Part shown: piece after piece, positions 1 to 34,495 of the stretch
How positions within the stretch are numbered: position 1 is the stretch's first letter
How the letters are laid out: each line of letters begins with the position of its first letter
IMG/VR virus record: IMGVR_UViG_3300030106_001686
Coordinates: 1 to 34,495 of that record
Strand: one strand, 5' to 3'
DNA length: 34,495 nucleotides
From: a virus
Made by a program: the position numbers and the translations under genes
Notes under the pieces: generated by a model
The model's input: the letters and a program-made list of their open reading frames with translations, nothing else
What the model was told of the DNA's origin: nothing
Databases searched by the model: none

Positions 1-2
1 TT

Positions 3-83
3 TATATGATGCACGATAAAATTAAAACAATAAAAGAACAGATTAAAGAAGCAGAGGAGTATCAACCTGGAGAAACAAAATGA
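3..83 (+). CDS. C-terminal fragment of an unknown protein
   Basis: An open frame enters from the left edge and ends at TGA 81-83. It encodes about 26 visible residues, rich in Lys, Glu and Gln, with no recognisable domain. Its stop overlaps the next start as ATGA (80-83), which is the usual sign of translational coupling and supports it being a real gene. There are in-frame ATG codons at 6 and 9, so the gene could also be a complete 25-residue product. The true start cannot be decided from this window. Confidence 0.4.
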   Translation, partial: YMMHDKIKTIKEQIKEAEEYQPGETK

Positions 84-373
84 CAAATAAAAGATATGAC
101 ATTTACGAAGAATTAACTGGATATAATTTAAATGAAACAACTAGTTATGGTCTTAAAAATATTACAATTAAAACAAGTTATCGGATGGATAAAGAAACTA
201 TCAATATGTTAGCTTTAATAAAAAAACATACACGTTTACCCGCAAGAATGATTATTAAGCCTTTTTTAAAAGATTTAACAACAAAACTTGTTAAATATAA
301 TGAAAACATAGTCGAACAAGAAATAAAAGATTTAGAAGAACAAATTAAATTTTTAAAAACAAAGGTTTCTTGA
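80..373 (+). CDS. hypothetical protein, 97 aa, C-terminal coiled coil
   Basis: I do not recognise this family. The product is 97 residues, with a basic central part and a C-terminal stretch (about residues 72-95) of alternating Glu, Lys, Ile and Leu that looks like a short coiled coil. The start is preceded by the leader TGGAGAAACAAAATGACA (68-85). The same 18 bases recur exactly in front of the next gene (395-412), which fixes both starts. It lies in a plus-strand run of small genes leading to the methyltransferase. Confidence 0.65.
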   Translation: MTNKRYDIYEELTGYNLNETTSYGLKNITIKTSYRMDKETINMLALIKKHTRLPARMIIKPFLKDLTTKLVKYNENIVEQEIKDLEEQIKFLKTKVS

Positions 374-406
374 TAACTAAATAAATAAATTACTTGGAGA
401 AACAAA

Positions 407-625
407 ATGACAGATAAGGTTGTCCAGATAGAAAAGGTAGCGCAAAGGTTGCGTGATTTGTGTAACGACGAGGTTGAAAGGCTAGAGGATAGCTTGCCGA
501 ATGTTACAAATCTTTTTGAGCGTGATAGTATTTTAAAAGAAATTGATGCTTTGCACGAAATGGCAGACGAGGCAAACAGACAAGCGATTTTTATAGTAGA
601 AAAATATTATAAGGAGAAGGAATGA
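407..625 (+). CDS. hypothetical protein, 72 aa, helical
   Basis: A 72-residue product rich in Glu, Asp, Lys and Arg, probably all helical, without a domain I can name. Its ribosome binding leader is identical over 18 bases to that of the gene starting at 80. Its 3' end overlaps the methyltransferase start by four bases (ATGA at 622-625), so the two are probably translated together. Confidence 0.65.
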   Translation: MTDKVVQIEKVAQRLRDLCNDEVERLEDSLPNVTNLFERDSILKEIDALHEMADEANRQAIFIVEKYYKEKE

Positions 626-2352
626 AAGTATTAAGTTTATTTGATGGTATGAGTTGTGGCCGTATTGCCTTGGACCAACTAGGCATACCTGTAGAAAAGT
701 ATTATGCAAGTGAAATAGATAAGTACGCCATGCAAGTCAGTGCAGCAAACTATCCAGATATTGAGCAGGTTGGCGATATATGTGATTTAGACCCAAAAGA
801 TTACATGGATGTGGACTTAATGCTTGCAGGCAGTCCATGTCAGGGATTCAGTTTTGCAGGCAAGCAACTAGCTTTTGATGACCCAAGGAGTGCATTGTTT
901 TTTGAGTTCATACGCTTACTCAAAGCAATCAAGCCAAAGTATTTCTTATTAGAGAATGTCAGAATGAAGAAAGAGTTTTTACAGGTCATCTCTGAACAGG
1001 TGTCAGAGTGTTATCCTGAGATAACCTTTGGGATAGAACCTATCTTTATCAACAGTTCGCTTTTAAGCGCTCAATCTCGCCAACGCTACTATTGGACTAA
1101 CATACCTGGAATACAACAGCCAGAAGATAGAGGCATAGTGCTAAGAGATATATTGGAAGACAGCTTTGATAGTGAAAGAGACAAAGCACATTGCATAGAT
1201 GCAAATTATCACAAAGGTGCAAGTGTTGAACAATACAAGAAGAAACATAGAAGACAGTTAGTGAACAAACCAATTAAAGTAGGCATGAATGTAGAAGAAG
1301 TAAAAGTTAGAAAGCATGAGGTTGATATAGTTGAATTGCAACAATGTATTCTCAGCCATTATGCTAAGTGTGGTATGAGTAAAAAAGAAATAGCAAAGGA
1401 GCTGAACGATAAGTATTCTACAGTTGAGCATTACTTTAGAAAGCTAGGTAGTGATTTCTTTTCTATACCCTCAGAGGAGCATTGGCCTCAGTTAAAAGAA
1501 ATACTTGGTATCACAACAGATAAGTTTGATAAACAGATCATGGAGTTTGAATACAGAGACGGTGTGTTTGAAAGCACACAAAGAGTTTACAGCGATCAAG
1601 GTAAATCGCCTACGCTTACTGCATCAAACAAAGAGCAGATGATAGAAACAAAGCCTAAAAAAGCATACGACATACCCAGAGAGATACTCAAAGACAACGA
1701 AAGACAACGCAGAGTGTATGATCCGAGTGGTAAATCGCCCACGATACTAGGCAGAAGTGATAGTCCAAAGATTACTACACCCAAACAAGTAGGCATAGCG
1801 ACAGACATCAACGGACATGACATACTCAAAAGAGTCTATAGTCCAAATGGTAAGTCGCCTACAGTCAACACTTGTCAAGGTGGTAATCGTGAGCCTAAGG
1901 TGGCCGTTCAGTCTTACAGAGAAGTAAGAACAGATGAAGCTAAAGAAATGCGTAAGATGGTAAGGCAACAAACAGGTAAAGATCATACACCTTTTAGAGC
2001 AAAGAAATTAGAGCCAAGAAAAGACGGCAAGGTTGGTACAGTTACACCCAGTTTAAATAAAGACCATGAGATAAGCATTGAAAACTTACCTAATAAATCA
2101 CAAACGATTAAGTCGCAGTATTACAAGTCATCAAGAGCAAACTTTGAAAGGCAAGGCACATTTCATGCTACAGGTGTGCAGCAAGAAAACCTAACATGGC
2201 GTAAGCTAACACCCCTAGAATGCGAACGCTTGCAGACAGTCCCGGATAATTACACAGATCATGTCAGCAATACCCAAAGATATAAGATGCTTGGCAATGG
2301 TTGGACAGTTGAAGTCATCAAACATATCTTTCAAAACATGGAGATAGAATGA
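622..2352 (+). CDS. DNA cytosine-C5 methyltransferase
   Basis: Transfers a methyl group from S-adenosylmethionine to C5 of cytosine in DNA. In phages this usually protects against host restriction. Conserved motifs are in order: SAM-binding FDGMSCG at residues 7-13; catalytic GSPCQG with Cys73; ENV at 111-113; QSRQR at 151-155; motif IX RKLTPLECERLQ at 527-538; motif X GNGW at 558-561. The region between QSRQR and motif IX, where the target recognition domain sits, is very long (about 370 residues). It includes a helix-turn-helix-like segment (about 252-275) and three copies of R-V-Y-x-x-x-G-K-S-P-T starting at 321, 364 and 404. At 576 residues it is longer than many family members. No cognate endonuclease gene is visible nearby. 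The target sequence cannot be read from the protein. Confidence 0.95.
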   Translation: MKVLSLFDGMSCGRIALDQLGIPVEKYYASEIDKYAMQVSAANYPDIEQVGDICDLDPKDYMDVDLMLAGSPCQGFSFAGKQLAFDDPRSALFFEFIRLLKAIKPKYFLLENVRMKKEFLQVISEQVSECYPEITFGIEPIFINSSLLSAQSRQRYYWTNIPGIQQPEDRGIVLRDILEDSFDSERDKAHCIDANYHKGASVEQYKKKHRRQLVNKPIKVGMNVEEVKVRKHEVDIVELQQCILSHYAKCGMSKKEIAKELNDKYSTVEHYFRKLGSDFFSIPSEEHWPQLKEILGITTDKFDKQIMEFEYRDGVFESTQRVYSDQGKSPTLTASNKEQMIETKPKKAYDIPREILKDNERQRRVYDPSGKSPTILGRSDSPKITTPKQVGIATDINGHDILKRVYSPNGKSPTVNTCQGGNREPKVAVQSYREVRTDEAKEMRKMVRQQTGKDHTPFRAKKLEPRKDGKVGTVTPSLNKDHEISIENLPNKSQTIKSQYYKSSRANFERQGTFHATGVQQENLTWRKLTPLECERLQTVPDNYTDHVSNTQRYKMLGNGWTVEVIKHIFQNMEIE

Positions 2353-2465
2353 ACATACTACAAATGATTAAAGATTATTTAGAAGAATGCGAAAGCAGAA
2401 ACGAGCTTGTAGATCCTGAAACATTACTAGAACAAATAGAGGCATGGCAAAATGAAAATGACTGA
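2349..2465 (+). CDS. small hypothetical protein, 38 aa
   Basis: Starts at ATG 2349, overlapping the methyltransferase stop by four bases (ATGA), and ends at TGA 2463-2465, inside the start of the next small gene. The product is acidic (Glu and Asp rich) and probably helical. No family is recognised. Support comes from the gap-free coupled layout on both sides rather than from homology. Confidence 0.5.
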   Translation: MNILQMIKDYLEECESRNELVDPETLLEQIEAWQNEND

Positions 2466-2616
2466 GTGGCATGGTGGCAAGGGCAGTCGTGATCGCACAA
2501 AAGATCGTGATAAATTTAATGAAAGTTTTGAAAGAATTTTTAACAAAAGAAAGATAGATATAACTAAACTTAAAAATGTTTGGGAAGAAAAATCTACAAA
2601 AAAGGAGAGAAAGTGA
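2452..2616 (+). CDS. small basic hypothetical protein, 54 aa
   Basis: A 54-residue product, very rich in Lys, Arg and Asp, beginning M-K-M-T-E-W-H-G-G-K-G. It overlaps the preceding small gene by 14 bases. A second ATG two codons downstream could also serve as start. No family is recognised. It is the last clear coding frame before the repeat-rich gap in front of the small terminase gene. Confidence 0.45.
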   Translation: MKMTEWHGGKGSRDRTKDRDKFNESFERIFNKRKIDITKLKNVWEEKSTKKERK

Positions 2617-2920
2617 GGACAAAGAAACGCAAAGGCGATTGGTTAAAAATTATACAAAAACGGCTGTGCAATGCAGAAAAGCCCAATTGCACATGCCCTA
2701 CGCAAGTGACTGATATAGCGTTATTTGTTAGTATGTGCAGTTGTGCAGTTGCACATGCCTGCACGTACGCACATGCACGCTTGAAACCCCCATTCCTACA
2801 GGTATGTGCAGTTGTGCGTATGTGCATCTCTATAGAGAACTATAGAAAGGTGTGTATTAACATACACCTTTACTTAGGAGAGATAGGTTTCTCTAAGAGA
2901 AATATAGTGAGAATTTAGAC
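2617..2920. repeat. repeat-rich gap upstream of the small terminase gene
   Basis: This 304-base stretch is dominated by copies of TGTGCA and its complement TGCACA. A 16-base direct repeat, GTATGTGCAGTTGTGC, occurs at 2731-2746 and 2802-2817. TTGCACATGCC occurs at 2687-2697 and 2749-2759. ATGTGCA (2733) and TGCACAT (2750) form an inverted pair. CTATAGA is repeated at 2830 and 2840, ten bases apart. One frame stays open across it (GTG 2613 to TAG 2918), but its translation is Cys-rich and looks like a by-product of the repeats. The position just before terS makes a packaging (cos or pac) or protein-binding site plausible. That role is inference. Confidence 0.6.
2846..2871 (+). other. inverted repeat with eight-base arms
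   Basis: AAAGGTGT at 2846-2853 is the exact complement of ACACCTTT at 2864-2871, with ten bases between that could extend the stem imperfectly. It lies between the TGTGCA repeats and the small terminase start. No run of T follows directly, so a classical terminator is less likely than an operator or an mRNA leader hairpin. Confidence 0.4.
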
Positions 2921-3409
2921 ATGGCAGGAAAGAAAAAATTAACAAAAAAACAAGAGAAATTTATCGATCTCATGGTGTATCAGGATTACAACCAAACGAA
3001 GTGTGCTCATCTTGCAGGCTATGAGAATCCGGGAGTTGCTGCGACTAGGTTATTGAGTGAGCCAGGTTATGAACATGTGCAAGAAAAGATCAGAGATTTG
3101 AAAGCTATTCAGAGGAAGAAGAATGAGATTACTTTTGAGGGCATAGCCAATAAGTTAGCAGAGATAAGAGATGTGTCTTTAGCTGACGGGAGTTATGGAC
3201 CTGCGGTCACTGCAGAGATTGCAAGGGCTAAACTTGCAGGACTTATGGTGGATAGGAAGGAGCTGAAGATACACAAGATAGATAACATGAGCAGAGAGCA
3301 GTTAGAAAGTAGATTGCAAGAGTTAGTCTTGCAAAATCAGATCATACTTGGCACGGCTGAGGAGGTTAAAGATGATAAGACTATTGAGGATCAGTCTGAT
3401 CCAGAATAG
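2921..3409 (+). CDS. terS: terminase small subunit
   Basis: The DNA-recognition part of the packaging motor. It binds the packaging site on the concatemer and loads the large subunit. The N-terminal 60 residues match the Terminase_2 type: L-T-K-K-Q-E-K-F-I at residues 7-15, followed by an aromatic-rich helix-turn-helix around N-Q-T-K-C-A-H-L-A-G-Y (24-34), then a helical, charged C-terminal half suited to oligomerisation. The length of 162 residues is typical. The start follows an AGGAGAG-type site and a potential hairpin. Unusually, the large subunit lies 6 kb away at 9449, beyond a block of opposite-strand genes. The last 29 bases overlap convergently with the 3' end of the xseB-like gene. 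Confidence 0.85.
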   Translation: MAGKKKLTKKQEKFIDLMVYQDYNQTKCAHLAGYENPGVAATRLLSEPGYEHVQEKIRDLKAIQRKKNEITFEGIANKLAEIRDVSLADGSYGPAVTAEIARAKLAGLMVDRKELKIHKIDNMSREQLESRLQELVLQNQIILGTAEEVKDDKTIEDQSDPE

Positions 3410-3569
3410 CCTTAACTTTATCTTCTGCGTCCCTTAACTTTCGTTCGCAATACTTTGCGACCTTGACACCTCTCTCAAAGTTTTCTACCGATTGTTCAAG
3501 CGATATGTCGTCTTGTTCCAAAAGTTTAACTAGCTTTTGCAACTCCGATAATCCTTTTTCAAACGACAT
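3381..3569 (-). CDS. xseB: exodeoxyribonuclease VII small subunit homologue
   Basis: Exonuclease VII (XseA plus several XseB) degrades single-stranded DNA. XseB is a short two-helix protein that wraps the XseA coiled coil. The 62-residue product carries the family pattern: S-F-E-K-G-L-S-E-L near residues 2-10, L-E-Q-D-D-I-S-L-E-Q near 17-26, and F-E-R-G-V near 31-35, followed by the second charged helix. Bacterial XseB is about 70-80 residues, so this is a compact but complete copy. I chose ATG at 3569 because the family begins at this Met and it overlaps the upstream stop as TAATG. The frame stays open further upstream, but that part matches other small genes in another frame. No xseA is in the window, so it would have to act on the host XseA or alone. 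Confidence 0.88.
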   Translation of the reverse strand: MSFEKGLSELQKLVKLLEQDDISLEQSVENFERGVKVAKYCERKLRDAEDKVKAILDQTDPQ

Positions 3570-3640
3570 TACTTTTCCTGGAACAAGCCATAGACCATAA
3601 GTAATACTATGCCTACGACTGCGAATAAACTCATGTCCAT
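3569..3640 (-). CDS. 23-aa single-span membrane microprotein
   Basis: ATG at 3640 overlaps the upstream stop (TAATG), and the TAA at 3569-3571 overlaps the xseB start in the same way. The product is 23 residues, nearly all one hydrophobic helix (about residues 4-19) with a charged C-terminus Q-E-K. Both junctions are one-base overlaps, as elsewhere in this cluster, which supports translation. The function is unknown. It is too short for homology arguments. Confidence 0.5.
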   Translation of the reverse strand: MDMSLFAVVGIVLLMVYGLFQEK

Positions 3641-3765
3641 TAGTCTTGCTCCTTAGTTTCTTCGTTAGGATAAAAAGTAATATTAATTTCTCCATAATCA
3701 TCTTTCTCATAAACATAATCACACTTACATTTATCTAACCATTCAAAAAATTCTTCTCTATCCAT
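3640..3765 (-). CDS. small acidic hypothetical protein, 41 aa
   Basis: Runs from ATG 3765 to TAA 3640-3642, with one-base TAATG overlaps to the genes on both sides. The product begins M-D-R-E-E-F-F-E-W-L-D-K-C and is rich in Glu, Asp and aromatic residues, with two cysteines two residues apart near residues 13-15. It is probably a conserved small phage protein, but I cannot assign a function. Confidence 0.6.
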   Translation of the reverse strand: MDREEFFEWLDKCKCDYVYEKDDYGEINITFYPNEETKEQD

Positions 3766-3998
3766 TATGCTGTCCTCTGAACTGTATATTTTTTACTGAT
3801 AGGATCTCTCCAGAAACAGAACTTGCGTTCTTTGAAGTTCTTGGTGTAGAAATTCATTCGGTATCTGTAGGCCTCTTTTTTAGTAAGACCTGTTATTGCG
3901 TCCCCAATCTCTAAGCTGTTGAGTGCTTGGGTAAATGCGTTCCTGTATTTTTTCCTGTCGCTTACGATAGGAACATCTTTAGTTATTTTGTAGTTCAT
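3765..3998 (-). CDS. hypothetical protein, 77 aa
   Basis: A 77-residue basic product, with a pattern of S-D-R-K-K-Y near residues 13-18 and G-D-A-I near 32-35 followed by a Lys/Arg and aromatic-rich half. Short phage proteins of this layout are common in AT-rich marine phages, but no function is known to me. The start has a strong AAGGAGAGAG-type site immediately upstream. The gene overlaps the preceding zinc-ribbon gene by 20 bases. Confidence 0.65.
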   Translation of the reverse strand: MNYKITKDVPIVSDRKKYRNAFTQALNSLEIGDAITGLTKKEAYRYRMNFYTKNFKERKFCFWRDPISKKYTVQRTA

Positions 3999-4155
3999 TC
4001 TCTCTCCTTTTTAGGTTTTCCTCATAACATACACCACATAACATTTTATGAAATGGCACATGGTCTAAATCTTTATAGCCATTATCTTCATAATTATTTT
4101 TATCAATAATATAATCAGCTTTATAGCCACATACGTTGCAACACCCTCTACTCAT
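3979..4155 (-). CDS. small zinc-ribbon-like protein, 58 aa
   Basis: I start this gene at ATG 4155 because AAGGAGAG lies just upstream. The frame extends further but has no good ribosome site there. The 58-residue product has C-x-x-C (in R-G-C-C-N-V-C-G, residues 3-10) and a second C-x-x-C (C-G-V-C) about 32 residues later, a layout typical of a small zinc ribbon. It may bind nucleic acid or protein. No specific family is recognised. Confidence 0.6.
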   Translation of the reverse strand: MSRGCCNVCGYKADYIIDKNNYEDNGYKDLDHVPFHKMLCGVCYEENLKRRENELQNN

Positions 4156-4435
4156 TTTCTCTCCTTTTTTTATCAAATAGTTTTCTTTGTTGTTCATGTT
4201 CTTCAACTTGCATCATGTCTATTAGATCTTCTGTCGTGTGTGGACTTGGAATCTTTTGTTCATGGTTAGTGTTAGACCATTGGATAAGTTCGCTATCATC
4301 TTTGTATATGATTTGAGTTTTCCAAGGCTTGTCTTTGCTTTTGCGTTCGTGCAGTAGCATCTTGATACCTTTTCTCCATTCCTCCAGGCGAATGAGTTTG
4401 CGTTGTTGATCTACTTTATCTTTATACTGTGTCAT
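4148..4435 (-). CDS. hypothetical protein, 95 aa, charged
   Basis: A 95-residue product, strongly charged (Lys, Arg, Glu, Gln) and probably mostly helical at both ends, with a short middle part containing W and P. The start overlaps the upstream small gene by four bases (ATGA, 4432-4435). No family is recognised. Confidence 0.6.
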   Translation of the reverse strand: MTQYKDKVDQQRKLIRLEEWRKGIKMLLHERKSKDKPWKTQIIYKDDSELIQWSNTNHEQKIPSPHTTEDLIDMMQVEEHEQQRKLFDKKRRENE

Positions 4436-4608
4436 TGTTCAGCTCCTACTATAAATTTATTACAATAATAAAATTCTTTATCAATTTTTTTTATGTATTC
4501 AATTTGTTTTTCTGTAAAAATATTATGAAAAGTTAATGGCGTATTATTCGCTTTTCTTTTTGAATGTTTAATAATATTTTTTATTTGTGCTTTTTCTTTA
4601 TTAGTCAT
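4432..4608 (-). CDS. small basic hypothetical protein, 58 aa
   Basis: Runs from ATG 4608 to TGA 4432-4434. The product is 58 residues, Lys, Ile and Asn rich, beginning M-T-N-K-E-K-A-Q-I-K. It overlaps the upstream gene by eight bases and the downstream gene by four, filling what would otherwise be a 165-base gap in an operon without gaps. The function is unknown. Confidence 0.55.
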   Translation of the reverse strand: MTNKEKAQIKNIIKHSKRKANNTPLTFHNIFTEKQIEYIKKIDKEFYYCNKFIVGAEQ

Positions 4609-4939
4609 CTAACATATCCTCCTCAACTTCTTTGCGTTGTTCTTCTGTTAAATTACTTAGCCATAGTTCGTAATATTCATCACTATACTCATCATAAATA
4701 GGCACACCCATTTTGAATTGTATGTGTGCGATTATGTCCTCGACATCATTTTGGCCATACCTAGTAAAGCCACACACTTTGTTATTGACTTCGTAAAAGT
4801 GTAGCCAATTTCCGTCTTTGTGTATGATCTCTCCCCATTTGTTACATGAGTGTTCGTTCTTCACAAATTCAATATCCGTGCATACTCTTTTCATCTTTTT
4901 ATAAGATAAATCTTTTAATGGTTCATAGTTTGTTGACAT
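4601..4939 (-). CDS. hypothetical protein, 112 aa
   Basis: A 112-residue acidic product with many aromatic residues in its middle and a very acidic C-terminus ending D-M-L-D-D. No domain is recognised. ATG 4939 shares one base with the stop of the upstream gene, in keeping with the coupling seen through the cluster. Confidence 0.6.
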   Translation of the reverse strand: MSTNYEPLKDLSYKKMKRVCTDIEFVKNEHSCNKWGEIIHKDGNWLHFYEVNNKVCGFTRYGQNDVEDIIAHIQFKMGVPIYDEYSDEYYELWLSNLTEEQRKEVEEDMLDD

Positions 4940-5265
4940 TATTTCACCCCCTTTATTTGTGCAAAGTCATCACAATTAAAACAATAGCCATTCCGATTTG
5001 CGAAGTCTGTTATTGGACTGCCGTTCTGATCGTGCGTAGTCACATTCAAAGACTTACATTCATGGCAATATGGTTTTTGGTTTTTGCGATACATTTCTTT
5101 GTGAAAGTATTTTGCGTTTTCATAGTCCTGTTGTGCGTATGCGATTATGCTATCAAGCATACATTCAATTTTTATTTTGTTATTGAGTAGATCAAGTAGC
5201 AAATCTATTTCTAGTTCGCCATAAAATTTTTCTACCCAAGATTCAAGATCCTCAATGCTAATCAT
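4939..5265 (-). CDS. hypothetical protein with C-terminal zinc ribbon, 108 aa
   Basis: The N-terminal two thirds are helical and charged. The C-terminal part has two cysteine pairs, Y-C-H-E-C-K at about residues 66-71 and Y-C-F-N-C-D at about 93-98, the usual layout of a treble-clef or zinc-ribbon fold. Its start overlaps the upstream gene by eight bases and is preceded by AAAGGAGAAAG. The function is unknown, though a nucleic-acid or protein contact is plausible. Confidence 0.62.
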   Translation of the reverse strand: MISIEDLESWVEKFYGELEIDLLLDLLNNKIKIECMLDSIIAYAQQDYENAKYFHKEMYRKNQKPYCHECKSLNVTTHDQNGSPITDFANRNGYCFNCDDFAQIKGVK

Positions 5266-5455
5266 TTGCTTTCTCCTTTAATTGCCAAGCTCCACAATGT
5301 CCACAACAATAATCAAAACCATGTTTAAAATCTTTACCTGGTAATGCTTGATATGTCATTTCTCCTGTTTTTTTGCATTTATTACATTGAAAATTAGTTC
5401 CATTATCTAATAGATTACCAACTCTCAAAACATCTTTAATTGTATAAAAATTCAT
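5258..5455 (-). CDS. small zinc-ribbon protein, 65 aa
   Basis: A 65-residue product with F-Q-C-N-K-C-K (about 22-28) and Y-C-C-G-H-C-G (about 49-55), that is two C-x-x-C pairs some 24 residues apart, forming a compact zinc ribbon. It is the second of four zinc-ribbon-like genes in this minus-strand block as counted from low coordinates upward after 3979. The partner or target is unknown. Confidence 0.62.
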   Translation of the reverse strand: MNFYTIKDVLRVGNLLDNGTNFQCNKCKKTGEMTYQALPGKDFKHGFDYCCGHCGAWQLKEKAND

Positions 5456-5652
5456 TATTCTTTCTCCTCATATTCTTTTAAATCTTTTTCTGTCCAAGTT
5501 TCATCTATCTCTACATGACCACCTGCAAACATATCAGCAACCCATTCTTCAAAAGTTATTTTCATATTCCAATTATCATCTGTAGTTTCTTTATAAAACT
5601 TTTTATAATCTAAATAATCTTTATATAAAACTATTTGAGTATTAATGTTCAT
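5455..5652 (-). CDS. hypothetical protein, 65 aa, acidic
   Basis: A 65-residue acidic product with several Trp residues and a Glu/Lys-rich end. The start is preceded by AAAGGAGAAAAC and overlaps the upstream stop by four bases, while its own stop shares one base with the next start. No family is recognised. Confidence 0.6.
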   Translation of the reverse strand: MNINTQIVLYKDYLDYKKFYKETTDDNWNMKITFEEWVADMFAGGHVEIDETWTEKDLKEYEEKE

Positions 5653-5828
5653 TTGTTTTCTCCTTTATTTTTCCATTGATTAAAAAAAGTTTTTCTACAC
5701 CAATTAATAATTTCTTTTTTATCTTCTTCTGAATTAAATTTGGCTTTATTAATTATTGGTAAAATTACATTTTCAAAATTGTTAACTTCGTAAAAATCTT
5801 TTTTAATATCAAAATATCTATTGTGCAT
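5649..5828 (-). CDS. hypothetical protein, 59 aa
   Basis: I place the start at ATG 5828 because GAGGAGAAAG lies just upstream. The frame is open for 11 more codons, but that part overlaps the end of the 137-residue gene and lacks a ribosome site. The product is Asn and Lys rich with one Cys-Trp pair. No function is recognised. Confidence 0.55.
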   Translation of the reverse strand: MHNRYFDIKKDFYEVNNFENVILPIINKAKFNSEEDKKEIINWCRKTFFNQWKNKGENK

Positions 5829-6231
5829 TTGCTTTCTCCTCATAACCAAAGACTTGGTCATTCATACTTCTGATTTCTGCGACCATTTCGTTGAAGTCAT
5901 ACTCTTGTTGTTCGTAACCTGGATCAAATTCTCTATCGACTATCTCCCAATTCTCGACAACATAAACTCCATTATCAAAGTTATCAGTATCAAGCTGTTT
6001 ATAAGTGCCTACTCCAAGAGATAGTGTTCCACCGATATAATTTCCCATGATTTGTGATAGTCTTGCTATCGCATAACTTGGATCATTTTGACATCTAACC
6101 CCATATAATTTTGCAACATGAAGTAAAGGCTCGACTGAATCTCGTCCTCCGTTCCAATGAAGATATAGCGACTGCCAATCTTCTTGTGGCGTGTTATCTT
6201 CTTTTATTGTTATTACTGCTCTATTACCCAT
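5818..6231 (-). CDS. conserved phage hypothetical protein, 137 aa
   Basis: Begins M-G-N-R-A-V-I-T-I, followed by Y-L-H-W-N-G-G-R-D-S-V around residues 23-33. This opening (G-N-R-A, then L-H-W-N-G-G) is familiar from small proteins found in many phages and prophages, with no known function. The C-terminal part is acidic. The length of 137 residues fits that group. It is one of the best conserved-looking members of this minus-strand cluster. Confidence 0.7.
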   Translation of the reverse strand: MGNRAVITIKEDNTPQEDWQSLYLHWNGGRDSVEPLLHVAKLYGVRCQNDPSYAIARLSQIMGNYIGGTLSLGVGTYKQLDTDNFDNGVYVVENWEIVDREFDPGYEQQEYDFNEMVAEIRSMNDQVFGYEEKANAQ

Positions 6232-6243
6232 TTTTAAGTCCTC

Positions 6244-6396
6244 CTATAAAATAATTAAAGCGATTATACAAAGTACTAAAAGCAAAGGTTTTAGCACATA
6301 CCAATTTATCCAAGATATACGACTTTCACTTGTAAGTTTTTTAATATCTTTTTTGAATAAACTCCATTCTTTTTTAAATTTTTGTTTAAGTTTCAT
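6244..6396 (-). CDS. 50-aa single-span membrane protein
   Basis: ATG 6396 is preceded by the leader TTAAGGGGGAGAAATG, and the stop is TAG 6244-6246. The product has a basic, amphipathic N-terminal half (many Lys) and a C-terminal hydrophobic helix (about residues 36-50) of mostly Leu and Ile. That layout fits a small inner-membrane protein with the basic part in the cytoplasm. The function is unknown. It lies in an early-type cluster far from the lysis-like genes near 29-30 kb, so a holin role is not favoured. Confidence 0.6.
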   Translation of the reverse strand: MKLKQKFKKEWSLFKKDIKKLTSESRISWINWYVLKPLLLVLCIIALIIL

Positions 6397-6560
6397 TTCT
6401 CCCCCTTAAATTGTTCTAGTTCTTCATCTTCATATAAACCCTCACAAGATACACAAACATTTAAGTTTGCTTGTTCTTGTATGGCTCTTTCATCTTCTTT
6501 CTTGCCACATAATTGACAAGATATTTTTCCGTTTTTCCATGTGGATTTTAATATTTTCAT
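6393..6560 (-). CDS. small zinc-ribbon protein, 55 aa
   Basis: ATG 6560 is followed by a 55-residue frame ending K-G-E-K at TGA 6393-6395. It has two C-x-x-C pairs, C-Q-L-C at 15-18 and C-V-S-C at 36-39, separated by a helical stretch: a small zinc finger. The leader TTAAGGGGGAGAAATG precedes its start, and the same sequence forms its own 3' end, coding K-G-E-K-stop and serving the next gene. Confidence 0.6.
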   Translation of the reverse strand: MKILKSTWKNGKISCQLCGKKEDERAIQEQANLNVCVSCEGLYEDEELEQFKGEK

Positions 6561-6569
6561 TTCTCCCCC

Positions 6570-6953
6570 TTAAATATATTTTTTGGTTAGTTCTATTTGT
6601 TCTTTTGTTTTGGGATTTTTATTAATCCATTCAACAACTTCATCAAAGTTATTTGACATGAATAGAGCATTTTCTTCTGATCCATAGCATAGAGATACCT
6701 GAAACCTATCTGCAAGTTTGTCCTCATATCCCCATATATCTTTTGAATTTAATGCTCTTTCTTTTTCACACCAACTATCAACCCATACATGATATGCTTT
6801 GTAATGATTTTCTTCTGTCATAAAACTAGGTAATGCGTCATTACCATAAGAAACATTTACCCATTCTTTTGGTATTGATAAATCAGCGATATACTCATTC
6901 CATGTATCGCCCTTAATCATTTTTAATTCTTTTGGTATTTTTTTATCGTTCAT
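6570..6953 (-). CDS. hypothetical protein, 127 aa
   Basis: A 127-residue product rich in Trp, Glu and Lys, with no motif I can assign. It starts with the third copy of the TTAAGGGGGAGAAATG leader (6951-6966 on the complement) and overlaps the end of the upstream gene by four bases. It could be a small regulatory or host-takeover protein, judging only by the cluster it lies in. Confidence 0.6.
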   Translation of the reverse strand: MNDKKIPKELKMIKGDTWNEYIADLSIPKEWVNVSYGNDALPSFMTEENHYKAYHVWVDSWCEKERALNSKDIWGYEDKLADRFQVSLCYGSEENALFMSNNFDEVVEWINKNPKTKEQIELTKKYI

Positions 6954-7420
6954 TTCTCCCCCTTAATTTCTAACAAAGTTTCTAACCCTTGTTTAATTTG
7001 CCAAGTGTTAGATTTTAAATTTACTAAATCATTATATTTATGTGATAGAAAACGAATATCATCTATGTCTTGTTGAATTTGATTTATGATATTTATTAGA
7101 TCAGTTTTTTGAAATAAAAACTGTAATGTTTTTTCTAAAGATTTAAGTTTGCTATCTGCTCTATAATATTTTTGTTTGTAATCTGTTTGATCATCAAACT
7201 CAAAATAAACTGCAAACTTTTCTGCTTGTTTGTTGGTTAATTCTTTATGATAAGCAGTAATCTTTTTACCTTGTTTGTTTGTATAAGTAAATTTTCTCTT
7301 ACCTCTACCCCTACACTTAACCACCTTAACAATATCTCTATCTACATAGTTTCTAAGTTCAGATATAAACTTATTACCCTGTTCATTGTTTGGTATATGT
7401 TTTAAAAATTTTTGTGCCAT
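6950..7420 (-). CDS. hypothetical protein, 156 aa, first gene of the minus-strand operon
   Basis: I use ATG 7420, which has AAGGAGAAC upstream. The frame extends nine codons further into the promoter leader. The product has a basic middle with R-G-R-G-K-R (residue 38 onward), then a long helical region with coiled-coil character (about residues 85-150). No family is recognised. It directly follows the promoter at 7452-7480, so it is probably the first translated gene of the long leftward operon. Confidence 0.62.
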   Translation of the reverse strand: MAQKFLKHIPNNEQGNKFISELRNYVDRDIVKVVKCRGRGKRKFTYTNKQGKKITAYHKELTNKQAEKFAVYFEFDDQTDYKQKYYRADSKLKSLEKTLQFLFQKTDLINIINQIQQDIDDIRFLSHKYNDLVNLKSNTWQIKQGLETLLEIKGEK

Positions 7421-7451
7421 ATTTGTTCTCCTTAAAATTAAATACAAGATA

Positions 7452-7480
7452 ATTATAAATTATTTTATACACAACTTCAA
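7452..7480 (-). promoter_or_regulatory. sigma70-type promoter driving the leftward operon
   Basis: On the minus strand TTGAAG (7475-7480), a 17-base spacer and a perfect TATAAT (7452-7457) precede the ribosome site and ATG at 7420. This matches the bacterial housekeeping promoter with ideal spacing, so the long leftward operon is probably read by host RNA polymerase. The start of transcription would fall near 7445, giving a short leader of about 25 bases. Confidence 0.75.
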
Positions 7481-7606
7481 CAAATAATAGACAAACTTTA
7501 ATGATAAGCTCAGATAAAACAAACACTTGATAAACACTATTTTATTGTCTTGCCCACCCTCTAACACCCAAGACCAAAAACTTTTGAACTATAAAATGTT
7601 CGGATT

Positions 7607-7740
7607 TTGCGACCTTTCGCATTTTTTTTTGATCAAAACAAGCACGAGAGTTAATCAAAATCCCAAACTTGCGACCTATTGCGTTCTAAAATTAATGTGC
7701 GACTCTTTGCGTTTAAAAAAATGTGCGACCCCTTGCGTTC
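7607..7740. repeat. four iteron-like TGCGACC...TTGCGTT repeats
   Basis: Four imperfect 17-base direct repeats of the form TGCGACCnnTTGCGTTc start at 7608, 7670, 7698 and 7724. A fifth degenerate half copy lies near 7749-7765. The last three are spaced 28 and 26 bases apart, close to but not exactly two or three helical turns. They lie upstream of the leftward promoter and contain no coding frame I can support. A replication origin with iterons or repressor/activator operators are the two likely readings. The sequence alone does not decide. Confidence 0.6.
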
Positions 7741-7800
7741 GATATGAAATGTGCGTTCCTTCTCGTAGATAAAATAGTTTAGGATCTAAACTCCAGGCAT

Positions 7801-7828
7801 AAAAAAAGGGAACTTCTCAGCTCCCTTT
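7801..7828 (-). terminator. Rho-independent terminator for the 7906-8115 transcript
   Basis: On the minus strand AAAGGGA, a ten-base loop, then TCCCTTT followed by four more T gives a classic stem and U-tract. It lies about 80 bases beyond the stop of the 69-residue gene, so it closes the transcript that runs from 9188 leftward and separates it from the next promoter at 7480. In the plus direction the stem is preceded rather than followed by the run of A, so it is not bidirectional. Confidence 0.75.
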
Positions 7829-7854
7829 AGTGTATCTAAGTTTGGAGAACTTAA

Positions 7855-7874
7855 CATCTATAGATATATAGATG
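7855..7874. other. perfect palindromic repeat CATCTATA-GATA-TATAGATG
   Basis: Two exact eight-base arms flank a four-base spacer. A second inverted pair, AGCCAA (7875-7880) and TTGGCT (7890-7895), follows immediately. Together they lie between the 69-residue gene and the terminator. They may be a protein-binding site or part of the 3' mRNA end. No function can be assigned. Confidence 0.45.
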
Positions 7875-7905
7875 AGCCAATGATACAGGTTGGCTTAAAG
7901 ATTGT

Positions 7906-8115
7906 CTACTTAAAATCGTTAGCCAACCATTCAATCGTGCCGAAGTCATTGACCAGATCAGCAACCGACCTGGACAAATTAAACTTCTTTCTGTTCTCCA
8001 GGTCACACTTAGCTAGTGCCATGTGTAAGTCATCGACAGCTTTAGCCAGATCTTCGGCTCTTGTTTCAGAAATTCCCCGATCAATAAGTTCCTGCTTGTA
8101 GCTTTTTTCTATCAT
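7906..8115 (-). CDS. hypothetical protein, 69 aa, helical
   Basis: A 69-residue, mainly helical, charged product with no recognised domain. It is the last gene of the right-hand minus-strand transcript and is followed by the hairpin repeats and terminator at 7801-7874. The ribosome site is weak, which fits coupling to the gene starting at 8384, whose stop lies three bases away. Confidence 0.58.
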   Translation of the reverse strand: MIEKSYKQELIDRGISETRAEDLAKAVDDLHMALAKCDLENRKKFNLSRSVADLVNDFGTIEWLANDFK

Positions 8116-8117
8116 AG

Positions 8118-8384
8118 TTATTTACCCCCATAATAATATTCTAAAGTTTCATAGATTAACAAGTCCCATTCAAAGTCATTGCAGTCTTTCCAAAGGTCAT
8201 TTTTGTAACGGCCTCCGTCTACCAGCTCTTGGTTAATGAAAAAATCATAATCAATCTCTCCGTCATCAGACCAATGGCCGTAGGCTTCAAAAGTTCCTAC
8301 GGCTAACTCAATCTTGAATGAAAACTCATAAGCCTCGGTCCTCCAAAGATAATGATTTTTTAAATCTTCTTTTGACATACTCAT
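8118..8384 (-). CDS. hypothetical protein, 88 aa, acidic and aromatic
   Basis: An 88-residue product, unusually rich in Tyr, Trp, Phe, Asp and Glu, ending Y-Y-Y-G-G-K. It probably has a compact beta-rich fold, since charged and aromatic residues alternate in the middle, but no family is recognised. An acidic profile of this sort is common in phage proteins that mimic DNA, but there is no specific evidence for that here. Confidence 0.58.
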   Translation of the reverse strand: MSMSKEDLKNHYLWRTEAYEFSFKIELAVGTFEAYGHWSDDGEIDYDFFINQELVDGGRYKNDLWKDCNDFEWDLLIYETLEYYYGGK

Positions 8385-8387
8385 AGC

Positions 8388-8624
8388 TTACCCCCAGATC
8401 TCAGGATTGAAGTCATCTTCCTGGAGCTCAGGAAATTTTTTTAATGCTTCTTCTTTACAATAAACATCAAAATCAACGTCAAATATTCCACCATGTCCAA
8501 CTCTTTGAATAACTCCATTTGTGAAAATAGTAGCGTGTTTGTGTTCTAATTTATCATTCTCATGTAAACAGTAATCCAGATCAAGCTCTTGGCCTGTCAC
8601 ATCACAAAAATATTTAATACTCAT
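8388..8624 (-). CDS. hypothetical protein, 78 aa
   Basis: I choose ATG 8624, which overlaps the upstream stop as ATGA. A start five codons earlier is also possible. The product contains Y-F-C-D-V-T-G near its N-terminus and a later single-Cys D-V-Y-C-K-E-E, with several His between. The pattern suggests a small metal-binding or beta-rich protein, but the cysteines are not paired as in a zinc ribbon. No function is recognised. Confidence 0.55.
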   Translation of the reverse strand: MSIKYFCDVTGQELDLDYCLHENDKLEHKHATIFTNGVIQRVGHGGIFDVDFDVYCKEEALKKFPELQEDDFNPEIWG

Positions 8625-8899
8625 ATCACAACCCCACATAAAATGGTTTTAATCTCTTTACTACCTTTAGGCAATAAAGCTCTTTTGATTAACACATCAT
8701 CAACATAGAAGCGATACTCTCTATCGCCATTATCCAGGATTTTATGTGTTGTTCTGTGAGTTAAGAAGTGATGAGAGTTAGAACCACTTGTCCCGATCCT
8801 TACTTCTACTTCTCCCCTTTCTCTTACTCCGTAAGATTTGTCTGACTTGTAAATACAAGCCGTTATTCTATTCCATATTGGATATGATTTACTTGCCAT
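8621..8899 (-). CDS. hypothetical protein, 92 aa
   Basis: A 92-residue product beginning M-A-S-K-S-Y-P-I-W-N-R, with alternating hydrophobic and polar residues that suggest beta strands (for instance the E-Y-R-F-Y-V-D-D stretch). A ribosome site AAGGAGAAC precedes ATG 8899. The terminator-like hairpin at 8915-8936 lies just upstream, so its expression may depend on readthrough. Confidence 0.58.
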   Translation of the reverse strand: MASKSYPIWNRITACIYKSDKSYGVRERGEVEVRIGTSGSNSHHFLTHRTTHKILDNGDREYRFYVDDVLIKRALLPKGSKEIKTILCGVVI

Positions 8900-8914
8900 T
8901 TTTTAGTTCTCCTT

Positions 8915-8936
8915 AAAAATGGGGGATTGCTCCCCC
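8915..8936 (-). terminator. GNRA-capped hairpin, terminator-like
   Basis: On the minus strand GGGGGA, loop GCAA, TCCCCC, then ATTTTTA. A six-pair, GC-rich stem with a stable GCAA tetraloop and a short U-run lies ten bases after the stop of the 80-residue gene. It probably attenuates transcription between that gene and the four downstream, so the promoter-proximal gene would be made in excess. Confidence 0.65.
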
Positions 8937-8945
8937 TGGTTAATA

Positions 8946-9188
8946 TTAATATCCAGCCTTGGTTAGCATGTCGTGAATTTCATTTAGTTCTTTTAAAGAC
9001 AATTTTTTAAGTGCCTCTTCATTTACTAAGCTACCATTTTGCCATGCTTTCAAATCGTTGCATTGTCTAAAAGATATTTCACTTTTAATCATTGCTTGAT
9101 TATCGGCATCTTGATATTTAACATCATCTAACATTTTATATAAGTTGTTAGTTGATACATCACTTATATTATTATATTTTTTACTCAT
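8946..9188 (-). CDS. hypothetical protein, 80 aa, first gene after the switch region
   Basis: An 80-residue helical, charged product with no recognised family. It is the first gene leftward of the 9189-9448 gap, directly behind a TATAAT-type promoter and in front of the GNRA hairpin, an arrangement often seen for a highly expressed short phage gene. The ribosome site is GGGAGAAC. Confidence 0.6.
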   Translation of the reverse strand: MSKKYNNISDVSTNNLYKMLDDVKYQDADNQAMIKSEISFRQCNDLKAWQNGSLVNEEALKKLSLKELNEIHDMLTKAGY

Positions 9189-9231
9189 TATTAAGTTCTC
9201 CCGGCTTACGCCTATTAAATAATAATAACTA

Positions 9232-9262
9232 ATTATAACACTATTTATACACTTATAGACAA
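9232..9262 (-). promoter_or_regulatory. probable promoter for the 9188 leftward genes
   Basis: On the minus strand TTGTCT (9257-9262) and TATAAT (9232-9237) lie 19 bases apart. The -10 is perfect, but the spacer is longer than the ideal 17. TTTGTCTAT also occurs upstream of the 7452 promoter, which may mark a shared element. Confidence 0.45.
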
Positions 9263-9448
9263 ATTAATTAAATTAATTTTATGGGTCTCTATTGGATCGG
9301 GTGGCGTTTTTCCAGATCATAAACCAGGCACCCCCCACCCCCACATATAAGGGCGTGGCAAAAATCCGCGTAGTATATAAATAACTATCAACATAAATAA
9401 TTACCCCCAAAACCATTTCACCCCCCCTTGCTTTAATTAGGTACCATA
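9263..9448. other. divergent switch region with C-rich tracts
   Basis: About 185 bases without a gene separate the leftward early-type cluster from the rightward virion cluster. It contains two C-rich, G-poor tracts (about 9329-9346 and 9403-9427) that stand out in an AT-rich genome. It also contains two direct copies of GGTACCATA (9440-9448 and 9453-9461) at the large terminase start. A rightward -10-like TATAAA near 9375 has no convincing -35. The likely role is transcription control, and a phage-specific promoter may be hidden here. Confidence 0.45.
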
Positions 9449-10960
9449 ATGAGGTACCATATTTCACATGGAGAGAAACATTTTGAGATGTCCGACAAAA
9501 ACGCAAAACTAGAACACGTATCAGACGAGGCTCTAAAAGAAATGGTCATGATCAAAAATCGTATTGATCAGTTAGACACCAGCAAAGAATCGAAAAAAAA
9601 TTTTATAACTTATGTAAAAAATGTATGGGACGGCTTTATCGAGGGCGAACACCATAGATTGTTTGCCAAAAAGCTAGAAGATGTAGCCAAGGGCAAGACC
9701 AAACGCCTAATCGTAAACATGCCACCTCGTCATACCAAGTCTGAGTTTGCGTCCGTGTTCTTTCCTAGCTGGATTATGGGTTTGCACCCCGATATGAAGA
9801 TCATGCAAACGACTCACACCGCCGAACTATCTGCAAGGTTTGGTCGTAAGGTTAGAAATCTCATGGATACGGACGAATATAAGCAGATATTCGATAAGGT
9901 TAGACTCTCTGCTGACAGCAAATCAGCAGGTAGGTGGGAAACCAACCACGGTGGCGAGTATTTTGCCGCAGGAGTCGGCGGTGCTATCACAGGTCGTGGT
10001 GCGGATCTGCTGATTATTGACGATCCACACTCTGAACAGGACGCTTTGAGCCCAACTGCCCTAGAATCTGCCTACGAATGGTACACATCTGGACCACGAC
10101 AGCGTTTACAACCAGGCGGAATCATAGTTATTGTCATGACAAGGTGGAGTACGCTTGATTTAACCGAGAAACTTATCAAAAGAATGTCCGAAGACCATGC
10201 AGATCAGTGGGATATACTAGAATTACCTGCTATTTTGGACAGTGGCGAGCCTTTATGGCCTGAGTTTTGGAAAATAGAAGAGCTTGAGTCCGTAAAAGCC
10301 TCGATTCCTGTAGCAAAATGGAATGCTCAGTACATGCAGAACCCAACTTCCGAAGAAGGTGCCCTGTTAAAACGAGATTGGTGGCAACAATGGGAGCATG
10401 ATGACCCACCTAACACAACTTACATACTGCAATCCTACGATACTGCGTTTAGTTCTAAAGAAACGGCTGACTACTCTGCGATTACTACGTGGGGAGTGTT
10501 TCGACCGAGTGACGGTGCACCAGAATCCATCATTTTGCTCGATGCCAAACGAGGTCGGTGGGACTTTCCTGAGTTGAAGGCGACAGCTTACGATGAATTT
10601 ATGTATTGGCAACCAGACTCAGTGCTGATAGAATCACAAGCAAGTGGTACTCCTTTGACGCATGAGTTGAGAATGATGGGGATCCCAGTTGTGAACTATC
10701 GTCCAACGAAAGGAAGAGACAAAGTCACTCGAGTGCATTCGGTATCGCCAGTGTTTGAAGCTGGTATGGTCTGGGCTCCAGACACGATCTTCGCAGAAGA
10801 AGTGATAGAAGAATGTGCGGCTTTTCCGTATGGAGAGAACGATGATTTTGTAGATTCGACAACACAGGCTATACTAAGATTTCGTCAGGGCAACTTTGTA
10901 AGACTTGATTCAGATGAGGAAGACGATGAGCCAGTGCCGAAACAAAGAATATATTATTAA
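9449..10960 (+). CDS. terL: terminase large subunit
   Basis: The ATPase and nuclease of the DNA packaging motor, which docks on the portal. Walker A is P-P-R-H-T-K-S at residues 92-98, and Walker B L-L-I-I-D-D-P at 187-193 includes the catalytic acid. The coupling motif V-M-T-R-W lies near 229-233. The RNase H-like nuclease half has Asp331 (Y-D-T-A-F), Glu395 (I-E-S-Q-A-S) and Asp469 (D-D-F-V-D). The length of 503 residues is normal. A start at 9488 (M-S-D-K-N) is possible, since GGAGAGA lies at 9470-9476 and the first 13 residues look atypical. The gene opens the rightward virion cluster. Confidence 0.93.
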   Translation: MRYHISHGEKHFEMSDKNAKLEHVSDEALKEMVMIKNRIDQLDTSKESKKNFITYVKNVWDGFIEGEHHRLFAKKLEDVAKGKTKRLIVNMPPRHTKSEFASVFFPSWIMGLHPDMKIMQTTHTAELSARFGRKVRNLMDTDEYKQIFDKVRLSADSKSAGRWETNHGGEYFAAGVGGAITGRGADLLIIDDPHSEQDALSPTALESAYEWYTSGPRQRLQPGGIIVIVMTRWSTLDLTEKLIKRMSEDHADQWDILELPAILDSGEPLWPEFWKIEELESVKASIPVAKWNAQYMQNPTSEEGALLKRDWWQQWEHDDPPNTTYILQSYDTAFSSKETADYSAITTWGVFRPSDGAPESIILLDAKRGRWDFPELKATAYDEFMYWQPDSVLIESQASGTPLTHELRMMGIPVVNYRPTKGRDKVTRVHSVSPVFEAGMVWAPDTIFAEEVIEECAAFPYGENDDFVDSTTQAILRFRQGNFVRLDSDEEDDEPVPKQRIYY

Positions 10961-10981
10961 AATTATGGGAGTAATTTAATC

Positions 10982-11629
10982 ATGGTAAAAAAAGCAATTA
11001 TAAAAAAAGGTAGCAAGGAAATAGCTAAAAAAGTTAAACCTAAACCTAAACCTAAAACTAGACCTAAAAAAACTGCACCTCCAGCAGCAACTACACCCAA
11101 AACGGCAACTACACCTAAAAGTAAAATACCAGCAGCAGTACCTCCAATAGCAGCTGGTACGGCAGTTATAGGGGCTGGCATAGCAGGAGCTAACAAAAAC
11201 AAAGGTGGTAAAACTTTTGATGACGCTTTTAGAACAGCTAGAGCAAAAGGCGAGGGTACTAAATTTACTTTTAACGGTAAGTCTTATGTAGCTGTAACCA
11301 AAGATGATCTTAAGAAGAAAGGTTACAAAACTGATACCTCTGGATTAGCAGCTTATAACAGAGCTGGTGGTAGAAAGAAAATAGACATCGATGCTGCAGC
11401 AAAAAAAATAGTAGGCGAAGTTAATAAAAATAATAAAGCAAAAACTAGAAAACAAAAAAGACAAGAGCGTAGAAAAGAAAGAATAGGCTTTGCAACTTTT
11501 AAAGAACGTAGACAAGCTAGAAGAGCTGCTAGAAAAATGAAATCAGGTGGCGTAGTTTCTGCTAGAGGATCAAAACCAAGAGGTGTCGGTGCGGCTAAAA
11601 GAGGTTTTGGTAGAGCTTTAAAAGGATAA
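10982..11629 (+). CDS. very basic protein with hydrophobic segment and C-terminal GG-V/RG tail
   Basis: A 215-residue product. It has a Lys/Pro repeat at residues 14-30 (K-P-K-P-K-P-K-T), then an Ala/Gly hydrophobic stretch (about 50-70), a mixed domain containing F-T-F-N-G-K-S-Y, and a long Arg/Lys-rich end. The tail contains M-K-S-G-G-V-V-S-A-R-G and R-G-F-G-R. Related GG-x-V plus RG tails occur in several small proteins at 21.2-21.9 kb. The charge suggests DNA binding inside the head, or a membrane-active internal protein ejected with DNA. No family function is known to me. Confidence 0.65.
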   Translation: MVKKAIIKKGSKEIAKKVKPKPKPKTRPKKTAPPAATTPKTATTPKSKIPAAVPPIAAGTAVIGAGIAGANKNKGGKTFDDAFRTARAKGEGTKFTFNGKSYVAVTKDDLKKKGYKTDTSGLAAYNRAGGRKKIDIDAAAKKIVGEVNKNNKAKTRKQKRQERRKERIGFATFKERRQARRAARKMKSGGVVSARGSKPRGVGAAKRGFGRALKG

Positions 11630-11630
11630 C

Positions 11631-11876
11631 ATGCCTAAAAAAGAAATAGCTAGAAAAGGCTTACAACATATTAGTAAGCCTGTAAAAACAGTTATGGACA
11701 AGGTTGTTAAGAAAAAAGCTGACAGAATGAAAGAGAGAATCCAATTAAAAGAAAATAGGCTACAAAAAGATTCCCCTTATATAAGCAATAAAGCTTATAA
11801 CAGAGATTCTAAAGAAATAGCTGAAATGAAACAGGAACTTTTAAGATTTAAAATAAAATACAACGTAAAGGGTTAA
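11631..11876 (+). CDS. basic helical hypothetical protein, 81 aa
   Basis: An 81-residue Lys-rich product, predicted largely helical with coiled-coil character from about residue 35. It lies between the basic 215-residue protein and the portal with spacings of one base on either side, so it is translated as part of the same mRNA. No family is recognised. A minor head protein is possible from position. Confidence 0.6.
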   Translation: MPKKEIARKGLQHISKPVKTVMDKVVKKKADRMKERIQLKENRLQKDSPYISNKAYNRDSKEIAEMKQELLRFKIKYNVKG

Positions 11877-11877
11877 T

Positions 11878-14337
11878 ATGTCAGACGTAGACAAAGCCAT
11901 TACTCCTGAAGATCAGGTAGAACTAGGAGTTCGTGATCGTTCAAAGGAAATGGAAATTGAGGTTGAGGTTGAAGAAGAGAATCTTGATCTCGAAGAGTTT
12001 GAGCAAATGGAAGACGGTACCATCATGTTTGGTGCTCCCACACCACCTGTAGATAATACCGACTTCTATTCTAACCTAGCAGAACAACTAGATTCCTCTG
12101 AACTTAGCACGATTAAGAATGACTTAATGGCTAATGTTGATTCTGACAAAGACTCAAGATCCGATTGGGAAAAGACTTATAGAGAGGGTCTTGAACAATT
12201 AGGTATGAAGTATGAGGAGAGAACGCAACCTTTCGAGGGTGCCTCTGGAGTTATGCACCCGCTTTTAGCCGAATCCGTTACGCAGTTTCAAGCACAGGCT
12301 TATAATGAGTTACTCCCATCTCAAGGGCCTGTCAAAACTCAAGTCCTAGGTATGACAACGGCTGAATCTGAGCAACAAGCATCGAGAGTTCAGGAGTTTA
12401 TGAACTATCAGCTTATGCAAGTTATGAAAGAGTATGACTCTGAAACAGACCAAATGTTGTTCTATTTGCCGTTATCAGGTTCTGCGTTTAGAAAAGTTTA
12501 CTACGATCAAAACTTAGACAGAGCCGTATCTAAGTTCATACCTAGTGAAGACTTGATTGTGCCTTACTCTGCAACTGACTTGCACAGTGCCACAAGAATT
12601 ACGCATGTCATTGATATGTCGTTGAATGACATAAAGAAACTACAACAAGTAGGTTTTTATCGTGATGTAAACATATCTATGGGTAACATCATGGCAGATG
12701 ACTACGATGAGATTCAAGAAGAGATAGACGAACTTCAAGGCGTTAGCCCTAATTACAACGACACCGATACTTGCAAGGTGTATGAAATACATACCGAATT
12801 AGACATACTTGGCTTTGAAGATTTAGATTCAAAGGGCGAGCCTACTGAAATTAAACTACCATACATCGTTACCATTGCTAACGACAAAGTTCTATCTATT
12901 CGTAGGAATTACAAAGAAACCGATCCGTTAAAACAGCGTATCAATTACTTTGTGCACTATAAGTTTTTACCAGGTCTAGGATTCTATGGCTTCGGTTTGA
13001 CTCACATGATAGGTGGCTTGTCTAAAGCATCAACATCTATTTTGAGACAACTTATTGATTCAGGTACATTATCTAACTTACCTGCTGGATTTAAAGCTAG
13101 AGGCATTCGTATTCGAAACGATGATCAGCCATTACAACCTGGTGAGTTTAGAGACATGGATGCTCCTGGCGGAAGTTTGCGAGACGCTTTCGTACCGTTA
13201 CCTTTTAAGGAGCCAAGCCAAACCCTGCTCTCTCTCCTGGGTATCTTGGTCGACAGTGGAAGGCGTTTCGCTTCGATAGCCGATACACAAGTAGGAGACG
13301 GTAATCAAAATGCACCTGTAGGTACAACGATTGCGTTATTAGAGCGTGGTACTAGAGTGATGAGTGCGATTCACAAAAGATTGCACGCATCTCAAAGAAT
13401 TGAATTTGAAATACTATCCAAAGTATTTAGTCAGTATTTACCACCGAATTATCCTTATTTAACAGCTAACGGCAACCAGTTTATTAAATCACAAGACTTT
13501 GATGATAGAGTAGATGTCCTGCCAGTTTCAGACCCTAATACATTCTCTATGAGTCAAAGAGTCATGATGGCTCAAGAAATACTTAGGACCGTGCAAAGCA
13601 ATCCTGAGATACACGGTCCAACAGGTTTGCATGAGGCCTATCGAAGAATGTACGGTGCTATGGGTGTGCAAAACATAGAACAGTTATTGCCACCACCACC
13701 ACAACCACAACCTTTAGACCCAGCTAACGAAAACGCAGCTTTGATTGCAGGTATGCCTGCTCAAGCTTTCCCGGGTCAAGATCATGATGCACACATTAAT
13801 TCGCACATGTCTTTATACGGAACCATGACAGCACAAGCTAATCCTGTAGTGCTATCTTTGATTCAAGCACATATCTATCAGCATGTATCTTTTAGGGCTG
13901 CTGAGATAGTAGACCAACAAAACGCACAAAACCAAGAGTTTCAACAAATGCTACAGCAAATACAAATGTTGCCACTTGAGGTTGCACAAGGGTATCAACA
14001 ACAGATACAAGAAAAAGTGGCTAAAGATGTTGCTGCCGTGGTATCGCAACTTACTGAACAGATCAATGCTATGTTTATTCCACCGCCACCACCTGTTGAT
14101 CCGTTGGTGCAGTTAAGAGATAAAGAACTTGATATTAAAGCTGATGATGTGCAACGTAAACGTGAAGAGTTTGCACAAAGACAAGAGTTTGATGCTATGA
14201 AAGCTATGGAAAATAATAAACTTGCAGAACAAAGATTGGCAATTCAAAGAGAAATAGCTACAATGAAAGATGACATAGCTAGAGAACGTATAGATCAAGC
14301 TGCACAGTTTAAAGCTATGGATATAATGCGAGGTTAA
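11878..14337 (+). CDS. portal protein
   Basis: Forms the dodecameric ring at the capsid vertex through which DNA enters and leaves. Recognised by size (819 residues), its place after the large terminase, and sequence typical of large podovirus-like portals: an acidic N-terminus, the G-V-M-H-P-L-L-A-E-S region near residue 123, then Y-D-S-E-T-D-Q-M-L and the conserved central wing. Near residue 603 is a proline run (L-L-P-P-P-P-P-Q-P). From about 675 a Gln-rich coiled coil of some 145 residues ends in R-G. That C-terminal extension corresponds to the barrel-like end of large portals. The start follows the previous stop by one base. Confidence 0.85.
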   Translation: MSDVDKAITPEDQVELGVRDRSKEMEIEVEVEEENLDLEEFEQMEDGTIMFGAPTPPVDNTDFYSNLAEQLDSSELSTIKNDLMANVDSDKDSRSDWEKTYREGLEQLGMKYEERTQPFEGASGVMHPLLAESVTQFQAQAYNELLPSQGPVKTQVLGMTTAESEQQASRVQEFMNYQLMQVMKEYDSETDQMLFYLPLSGSAFRKVYYDQNLDRAVSKFIPSEDLIVPYSATDLHSATRITHVIDMSLNDIKKLQQVGFYRDVNISMGNIMADDYDEIQEEIDELQGVSPNYNDTDTCKVYEIHTELDILGFEDLDSKGEPTEIKLPYIVTIANDKVLSIRRNYKETDPLKQRINYFVHYKFLPGLGFYGFGLTHMIGGLSKASTSILRQLIDSGTLSNLPAGFKARGIRIRNDDQPLQPGEFRDMDAPGGSLRDAFVPLPFKEPSQTLLSLLGILVDSGRRFASIADTQVGDGNQNAPVGTTIALLERGTRVMSAIHKRLHASQRIEFEILSKVFSQYLPPNYPYLTANGNQFIKSQDFDDRVDVLPVSDPNTFSMSQRVMMAQEILRTVQSNPEIHGPTGLHEAYRRMYGAMGVQNIEQLLPPPPQPQPLDPANENAALIAGMPAQAFPGQDHDAHINSHMSLYGTMTAQANPVVLSLIQAHIYQHVSFRAAEIVDQQNAQNQEFQQMLQQIQMLPLEVAQGYQQQIQEKVAKDVAAVVSQLTEQINAMFIPPPPPVDPLVQLRDKELDIKADDVQRKREEFAQRQEFDAMKAMENNKLAEQRLAIQREIATMKDDIARERIDQAAQFKAMDIMRG

Positions 14338-14340
14338 TTT

Positions 14341-14580
14341 ATGAGTTCAGTCAGACAAAAAATGCAAGCTATACACAAAGCTATGCTCAAAAAAGAAGAG
14401 GAAATATTAAATGGTAATCAGCCGATCATCAATGAAGATGCAAATAACAAAGCCGAAGTCAAAGAGACTAAAAAAGAAACGGTTAAAAAAACTTCGACCA
14501 AGGCTAAAGCGAAAACTAAAAAGGTAACTAAGTCAGCACCTAAAAAAAGAGGCAGACCTAAGGGATCTAAAAATAAATAA
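14341..14580 (+). CDS. basic AT-hook protein, 79 aa
   Basis: A helical N-terminus is followed by a Lys/Thr/Ala-rich linker and a C-terminal K-K-R-G-R-P-K-G-S-K-N-K (68-79). This is a textbook AT-hook, a motif that binds the minor groove of AT-rich DNA. In an AT-rich phage it could help condense the genome or occupy host DNA. It lies three bases after the portal stop. Being read within the head operon suggests a virion or packaging role, but that is inference. Confidence 0.65.
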   Translation: MSSVRQKMQAIHKAMLKKEEEILNGNQPIINEDANNKAEVKETKKETVKKTSTKAKAKTKKVTKSAPKKRGRPKGSKNK

Positions 14581-14593
14581 TATAGGTACAATT

Positions 14594-14764
14594 ATGACAA
14601 AAGTAAAATCAAGTGTAACCATTAAAGATCAAGGAGAAGTTAAATACTCTACTCCTGAAAAAATACCTAACGGCTCTGCTCCACAACCACAAGGTTATGG
14701 CGGCGGTGAGTCAAGAGGTGGCGGTGCCGCACTTAGAGGTAAAAAGTTTAAAGGAATTTCTTAA
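14594..14764 (+). CDS. small glycine-rich protein, 56 aa
   Basis: Runs from ATG 14594 to TAA 14762-14764, overlapping the next start as TAATG. The product ends in a Gly/Arg-rich stretch (G-Y-G-G-G-E-S-R-G-G-G-A-A-L-R-G). This resembles the GG/RG tails of other small proteins in this genome. It is too short for family assignment, but the coupling on its 3' side supports it. Confidence 0.6.
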   Translation: MTKVKSSVTIKDQGEVKYSTPEKIPNGSAPQPQGYGGGESRGGGAALRGKKFKGIS

Positions 14765-15648
14765 TGGCAAGACCTACGCTAATTCAAGGTGGACCAGCTT
14801 TCTTCACTCCTGAGGGGTATGTACCTCCTGTGCAACCTGAACAAGCTTTTATGCCTACAGATGTTATGCGTGATCCTATAGCAGACATGTTTGCTGCTCA
14901 ACCACCATTAAATCGTGTTCCAGGACCACCTAAAATGATTGATCCTCCAAAACCACCAGATCAAATATTTATAGACGACATGCCTCCTATGAGGGAAGAA
15001 CCGCCAATGGATTTTCCTATGCCAACATCTATACCACCACAAACGCCAGTGGATCCATCACCTTCACCAATGCCAGGACAACTTACTCCAGTAGATTTAA
15101 TGCCTTATCTAAATACGCCACTAACACAACTTGGCCGTGATGATTTCATGTCAATAGGTGGACCAGGTGGTGGGTTTAATAATAGATTAGATTTAATACC
15201 TCAAGTACCACAAGATCCACAACCTATACCACAAGACCCTCCAATAATGCCACCCATAATGCCACCCATAAGAGAAGTTCCACCAGAGGACTTTGGTTTT
15301 GGACCAGGTATAAGACGTTCAGAAGATTTCTTTAGAGGGGAAGATTTAATTATGCCGCCAATGGCACCACCTAAACCTTTAGGAGAGGATGTCCCACCTA
15401 TGCCTATGGAAAATATAATTAGGGCTAATGATCCTGCAATAATGCCAATGCCATCAAAAATGCCTATGTTACCTGAGCCTATGCCCATGCCTAGCCCTAT
15501 GCCCATAAGACCTAGAATGCCTATGCCTGGGCCTATAGCAACACCCATGCCTATGGCACCAACAAATTTACAATTACCACAAATAGAAACACAAATGCCA
15601 ATGATGTCTTTAGACAGAGGAATAGGATCGTTTAAGACACTTGTATAG
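14764..15648 (+). CDS. proline- and methionine-rich low-complexity protein, 294 aa
   Basis: About a third or more of the residues are Pro or Met, in runs such as M-P-M-P-S-P-M-P and P-P-I-M-P-P-I. Little hydrophobic core is expected, so the protein is probably disordered or extended. The only ordered-looking parts are the N-terminus (M-A-R-P-T-L-I-Q-G-G-P) and the C-terminus. It lies between the portal and scaffold genes, where phages often encode head-assembly or internal proteins. I do not recognise a family. Confidence 0.6.
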   Translation: MARPTLIQGGPAFFTPEGYVPPVQPEQAFMPTDVMRDPIADMFAAQPPLNRVPGPPKMIDPPKPPDQIFIDDMPPMREEPPMDFPMPTSIPPQTPVDPSPSPMPGQLTPVDLMPYLNTPLTQLGRDDFMSIGGPGGGFNNRLDLIPQVPQDPQPIPQDPPIMPPIMPPIREVPPEDFGFGPGIRRSEDFFRGEDLIMPPMAPPKPLGEDVPPMPMENIIRANDPAIMPMPSKMPMLPEPMPMPSPMPIRPRMPMPGPIATPMPMAPTNLQLPQIETQMPMMSLDRGIGSFKTLV

Positions 15649-15669
15649 TTAAAATTAGGAGAGAGCTAA

Positions 15670-15864
15670 TTGGATGGTATTAAACTAGCAGAGTATTTTT
15701 TTAAAACTCTGCGAGAAAGAGAGAGAAACGCTGTTGACATTATTGCTGGTGGCAATATAAAATCAATGGAAGATTACAAATATGTTATGGGAGAGTTATC
15801 GGCGATTCGCTCCCTACAACAAGATTTAAAAGAAACGCTGCAAATGGATGACATCGATGGTTGA
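15670..15864 (+). CDS. conserved small phage protein, 64 aa (TTG start)
   Basis: Begins at TTG 15670, preceded by GGAGAGAG (15659-15666). The nearby ATG is out of frame, so a TTG start is the best reading. The product D-G-I-K-L-A-E-Y-F-F-K-T-L-R-E-R is followed by a helical, charged body. I recall similar short proteins between portal and scaffold genes in marine phages, function unknown. Its 3' end overlaps the GroES-like gene by 17 bases. Confidence 0.62.
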   Translation: MDGIKLAEYFFKTLRERERNAVDIIAGGNIKSMEDYKYVMGELSAIRSLQQDLKETLQMDDIDG

Positions 15865-16351
15865 AAAAGTCGCAGAAAAAACACAATTTGAAAAACATAA
15901 AGAACAAATTGCAAAAGAGAAAGCAGAAGAGTCCTCAGAACTAGATAAAGCTTTCGTAAAATCAGAAGAAAGGGTATTAGATCCTAAACTACTAGACAAA
16001 TCACTACTTGACAGAATGCCTGATCCTGTTGGATGGCGGATACTCGTATTGCCATACAGAGGTAAAGGTCAAACTGACGGCGGTATTCAGCTAGTTAAAG
16101 AAACCGTAGACAGAGAAGCTTTAGCTACAGTAATCTGCTACGTTTTAAAGGTAGGTCCTTTAGCTTATAAAGATAATAAATTTGGTCAGCCAGATACAAG
16201 ATCTGCTTGGTGTAAACAAGGAGATTGGATTTTGATTGGCAGATACGCAGGAACTCGTTTCAGATTAGAAGATGATAACGAAGTTCGTATTATTAACGAT
16301 GATGAAGTGATTGCAACAATCCTTGATCCAGATGACATAAAATCTTTATAG
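15848..16351 (+). CDS. GroES-like co-chaperonin (Cpn10 fold)
   Basis: Caps the GroEL chamber so that phage capsid protein can fold, as T4 gp31 does. From about residue 58 the sequence follows the Cpn10 pattern: V-G-W-R-I-L-V-L-P at 61-69, a mobile-loop region with G-G-I-Q-L (78-82) equivalent to GGIVL in GroES, then K-V-G, G-D-W-I-L-I (125-130), and the final strand E-V-I-A-T-I. The N-terminal 57 residues are a charged helical extension absent from GroES (about 97 residues). It precedes the scaffold gene by nine bases. ATG 15857 is an alternative start. Confidence 0.8.
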   Translation: MTSMVEKVAEKTQFEKHKEQIAKEKAEESSELDKAFVKSEERVLDPKLLDKSLLDRMPDPVGWRILVLPYRGKGQTDGGIQLVKETVDREALATVICYVLKVGPLAYKDNKFGQPDTRSAWCKQGDWILIGRYAGTRFRLEDDNEVRIINDDEVIATILDPDDIKSL

Positions 16352-16360
16352 GAGTAAAGA

Positions 16361-17353
16361 ATGAGCGAAGAAGCACAAAACATAGACGTTGAGATAACGG
16401 AAGAAAAAATAGAAAAAGCAGCACTTCCTGAAAATAGAAGAGTTGAAGAAGAAGTACAGGATACTCCTGTAGAGGTAGAGGTTAATCAAGATGTAGCACC
16501 TGTATCTGAAGATGAAATACAAGAAGACTTTGAGGCATCACCTAAAGTAGAAGAAAAAGTAAAAGATCAATCAGATGTAGAAAAAAGAGCAGCATTAGCA
16601 CAAAACAGAATAAACAAAGCTGTAGCACAAGCCAAAGAGTTTCAAAGAAGAGAGCTTATGGCTGTTCAATACGCTAATGAACTTAGAGAACAAAACGAAC
16701 AATTAAGACATTCTCAGAAAGCTTTTCAATCTAATTATGGTGATGAGTTTTCAACTAGAGTTGAGTCTCAATTAGCATTATCAAAACAAGCTTTAAAACA
16801 AGCTACTGAAGCTGGAGATGCAGAAGCCATAGCAACTGCAACCGAAGCTTTGAGCATGGCAACAGCAGATAAGGCTAGACATGAGCAGTATCAACAACAG
16901 CAAAAACAATACGAGGCTCAAGAACAAGCTTACTTAGAACAGGCTAAACAGCAACAATATCAACAGCCACAGCCTATTCAAGAAGAATATGATCAGCCCT
17001 CTGACAAAGCTAGAGAGTGGGCTCAAAGAAATACTTGGTTTGGAACAGACGATGTTGCAACCAGTGTGGCCTTTGCAGTTCACAAACAATTAGAGAACGA
17101 AGGCTTTGACACAGAGAGTGATGCATACTATAGTGAGATAGATAAACGAGTGCGAGATAACTTGCCTCACAAATTTAACGTGGAAGCGAACAAAAAACCC
17201 GTCCAAACAGTCGCTTCAGCCACACGCAACACATCGACTGGACGCAAACAAAATCGTATCGAGTTGACACCGAGCGAACAAGCACTAGCTAAAAAACTTG
17301 GAGTGTCATTTAAAGATTACGCAATACAAAAAGCGAGGTTACAAAAATCATGA
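16361..17353 (+). CDS. capsid scaffolding protein
   Basis: Directs procapsid assembly and leaves before DNA packaging. Recognised by position before the capsid gene and by composition. It has a very acidic N-terminus (Glu-rich to about residue 75), a long coiled coil rich in Gln, Ala and Glu (about 75-205), then a folded part with N-T-W-F-G near residue 225 and a basic C-terminal end (K-K-L-G-V-S-F-K-D-Y) that would bind capsid. At 330 residues it is within the usual range. The last four bases overlap the next gene as ATGA. Confidence 0.75.
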   Translation: MSEEAQNIDVEITEEKIEKAALPENRRVEEEVQDTPVEVEVNQDVAPVSEDEIQEDFEASPKVEEKVKDQSDVEKRAALAQNRINKAVAQAKEFQRRELMAVQYANELREQNEQLRHSQKAFQSNYGDEFSTRVESQLALSKQALKQATEAGDAEAIATATEALSMATADKARHEQYQQQQKQYEAQEQAYLEQAKQQQYQQPQPIQEEYDQPSDKAREWAQRNTWFGTDDVATSVAFAVHKQLENEGFDTESDAYYSEIDKRVRDNLPHKFNVEANKKPVQTVASATRNTSTGRKQNRIELTPSEQALAKKLGVSFKDYAIQKARLQKS

Positions 17354-17847
17354 GCGAAATAGATAATAAAACTGAAGATAACAGAGCTACTAGAAACTCT
17401 GACACTAGAGAGACAAACACTAGGCCAAAAGCCTGGAAGATGCCTTCAGCGTTAGAATTACCAGAGGAAGCTGTAGAATTAGCTAAATCACAAGGTATTT
17501 CTTATCGTTGGGTTAGAGAATCTGTATTAGGCCAAGATGACAAAACGAATGTCTCAAAAAGATTTCGTGAAGGATTCGAGGTTGTTAAACCAGATGAGTT
17601 ACCTGGATACCATGATTTACCTACTGTCGATGACGGTCGTCACGCAGGAGTAATTGGAGTTGGTGGGTTGATACTGTGCAAAATAGATAAAGAAATCGCA
17701 GATCAAAGAAATGACTTTTTTGAACAACAAACCAATAATCAAATGACTGCTGTTGAGAATGACCTAATGCGTGAAGAGAATCCCTCAATGCCAATCTCAA
17801 AAGAGATTAAATCAAGGGTGACTTTTGGTGGAGGTAGCAAAGGATAA
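17350..17847 (+). CDS. conserved head-cluster protein, 165 aa
   Basis: Contains Y-R-W-V-R-E near residue 52, then N-V-S-K-R-F-R-E-G-F-E-V-V and later the glycine-rich G-V-I-G-V-G-G-L-I-L. The C-terminus is R-V-T-F-G-G-G-S-K-G. I recall proteins of this pattern next to scaffold and capsid genes in other marine phages. A head assembly or minor virion role is likely, but no mechanism is known to me. It overlaps the scaffold stop by four bases. Confidence 0.62.
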   Translation: MSEIDNKTEDNRATRNSDTRETNTRPKAWKMPSALELPEEAVELAKSQGISYRWVRESVLGQDDKTNVSKRFREGFEVVKPDELPGYHDLPTVDDGRHAGVIGVGGLILCKIDKEIADQRNDFFEQQTNNQMTAVENDLMREENPSMPISKEIKSRVTFGGGSKG

Positions 17848-17892
17848 CTTTGTGAACTCTAAAATTATAATTATTTTATAGGAGAAACAAAA

Positions 17893-18477
17893 ATGGCAAA
17901 TCAAGATGCTGCTTTTGGAATGAAGCCTGTAAGAATGATGGGTGGTTCACCTTATACTGGTGGACAAAGTCGTTATAGAATAGCTGCAAACTACGGAACA
18001 AGTATCTTCCAAGGAGATATGGTAATGCAAGTAACTGGAGGCGGTATTGAAGTACACGCTGACGGTGGCACCGTTCCTATTGTTGGAGTATTCAATGGAT
18101 GTTCTTACACCGATCCGACTACAAGCGAACAAGTATTCAGTAATTTTTATCCTGCAAGCACTAATGCTTCAGATATAATTGCTTTTATAATCGATGATCC
18201 TAACGTGGTCTTCGAGGTACAAGCAGACGACACTTTCCCAGTGGCTGATCTGTTTGGAAACTTTGACATTGTTTACACAAGTTCAGGTAGTACCGTCACA
18301 GGTATTTCAGGAGCTGAGTTAGATGTCACAACAGGTGCAACTTCAACAAATTTACCGCTAAAAGCGATTGATATTTCAGGAGATCCTGAAAATTCAGACG
18401 TTGCTACGGCAAATACAAACGTTTTAGTTGTTATTCAAAATCATATCTGCGGCATAAAAGGTGCAGGTCTAGCTTAA
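17893..18477 (+). CDS. putative capsid-associated structural protein, 194 aa
   Basis: A 194-residue product, glycine, threonine and valine rich and predicted to be all beta, with a start M-A-N-Q-D-A-A-F-G-M-K-P and the late hydrophobic N-V-L-V-V-I-Q-N-H. It directly precedes the major capsid gene and has a strong site TAGGAGAAAC. Decoration or head-stabilising proteins often take this place. I infer that from context and fold type only. Confidence 0.62.
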   Translation: MANQDAAFGMKPVRMMGGSPYTGGQSRYRIAANYGTSIFQGDMVMQVTGGGIEVHADGGTVPIVGVFNGCSYTDPTTSEQVFSNFYPASTNASDIIAFIIDDPNVVFEVQADDTFPVADLFGNFDIVYTSSGSTVTGISGAELDVTTGATSTNLPLKAIDISGDPENSDVATANTNVLVVIQNHICGIKGAGLA

Positions 18478-18492
18478 TAAGGAGTATAAATT

Positions 18493-19401
18493 ATGGCTAT
18501 TTCAAGAGCTCAATTAGCGAAAGAATTAGAGCCTGGGTTGAATGCCTTATTTGGCATGGAATACAACAGGTATGAACAACAACATGCAGAAATATTTGAG
18601 ACAGAAGCATCAGATAGAGCATTTGAAGAAGAAACCTTAATAGTAGGTTTTGGTAACGCAAAAGTAAAATCAGAAGGACAAAGCGTGGCATTTGACCAAG
18701 CATCTGAAGGTTTTACTGCAAGGTACTCACATGAGACCATTGCGTTAGCATTTGCATTAACTGAAGAAGCTATCGAAGATAATCTGTATGATAGATTAGG
18801 AGCCCGATACACAAAGGCTTTAGCAAGATCAATGGCACACACAAAGCAAGTAAAAGCTGCGTCTGTGCTTAATAACGCATTCTCATCAAGCTTCACTGGA
18901 GGAGATGGTGTTGCTTTAGTGAGTGATTCTCACCCTTTAACAGGTGGCGGAACATTCTCAAACAGACCAAGCACTTACACTGACTTGAATGAGACTTCAT
19001 TAGAAGATGCACTTATTTCAGTTTCAACTTTTGTTGATGACAGAAATATGGTTATTGCTTTACAAGGAACTAAGTTGATCGTTCCACCACAATTACAATT
19101 CGTGGTTGATAGATTGCTACAAACACCTGGTAGAGTGAGCACATCAGATAATGACATCAATGCTATTAAGAACATGGGCATGGTACCAGAGGGTTATTCT
19201 GTAAATAACTTCTTAACAGATACCGATGCTTGGTTCTTATTAACAGATTGTCCTGACGGATTCAAACACTTCGAGAGATCACCTCTTTCAACTTCTATGG
19301 AAGGTGACTTTGATACTGGCAATGTCAGATTCAAAGCTAGAGAAAGATACTCATTTGGATTTTCAAACCCAAGAGCAGTGTTTGCATCTCAAGGTGCATA
19401 A
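18493..19401 (+). CDS. major capsid protein, Mu gpT-like
   Basis: The main shell subunit. The 302-residue product fits the Mu gpT family. The N-terminus (E-L-E-P-G-L-N-A-L-F-G near 11-21) is followed by the E-loop-like part (S-E-G-Q-S-V-A-F-D), then the helical spine (A-F-A-L-T-E-E-A-I-E-D-N-L-Y). The late H-F-E-R-S-P-L and R-E-R-Y-S-F-G-F-S-N-P are typical. It lies after scaffold and before a strong terminator, as expected for a highly expressed gene. The ribosome site is AAGGAG. Confidence 0.85.
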   Translation: MAISRAQLAKELEPGLNALFGMEYNRYEQQHAEIFETEASDRAFEEETLIVGFGNAKVKSEGQSVAFDQASEGFTARYSHETIALAFALTEEAIEDNLYDRLGARYTKALARSMAHTKQVKAASVLNNAFSSSFTGGDGVALVSDSHPLTGGGTFSNRPSTYTDLNETSLEDALISVSTFVDDRNMVIALQGTKLIVPPQLQFVVDRLLQTPGRVSTSDNDINAIKNMGMVPEGYSVNNFLTDTDAWFLLTDCPDGFKHFERSPLSTSMEGDFDTGNVRFKARERYSFGFSNPRAVFASQGA

Positions 19402-19417
19402 TCTCTGTTGATTATCT

Positions 19418-19444
19418 AAGGGAGCTTCGGCTCCCTTTTTTTTT
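19418..19444 (+). terminator. strong Rho-independent terminator after the capsid gene
   Basis: AAGGGAGC, loop TTCG, GCTCCCTT, then a run of T to 19444. The eight-pair stem with a UUCG tetraloop and long U-tract is a near-ideal terminator. It lies 17 bases after the major capsid stop, so it ends the head transcript there, and later genes need readthrough or their own promoter. Confidence 0.9.
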
Positions 19445-19488
19445 GGCTAAAACTAATATACAATCAAAAGTCTAGGGTTTATTAACTT

Positions 19489-19530
19489 GTTCTATTAACT
19501 GACCTAGCAGACAAGCCAAGATAATAGAAC
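19489..19530 (+). promoter_or_regulatory. inverted repeat in the leader of the 19552 gene
   Basis: GTTCTATTA at 19489-19497 and TAATAGAAC at 19522-19530 are perfect nine-base arms around a 24-base loop, between the capsid terminator and the next ribosome site (CGGGAGA, 19540-19546). It could be an operator near a new promoter or an mRNA leader hairpin controlling translation. A -10-like GATAAT overlaps the right arm. Confidence 0.45.
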
Positions 19531-19551
19531 TTATTTTTCGGGAGAAAAATT

Positions 19552-20058
19552 ATGGCACAATCGACTTTTAGTGGACCAGTTAAATCACTAGCTGGATTCA
19601 TCTCAGCAGGTAACGCATCAGTAGTTAGCCTAACAGCAGATACTACTCTTACAGTTGCTGCTCACGCTGGAAAAATATTAACTTGTAATGATGCAGACGG
19701 TAAGTTTACTTTGCCTAGCATTGTAACTACTACTCCATCAACAAATGAGGATCCTAACCAATTAAACAACTTAGGTGCTTCTTTCTTCTTTGTAGTTGAA
19801 ACAGCAGCTACAGATATGGATATTAAAACTGATGGCACTGATAAATTCGTTGGTGGTTTATATACAGGTGTAGATGACAATACAGGTAAAACATTTATAT
19901 CTGGTGCTTCAAATGATGTTATTACTTTGAATGGCTCTACCAAAGGCGGATTAGCTGGTAGTATTATCAAAGTAACTGCTATGGCCTCAGCTAAATATGC
20001 AGTAGAGGGTATTACACTAGGTTCAGGAACTTTAGTAACACCATTTGCTGACGCATAA
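19552..20058 (+). CDS. putative virion surface (decoration) protein, 168 aa
   Basis: A 168-residue, Ser/Thr/Gly-rich all-beta product beginning M-A-Q-S-T-F-S-G-P-V-K-S. I recall this S-T-F-S-G-P-V-K-S opening from structural proteins of marine phages. No signal peptide and almost no charge clusters are visible. It is the first gene after the capsid terminator and has its own leader with an inverted repeat, suggesting separate regulation. A capsid or tail decoration role is inference. Confidence 0.62.
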   Translation: MAQSTFSGPVKSLAGFISAGNASVVSLTADTTLTVAAHAGKILTCNDADGKFTLPSIVTTTPSTNEDPNQLNNLGASFFFVVETAATDMDIKTDGTDKFVGGLYTGVDDNTGKTFISGASNDVITLNGSTKGGLAGSIIKVTAMASAKYAVEGITLGSGTLVTPFADA

Positions 20059-20068
20059 GGAGTAGCTC

Positions 20069-20470
20069 ATGGCAGATACAGTAACTTCTCAAACTATTCA
20101 TGATAGTGACAGAGTAGCGATATTAAAGTTTACTAATGAATCTGACGGAACAGGTGAATCTTCTGTTAAAAAAGTTGATGTTTCAGCTTTAGCTAAAAAC
20201 AATTTAGGTGAGTCTTGCAGTAGAGTTTCTATATCACGTATATACTGGGCAACCAGAGGTATGGGTGTAGATATAGAGTTTGATGCGAGCACTAATGTTT
20301 TAGCTATACCATTACCAGCAGATAGCACAGGAGATGAATACTATGATTTATTTTCTGGCATACCTAATAATGCAGGATCTGGTATAACTGGAGATATTGA
20401 CTTTACAACAGTAGGTCACTCAAGTGGTGACGCTTACTCTGTTATTTTAGTTTTAAATAAAAGCTATTAA
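20069..20470 (+). CDS. putative virion structural protein, 133 aa
   Basis: Mostly beta-strand composition with V-A-I-L-K-F-T-N-E-S-D-G near residue 17 and G-M-G-V-D-I-E-F-D-A near residue 64. This two-part pattern is familiar from uncharacterised structural proteins of marine phages. It follows the 168-residue protein by ten bases with an AAGGAG site. The exact place in the virion is unknown. Confidence 0.6.
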   Translation: MADTVTSQTIHDSDRVAILKFTNESDGTGESSVKKVDVSALAKNNLGESCSRVSISRIYWATRGMGVDIEFDASTNVLAIPLPADSTGDEYYDLFSGIPNNAGSGITGDIDFTTVGHSSGDAYSVILVLNKSY

Positions 20471-20473
20471 TGA

Positions 20474-20776
20474 ATGGTTGTAAAAAGAAGAAAAACTAAA
20501 AATATACGTAGGACAGTTGGTAAGGGCGGTAACTTCCGCCCTACCAAGTCTGGTGCAGGCATGACTAAAAAAGGTGTGCGTGCGTATAGAAAAGCTAATC
20601 CAGGTAGTAAACTTAAAACAGCAGTAACAGGTAGAGTTAAAAAAGGTAGTAAGGCTGCTAAAAGAAGAAAGTCTTATTGTGCTAGATCACTAGGACAACT
20701 AAAACGTAGTTCAGCCAAAACAAGAAACAATCCTAATTCAAGAATTAGACAAGCAAGAAGAAGGTGGAAATGTTAA
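20474..20776 (+). CDS. very basic conserved protein (DUF6321-like)
   Basis: A 100-residue product with high Lys and Arg content. The middle G-M-T-K-K-G-V-R-A-Y-R-K-A-N-P-G-S-K-L, then K-A-A-K-R-R-K-S-Y-C-A-R-S, matches a small family I know from marine phages and giant viruses (DUF6321-like). It probably binds nucleic acid in the virion. No experiment on the family is known to me. It opens a run of five basic small proteins. Confidence 0.65.
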   Translation: MVVKRRKTKNIRRTVGKGGNFRPTKSGAGMTKKGVRAYRKANPGSKLKTAVTGRVKKGSKAAKRRKSYCARSLGQLKRSSAKTRNNPNSRIRQARRRWKC

Positions 20777-20916
20777 GAAAAATAAAAAAAGTATCAAGAC
20801 AGCTTAACAAAGCATCTAAATTACACAAAAGACAATCAAACGTGTTAAAAAAATTAGTTAAAAATGCCCAAAAAAAAAGATCCAAAAGTAGGAACAGGAA
20901 AAAAACCAAAAGGTAG
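20770..20916 (+). CDS. small very basic protein, 48 aa
   Basis: ATG 20770 overlaps the upstream stop, and the frame ends at TAG 20914-20916, reading 53 bases into the next gene in another frame. The product is nearly half Lys and Arg, starting M-L-R-K-I-K-K-V-S-R-Q-L-N-K. A protamine-like or DNA-coating role is possible by composition alone. Real expression is not certain, because a Lys-rich frame is easily open in A-rich DNA. Confidence 0.45.
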   Translation: MLRKIKKVSRQLNKASKLHKRQSNVLKKLVKNAQKKRSKSRNRKKTKR

Positions 20917-21157
20917 TGATAGAAGACTATACACAGATGAAAATCCAAGGGATACTGTTTCAATTAAATATGCAACTGTTCAAGATGCTAGAGATACGGT
21001 TGCTAAAGTAAAACGAACTAGAAAACCTTTTGCAAGATTAATACAAATATTAACTGTAGGAGAGCAACGATCTAGGTATGGAGGCAAACCAAAGCAAGCT
21101 GAAATATTTAGAAGAGGCAAAGATGCGATTAGAAAAAAACATGGTAGAATAAAATAA
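20864..21157 (+). CDS. basic conserved protein (DUF5872-like), 97 aa
   Basis: The pattern K-D-P-K-V-G-T-G-K-K-P-K-G-S, then R-R-L-Y-T-D-E-N-P and L-I-Q-I-L-T-V-G-E-Q-R-S-R matches a short basic family (DUF5872) found in marine phages and large viruses. The function is unknown. The N-terminal basic stretch and compact C-terminal part suggest nucleic-acid or virion binding. It shares one base (TAATG) with the next gene. Confidence 0.68.
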   Translation: MPKKKDPKVGTGKKPKGSDRRLYTDENPRDTVSIKYATVQDARDTVAKVKRTRKPFARLIQILTVGEQRSRYGGKPKQAEIFRRGKDAIRKKHGRIK

Positions 21158-21384
21158 TGGCAAAGAAAGCAAAAAGCGGTGGCAAGATTTGTCCAGCTGG
21201 TAAAGCTTGGGCAAAAAGAACTTTTGATACATACCCTTCAGCGTATGCAAATATGGCTGCGTCTAAATATTGTAAAGATCCTAACTATGCTAAAGGTAGC
21301 AAAGGTAAAAAGAAAAAAATGAAAAACGGTGGACTTGTTAATATAAGAGGACAAGGTATCGTTATGAAAGAAAGACTCAGATAA
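21157..21384 (+). CDS. small basic protein with C-P-A-G-K-A-W-A-K motif, 75 aa
   Basis: Contains K-I-C-P-A-G-K-A-W-A-K-R-T-F-D and K-Y-C-K-D-P-N-Y-A-K, a pattern I recall from phages and other marine viruses. The C-terminus is M-K-N-G-G-L-V-N-I-R-G-Q-G, one of the recurring GG-x-V / RG tails here. Two Cys residues could form a metal site or disulfide. The function is unknown. Confidence 0.65.
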   Translation: MAKKAKSGGKICPAGKAWAKRTFDTYPSAYANMAASKYCKDPNYAKGSKGKKKKMKNGGLVNIRGQGIVMKERLR

Positions 21385-21704
21385 TGGGACAGCTAAAACA
21401 ATGGCGAGAACAACAGTGGGTAAGGATTGGAACTGACGGTTCTATTAAAGGCCCATGTGGTACAAGTAAAGATAAAAAGAATCCAGATCGTTGTTTGCCA
21501 AAAGCAAAAGCATTAAGTTTAAGCAAAGCAGAAAGAGCTAAAACTGCAAGAAAGAAAAAAGCAGCAGGCAGAAAAGGTAAGACTGTTGTTGCTAATACTA
21601 AGAAAGCTAAAGTATCCATGAAGAACGGTGGAGAAGTTAGAAAAATTGCAAGAGGTTGTGGTAAAGTAATGAGCAACAGAAGAAAGAAAACCAAATATTC
21701 GTAG
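21384..21704 (+). CDS. basic protein with R-G-C-G-K-V-M tail, 106 aa
   Basis: Starts M-G-Q-L-K-Q-W-R-E-Q-Q-W-V-R-I-G-T-D-G and then G-P-C-G-T-S-K-D-K-K-N-P-D-R-C, a pattern familiar from small proteins in cyanophages and giant viruses. The end is M-K-N-G-G-E-V-R-K-I-A-R-G-C-G-K-V-M followed by R-R-K-K-T-K. That tail links it to the neighbouring small proteins. Function unknown. Confidence 0.65.
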   Translation: MGQLKQWREQQWVRIGTDGSIKGPCGTSKDKKNPDRCLPKAKALSLSKAERAKTARKKKAAGRKGKTVVANTKKAKVSMKNGGEVRKIARGCGKVMSNRRKKTKYS

Positions 21705-21713
21705 GAGTGAATA

Positions 21714-21938
21714 ATGTATAAAAGAACTAAAGGCTATGCTAAAGGCGGAATGGTCAAAGGCACCAAATATATGGCTAAGGGTGGTTCTATGAAAGGAACT
21801 AAATATATGGCCAAAGGTGGTGCAGCCAAGAAGACTAAGTATATGGCTAAAGGTGGTGCTATGAAGGGTACTAAATACATGGCAAAAGGTGGAGCCATGA
21901 AAGGTACAAAGTATATGGCTAAGGGTGGAAAGGTTTAG
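21714..21938 (+). CDS. tandem-repeat protein, 12-residue K-G-T-K-Y-M-A-K-G-G units
   Basis: Five copies of a 12-residue unit (K-G-T-K-Y-M-A-K-G-G-x-x) at residues 15-74, after an N-terminal G-Y-A-K-G-G-M-V. Third positions differ between units while the protein repeats stay nearly fixed. The product is basic, with regularly spaced Tyr and Met, and could bind DNA or form a filament. The start has a TAGGAGTG site. No homologous function is known to me. Confidence 0.6.
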   Translation: MYKRTKGYAKGGMVKGTKYMAKGGSMKGTKYMAKGGAAKKTKYMAKGGAMKGTKYMAKGGAMKGTKYMAKGGKV

Positions 21939-21971
21939 TAACTTTTTCACAACAACAAAGGAGAGAGCGTT

Positions 21972-22652
21972 TTGTCATATTTGATTTCAAATATACCTCA
22001 GTTTAAATGCTGGGTAAGAAAAGAGTTTACAGCCAACCACAGCAATTATCATGGAGAGTATCTACATGCTCTTGCTATTGCTGTTAATACTATTCCAGAT
22101 AGATCACTAAGTTTTCAAGTAGTTTTTACTGGGTGTGAAATAGACGATGAAGAAGACGCACCAAATATTCACGGTGGTGCTATGTGGGCAAGAATGCCTA
22201 TTCAAGCTTTAGTTGCAGACATACCATTACAAGATTGGCCAACTCCTATGGAAGATCATTTAGCACAGCCTTGGGATTGTCTTAGTCATCATCATTCTGT
22301 TGTTACCATGGATAGAGTTAGTTCATCACCTTGGCTTTGTAAGATAGGTGGAGACTTCTATACAGGCAAATATTTGTTCACGGTAGATTACACAGAAAAT
22401 TCAATAGCTGATGATTCTGCTCAACATAAGCAATCACATGTGTTATATTTAACAGACGCTGGTGAATATACTGGTAATTTTGTAGCTTTACCTAATAATA
22501 GAGTTAGGGCTACAAACCCTGCTTTATGGCGTGTTGGAGAAGGAGCACCAGACTTTATGCCTTCACAATGGATACATTCAGCAGAACAACATGAGAGTTA
22601 TATGGATCCGAACATAACATTCAACAATCTATATGCTCCAGAGGAAGACTAA
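21972..22652 (+). CDS. conserved phage protein, 226 aa (TTG start)
   Basis: TTG 21972 follows GGAGAGAG at 21960-21967, and no ATG is in frame nearby. The sequence has H-G-E-Y-L-H-A-L-A-I-A-V, then I-H-G-G-A-M-W-A-R-M-P-I and A-Q-P-W-D-C, a pattern I recall from cyanophage and other marine phage proteins without assigned function. It is rich in Trp, His and Asp. The place ahead of the adaptor genes suggests a virion protein, or an enzyme on virion material, but neither is shown. Confidence 0.62.
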   Translation: MSYLISNIPQFKCWVRKEFTANHSNYHGEYLHALAIAVNTIPDRSLSFQVVFTGCEIDDEEDAPNIHGGAMWARMPIQALVADIPLQDWPTPMEDHLAQPWDCLSHHHSVVTMDRVSSSPWLCKIGGDFYTGKYLFTVDYTENSIADDSAQHKQSHVLYLTDAGEYTGNFVALPNNRVRATNPALWRVGEGAPDFMPSQWIHSAEQHESYMDPNITFNNLYAPEED

Positions 22653-23327
22653 ATGGCAACATCAAATAGCACTAATTTTGAACCAGATGTAACTGAGTTC
22701 GTTGAAGAAGCCTTTGAAAGATGTGGGCTAGAACTTAGAACAGGTTATGATCTTAAAACAGCAAAACGATCTATAAACATTATGTTAGCTGAATGGGCAA
22801 ACAGAGGACTTAATCAGTGGACTATAGAACAAGCAACTCAAACTGTAACCAAAGGTACTAATCAATATACTTTAGATTCTAATGTTATTGACATATTAGA
22901 TTGTTCTTTAAGAAGAGATACTGATGGCACTAATCTTGATCTGCAAATGACAAAAATTAGCAGAAGTGAATTTTTAAATATTCCAACTAAATCTACTCAA
23001 GCTAGACCTAATCAATTCTTTTTAGACAAACAGGTTAGTCCTGTTTTAAATATATGGCCAACACCAGAAAACAGCACTGATGTATTAGTATTTAATAAGT
23101 TAGTAAGAATGGATGATGCTGATACAGCTACCAACACTATGGACATGCCGTTTAGATTTTACCCTTGTTTTGCAGCAGGTCTTGCTTATTATATAGCTAT
23201 TAAGAAAGCACCAGATAGAGTAGGCATGTTAAAACAAATGTACGAGGACGAGTTTGAAAGAGCCATGTCTCAAGATGAAGATACCGCCTCTTTTAGAATA
23301 TCCCCTTACCTAAGAAACGGATACTAA
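22653..23327 (+). CDS. head-tail adaptor, P22 gp4-like
   Basis: Binds below the portal to connect head and tail. The 224 residues include the helical N-terminus E-E-A-F-E-R-C-G-L-E-L-R-T-G-Y-D-L and A-E-W-A-N-R-G-L-N-Q-W-T, typical of the gp4-like adaptor of short-tailed phages. The C-terminal half is beta-rich, then helical around A-A-G-L-A-Y-Y-I-A. Its presence, with no tape measure gene, is the main reason for calling the virion podovirus-like. Confidence 0.75.
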   Translation: MATSNSTNFEPDVTEFVEEAFERCGLELRTGYDLKTAKRSINIMLAEWANRGLNQWTIEQATQTVTKGTNQYTLDSNVIDILDCSLRRDTDGTNLDLQMTKISRSEFLNIPTKSTQARPNQFFLDKQVSPVLNIWPTPENSTDVLVFNKLVRMDDADTATNTMDMPFRFYPCFAAGLAYYIAIKKAPDRVGMLKQMYEDEFERAMSQDEDTASFRISPYLRNGY

Positions 23328-23328
23328 T

Positions 23329-23661
23329 ATGGCATACACAACTGGTAAATATGCAATAGCCCTTTGCGATAGGTGTGGCTTTGAATACAAACTATCTCAA
23401 CTAAGAGAAGAATGGAACGGAGCAAAAACGTGTAGAGATTGTTTTGATCCAAAACATCCACAGCTTGAGCCATTACCACACGTTTCTGATCCTGAAGCTT
23501 TGTATAAACCTAGACCTAATAATGATTTAGAGATAGGAGAGGGAGTGGTTTATACTAATGACAGTGATACTAATTCATCCATGACTGCTGATCCGATAGG
23601 ATCTAAGATATTAGGTTATGAAATGACAGCGTCACTTGGCGAGGTTACAATAACAACATGA
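23329..23661 (+). CDS. conserved zinc-finger phage protein, 110 aa
   Basis: The N-terminus holds C-D-R-C-G-F-E-Y-K-L and, about 20 residues later, C-R-D-C-F, forming a zinc-finger pair. P-K-H-P-Q-L-E-P follows. I recall this compact arrangement between adaptor genes in many marine phages, so it may be a virion component or assembly factor. It overlaps the next gene by four bases. Confidence 0.65.
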   Translation: MAYTTGKYAIALCDRCGFEYKLSQLREEWNGAKTCRDCFDPKHPQLEPLPHVSDPEALYKPRPNNDLEIGEGVVYTNDSDTNSSMTADPIGSKILGYEMTASLGEVTITT

Positions 23662-24332
23662 CATTATCAGAATTAAAAACATTAATACAAAACTATACTC
23701 AGAATACAGAAACTACATTTGTAGCAACATTAGATGACTTTATTAAAAATGCTGAAGAAAGAATATTTGAATTAGTACAGTTTGATTTTTTTCGTAAAAA
23801 TGTAACAGGTACATTAACATCAGGTAATACTTACCTCACAACTCCTACAGATTATCAAACAAGTTTTTCTCTAGCAGTTATAGACGGCAACGGAGATTAT
23901 CATTACTTAGATAAAAAACATCCATCGTTTATGCGTGAATACTCTGTTGATCCAACTGATTCAACTTTAAGAGGTTTGCCTAAATACTATGGAGACTTTG
24001 ATAAAGAACTATCTACAGCATCAAACAATGGCTCTACAATTATTGTTAGTCCAGTTCCTGATTCTAATTACAGTGTTGAGCTCCATTATTTATTCAAACC
24101 AAATTCTTTAGTTACAGACACCACAGGCACTTGGGTATCTAACAATGCTAGAAACGCTTTACTATATGGAAGTTTAGTTGAAGCTTACATATTTATGAAA
24201 GGTGAAAATGATTTATTACAGCAATACGAGCAACGCTTTGCAAGTGAAATAAATAGATTGAAAAATCTTGCAGAAGCACGTGGAAGGAGAGATGAATACA
24301 GATACGATTCATTAAGAACTAATGTAACTTAA
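23658..24332 (+). CDS. tail adaptor / tubular-type protein, 224 aa
   Basis: The 224-residue product has a helical N-terminus (L-D-D-F-I-K-N-A-E-E-R-I-F) followed by a beta-rich centre and a helical C-terminal region ending R-R-D-E-Y-R-Y-D-S. The pattern matches phage adaptor or tail-tube subunits that extend the gp4-like ring. With its place two genes after the adaptor, a head-tail connector function is likely. Confidence 0.68.
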   Translation: MTLSELKTLIQNYTQNTETTFVATLDDFIKNAEERIFELVQFDFFRKNVTGTLTSGNTYLTTPTDYQTSFSLAVIDGNGDYHYLDKKHPSFMREYSVDPTDSTLRGLPKYYGDFDKELSTASNNGSTIIVSPVPDSNYSVELHYLFKPNSLVTDTTGTWVSNNARNALLYGSLVEAYIFMKGENDLLQQYEQRFASEINRLKNLAEARGRRDEYRYDSLRTNVT

Positions 24333-24349
24333 GTTTCAAAAGGAGAGAG

Positions 24350-25081
24350 ATGAAACCCATAAAAAAACTTAATGATAAAACTATAGCTATTGTTGGTCTT
24401 GGCAAAAGTTGGTTTGATTATAATTTAGCAAAATCACACAGCGTTCACTTTGACGAAGTTTGGGCTATAAATGCCGTAGCATCAGTAATATTTCATGATC
24501 GTGTTTTTATGATGGATCCACCCAGTAGATTTTTAGATACGCAAGATGCAGGTGGCCAAACAGATTGCATGAAAGAATTACTAACCAATCACAACAAACC
24601 AATATACACATGTCAACTCGATGAAAGATGTAAAAATTTAGTTGAATATCCTGTTAAAGAAATAGTTAAAGAAACTAACTGTCATTATTTAAACAACACA
24701 GTAGCTTACGCTATAGCTTTTGCATATTGGAATAATGTGGCTAATATAAAATTATTTGGTATGGATTTTTCTTACAAAAATAATTTACACTTTGCAGAGT
24801 CAGGCAGGGCTTGTGTTGAATTTTGGTTGGCTAAGTGTATGGATAAAGGAATACAAGTAGAGGTAGCATCTAGTAGTTCTTTGCTAGATACAAACATACC
24901 AGGACAACAAAGATTGTACGGTTATCATCGATTAAGCGATCCTTATATTCCTGTTGTAGATCAAAAAGGAATTGAATTAAAAAAACTTAGTGAGCTTAAA
25001 GTAGAAAAAAAACAAATATTACCTCAAATAGCTGATAGGTATGATAGTCATTTAAAACCACCAGAGCCAAAGAAATGGTAG
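24350..25081 (+). CDS. Rossmann-like protein of unknown function, 243 aa
   Basis: Begins T-I-A-I-V-G-L-G-K-S-W (11-21), a glycine-rich loop after a beta strand, followed by V-W-A-I-N-A-V and F-M-M-D-P-P. Later comes N-N-T-V-A-Y-A-I-A-F-A, then I-K-L-F-G-M-D-F. The pattern resembles DUF115/MptE-like or sialyltransferase-type Rossmann folds, in which an aspartate follows the central strand. An activity on a nucleotide or nucleotide-sugar is possible, but no catalytic set is certain. It lies between tail genes, so it may be a virion-linked enzyme. Confidence 0.55.
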   Translation: MKPIKKLNDKTIAIVGLGKSWFDYNLAKSHSVHFDEVWAINAVASVIFHDRVFMMDPPSRFLDTQDAGGQTDCMKELLTNHNKPIYTCQLDERCKNLVEYPVKEIVKETNCHYLNNTVAYAIAFAYWNNVANIKLFGMDFSYKNNLHFAESGRACVEFWLAKCMDKGIQVEVASSSSLLDTNIPGQQRLYGYHRLSDPYIPVVDQKGIELKKLSELKVEKKQILPQIADRYDSHLKPPEPKKW

Positions 25082-25374
25082 ATGAAATAACACCAGCAGG
25101 AATGCCTGGACTAGGTTTAATAGAAGCTAAAACTTCTAACTATGGTGGTCACTCGCCAGAGTTTTGGGCAGAGAGATTAGCAGAAAAAATAGTCAGCAGT
25201 AGTGACAGTGAAGATCCTTATATTCAAGAACAAGCAAAAGCATATAAAGATTTGATTTATAAGGTTTGTTTGATTTATATAAAAAATGCGTTAAAATCCT
25301 ATAAAGCTACTCTGATACAAGACTTCATAAAACAAGGAGATACAGAGTTAGCAGATATTATAAAAAGGATTTAA
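25075..25374 (+). CDS. conserved helical phage protein, 99 aa
   Basis: A 99-residue, mainly helical product with G-G-H-S-P-E-F-W-A-E-R-L-A near residue 24, a motif I recall from short proteins found in tail clusters of marine phages. It overlaps the Rossmann-like gene by seven bases. The function is unknown. A virion assembly part is plausible. Confidence 0.6.
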   Translation: MVDEITPAGMPGLGLIEAKTSNYGGHSPEFWAERLAEKIVSSSDSEDPYIQEQAKAYKDLIYKVCLIYIKNALKSYKATLIQDFIKQGDTELADIIKRI

Positions 25375-25375
25375 T

Positions 25376-25804
25376 ATGGCTATTACATCAACATTAACCA
25401 CTAGCTTTAAAAAAGAACTTCTTGAAGCTGTGCATAACTTTAAAAACTCAGGCGGAGATACTTTTAAATTAGCTTTATATACAAGCTCTGCTACTTTAGG
25501 TGCAGCTACTACAGCTTTTACTACAACAGGACAAGCAAGTGGTACTAACTATACATCTGGCGGTAGTAATTTAACTAGAGTAGATCCTACTTCAAGTGGC
25601 ACTACAGGATTTACTGATTTTGCTGATCTAACCTTTGGTACAGCTACAATTACAGCTAGAGGTTGTATGATTTACAATTCATCTGATAGCAACGCATCTG
25701 TAGCTACAATCGACTTTGGTGGAGACAAAACATCCACAGCAGGTGATTTTACTATTGTTTTTCCAGCCGCAGCAGCAAGTACAGCTATTATAAGAATAGC
25801 CTAG
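25376..25804 (+). CDS. putative beta-rich virion protein, 142 aa
   Basis: A 142-residue product rich in Thr, Ser, Ala and Gly, with short alternating hydrophobic runs indicating beta strands and a start M-A-I-T-S-T-L-T-T-S-F-K-K-E. Proteins of this sort lie near the fibre gene in marine phages and are thought to be structural. It is followed directly by the repeat protein. No domain is assigned. Confidence 0.58.
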   Translation: MAITSTLTTSFKKELLEAVHNFKNSGGDTFKLALYTSSATLGAATTAFTTTGQASGTNYTSGGSNLTRVDPTSSGTTGFTDFADLTFGTATITARGCMIYNSSDSNASVATIDFGGDKTSTAGDFTIVFPAAAASTAIIRIA

Positions 25805-25808
25805 CCTT

Positions 25809-26570
25809 ATGGCTAACATAACTGGTTGGGGTAGAGGCACTTGGGGTGAGGGTGCTTGGAATGAAGCTTTACCAGTTACTCTTACAGGATTAGCAGCTAC
25901 AAGTGCGTTAGGCACTGTTTCTGTTGTAGCAAAAGCTAATGTAACTCCCTCTTCTCAAGTTGGCACCACAGCAGTAGGAACTCTTACTCTTGATTGTGAG
26001 GCTAATTTAACTCTTACAGGACAATCATCTACAAGTGCTCTTGGCACAGCTACGGTTGTAGCAAAGGCTAATGTTTCGCCTTCTACACAAGTTGGAACAA
26101 GTGCATTAGGCACCGTATCTACAGTTGCAAAAGCAAACGTAACACCTAGTTCACAAGTTGGCACATCCGCTATAGGAGGCGTAGGTGTTAATGGCGATGC
26201 AGTTGCTAATGCACCTGGAGCAGTAGGATCAGTTGGCACCGTTGGAGTTGATGTAGATGGAGAGGCAAATGTAATAATATCTGGCGTATCTGCAACTTCA
26301 GCAGTGGGATCAGTGACCGTTCATCATAACGAAAAATTTGATATTACAGGCGTTAGTGTAACAGGAAGTGTAGGATCAGTTACCACAATATCTAAATCAA
26401 ACGTAGTGCCAACAGGGGTTTCAGCCACAGGATTTGTAACTGATGTGTTGGTGTGGGGACTAATAGATGATACACAAACGAAAAATTATGCTAATATAAA
26501 TGCAGATCAAAGTTCATCCTTTGCTGAAATTAATGAAACACAAACCCCAAACTGGGAAGAGGTAGCATAA
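25809..26570 (+). CDS. repeat protein, about 22-residue units, putative virion fibre part
   Basis: An N-terminus rich in Trp and Gly (G-W-G-R-G-T-W-G-E-G-A-W) is followed by at least six imperfect units of about 22 residues containing A-N-V-x-P-S-x-Q-V-G-T-S-A-L-G-T-V. A C-terminal part ends T-P-N-W-E-E-V-A. The beta-strand periodicity suggests a beta-solenoid or fibrous protein. It lies directly before the fibre gene, which supports an exposed virion role. The repeats are very similar in protein but differ in silent positions. Confidence 0.62.
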   Translation: MANITGWGRGTWGEGAWNEALPVTLTGLAATSALGTVSVVAKANVTPSSQVGTTAVGTLTLDCEANLTLTGQSSTSALGTATVVAKANVSPSTQVGTSALGTVSTVAKANVTPSSQVGTSAIGGVGVNGDAVANAPGAVGSVGTVGVDVDGEANVIISGVSATSAVGSVTVHHNEKFDITGVSVTGSVGSVTTISKSNVVPTGVSATGFVTDVLVWGLIDDTQTKNYANINADQSSSFAEINETQTPNWEEVA

Positions 26571-26573
26571 AAT

Positions 26574-28319
26574 ATGGCATCAACATACGTAAATGATTTA
26601 AGGCTTGAGGAGATGGCGACTGGAGATCAGTCGGGATCATGGGGAACCACAACCAATACAAACTTAGAACTTATTGCTGAGGCATTTAGCTTTGGCACAG
26701 AAGCGATAACCACTAACGCCGATACTCACACAACCACGATAGCTGATGGATCAACTGATCCTGGTAGATCAATTTATCTTAAATATACAGGTGCTCTTGA
26801 TAGTAATTGCACTATTACTATTGGGCCAAATACTGTATCAAAACTATGGTTTATAGAAAATGCAACGACAGATAGTGGATCTTCTGGACCTTATAACATC
26901 GTTATTTCTCAAGGTAGTGGTGCTAGCATAACCATACCTAATGGTCATGTAAAAGCTATATATTCAGATGGTGCTGGATCTGGTGCAGCTATGGTTGACG
27001 CATTTACTGATCTTAACTTAGCAGGTACCACAACGGTAGATGATTTAACTGTATCTGATGATTTAACAGTAACAGATGATGTTGCCATAGGTGGATTAGC
27101 CACAGTGGGAGGAACTTTAGGAGTTACCGGGGTTTTAACAGCTAATGCAGGCGTAGTAGTAGATAACATCACTATTGACGGAACCGAAATAGATTTATCT
27201 TCTGGCGACCTATCAATAGATGTTGCTGGAAACATTCAGTTAGATGCTGACGATAACGGAGAAATTAGGATTTTAGATGGTGGCACACAATTTGCACAAA
27301 TTAAAAAAGATGGCAACAATGCATTATTTCAATCTATCGTAGCTGATGGCGATTTTATAATACAAGGTATTGATGGCTCTTCTTTTGTTACTGCTCTTAC
27401 CCTTGATATGTCAGAAGCAGGCAATTGTGCAATAGGCTCACACACACCTACAGCAAAACTAGATGTTAGAGGTTCAGTAAATTCAGAACACGTAGTAATT
27501 ACAGGTGGGTCTAACTCAGGTAGAGGTTTATCAATACAAACTGCTGCTAGTGGCGGTCAACAAGATGCTGGTGTAATATTTAATGCACAAGATACAGAAA
27601 GTGGTGCAAATCCATATCATGCTTTTCAAACTGCTGGAACAGAAAGAATGCGTATTACTGCTACAGGTCGTGTAGGAATTGGGACAACTTCACCCGCATC
27701 AGTAACTCAAGGTATTCATGTAGTACATGATGCTACAGAAGGTAGTCCAACTTTTTCAGGTGCAGAAGTAGGAATATTTCAAAGAAATTTTAACAATTCA
27801 CAAGCTGCTGCTATTTCTATTGTTGGTGGTAGTAATTCTGAAAGCACAGTAAATTTTGCAGATAAAGATGATGCTAATGTTGGTCAAATTAATTATTCAC
27901 ACGCTGATAATGCAATGCTATTTAGAGTCAATGATGCAGAAAGAGCCCGTATAAATAGTTCAGGACATTTTGTTTTGCAAGAAGGCAATGGTATTTTTGC
28001 TGATACTGGTAGAACTGGTGATGTGCAAATTACAGGCAGTTTTACTAATGTTTTAAATTTTAATTCTCTTGGTGGCACAGGTGCAGGTCTAGGATTTTAT
28101 CTTGTTACAGCTGTTAGAACTGGTGCAAGTGTAGGAACACATATAGTTTTATTAGTGGGTGTTTCTACTTCTAGTGCAGCGTTTATTTATGCTACTCTTG
28201 CATCTGCTTCACTGGCAGCAGAGTTTAGTAACGATACTTTAAGGTTAAGAGAAACAGGAGGTTCTACGATAAATGTTCATGTAACAGCAGTGCCAATAGG
28301 AATTACAGGTAACGATTAA
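26574..28319 (+). CDS. tail fibre / host-recognition protein, 581 aa
   Basis: The last large virion gene. The N-terminus (Y-V-N-D-L-R-L-E-E-M-A-T-G-D-Q-S-G-S-W-G) is the conserved virion-attachment part seen in marine phage tail fibres. The middle has short beta repeats (T-T-V-D-D-L-T-V-S-D-D-L-T-V) typical of a triple beta helix. The later R-M-R-I-T-A-T-G-R-V-G-I-G-T-T-S-P motif is a fibre signature. The C-terminal 150 residues are the probable receptor-binding part. No C-terminal peptidase chaperone domain is seen. Confidence 0.8.
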   Translation: MASTYVNDLRLEEMATGDQSGSWGTTTNTNLELIAEAFSFGTEAITTNADTHTTTIADGSTDPGRSIYLKYTGALDSNCTITIGPNTVSKLWFIENATTDSGSSGPYNIVISQGSGASITIPNGHVKAIYSDGAGSGAAMVDAFTDLNLAGTTTVDDLTVSDDLTVTDDVAIGGLATVGGTLGVTGVLTANAGVVVDNITIDGTEIDLSSGDLSIDVAGNIQLDADDNGEIRILDGGTQFAQIKKDGNNALFQSIVADGDFIIQGIDGSSFVTALTLDMSEAGNCAIGSHTPTAKLDVRGSVNSEHVVITGGSNSGRGLSIQTAASGGQQDAGVIFNAQDTESGANPYHAFQTAGTERMRITATGRVGIGTTSPASVTQGIHVVHDATEGSPTFSGAEVGIFQRNFNNSQAAAISIVGGSNSESTVNFADKDDANVGQINYSHADNAMLFRVNDAERARINSSGHFVLQEGNGIFADTGRTGDVQITGSFTNVLNFNSLGGTGAGLGFYLVTAVRTGASVGTHIVLLVGVSTSSAAFIYATLASASLAAEFSNDTLRLRETGGSTINVHVTAVPIGITGND

Positions 28320-28331
28320 TAGGAGTAAATT

Positions 28332-28571
28332 ATGGCAGTAACAATTCAAGAAGCACAATCAGTTCAGTCAGTTTATGTGCAAAGAGAATATCATTATAAA
28401 AAAATATCTGATAAATATATGGCTTTATATCAATTAGGTAAATGCACAAAAGAGGAGTGGGAGGCAAAAAGACAAATAGTAAAGGATATGCTACCTTATC
28501 CCAGTGGCATAGATAAAAAAGAAGCATTAGATAAAATTGTTTCAGAAACAGGCTGGTCATACAGCACATAA
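28332..28571 (+). CDS. hypothetical protein, 79 aa
   Basis: A 79-residue helical, charged product with many Tyr and Lys, starting M-A-V-T-I-Q-E-A-Q-S. No family is recognised. The ribosome site TAGGAG lies just upstream. It is the first gene after the tail fibre. Confidence 0.6.
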   Translation: MAVTIQEAQSVQSVYVQREYHYKKISDKYMALYQLGKCTKEEWEAKRQIVKDMLPYPSGIDKKEALDKIVSETGWSYST

Positions 28572-28584
28572 AAGGAGAATAAAT

Positions 28585-28932
28585 ATGGCAATAGGATATA
28601 CTTGGGATTGTAAAACATGTGATACATATCCCTCTAAAGGTGGTAAGTCAAATGTAGTGTATAACGTACATTGGATACTCACTGCAACAGACGATACTAA
28701 CAAAGATAGTAACGGTAATAACTGGACAGTATCTTCTTATGGAGCACAGTCATTAGATACATCTGATTTATCTAGTTTTAAAAACTGGTCTAGTCTTACT
28801 AATAGTGATGTACAAGGCTGGGTAGAAGCAGCATTAGGTAGCGACAAAGTTACTAGTATGAAAGCAGGACTAGACGCAAGTATAGCTGAAAAAGTTACTC
28901 CAACTTCTGTACAAAAAACACTAAGTTCTTAA
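28585..28932 (+). CDS. conserved phage protein (DUF7936-like), 115 aa
   Basis: I start at ATG 28585 because AAGGAGAA lies just upstream and the family begins near M-A-I-G-Y-T-W-D-C. The product has C-x-x-C (C-K-T-C, residues 9-12) with D-T-Y-P, then V-V-Y-N-V-H-W, a pattern I recall from T4-like cyanophages and other marine phages, function unknown. The C-terminal half is helical with D-V-Q-G-W-V-E-A-A-L-G. Confidence 0.65.
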   Translation: MAIGYTWDCKTCDTYPSKGGKSNVVYNVHWILTATDDTNKDSNGNNWTVSSYGAQSLDTSDLSSFKNWSSLTNSDVQGWVEAALGSDKVTSMKAGLDASIAEKVTPTSVQKTLSS

Positions 28933-28933
28933 T

Positions 28934-29182
28934 ATGGCTACGCAAAAACCAGTAGTAATGATTGATGATAAAGAAGTCAAAGTTTCTGATCTAACCAAAC
29001 AACAACAATATTTACATAGTCAAATACTAGATTTAACCAACAAACAAAAACGCATACAGTTTGAACTTGATCAAGTTAATGCCAGTTTAAGTGTGTTTCA
29101 AAACGCATTTATAGAGTCTGCTAAAGAAAAAGCAGATGAAGTCTTAAATAATCCAGAGGAGGATCAAAATGACAATACTTAA
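28934..29182 (+). CDS. small helical protein (DUF6447-like), 82 aa
   Basis: The product of 82 residues has a beta-like start (V-M-I-D-D-K-E-V-K) and then a long helix with coiled-coil spacing (about residues 20-70). I recall a similar short family (DUF6447) in marine phages. It overlaps the next small membrane gene by 14 bases. The function is unknown. Confidence 0.58.
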   Translation: MATQKPVVMIDDKEVKVSDLTKQQQYLHSQILDLTNKQKRIQFELDQVNASLSVFQNAFIESAKEKADEVLNNPEEDQNDNT

Positions 29183-29333
29183 TATATTAATGTGGGTCAC
29201 TGCAATTATATCTATAGCTTCAGTTATAGCAGCAATAACACCTACACCTAAAGATGATCATTGGTTTAGTTACTTATACAAAGTAATTGATTGGTGTGCG
29301 TTAAATGTTTTAAAAGCAAAGGATAAAGGATGA
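29169..29333 (+). CDS. small membrane protein, holin candidate, 54 aa
   Basis: Runs from ATG 29169 to TGA 29331-29333. One hydrophobic helix (about residues 3-22) is followed by T-P-T-P-K-D-D and a second, moderately hydrophobic helix near V-I-D-W-C-A-L-N-V-L. Short phage proteins with this T-P-T-P-K-D-D pattern near lysis genes are often thought to be holins. The next start overlaps its stop by four bases. No endolysin gene is recognised nearby, so the role stays tentative. Confidence 0.55.
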   Translation: MTILNILMWVTAIISIASVIAAITPTPKDDHWFSYLYKVIDWCALNVLKAKDKG

Positions 29334-29491
29334 GTTGGTTAGAAAAAATGTGGAGCAAAGTTACTGGTACTGAAAAAGTAAAAGTAAGAGCTAGAAACAA
29401 AAAAGGACATTATGTAGGTGATGATAAATCAACACCAGATGTAAATGAAGCTTGGACTACTAAAAGAGTAAAAAAATCTAAAGAGTCATAA
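29330..29491 (+). CDS. small basic hypothetical protein, 53 aa
   Basis: Starts at ATG 29330, overlapping the previous stop as ATGA, and ends with TAA 29489-29491, overlapping the nuclease start as TAATG. It has W-L-E-K-M-W-S-K near the N-terminus and is Lys rich. The two-sided coupling supports expression. No family is recognised. Confidence 0.55.
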   Translation: MSWLEKMWSKVTGTEKVKVRARNKKGHYVGDDKSTPDVNEAWTTKRVKKSKES

Positions 29492-29871
29492 TGGCTAAGT
29501 CACCTGATGCGTTTGTTTACAACGCTACATTAGAACGGATTGTAGATGGAGACACATTTGATTGTTGTCTTGATCTTGGTTTTGATGTGAAGTTACATAA
29601 ACAGCGTGTCAGACTTGCAGGTATTGATACACCTGAAAGTAGAACTAGAGATTTAGCAGAAAAAAAATTAGGACTTGCTGCAAAAGAAAGGTTAAAAGAG
29701 CTTTGTATTGGTAATTTTAAGGTGAAATCATTAGGTAAAGGTAAATATGGTCGTATTTTAGGCATACCTTATACAGAAGACGGTAGAGATATATGCCAAG
29801 TGCTTATTAAAGAAGGTCATGCTGTAGAATATGACGGAGGCAAAAAGAAAAAAGTTTGGGGTGACTACTGA
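29491..29871 (+). CDS. staphylococcal-nuclease-like (thermonuclease) protein
   Basis: Cleaves DNA or RNA in a calcium-dependent way in the family. All key residues are present in family spacing: Asp21 (V-D-G-D-T), Arg41 (V-R-L-A-G), Asp46, Thr47 and Glu49 (I-D-T-P-E), and Arg88 (Y-G-R-I-L). The 126-residue product has no signal peptide, so the protein acts in the infected cell or in the virion. Host DNA degradation or nucleotide recycling is likely. It is tightly coupled on both sides. Confidence 0.88.
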   Translation: MAKSPDAFVYNATLERIVDGDTFDCCLDLGFDVKLHKQRVRLAGIDTPESRTRDLAEKKLGLAAKERLKELCIGNFKVKSLGKGKYGRILGIPYTEDGRDICQVLIKEGHAVEYDGGKKKKVWGDY

Positions 29872-30221
29872 TGGAGTCAGCCGTAACTTTGATTCAAGAG
29901 GTTGGATTTCCTATTGCAGCGGCATTAGGTCTTGGTTGGTTTATTTATAAATTAATTATGCGAATTGTCGATGGTATGGAAACTAAACTTGATACCGTTG
30001 ATGAAAAAGTAGAAAGCCAAATAGCTGCAATAGAAGAGAGACTTGGTACAAAACTTGATTCACAACACGGTATTTTGGTAGCATTGATAGATAGAGTGCG
30101 TAGTTTAGACAACGAAATAATACGCCAAGACACTTTAATAAAAACCATATTGGGTGTACCTAACTTAATTGATAGCGGAAAAATAGCAAAGGCAGGAAGA
30201 GATGATCAAAGAAAAGACTAA
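29871..30221 (+). CDS. membrane protein with coiled coil, holin-like, 116 aa
   Basis: One N-terminal helix (V-G-F-P-I-A-A-A-L-G-L-G-W-F-I-Y-K-L, about residues 11-28), then a long charged coiled coil (about 33-95) and a basic tail. This N-out, single-span plus coil design recurs in small phage holin-like or bacteriocin-like proteins of the BhlA/UviB kind. It directly precedes the csgF gene, overlapping by 20 bases. A role in holding the CsgG complex in place of a holin cannot be excluded. Confidence 0.6.
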   Translation: MESAVTLIQEVGFPIAAALGLGWFIYKLIMRIVDGMETKLDTVDEKVESQIAAIEERLGTKLDSQHGILVALIDRVRSLDNEIIRQDTLIKTILGVPNLIDSGKIAKAGRDDQRKD

Positions 30222-30714
30222 ACAAGAACAAATGGAAGAAGAAATTGTAAAAACTAAAATAGCTATATGGGCATTTTTTATAGGTGCTATTATGTTTTCA
30301 ACGATTCTAGGCATGAATTTAGCTGCTGATACCATAACTCATAAATTTAAATCTCCAAGTTTTAACGGCGTTGGAACGTCTAGTCATTATCTTACAATAG
30401 AAAATCAACAATATACTCGTAAGCTTACGATCAAAGAAGAGATAAAAGCATTACAAGATGAAATCAAGAGAGAAAAAGAAAACTCTACTCTTGCAAGATT
30501 TATGCGTAATCTTGAGTCTAGGGTTTACGCAGAATTATCAAGACAGTTAGTAAATAACTTATTCGGAGAAACACCGCAAAGCGAAGGTGTCATCACTTTA
30601 GAGGGAAATACTATTGAGTACACAAGTGATGGTGTAACTTTAACCCTTAAAATTACAGAGGCGGATGGGACAATTACCGAAATCGTCATACCTATTGGTA
30701 CTTTTACTTTCTAG
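30202..30714 (+). CDS. csgF: CsgF homologue, curli secretion pore partner
   Basis: In enteric bacteria CsgF inserts its N-terminal peptide into the CsgG barrel, makes a second narrow point and holds the curli nucleator at the surface. Here a signal peptide with a long charged N-region (residues 1-42) leads to D-T-I-T-H-K-F-K-S-P-S-F-N-G (43-56), which lines up with the E. coli mature start G-T-M-T-F-Q-F-R-N-P-N-F-G-G. The C-terminal part (about 118-170: L-V-N-N-L-F-G-E-T then T-L-T-L-K-I-T-E-A-D-G) also matches. The length is 170 versus about 138 residues in E. coli. The middle, about residues 73-105, is a helical insertion. The final 50 bases overlap csgG. Confidence 0.85.
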   Translation: MIKEKTKQEQMEEEIVKTKIAIWAFFIGAIMFSTILGMNLAADTITHKFKSPSFNGVGTSSHYLTIENQQYTRKLTIKEEIKALQDEIKREKENSTLARFMRNLESRVYAELSRQLVNNLFGETPQSEGVITLEGNTIEYTSDGVTLTLKITEADGTITEIVIPIGTFTF

Positions 30715-31570
30715 TTGTTCTATATTTGATCAGATAGAAGATACTTACGAACATAGGTTTCCACTACACAATGTTGTAAATATACAAGATTTACAATCTA
30801 AGGAACTAAAATATGTTCCTATACCTCAAGTTAGTCCTGTTGTAGCAGTGTATCCTACTGCTTTCACAGATCAGACAGGACAAAGAAAAAGCAATAGTGA
30901 GTTTGCTTTGTTTAGCACAGCTATAACACAACAACCAAATGCGTTACTTATAAGAGCTTTAAAGCATGCAGGAGACGGTAAGTTTTTTAGGGTTGTAGAA
31001 AGAGTGGGATTAGACAATCTTACCAAAGAAAGACAGCTTATAAGATCAGCAAGAGAACAATCAACCAATGAAGAAGAAAAAAAGAAAGCACTAAGACCTT
31101 TATTGTTTGCTGGTATTTTGATTGAGGGAGCTGTCATATCTTACGAAGTAAATTTAGAAAGTGGTGGAGCAGGTGCTAGGTATTTAGGCATAGGCAAAAG
31201 CGTTATGTATAGAGAGGACAACATAACGATAAGCATGCGTATGGTATCTGTTGCAACAGGGGAAGTATTGTTAGAGGTATTAAGTCAAAAAACAATATTT
31301 AGTTATGGCAAATCTGAGGACGTATTTAGGTTTGTTGAAGCTGAAAGCGAGCTAGTAGAAATAGAACTAGGCAACGCAAGAAATGAGTCATCAACCATAG
31401 CTTTGATGAAAGCTATAGAAGGAGGTGTGCTAGAAATCATTAACACTGGTTATGATCGTGGTTTCTGGGTTTTACAAAATGATAACCAAGGAGTAGAATT
31501 AAATAATGAAGAAATTAAAATTGATAAGCCTGATTGTGATGCTGACTGCGTTGACGACATACGCGGCTGA
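30665..31570 (+). CDS. csgG: CsgG homologue, outer-membrane curli secretion lipoprotein
   Basis: Forms the nonameric, 36-strand outer-membrane pore that exports curli subunits. A lipoprotein signal peptide ends in L-S-S-C with Cys18. Clear CsgG motifs follow: D-Q-T-G-Q at 69-73; F-S-T-A at 83-86; G-L-D-N-L-T-K-E-R near 115-123; the transmembrane hairpin S-G-G-A-G-A-R-Y-L-G-I-G at 166-177; T-G-E-V-L near 198; D-R-G-F-W at 264-268. At 301 residues it is some 20 longer than E. coli CsgG, largely from a C-terminal extension with two cysteines (D-C-D-A-D-C). The pore-lining loop differs: F is kept before STA, but E. coli Asn55 and Tyr51 are not at the same places. Confidence 0.93.
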   Translation: MGQLPKSSYLLVLLLSSCSIFDQIEDTYEHRFPLHNVVNIQDLQSKELKYVPIPQVSPVVAVYPTAFTDQTGQRKSNSEFALFSTAITQQPNALLIRALKHAGDGKFFRVVERVGLDNLTKERQLIRSAREQSTNEEEKKKALRPLLFAGILIEGAVISYEVNLESGGAGARYLGIGKSVMYREDNITISMRMVSVATGEVLLEVLSQKTIFSYGKSEDVFRFVEAESELVEIELGNARNESSTIALMKAIEGGVLEIINTGYDRGFWVLQNDNQGVELNNEEIKIDKPDCDADCVDDIRG

Positions 31571-32237
31571 TAACGAAATATATGTAGATCAATCTGGTAC
31601 TGGAGCCAATATAGACCTAGAACAACTAGGTATTTCTAATATCATAGGTGGGTTAAATAGCTCTGCAGGTAATTTAACCCCCTTTGATTTAGATGGTAAC
31701 AGTATGACACTTGACATAAATATGATAGGTGCAACTAACAAGTTTCTTGGTGATATATTTGCTGATAACTTTACTGGCTTTTACGAGTTTGACGGTGGTA
31801 CTAATACCTTTACCATACAAGTTGATCCCACAGATACCTATGGTGCTGACGGATCTAATCAATATGTAGATGTCACAGGTAGTGGTAATACTTTTACTTT
31901 AAACCAAGGAACTACAGCATTAGCAGCTTCGCTTGATTTAGATTGGATTATAAACGGATCTAATAACACAGTTACATCAAATATTAATATAGACGGTGCT
32001 ACTAATTATATGGATATAGATGGTTCTGATAATACAGTTACTTATACAGGTACAGGAGTTACAGCTTCAGCAGGTGGATATTTCTATCTTGATCACACAG
32101 GTGGCTCGAGAACTTTTAATATTTCACAACTAAGCACCCAAGATAATGACTGGCTTAAAATTATATCCGTTTCTGGCACTGCTGCTTCTACCGTTTGTGT
32201 TGTTCAAAACGACCAAGGTACAAGCACAAGCTGTTGA
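31506..32237 (+). CDS. secreted curlin-like protein, putative curli subunit
   Basis: A Sec signal peptide (1-20 or so, ending T-T-Y-A) leads to E-I-Y-V-D-Q-S-G-T-G-A-N (24-35) and I-D-L-E-Q-L-G-I-S-N (36-45), which fits the curlin pattern of Q-x-G-x-x-N repeats. The remaining 190 residues have further strand-turn units (G-S-N-N-T-V-T, G-S-D-N-T-V-T, G-S-G-N-T-F-T) but fewer Q-x-G steps, so a divergent beta-solenoid is likely. Two cysteines near the end (231 and 243) are not seen in CsgA. The 5' end overlaps csgG by 65 bases. Secretion by CsgG is inference from the operon. Confidence 0.68.
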   Translation: MKKLKLISLIVMLTALTTYAADNEIYVDQSGTGANIDLEQLGISNIIGGLNSSAGNLTPFDLDGNSMTLDINMIGATNKFLGDIFADNFTGFYEFDGGTNTFTIQVDPTDTYGADGSNQYVDVTGSGNTFTLNQGTTALAASLDLDWIINGSNNTVTSNINIDGATNYMDIDGSDNTVTYTGTGVTASAGGYFYLDHTGGSRTFNISQLSTQDNDWLKIISVSGTAASTVCVVQNDQGTSTSC

Positions 32238-33264
32238 TATTGGAGATATATCTGAATTAAACGGTACGGCTCAAATTGTCAGAGACAAGCCTTATGATGC
32301 AGATTTAAAGTTTGCTATTCAAAGTAATGATGAGGCCATAACCAAAGATGGCCGTATGGCTATTACTTTTCTTGATGATTCTACTGTAAAACTTACAGAA
32401 CATAGTCAGCTACTTATTGACGAGTACATATATGATCCAGACCCAAGTAAAGCAAAGATGGCTCTTACCTTTGGACTTGGTACAGCTAGGTTTATTACAG
32501 GCAATCTAAACCGTATAGATAAACAAAACATAACTCTTAAAACACCTACAGCTAACATAGCAATACGTGGGACTGATTTTACGGCTACAGTTGATGAACT
32601 AGGGCGTAGCCTTATAATTTTGCTACCAGACGCTCTAGGGCTCTCTAGTGGCGAAATAGAGGTAGTTACTGCTATGGGCACCGTTATACTAAACAAACCC
32701 TACGAAGCCACTACAGTGAGCGTATTTGAGTCTGCTCCAACCAAACCTGTAATTTTAGACTTAACACTTGATGTAATAGATAACATGCTTATTGTTACAC
32801 CACCCAAAGAAGAAGTGTTAGTAGAAGAAGAAACCACTACTACGCAAGCAGATAGTGTATTAGATTTTAATGATCTTGATATAGATTATCTTGCAGAAGA
32901 TTATTTAAAAGAAGATAGTCTTGAGTTTACAGAATTAGATATAAACTATCTTGATGTAAATTATCTTGAAGACTTGCTTAATGTATTAGATGCCTTGGCG
33001 ATAGACGAAGATGAAGATGTGTTAGCACAAGCAACAAGCACACAGATAGCAGGTACTCTGTTAGGCAAAGATCCAGACACACAGATAACAGCTTTAATTA
33101 CAGGAAATGTAGTAAGTTTGCGAAGAGAGGTTAATGAAAGTGTTAGAGTTGATCTAAACGGTAGTAATGCCTATACAGTTATTTTGATTCAAGATGGTGT
33201 ATCTAATATAATAAAAATCAACGGAGGGAGCGACAGTGTTATCACTATCACTCAAAGTGATTAA
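32146..33264 (+). CDS. secreted FecR-domain protein with curlin-like C-terminus
   Basis: A signal peptide (1-29, ending V-Q-A-Q-A) is followed by a FecR-like domain (about 30-200) with F-L-D-D-S-T-V-K-L, I-D-E-Y-I-Y-D and the family hallmark I-R-G-T-D-F at 140-145. No transmembrane segment follows, unlike iron-signal FecR. An acidic linker (about 222-295) carries L-D-I-x-Y-L repeats, then residues 340-372 show V-I-L-I-Q-D-G-V-S-N and V-I-T-I-T-Q-S-D, like a curlin repeat. The start overlaps the curlin-like gene by 92 bases, and its ribosome site is weak, so translation is probably coupled. A role in anchoring or nucleating the surface polymer is inferred. Confidence 0.78.
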   Translation: MTGLKLYPFLALLLLPFVLFKTTKVQAQAVDIGDISELNGTAQIVRDKPYDADLKFAIQSNDEAITKDGRMAITFLDDSTVKLTEHSQLLIDEYIYDPDPSKAKMALTFGLGTARFITGNLNRIDKQNITLKTPTANIAIRGTDFTATVDELGRSLIILLPDALGLSSGEIEVVTAMGTVILNKPYEATTVSVFESAPTKPVILDLTLDVIDNMLIVTPPKEEVLVEEETTTTQADSVLDFNDLDIDYLAEDYLKEDSLEFTELDINYLDVNYLEDLLNVLDALAIDEDEDVLAQATSTQIAGTLLGKDPDTQITALITGNVVSLRREVNESVRVDLNGSNAYTVILIQDGVSNIIKINGGSDSVITITQSD

Positions 33265-34495
33265 ATGAAAAGACTATTATTACCAATACTTATAATACTA
33301 GCTTTACCATTATTGTTTCAAAGCACTCCTACAGAAATATTAAAACTAAAAACTTTTGATAAGTTTATAGAAACACCAGAGCCATCAGGTAACTTTGTCA
33401 TACTTAACATAACCGAAGAAGATGTAGAGCGTGAGGGAGGTTGGCCTTTACCCAGACAAAGACTTGCTGAAATACAATTAAACATAATAGGTAAAGGTGC
33501 CTTAGGTGTAGGTTGGGTTATAAGTTTTCCACAAGCAGATAGAATGGGTGGTGATGAAGATTTTGCTAGATCATTAGGATACGCTCCCTCTGTTATAGCC
33601 ATGTTTGAAGATGGTAAAGGCGATTATCCTACATCACCTGGAACTGTTGTACTTGGTATTGATAATGGTGGTATACTTTCTACAGGAGTAAAGTCAAACC
33701 TACCTCTACTATCCAATCATGTTCTACAAGGTTTGGCTATTGCTCCTACTGATATAGATTTATTAGTTCGTAAAATACCTCTTTTAGTTAAAACACCAAA
33801 TAACGAATGGATACCTAGTTTTGGTACACAAATATATAAATCTTTGTTTGATGTAAAAACTTATATTATAAAAACTAATGATAATGGTATAGAAGAAATA
33901 TCAATAAGAGGAATACCACCGATTAAAACAGATAGTCTTGGTCGTAAGTGGATTAGTTGGGTTAACACACCACAAACAGACTTACAAGAAATGAATGTCA
34001 ATGGTAAGTTTGTGTTTGTAGGCGTTACTGCTAACGGTGTTATGCCACAAGTAGCCACGCCTGTTGGACTTTTAGAGCCACATAAAATACAAACTGCACT
34101 TGCTGAATCTATACTAATAGAGAATTCACCATACATACCTGATTGGTCATTAGCAGCAGAGCTTTTAATTTTAATAATATTTGTTAGTTTGGTTTGGTTT
34201 GTATTGCATTACTTTGGCATTACATGGGGAGTATCTATCGCTACTGTATTCATGTTAGTTACAGGTTTGGGTGGTGTCTACATGATTAAACAAGGTTTGT
34301 TAGTAGATGTATCTTGGACTTTAGTATCTGAATTTATAACAGGATCAATAGCTTTTTACTTAAGATTCAGACAACAATACAAACTAAGACAGCAGATCAA
34401 GAAACAGTTTGAACATTACCTTGATCCACGCCAAGTAAAGAAACTACAAGACGATCCTAGTTCTCTAGTGTTAGGTGGTGAAAAAAGATATTGTA
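33265..34495 (+). CDS. CHASE2 receptor, probable class III adenylate cyclase (3' truncated by window)
   Basis: The first 410 residues are visible. An N-terminal helix (about 4-18) leads into a CHASE2 sensor domain, with its typical G-G-W-P-L-P-R-Q-R at residues 58-66. Three membrane helices follow (about 294-315, 318-341, 345-365), then a cytoplasmic linker Q-I-K-K-Q-F-E-H-Y-L-D-P-R and L-V-L-G-G-E-K-R-Y. This linker is what leads into class III cyclase catalytic domains. The catalytic part lies beyond the window, so cyclase function is inferred from the linker. The gene starts directly after the FecR stop, so sensor and secretion genes share an mRNA. Confidence 0.82.
   Translation, partial: MKRLLLPILIILALPLLFQSTPTEILKLKTFDKFIETPEPSGNFVILNITEEDVEREGGWPLPRQRLAEIQLNIIGKGALGVGWVISFPQADRMGGDEDFARSLGYAPSVIAMFEDGKGDYPTSPGTVVLGIDNGGILSTGVKSNLPLLSNHVLQGLAIAPTDIDLLVRKIPLLVKTPNNEWIPSFGTQIYKSLFDVKTYIIKTNDNGIEEISIRGIPPIKTDSLGRKWISWVNTPQTDLQEMNVNGKFVFVGVTANGVMPQVATPVGLLEPHKIQTALAESILIENSPYIPDWSLAAELLILIIFVSLVWFVLHYFGITWGVSIATVFMLVTGLGGVYMIKQGLLVDVSWTLVSEFITGSIAFYLRFRQQYKLRQQIKKQFEHYLDPRQVKKLQDDPSSLVLGGEKRYC

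Follow-up and report, generated by a model that had tools for sequence, protein, structure and literature searches.

What would a phage do with the genes of a curli-type secretion pore, and does a locus that joins them to a FecR-domain protein and a CHASE2 receptor belong to the phage at all? We addressed these questions in the virus record IMGVR_UViG_3300030106_001686 (56,596 b in full), of which positions 1–34,495 were analyzed as one stretch of 34,495 nucleotides, hereafter called the window. An initial annotation of this stretch had described an operon of csgF, csgG, a curlin-like gene, fecR, and a CHASE2 gene. The ORF listing confirmed all five reading frames in position and strand.

Gene content of the locus and its phage

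The record encodes recognizable terminase, portal, and major head proteins. The portal is closest to those of 023Pt_psg01, HTVC027P, and HTVC023P (~49% identity) and therefore identifies the phage as an HTVC023P-type pelagiphage or a close relative. The record size of 56.6 kb compares with a published mean of 58.8 kb for this type (PMC9599517). The G+C content is 36.7%, SAR11 is the presumed host, and no Rfam match was found in the window. Outside the locus, positions 622–2352 encode a 576-aa C5-cytosine DNA methylase, whose matches to its families fall in two separate pieces; the middle stretch has no Pfam match and may be inserted sequence or an atypical recognition domain. A protein from the virion-gene region (21972–22652) matches a PHROG annotated as ferredoxin and has no Pfam match.

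All module ORFs lie on one strand (+), and their ends overlap or touch. The Pfam matches of CsgF, CsgG, FecR, and CHASE2 each exceed the gathering cut-off, in agreement with the identities proposed initially. csgF (30202–30714) encodes a predicted pore partner or extracellular chaperone with a signal sequence (E 3.8e-14). The match covers positions 7–132 of the 132-position profile and a hydrophobic segment starts at residue 20; phmmer found no CsgF in the PDB. The adjacent csgG (30665–31570) encodes the putative outer-membrane curli secretion pore lipoprotein (E 6.8e-45), with a lipobox-like LLSSC and with residues 45–274 aligned to E. coli CsgG structures (E 1.9e-49). In this alignment, two constriction residues of the E. 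coli pore, Tyr51 and Asn55, appear changed, and Phe56 is kept. As noted initially, no csgE candidate is present among the module genes read. Homologues of CsgG and CsgF, which the initial annotation had described as known in some marine phages, are indeed present in pelagimyophages (PMC7029224).

The curlin-like gene (31506–32237) encodes a predicted secreted repeat protein, the presumed CsgA/B equivalent, which we placed via its syntenic homologues. The curlin-like identity proposed in the initial annotation is suggested by the aligned syntenic Melnitz homologue, which passes the Pfam cut-off (Curlin_rpt, E 8.6e-6), whereas the protein's own Curlin_rpt match is sub-threshold (E 0.64). It aligns over its full length to the syntenic HTVC008M and Melnitz proteins at 25–26% identity. 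Eight G-x-x-N motifs were observed against 2.9 expected, a number reached in 52 of 20,000 shuffles, and several of them are spaced by 22–28 residues. The predicted structure is beta-rich (pLDDT 74). A fold search with this model gave no PDB match at E ≤ 0.001, only weak beta-solenoids; a match to the CsgA fibril at rank 34 (E 7) was discarded as meaningless, and a PDB profile search of the family returned antibody-chain noise only. The protein is likely the substrate of the CsgG-CsgF pore. In podophages its C-terminal end is a conserved VCVVQNDQGTSTSC that includes two cysteines. The homologues of myophages instead have IDI(S/T/I)Q(T/S/R)D as their last residues, which resembles the ITITQSD at the end of FecR.

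The first gene of the module, up116 (29871–30221, +), precedes csgF and encodes a protein of 116 aa with one N-terminal transmembrane segment, then a coiled coil. This architecture is shared by up116-type proteins (84–118 aa). None of the 15 scanned has a HisKA/HATPase or other kinase domain, and no histidine is conserved in their alignment. Among 50,697 phage records, homologues were found only in HTVC008M and Melnitz, at two places each, upstream of csgF, and up116 lies 5' of csgF in 67 of 67 contigs. up116 belongs to the module; judged by sequence, it is a module-restricted inner-membrane coiled-coil protein. Matched by conserved position and not by sequence, it is probably the gene labelled 'HK' in PMC9599517. 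Because the upstream gene is the same conserved neighbour, this label is probably a mislabel of a short transmembrane/coiled-coil protein without a kinase domain, and it does not exclude the present locus from the published module. The five genes described initially are thus present and operon-like, but the unit also includes up116, and its last gene runs past the window.

This last gene (CHASE2-adenylyl cyclase, 5' part, 33265–34495, +; ORF 33265–34494, open at the window end) encodes a CHASE2 sensor with transmembrane segments and a linker (E 4.2e-25). The window stops inside it, and the next 10 positions of the record (34496–34505) are all N. The change of frame at this gap is an assembly feature; in relatives the gene reads unbroken. 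Past the gap, the gene extends to about 35021 of the record and encodes a class III cyclase (Guanylate_cyc match at 34503–35012, E 8.3e-19). The initial description as a cyclic-nucleotide sensor therefore had the direction wrong: the CHASE2 sensor would make the cyclic nucleotide. Further 3' in the full record follow a transmembrane/coiled-coil protein, a weakly GTA-holin-like protein (sub-threshold match), a phage lysozyme (E 2e-51), and more virion-type genes, so that phage genes for virion and lysis functions flank the module on both sides.

Conservation and phage origin of the module

Searching viral contigs with CsgG, we obtained 374 relatives and kept the closest 80; the counts therefore measure constancy within the lineage. 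In contigs with enough sequence, csgF precedes csgG in 71/71, csgG precedes the curlin-like gene in 67/67, and fecR precedes the cyclase by at most 1 kb in 62/62. This order exceeds chance. The whole series from up116 through the cyclase occurs together with the lysozyme in 43 viral contigs, and in podophages the lysozyme starts 2.3–2.9 kb after the cyclase start (39/39 contigs). Pelagimyophage HTVC008M and methylophage Melnitz show the same module order. Median dN/dS values are 0.058 for up116, 0.142 for csgF, 0.078 for csgG, 0.071 for the curlin-like gene, 0.077 for fecR, and 0.166 for the CHASE2 cyclase, comparable with the values for the nuclease (0.07) and lysozyme (0.193) genes on its flanks. 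Every module gene is under purifying selection.

Could the locus be host DNA misassembled onto a phage contig, or a bacterial operon captured unchanged? The module is found on some MAG contigs labelled Pelagibacter, Maricaulis, and Rhodobacteraceae, which speaks for this reading. However, phage genes lie on both flanks, the 43 viral contigs hold the module plus lysozyme, and the one MAG contig checked (L096) encodes terminase, portal, and endolysin. A CsgG-alignment scan of genome contigs yielded 13 loci, and in none of them did we find this gene order in a bacterial operon. Those MAG contigs that carry the module appear viral; contigs with cellular-type csgG or csgFG have no nearby FecR or cyclase. 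CsgF exceeds the cut-off in 4 of 289 alphaproteobacterial genomes, none with FecR or a cyclase nearby. We therefore rejected a host origin, which we consider extremely improbable, in line with the initial annotation, whose suggested gene-order search found this order in viral contigs, HTVC008M, and Melnitz and in none of the bacterial loci sampled. The module MAG contigs (L096, L086–L091) are binned as Pelagibacter, Maricaulis, Rhodobacteraceae, Flavobacteriaceae, and Neomarinimicrobiota, and such bins could falsely suggest that these bacteria encode curli.

The FecR/CHASE2 pair and the cyclase

The gene fecR (32146–33264, +) encodes an exported FecR-domain protein (E 2.6e-9). PF04773 at residues 66–151 is its sole domain, the N-terminus is signal-peptide-like, and no cytoplasmic anti-sigma domain was found by Pfam before the FecR domain. 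An export signal with a FecR domain alone therefore does not support the label 'iron regulator'. The C-terminal tail is conserved and contains a single curlin-like Q-x-G-x-x-N stretch. Aligned to curlin with hhalign, it scored 16.7 against a best of 14.9 in 40 shuffles (P 0.04), which is weak and a hint; as a curlin repeat the tail has no Pfam match. A nucleator-like function of FecR is weakly hinted at. The predicted model (pLDDT 48) was too poor for a fold search.

In 18 of 30 alphaproteobacterial CHASE2 loci, hand-picked from a longer list and many from its top, CHASE2 has a FecR-domain protein no more than about 4 kb away; ~0.1 would be expected from 76 FecR proteins in 58 alphaproteobacterial genomes (~163 Mb). 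In several of these loci FecR is divergent and not co-directional to CHASE2. FecR beside CHASE2 is a general alphaproteobacterial pair. Near cellular csgG or csgFG, no FecR or cyclase was found (L092–L095, L097, L098, L106, L107, L109). Since the pair is bacterial and the cellular csgFG loci sampled lack it, the phage module combines two bacterial units, which agrees with the published observation that FecR/AC partners are not within bacterial curli operons (PMC9599517). In a SAR11-family sample, locus L150 (G102:C1:321000–329000) encodes a FecR-domain protein close to a CHASE2 protein in which no cyclase motif was recognized.

Each of the 60 cyclase copies that could be read retains FxDxRGF, DK(F/Y)IGD, and D(F/Y)(S/T)xIGDxVNxAARLE, and these relatives have the two metal-binding Asp, the adenine-selecting Lys/Asp, and the transition-state Asn/Arg of class III adenylyl cyclases. 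In the present record all catalytic residues are seen except those just before DVRGF, which are lost to the 10-N gap. The cyclase of one relative (L085) matches Pseudomonas aeruginosa CyaB (E 1.2e-31). The product is most likely cAMP. No cNMP-binding domain was found in the phage record. Among 79 SAR11-family genomes, 4 encode a cNMP-binding domain, none a class I cyclase, and 2 a class III cyclase above the cut-off; both of the latter also carry phage-type CsgG, and one of the two cyclase contigs carries phage genes. The presumed host family thus has almost no cyclase or known cNMP receptor, and no cAMP receptor is apparent.

Possible functions and relation to known systems

The sequences establish a fixed order of pore, partner, curlin-repeat-like, FecR, CHASE2-cyclase, and coiled-coil genes in the late/lysis region. 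On balance, we consider it probable that they form a phage-encoded type VIII (curli-type) secretion module of HTVC023P-type pelagiphages, kept by selection, which combines export with an envelope-sensing cyclase. Late in infection, the curlin-like protein would pass through the CsgG-CsgF pore onto the infected cell's surface and may form beta-solenoid or amyloid material there. FecR in the envelope may partner the CHASE2 ectodomain, a pairing that is also probable for neighbouring FecR and CHASE2 proteins of bacteria, and cAMP synthesis would then be set by envelope or secretion status. The benefit, more speculatively, could be a surface coat that limits superinfection or holds host cells and virions together. 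Against this explanation count the absence of CsgE, the changed Tyr51 and Asn55 of CsgG, the curlin-like protein below the Pfam cut-off and its model without a significant PDB match, and the scarcity of cNMP-binding domains, with none in the phage and 4/79 in the presumed host family. Likewise, Melnitz-infected cells showed no clumping (PMC9004378).

The main rival is a function in lysis timing or release, with CsgG-CsgF as a gated outer-membrane pore that depolarizes or disrupts the envelope and the cyclase or coiled-coil proteins as a timer (after PMC9004378, where a lysis role was proposed). The constant distance to the lysozyme in all 39 podophage contigs fits this reading, as do the transmembrane/coil and weakly GTA-holin-like proteins between cyclase and lysozyme. 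However, neither FecR nor a curlin-like protein would be needed for such a pore, and the module of HTVC008M and Melnitz lies elsewhere, beside replication and baseplate genes. In addition, HTVC027P and 023Pt_psg01 carry unrelated cargo in the same region, e.g., a 2OG-Fe(II) oxygenase, so this region may be no more than a place for cargo. We regard the lysis reading as unlikely. Still less probable is uptake of large nutrients or iron compounds through the pore, with FecR as an iron regulator, as proposed in PMC7029224 and PMC9599517; a pore without CsgE could indeed stay open, but the exported FecR has no domain besides FecR, commonly neighbours CHASE2 proteins, and so does not indicate an iron role, and the conserved curlin-like gene would be unexplained.

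A more specific version, which we put forward as a long shot, is a closed device evolved by the phage. FecR, through its curlin-like tail, would report the state of pore or fibre to CHASE2, and cAMP would be made in a host without its own cyclase or CRP-type receptor; the receptor would be a phage protein, possibly up116.

If the secretion module works as we suggest, curli-type secretion encoded by phages that infect the most abundant bacteria of the ocean would alter the contact of the infected cell with its neighbours and with other phages. Testability is raised by two points: what was taken for a kinase is probably a membrane coiled-coil component dedicated to the module, and the product of the cyclase seems to be a messenger with almost no known receptor in the host family.

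The module is already published. Zaragoza-Solas 2020 described csgF/csgG and associated genes in pelagimyophages (PMC7029224), and Buchholz 2022 the Melnitz operon, in which curlin genes were thought to be missing (PMC9004378). Wittmers 2022 found the module complete in myophages and in nine HTVC023P-type podophages, arranged as HK, CsgF, CsgG, CsgA/B, FecR, sometimes a second CsgA/B, and AC, and gave evidence that it is expressed and widespread (PMC9599517). Novelty fails by the condition that the initial annotation had set itself, because this same order was already published as a phage module, with PMC7029224 and PMC9004378 as precursors. The uses it listed (amyloid coat, exclusion of other phages, joining cells, release) are in the literature as well.

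Among the FecR/CHASE2 neighbours of bacteria is the Burkholderia BiofilmReg operon (PMC5192318), which has no curli genes, a FecR protein with LysM, and a histidine kinase as its CHASE2 protein; there too, an exported FecR-domain protein lies beside a CHASE2 membrane sensor. E. coli curli (CsgA-G) share CsgG and CsgF homologues with the phage, and curlin-type repeats with the phage homologues, whereas no CsgE, CsgC, or CsgD was seen in the phage, the substrate is distantly curlin-like, and FecR and the CHASE2 cyclase are added. The HTVC008M and Melnitz operons (PMC7029224, PMC9004378) have the same order, i.e., up116 twice, csgF, csgG, curlin-like, FecR, and cyclase, at another genome position and with proteins ~25–47% identical to the present ones; unlike the present locus, they have a second curlin-repeat gene between FecR and cyclase. 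In HTVC008M this gene (L004:5139–6464) encodes curlin repeats and a PA14 domain, possibly an adhesin part. The HTVC023P-type module (PMC9599517) is of the same lineage, with the CsgF-CsgG-CsgA/B-FecR-AC order and no CsgE. The present copy differs in having no second curlin gene and in that the upstream gene, labelled 'HK' there, shows no kinase domain here; the text of PMC9599517 does not mention CHASE2. The present locus fits this module and is genuine, not new. Our additions to the published picture are the missing cAMP receptor, an up116 without a kinase domain, a FecR without an anti-sigma domain, and the recognition of FecR/CHASE2 as a bacterial pair.

Follow-up and report, generated by a model that had tools for sequence, protein, structure and literature searches.

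A candidate CHASE2 receptor adenylate cyclase at the end of the curli module of a SAR11-type podophage

The curli module

We analysed a window of 34,495 nucleotides, which comprises bases 1-34495 of a 56,596-base IMG/VR phage record. Genes of a curli-type module lie at its end, all on the plus strand. The curli assembly gene csgF (30202..30714; PF10614, E 3.8e-14) is followed by csgG (30665..31570; PF03783, E 6.8e-45), which encodes the curli outer-membrane channel and whose product has a lipobox-like start, LLSSC, seen in the sequence. The next gene (31506..32237) encodes a curlin-like secreted repeat protein, a candidate fibre subunit, with a signal-peptide-like start and GGxNxFxI-type repeats recognised by eye. 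It has no match in Pfam or PHROG. It occupies the place of gp016 of phage HTVC008M, annotated as CsgB, the similarity being weak. Then comes a gene for a FecR-domain protein (32146..33264; PF04773, E 2.6e-9; phrog_37870), also with a signal-peptide-like start and a candidate periplasmic partner of the last product, a CHASE2 receptor adenylate cyclase (33265..34495). The genes are tightly packed, with overlaps of 50 nt between csgF and csgG, 65 nt between csgG and the curlin-like gene, and 92 nt between the latter and fecR. The sequence-only reading had placed the receptor beside FecR and curlin-like proteins, and the Pfam matches of FecR, CsgF and CsgG bear this out.

Upstream of csgF there is a gene for a 116-aa protein (29871..30221, plus strand), which by eye has an N-terminal hydrophobic segment followed by a coiled-coil-like region. 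It belongs to phrog_18771, a family of unknown function, and has no Pfam family above the cut-off and no kinase domain at E<=0.1. Its homologues are found 5' of csgF in many loci, HTVC008M and the phage Melnitz included, and some relatives have two copies. From this position and the duplicate copies we would guess that it is probably the gene termed histidine kinase in the available passages of PMC9599517.

Gene order was counted on distinct sequences with duplicates removed. The order csgF, csgG, fecR, cyclase is the same in all 40 loci having 5 kb upstream, and fecR is directly 5' of the cyclase gene in 69 of 74. In the other five (L028, L044, L063, L077, L109) approximately 450-900 bases separate the two genes, leaving room for a further gene; this spacer recalls the second curlin gene at the same place in HTVC008M.

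The FecR domain was found in all 34 relatives considered. Almost all of the listed FecR proteins share a similar C-terminal stretch, ...IQDGVSN..KINGG....ITQ, which is curlin-like by eye. The possibility that this C-terminus is a curlin repeat was rejected: none of the 34 proteins reaches E<=1 against the curlin repeat of Pfam, and the structure model of the FecR-domain protein (pLDDT 46) is too poor for use.

The cyclase gene

The cyclase gene starts with the ATG codon at 33265, immediately after the fecR stop codon, and its frame is open for 410 codons, up to the last full codon of the window (33265-34494). The window stops at 34495, where a run of 10 Ns in the record (34496-34505) cuts the gene. 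The part before the gap encodes an N-terminal anchor, a CHASE2 domain predicted to be periplasmic, C-terminal membrane helices, and a linker. The CHASE2 sensor, initially proposed from motifs, is matched by Pfam (PF05226, E 4.2e-25; score 89.2 bits, cut-off 26.3). The motif WPLPR occupies residues 60-64. It is not strict in the family: of 87 distinct proteins, 44 have W at position 60 and 42 have Y. The elements read as a linker preceding a class III cyclase were located as FEHYLDP at residues 382-388 and LGGEKR at 403-408.

Beyond the gap, a frame starting from GAT (DVRGFT...) encodes a class III cyclase domain that is complete from there on and ends at a stop codon (record 34506-35021; L002:4507-5022; Guanylate_cyc, Pfam E 3.9e-17). 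Thus the catalytic half predicted to lie past 34495 does lie there, and a kinase, a GGDEF domain or an early stop, any of which would have contradicted the prediction, are all absent. The cyclase motifs are present as well: the first Asp in DVRGFT, the second Asp in DKYIGD, the adenine-selecting Lys/Asp pair, and the Asn/Arg pair. We take these residues to be the metal-binding D416 and D460, the adenine-selecting K456 and D520, and the transition-state N529 and R533. The two halves match one PHROG consecutively (phrog_35576, positions 16-428 and then 436-619).

An intact close copy of the gene, L007, encodes a protein of 586 aa, 96% identical to the record in the CHASE2 half, and was used for modelling (pLDDT 71, pTM 0.49). 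In the predicted structure an anchor is followed by an extracytoplasmic part of mixed alpha/beta structure, by long membrane helices and by the cyclase domain. Helices 295-342 and 350-382, after the putative periplasmic part, are compatible with the three-helix pattern of CHASE2 receptors. Together with helix 5-34 they would fit the layout of that family, in which an N-terminal membrane helix and an extracytoplasmic CHASE2 precede three further membrane helices and a cytoplasmic output; the model is weak (low pLDDT) over residues 113-184. The modelled cyclase domain resembles CyaB of Pseudomonas aeruginosa (3r5g, TM 0.83 by target); the best matches among solved structures include P. aeruginosa CyaB, Cya2 and Spirulina CyaC, and the same holds by sequence.

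Phage lineage, likely host and cAMP receptors

The record contains genes for TerL, portal, capsid and primase, and thus comes from an ordinary tailed phage. Its TerL is 62% identical to that of 023Pt_psg01, 61% to that of Phage DSL-LC04 and 59% to those of HTVC027P and HTVC023P, the next match being at 42%. By sequence, the record is a SAR11-type (HTVC023P-type) podophage. SAR11 are the commonest bacteria of the ocean. A cytosine-5 methylase gene is located near the start of the record (window 622-2352); there are also an N6/N4 methylase gene and, after it, a second cytosine-5 methylase gene running off the record end (L003 9784-11596).

In bacteria, the usual readers of cAMP are proteins that contain the cNMP-binding domain PF00027. 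This domain was found in none of ten phage records, namely the one considered here, seven IMG/VR relatives (possibly incomplete), HTVC008M and Melnitz. In the SAR11-like family of likely hosts, to which the Pelagibacter-titled genome with contig L137 belongs, it is present in 4 of 99 genomes, while the controls, sigma-70 region 4 and RecA, are found in 98 and 90 of the same genomes. HTH_Crp_2 scores over the cut-off in one of the 99, and in 20 at E<=0.001. Most of these genomes have two sigma factors; two have been reported for SAR11 (PMC13198564, in the part available). Class III cyclases were observed in three of the 99 genomes, over the cut-off in two. The same two genomes contain CsgG, and in both cases this is the phage curli-cyclase module on a phage-type contig. 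G075 has a sub-cut-off cyclase match.

Thus the classical cAMP-CRP route seems to be missing from the phage records and from most likely-host genomes, as far as domain searches can tell. Since the likely hosts mostly do without a cAMP-receptor domain, the usual consequence of raised cAMP cannot be assumed. The earlier discussion of the module, in the available passages of PMC9599517, was modelled on the enterobacterial route from cAMP to CsgD. A likely host family that mostly lacks the receptor for this route raises the question of what reads phage-made cAMP in SAR11. One tentative answer, which we hold to be possible but not probable, is that with the cyclase the phages bring an entire, selected source of a second messenger into SAR11-type cells that had lost cAMP signalling and have no class III cyclase or CRP-type receptor of their own, and that the cAMP would be read by a phage or host receptor of an unrecognised kind.

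Another is that the true host lies outside SAR11 and has a CRP-type receptor, so that the cyclase would raise cAMP for the host CRP. Indeed, the Melnitz phages, which also carry the module, have Methylophilales as hosts, and PF00027 is common across the class of G001 (74 of 96 genomes). However, the closest TerL proteins include those of HTVC027P and HTVC023P, both isolated as Pelagibacter phages, and HTVC008M, whose listed host is Pelagibacter HTCC1062, shares the module and retains the catalytic residues of the cyclase. We therefore consider a host outside SAR11 unlikely. As HTVC008M and its host HTCC1062 are both cultured, the receptor puzzle can be tested. Relatives of the module abound in the viral collection used, and it has been reported as widespread in the sea (PMC9599517).

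Possible mode of action

The gene is quite likely to encode an inner-membrane receptor adenylate cyclase that closes the curli/type VIII secretion module of a SAR11-type podophage and would produce cAMP late in infection in response to the state of the envelope. The CHASE2 domain would reside in the periplasm and sense the envelope there. By analogy with CyaD1 of Sinorhizobium meliloti, whose CHASE2-deleted form makes cAMP constitutively (PMC5498481, in the passages available), it may keep the cyclase inactive, and an event in the periplasm would lift this inhibition. This event could be curli export by the module itself or a change of the envelope late in infection. The signal would pass through the membrane helices and switch the cyclase dimer, which would then convert ATP to cAMP.

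The signal would most likely reach CHASE2 via the FecR-domain protein encoded just upstream. This protein is favoured as the periplasmic partner since fecR genes recur beside CHASE2 sensors: in S. meliloti, in Burkholderia, and at a distance of at most two genes in alphaproteobacterial CHASE2-cyclase loci, although in only 5 of the 19 examined (19 of 20 bacterial loci, L198 being left out). On the other hand, the FecR-domain gene SMc02177 near cyaD1 has been reported as dispensable for signal perception (same passages of PMC5498481), which weakens the case for FecR as the signal carrier.

The position of the module suggests a different role. The cyclase gene is followed by genes for a 71-aa protein, a 159-aa protein, a lysozyme and a virion protein, and in 56 of 59 distinct loci a lysozyme gene lies downstream at a distance of at most 3.5 kb. 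The module could then be a lysis-timing device, in which CsgG and CsgF form an outer-membrane pore while the cyclase and FecR report the envelope state, and no fibre is built. A pore or pinholin role in lysis was indeed proposed for Melnitz, where no clumping was seen (PMC9004378). However, the curlin-like secreted protein is retained and would be superfluous for a pore alone, the modules of HTVC008M and Melnitz adjoin tail and baseplate genes with no lysozyme, and the available text of PMC9004378 mentions neither cyclase nor FecR. Lysis timing thus appears rather improbable, and an envelope-sensing cyclase of a curli module is preferred.

Relatives, active site and selection

The sequence-only reading knew of few phage cyclases of this sort. 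Such cyclases are not rare: the viral collection, scanned once per half, yielded at least 599 and at least 597 confirmed relatives, and the module had already been published (PMC9599517). The best 80 relatives of each scan were kept. There were 130 loci with both halves, including HTVC008M and Melnitz, and the 111 complete ones gave 87 distinct proteins. CHASE2 and Guanylate_cyc were both found by Pfam in 44 of 44 relatives.

The residues D416, K456, D460 and R533 are kept in all 87 distinct proteins, whereas D520 is conserved in 85 of them and N529 is conserved in 86. Two proteins deviate: that of Melnitz, where the equivalents of both Asp520 and Asn529 are Ser, and that of L078, which has no D520 (the affected genes are at 7917-9965 in L005, that is Melnitz, and at 3057-4829 in L078). 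With these residues gone from Melnitz, some phage copies may make no cAMP. Melnitz has a non-SAR11 host, and the activity of its cyclase was possibly lost after a change of host.

Over the whole gene the median dN/dS amounts to 0.175, with 0.174 in the CHASE2 domain and 0.134 in the cyclase part; these values are from pairs with dS of 0.1-1.2, HTVC008M and Melnitz being excluded, and the pairs are not independent. At the level of codon comparison this shows purifying selection on the cyclase gene. One could suppose that the cyclase has decayed or survives as a relic with a structural role alone, given the loss of two catalytic residues in Melnitz and one in L078 and a frame difference between the halves in 2 of the 130 loci (L067 and L100). 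However, each catalytic residue is retained in 85-87 of the 87 proteins and the dN/dS of the cyclase part is about 0.13, which makes a relic very improbable.

The record itself shows a frame difference if the gap is taken as exactly 10 bases, as the CHASE2 and cyclase halves are then out of frame. The other 128 of the 130 loci have one continuous frame. Since the relatives are in frame, the run of Ns is most simply a gap of indefinite length, with no mutation. The Ns fall precisely at the junction of the halves, but the suggestion that a misassembly there fused two unrelated genes, one for CHASE2 and one for a cyclase, is refuted by relatives that read through and are nearly identical on both sides (L006/L086 98-99%, L007/L087 96-98%), as well as by the single PHROG covering both halves.

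Sequence analysis thus shows a protein with an anchor, CHASE2, membrane helices, a linker and a complete class III active site, encoded in a module of fixed order followed by lysis genes. The gene at 33265 of this HTVC023P-type phage is probably a receptor adenylate cyclase under selection, with cAMP synthesis as the predicted activity.

Cellular homologues and stray contigs

A scan of genome contigs produced three loci, all carrying the phage-type module, and therefore no cellular donor of the cyclase came from that scan. The cyclase profile detects many alphaproteobacterial CHASE2-cyclases, and 116 of 190 genomes match it in some part. No csgF or csgG match was found within reach of any of the 20 examined bacterial CHASE2-cyclase loci. 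G019 was considered as a SAR11-like carrier of the cyclase and rejected, as its 683-aa protein (L207/L208, G019:C1:324108-325364) matches CHASE2 and the membrane part only and has no cyclase part.

Contigs with phage curli, fecR and cyclase genes (L137, L138, which is partial, L139 and L204) occur in G056 and in metagenome-assembled bacterial genomes whose titles give Pelagibacter, Neomarinimicrobiota or Flavobacteriaceae. All four are likely to be phage contigs binned with bacteria; L137, titled Candidatus Pelagibacter MED605, is of the phage type. Some records have doubtful labels. OR851715.1 (H43) bears the name of a Salmonella phage; it is 1.5 kb long, has a CsgG match at 44% and is probably a stray bacterial or other fragment. 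CAKLQH020000011.1 (H13) and CAKLQF020000009.1 (H14), both large contigs labelled as Acinetobacter phage, contain a class III cyclase annotated as cyaA and may be chromosomal DNA.

Comparison with known systems

The gene set is not new, as the module with an adenylate cyclase ("AC") is in print and the HTVC008M cyclase has been annotated. What is new is the counts of receptor domains in the likely host family. Neither the CHASE2 reading nor the question of the missing receptor was found in the open-access literature searched, and among the open-access PMC papers listed that name both CHASE2 and phages, none had a phage receptor as its subject, judged by title and the start of the abstract. Wittmers et al. 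2022 (PMC9599517, as far as its text was available) described the module, frequently with the AC, from myoviruses as well as from nine HTVC023P-type genomes; the words CHASE2 and CRP do not occur in that text. The lineage is the same as here, and so is the order CsgF, CsgG, FecR, AC, with the curlin-like protein as the candidate counterpart of the curli repeat protein between CsgG and FecR. However, a histidine kinase is listed there before csgF, to which the 116-aa gene of our record lends no support. The curli part and "sibling capture" were reported by Zaragoza-Solas et al. 2020 (PMC7029224, available passages).

Two cultured phages have the same architecture. Protein gp019 of HTVC008M (NC_020484.1), "adenylate/guanylyl cyclase" in GenBank, has the same CHASE2 and Guanylate_cyc domains, module order and catalytic residues; however, HTVC008M is a T4-like myovirus, its cyclase is 35% identical to that of L007, and an extra curlin/PA14 gene precedes the cyclase gene. 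Protein gp104 of the Methylophilales phage Melnitz (MZ577097.1) shares both the architecture and the module with our record and differs in the Ser replacements in the active site and in the host, OM43.

Among bacteria, CyaD1 of S. meliloti is likewise a class III cyclase under the control of CHASE2, and a FecR-domain gene lies close to its own. Unlike the phage gene, cyaD1 is chromosomal and adjoins the gene for the cAMP receptor Clr, and no curli genes are mentioned in the passages available (PMC5498481). In the BiofilmReg operon of Burkholderia a FecR-domain gene also adjoins a gene for a CHASE2 membrane sensor, and the operon is linked to biofilms, whereas its output, according to the accessible part of PMC5192318, is a histidine kinase with a response regulator instead of a cyclase.
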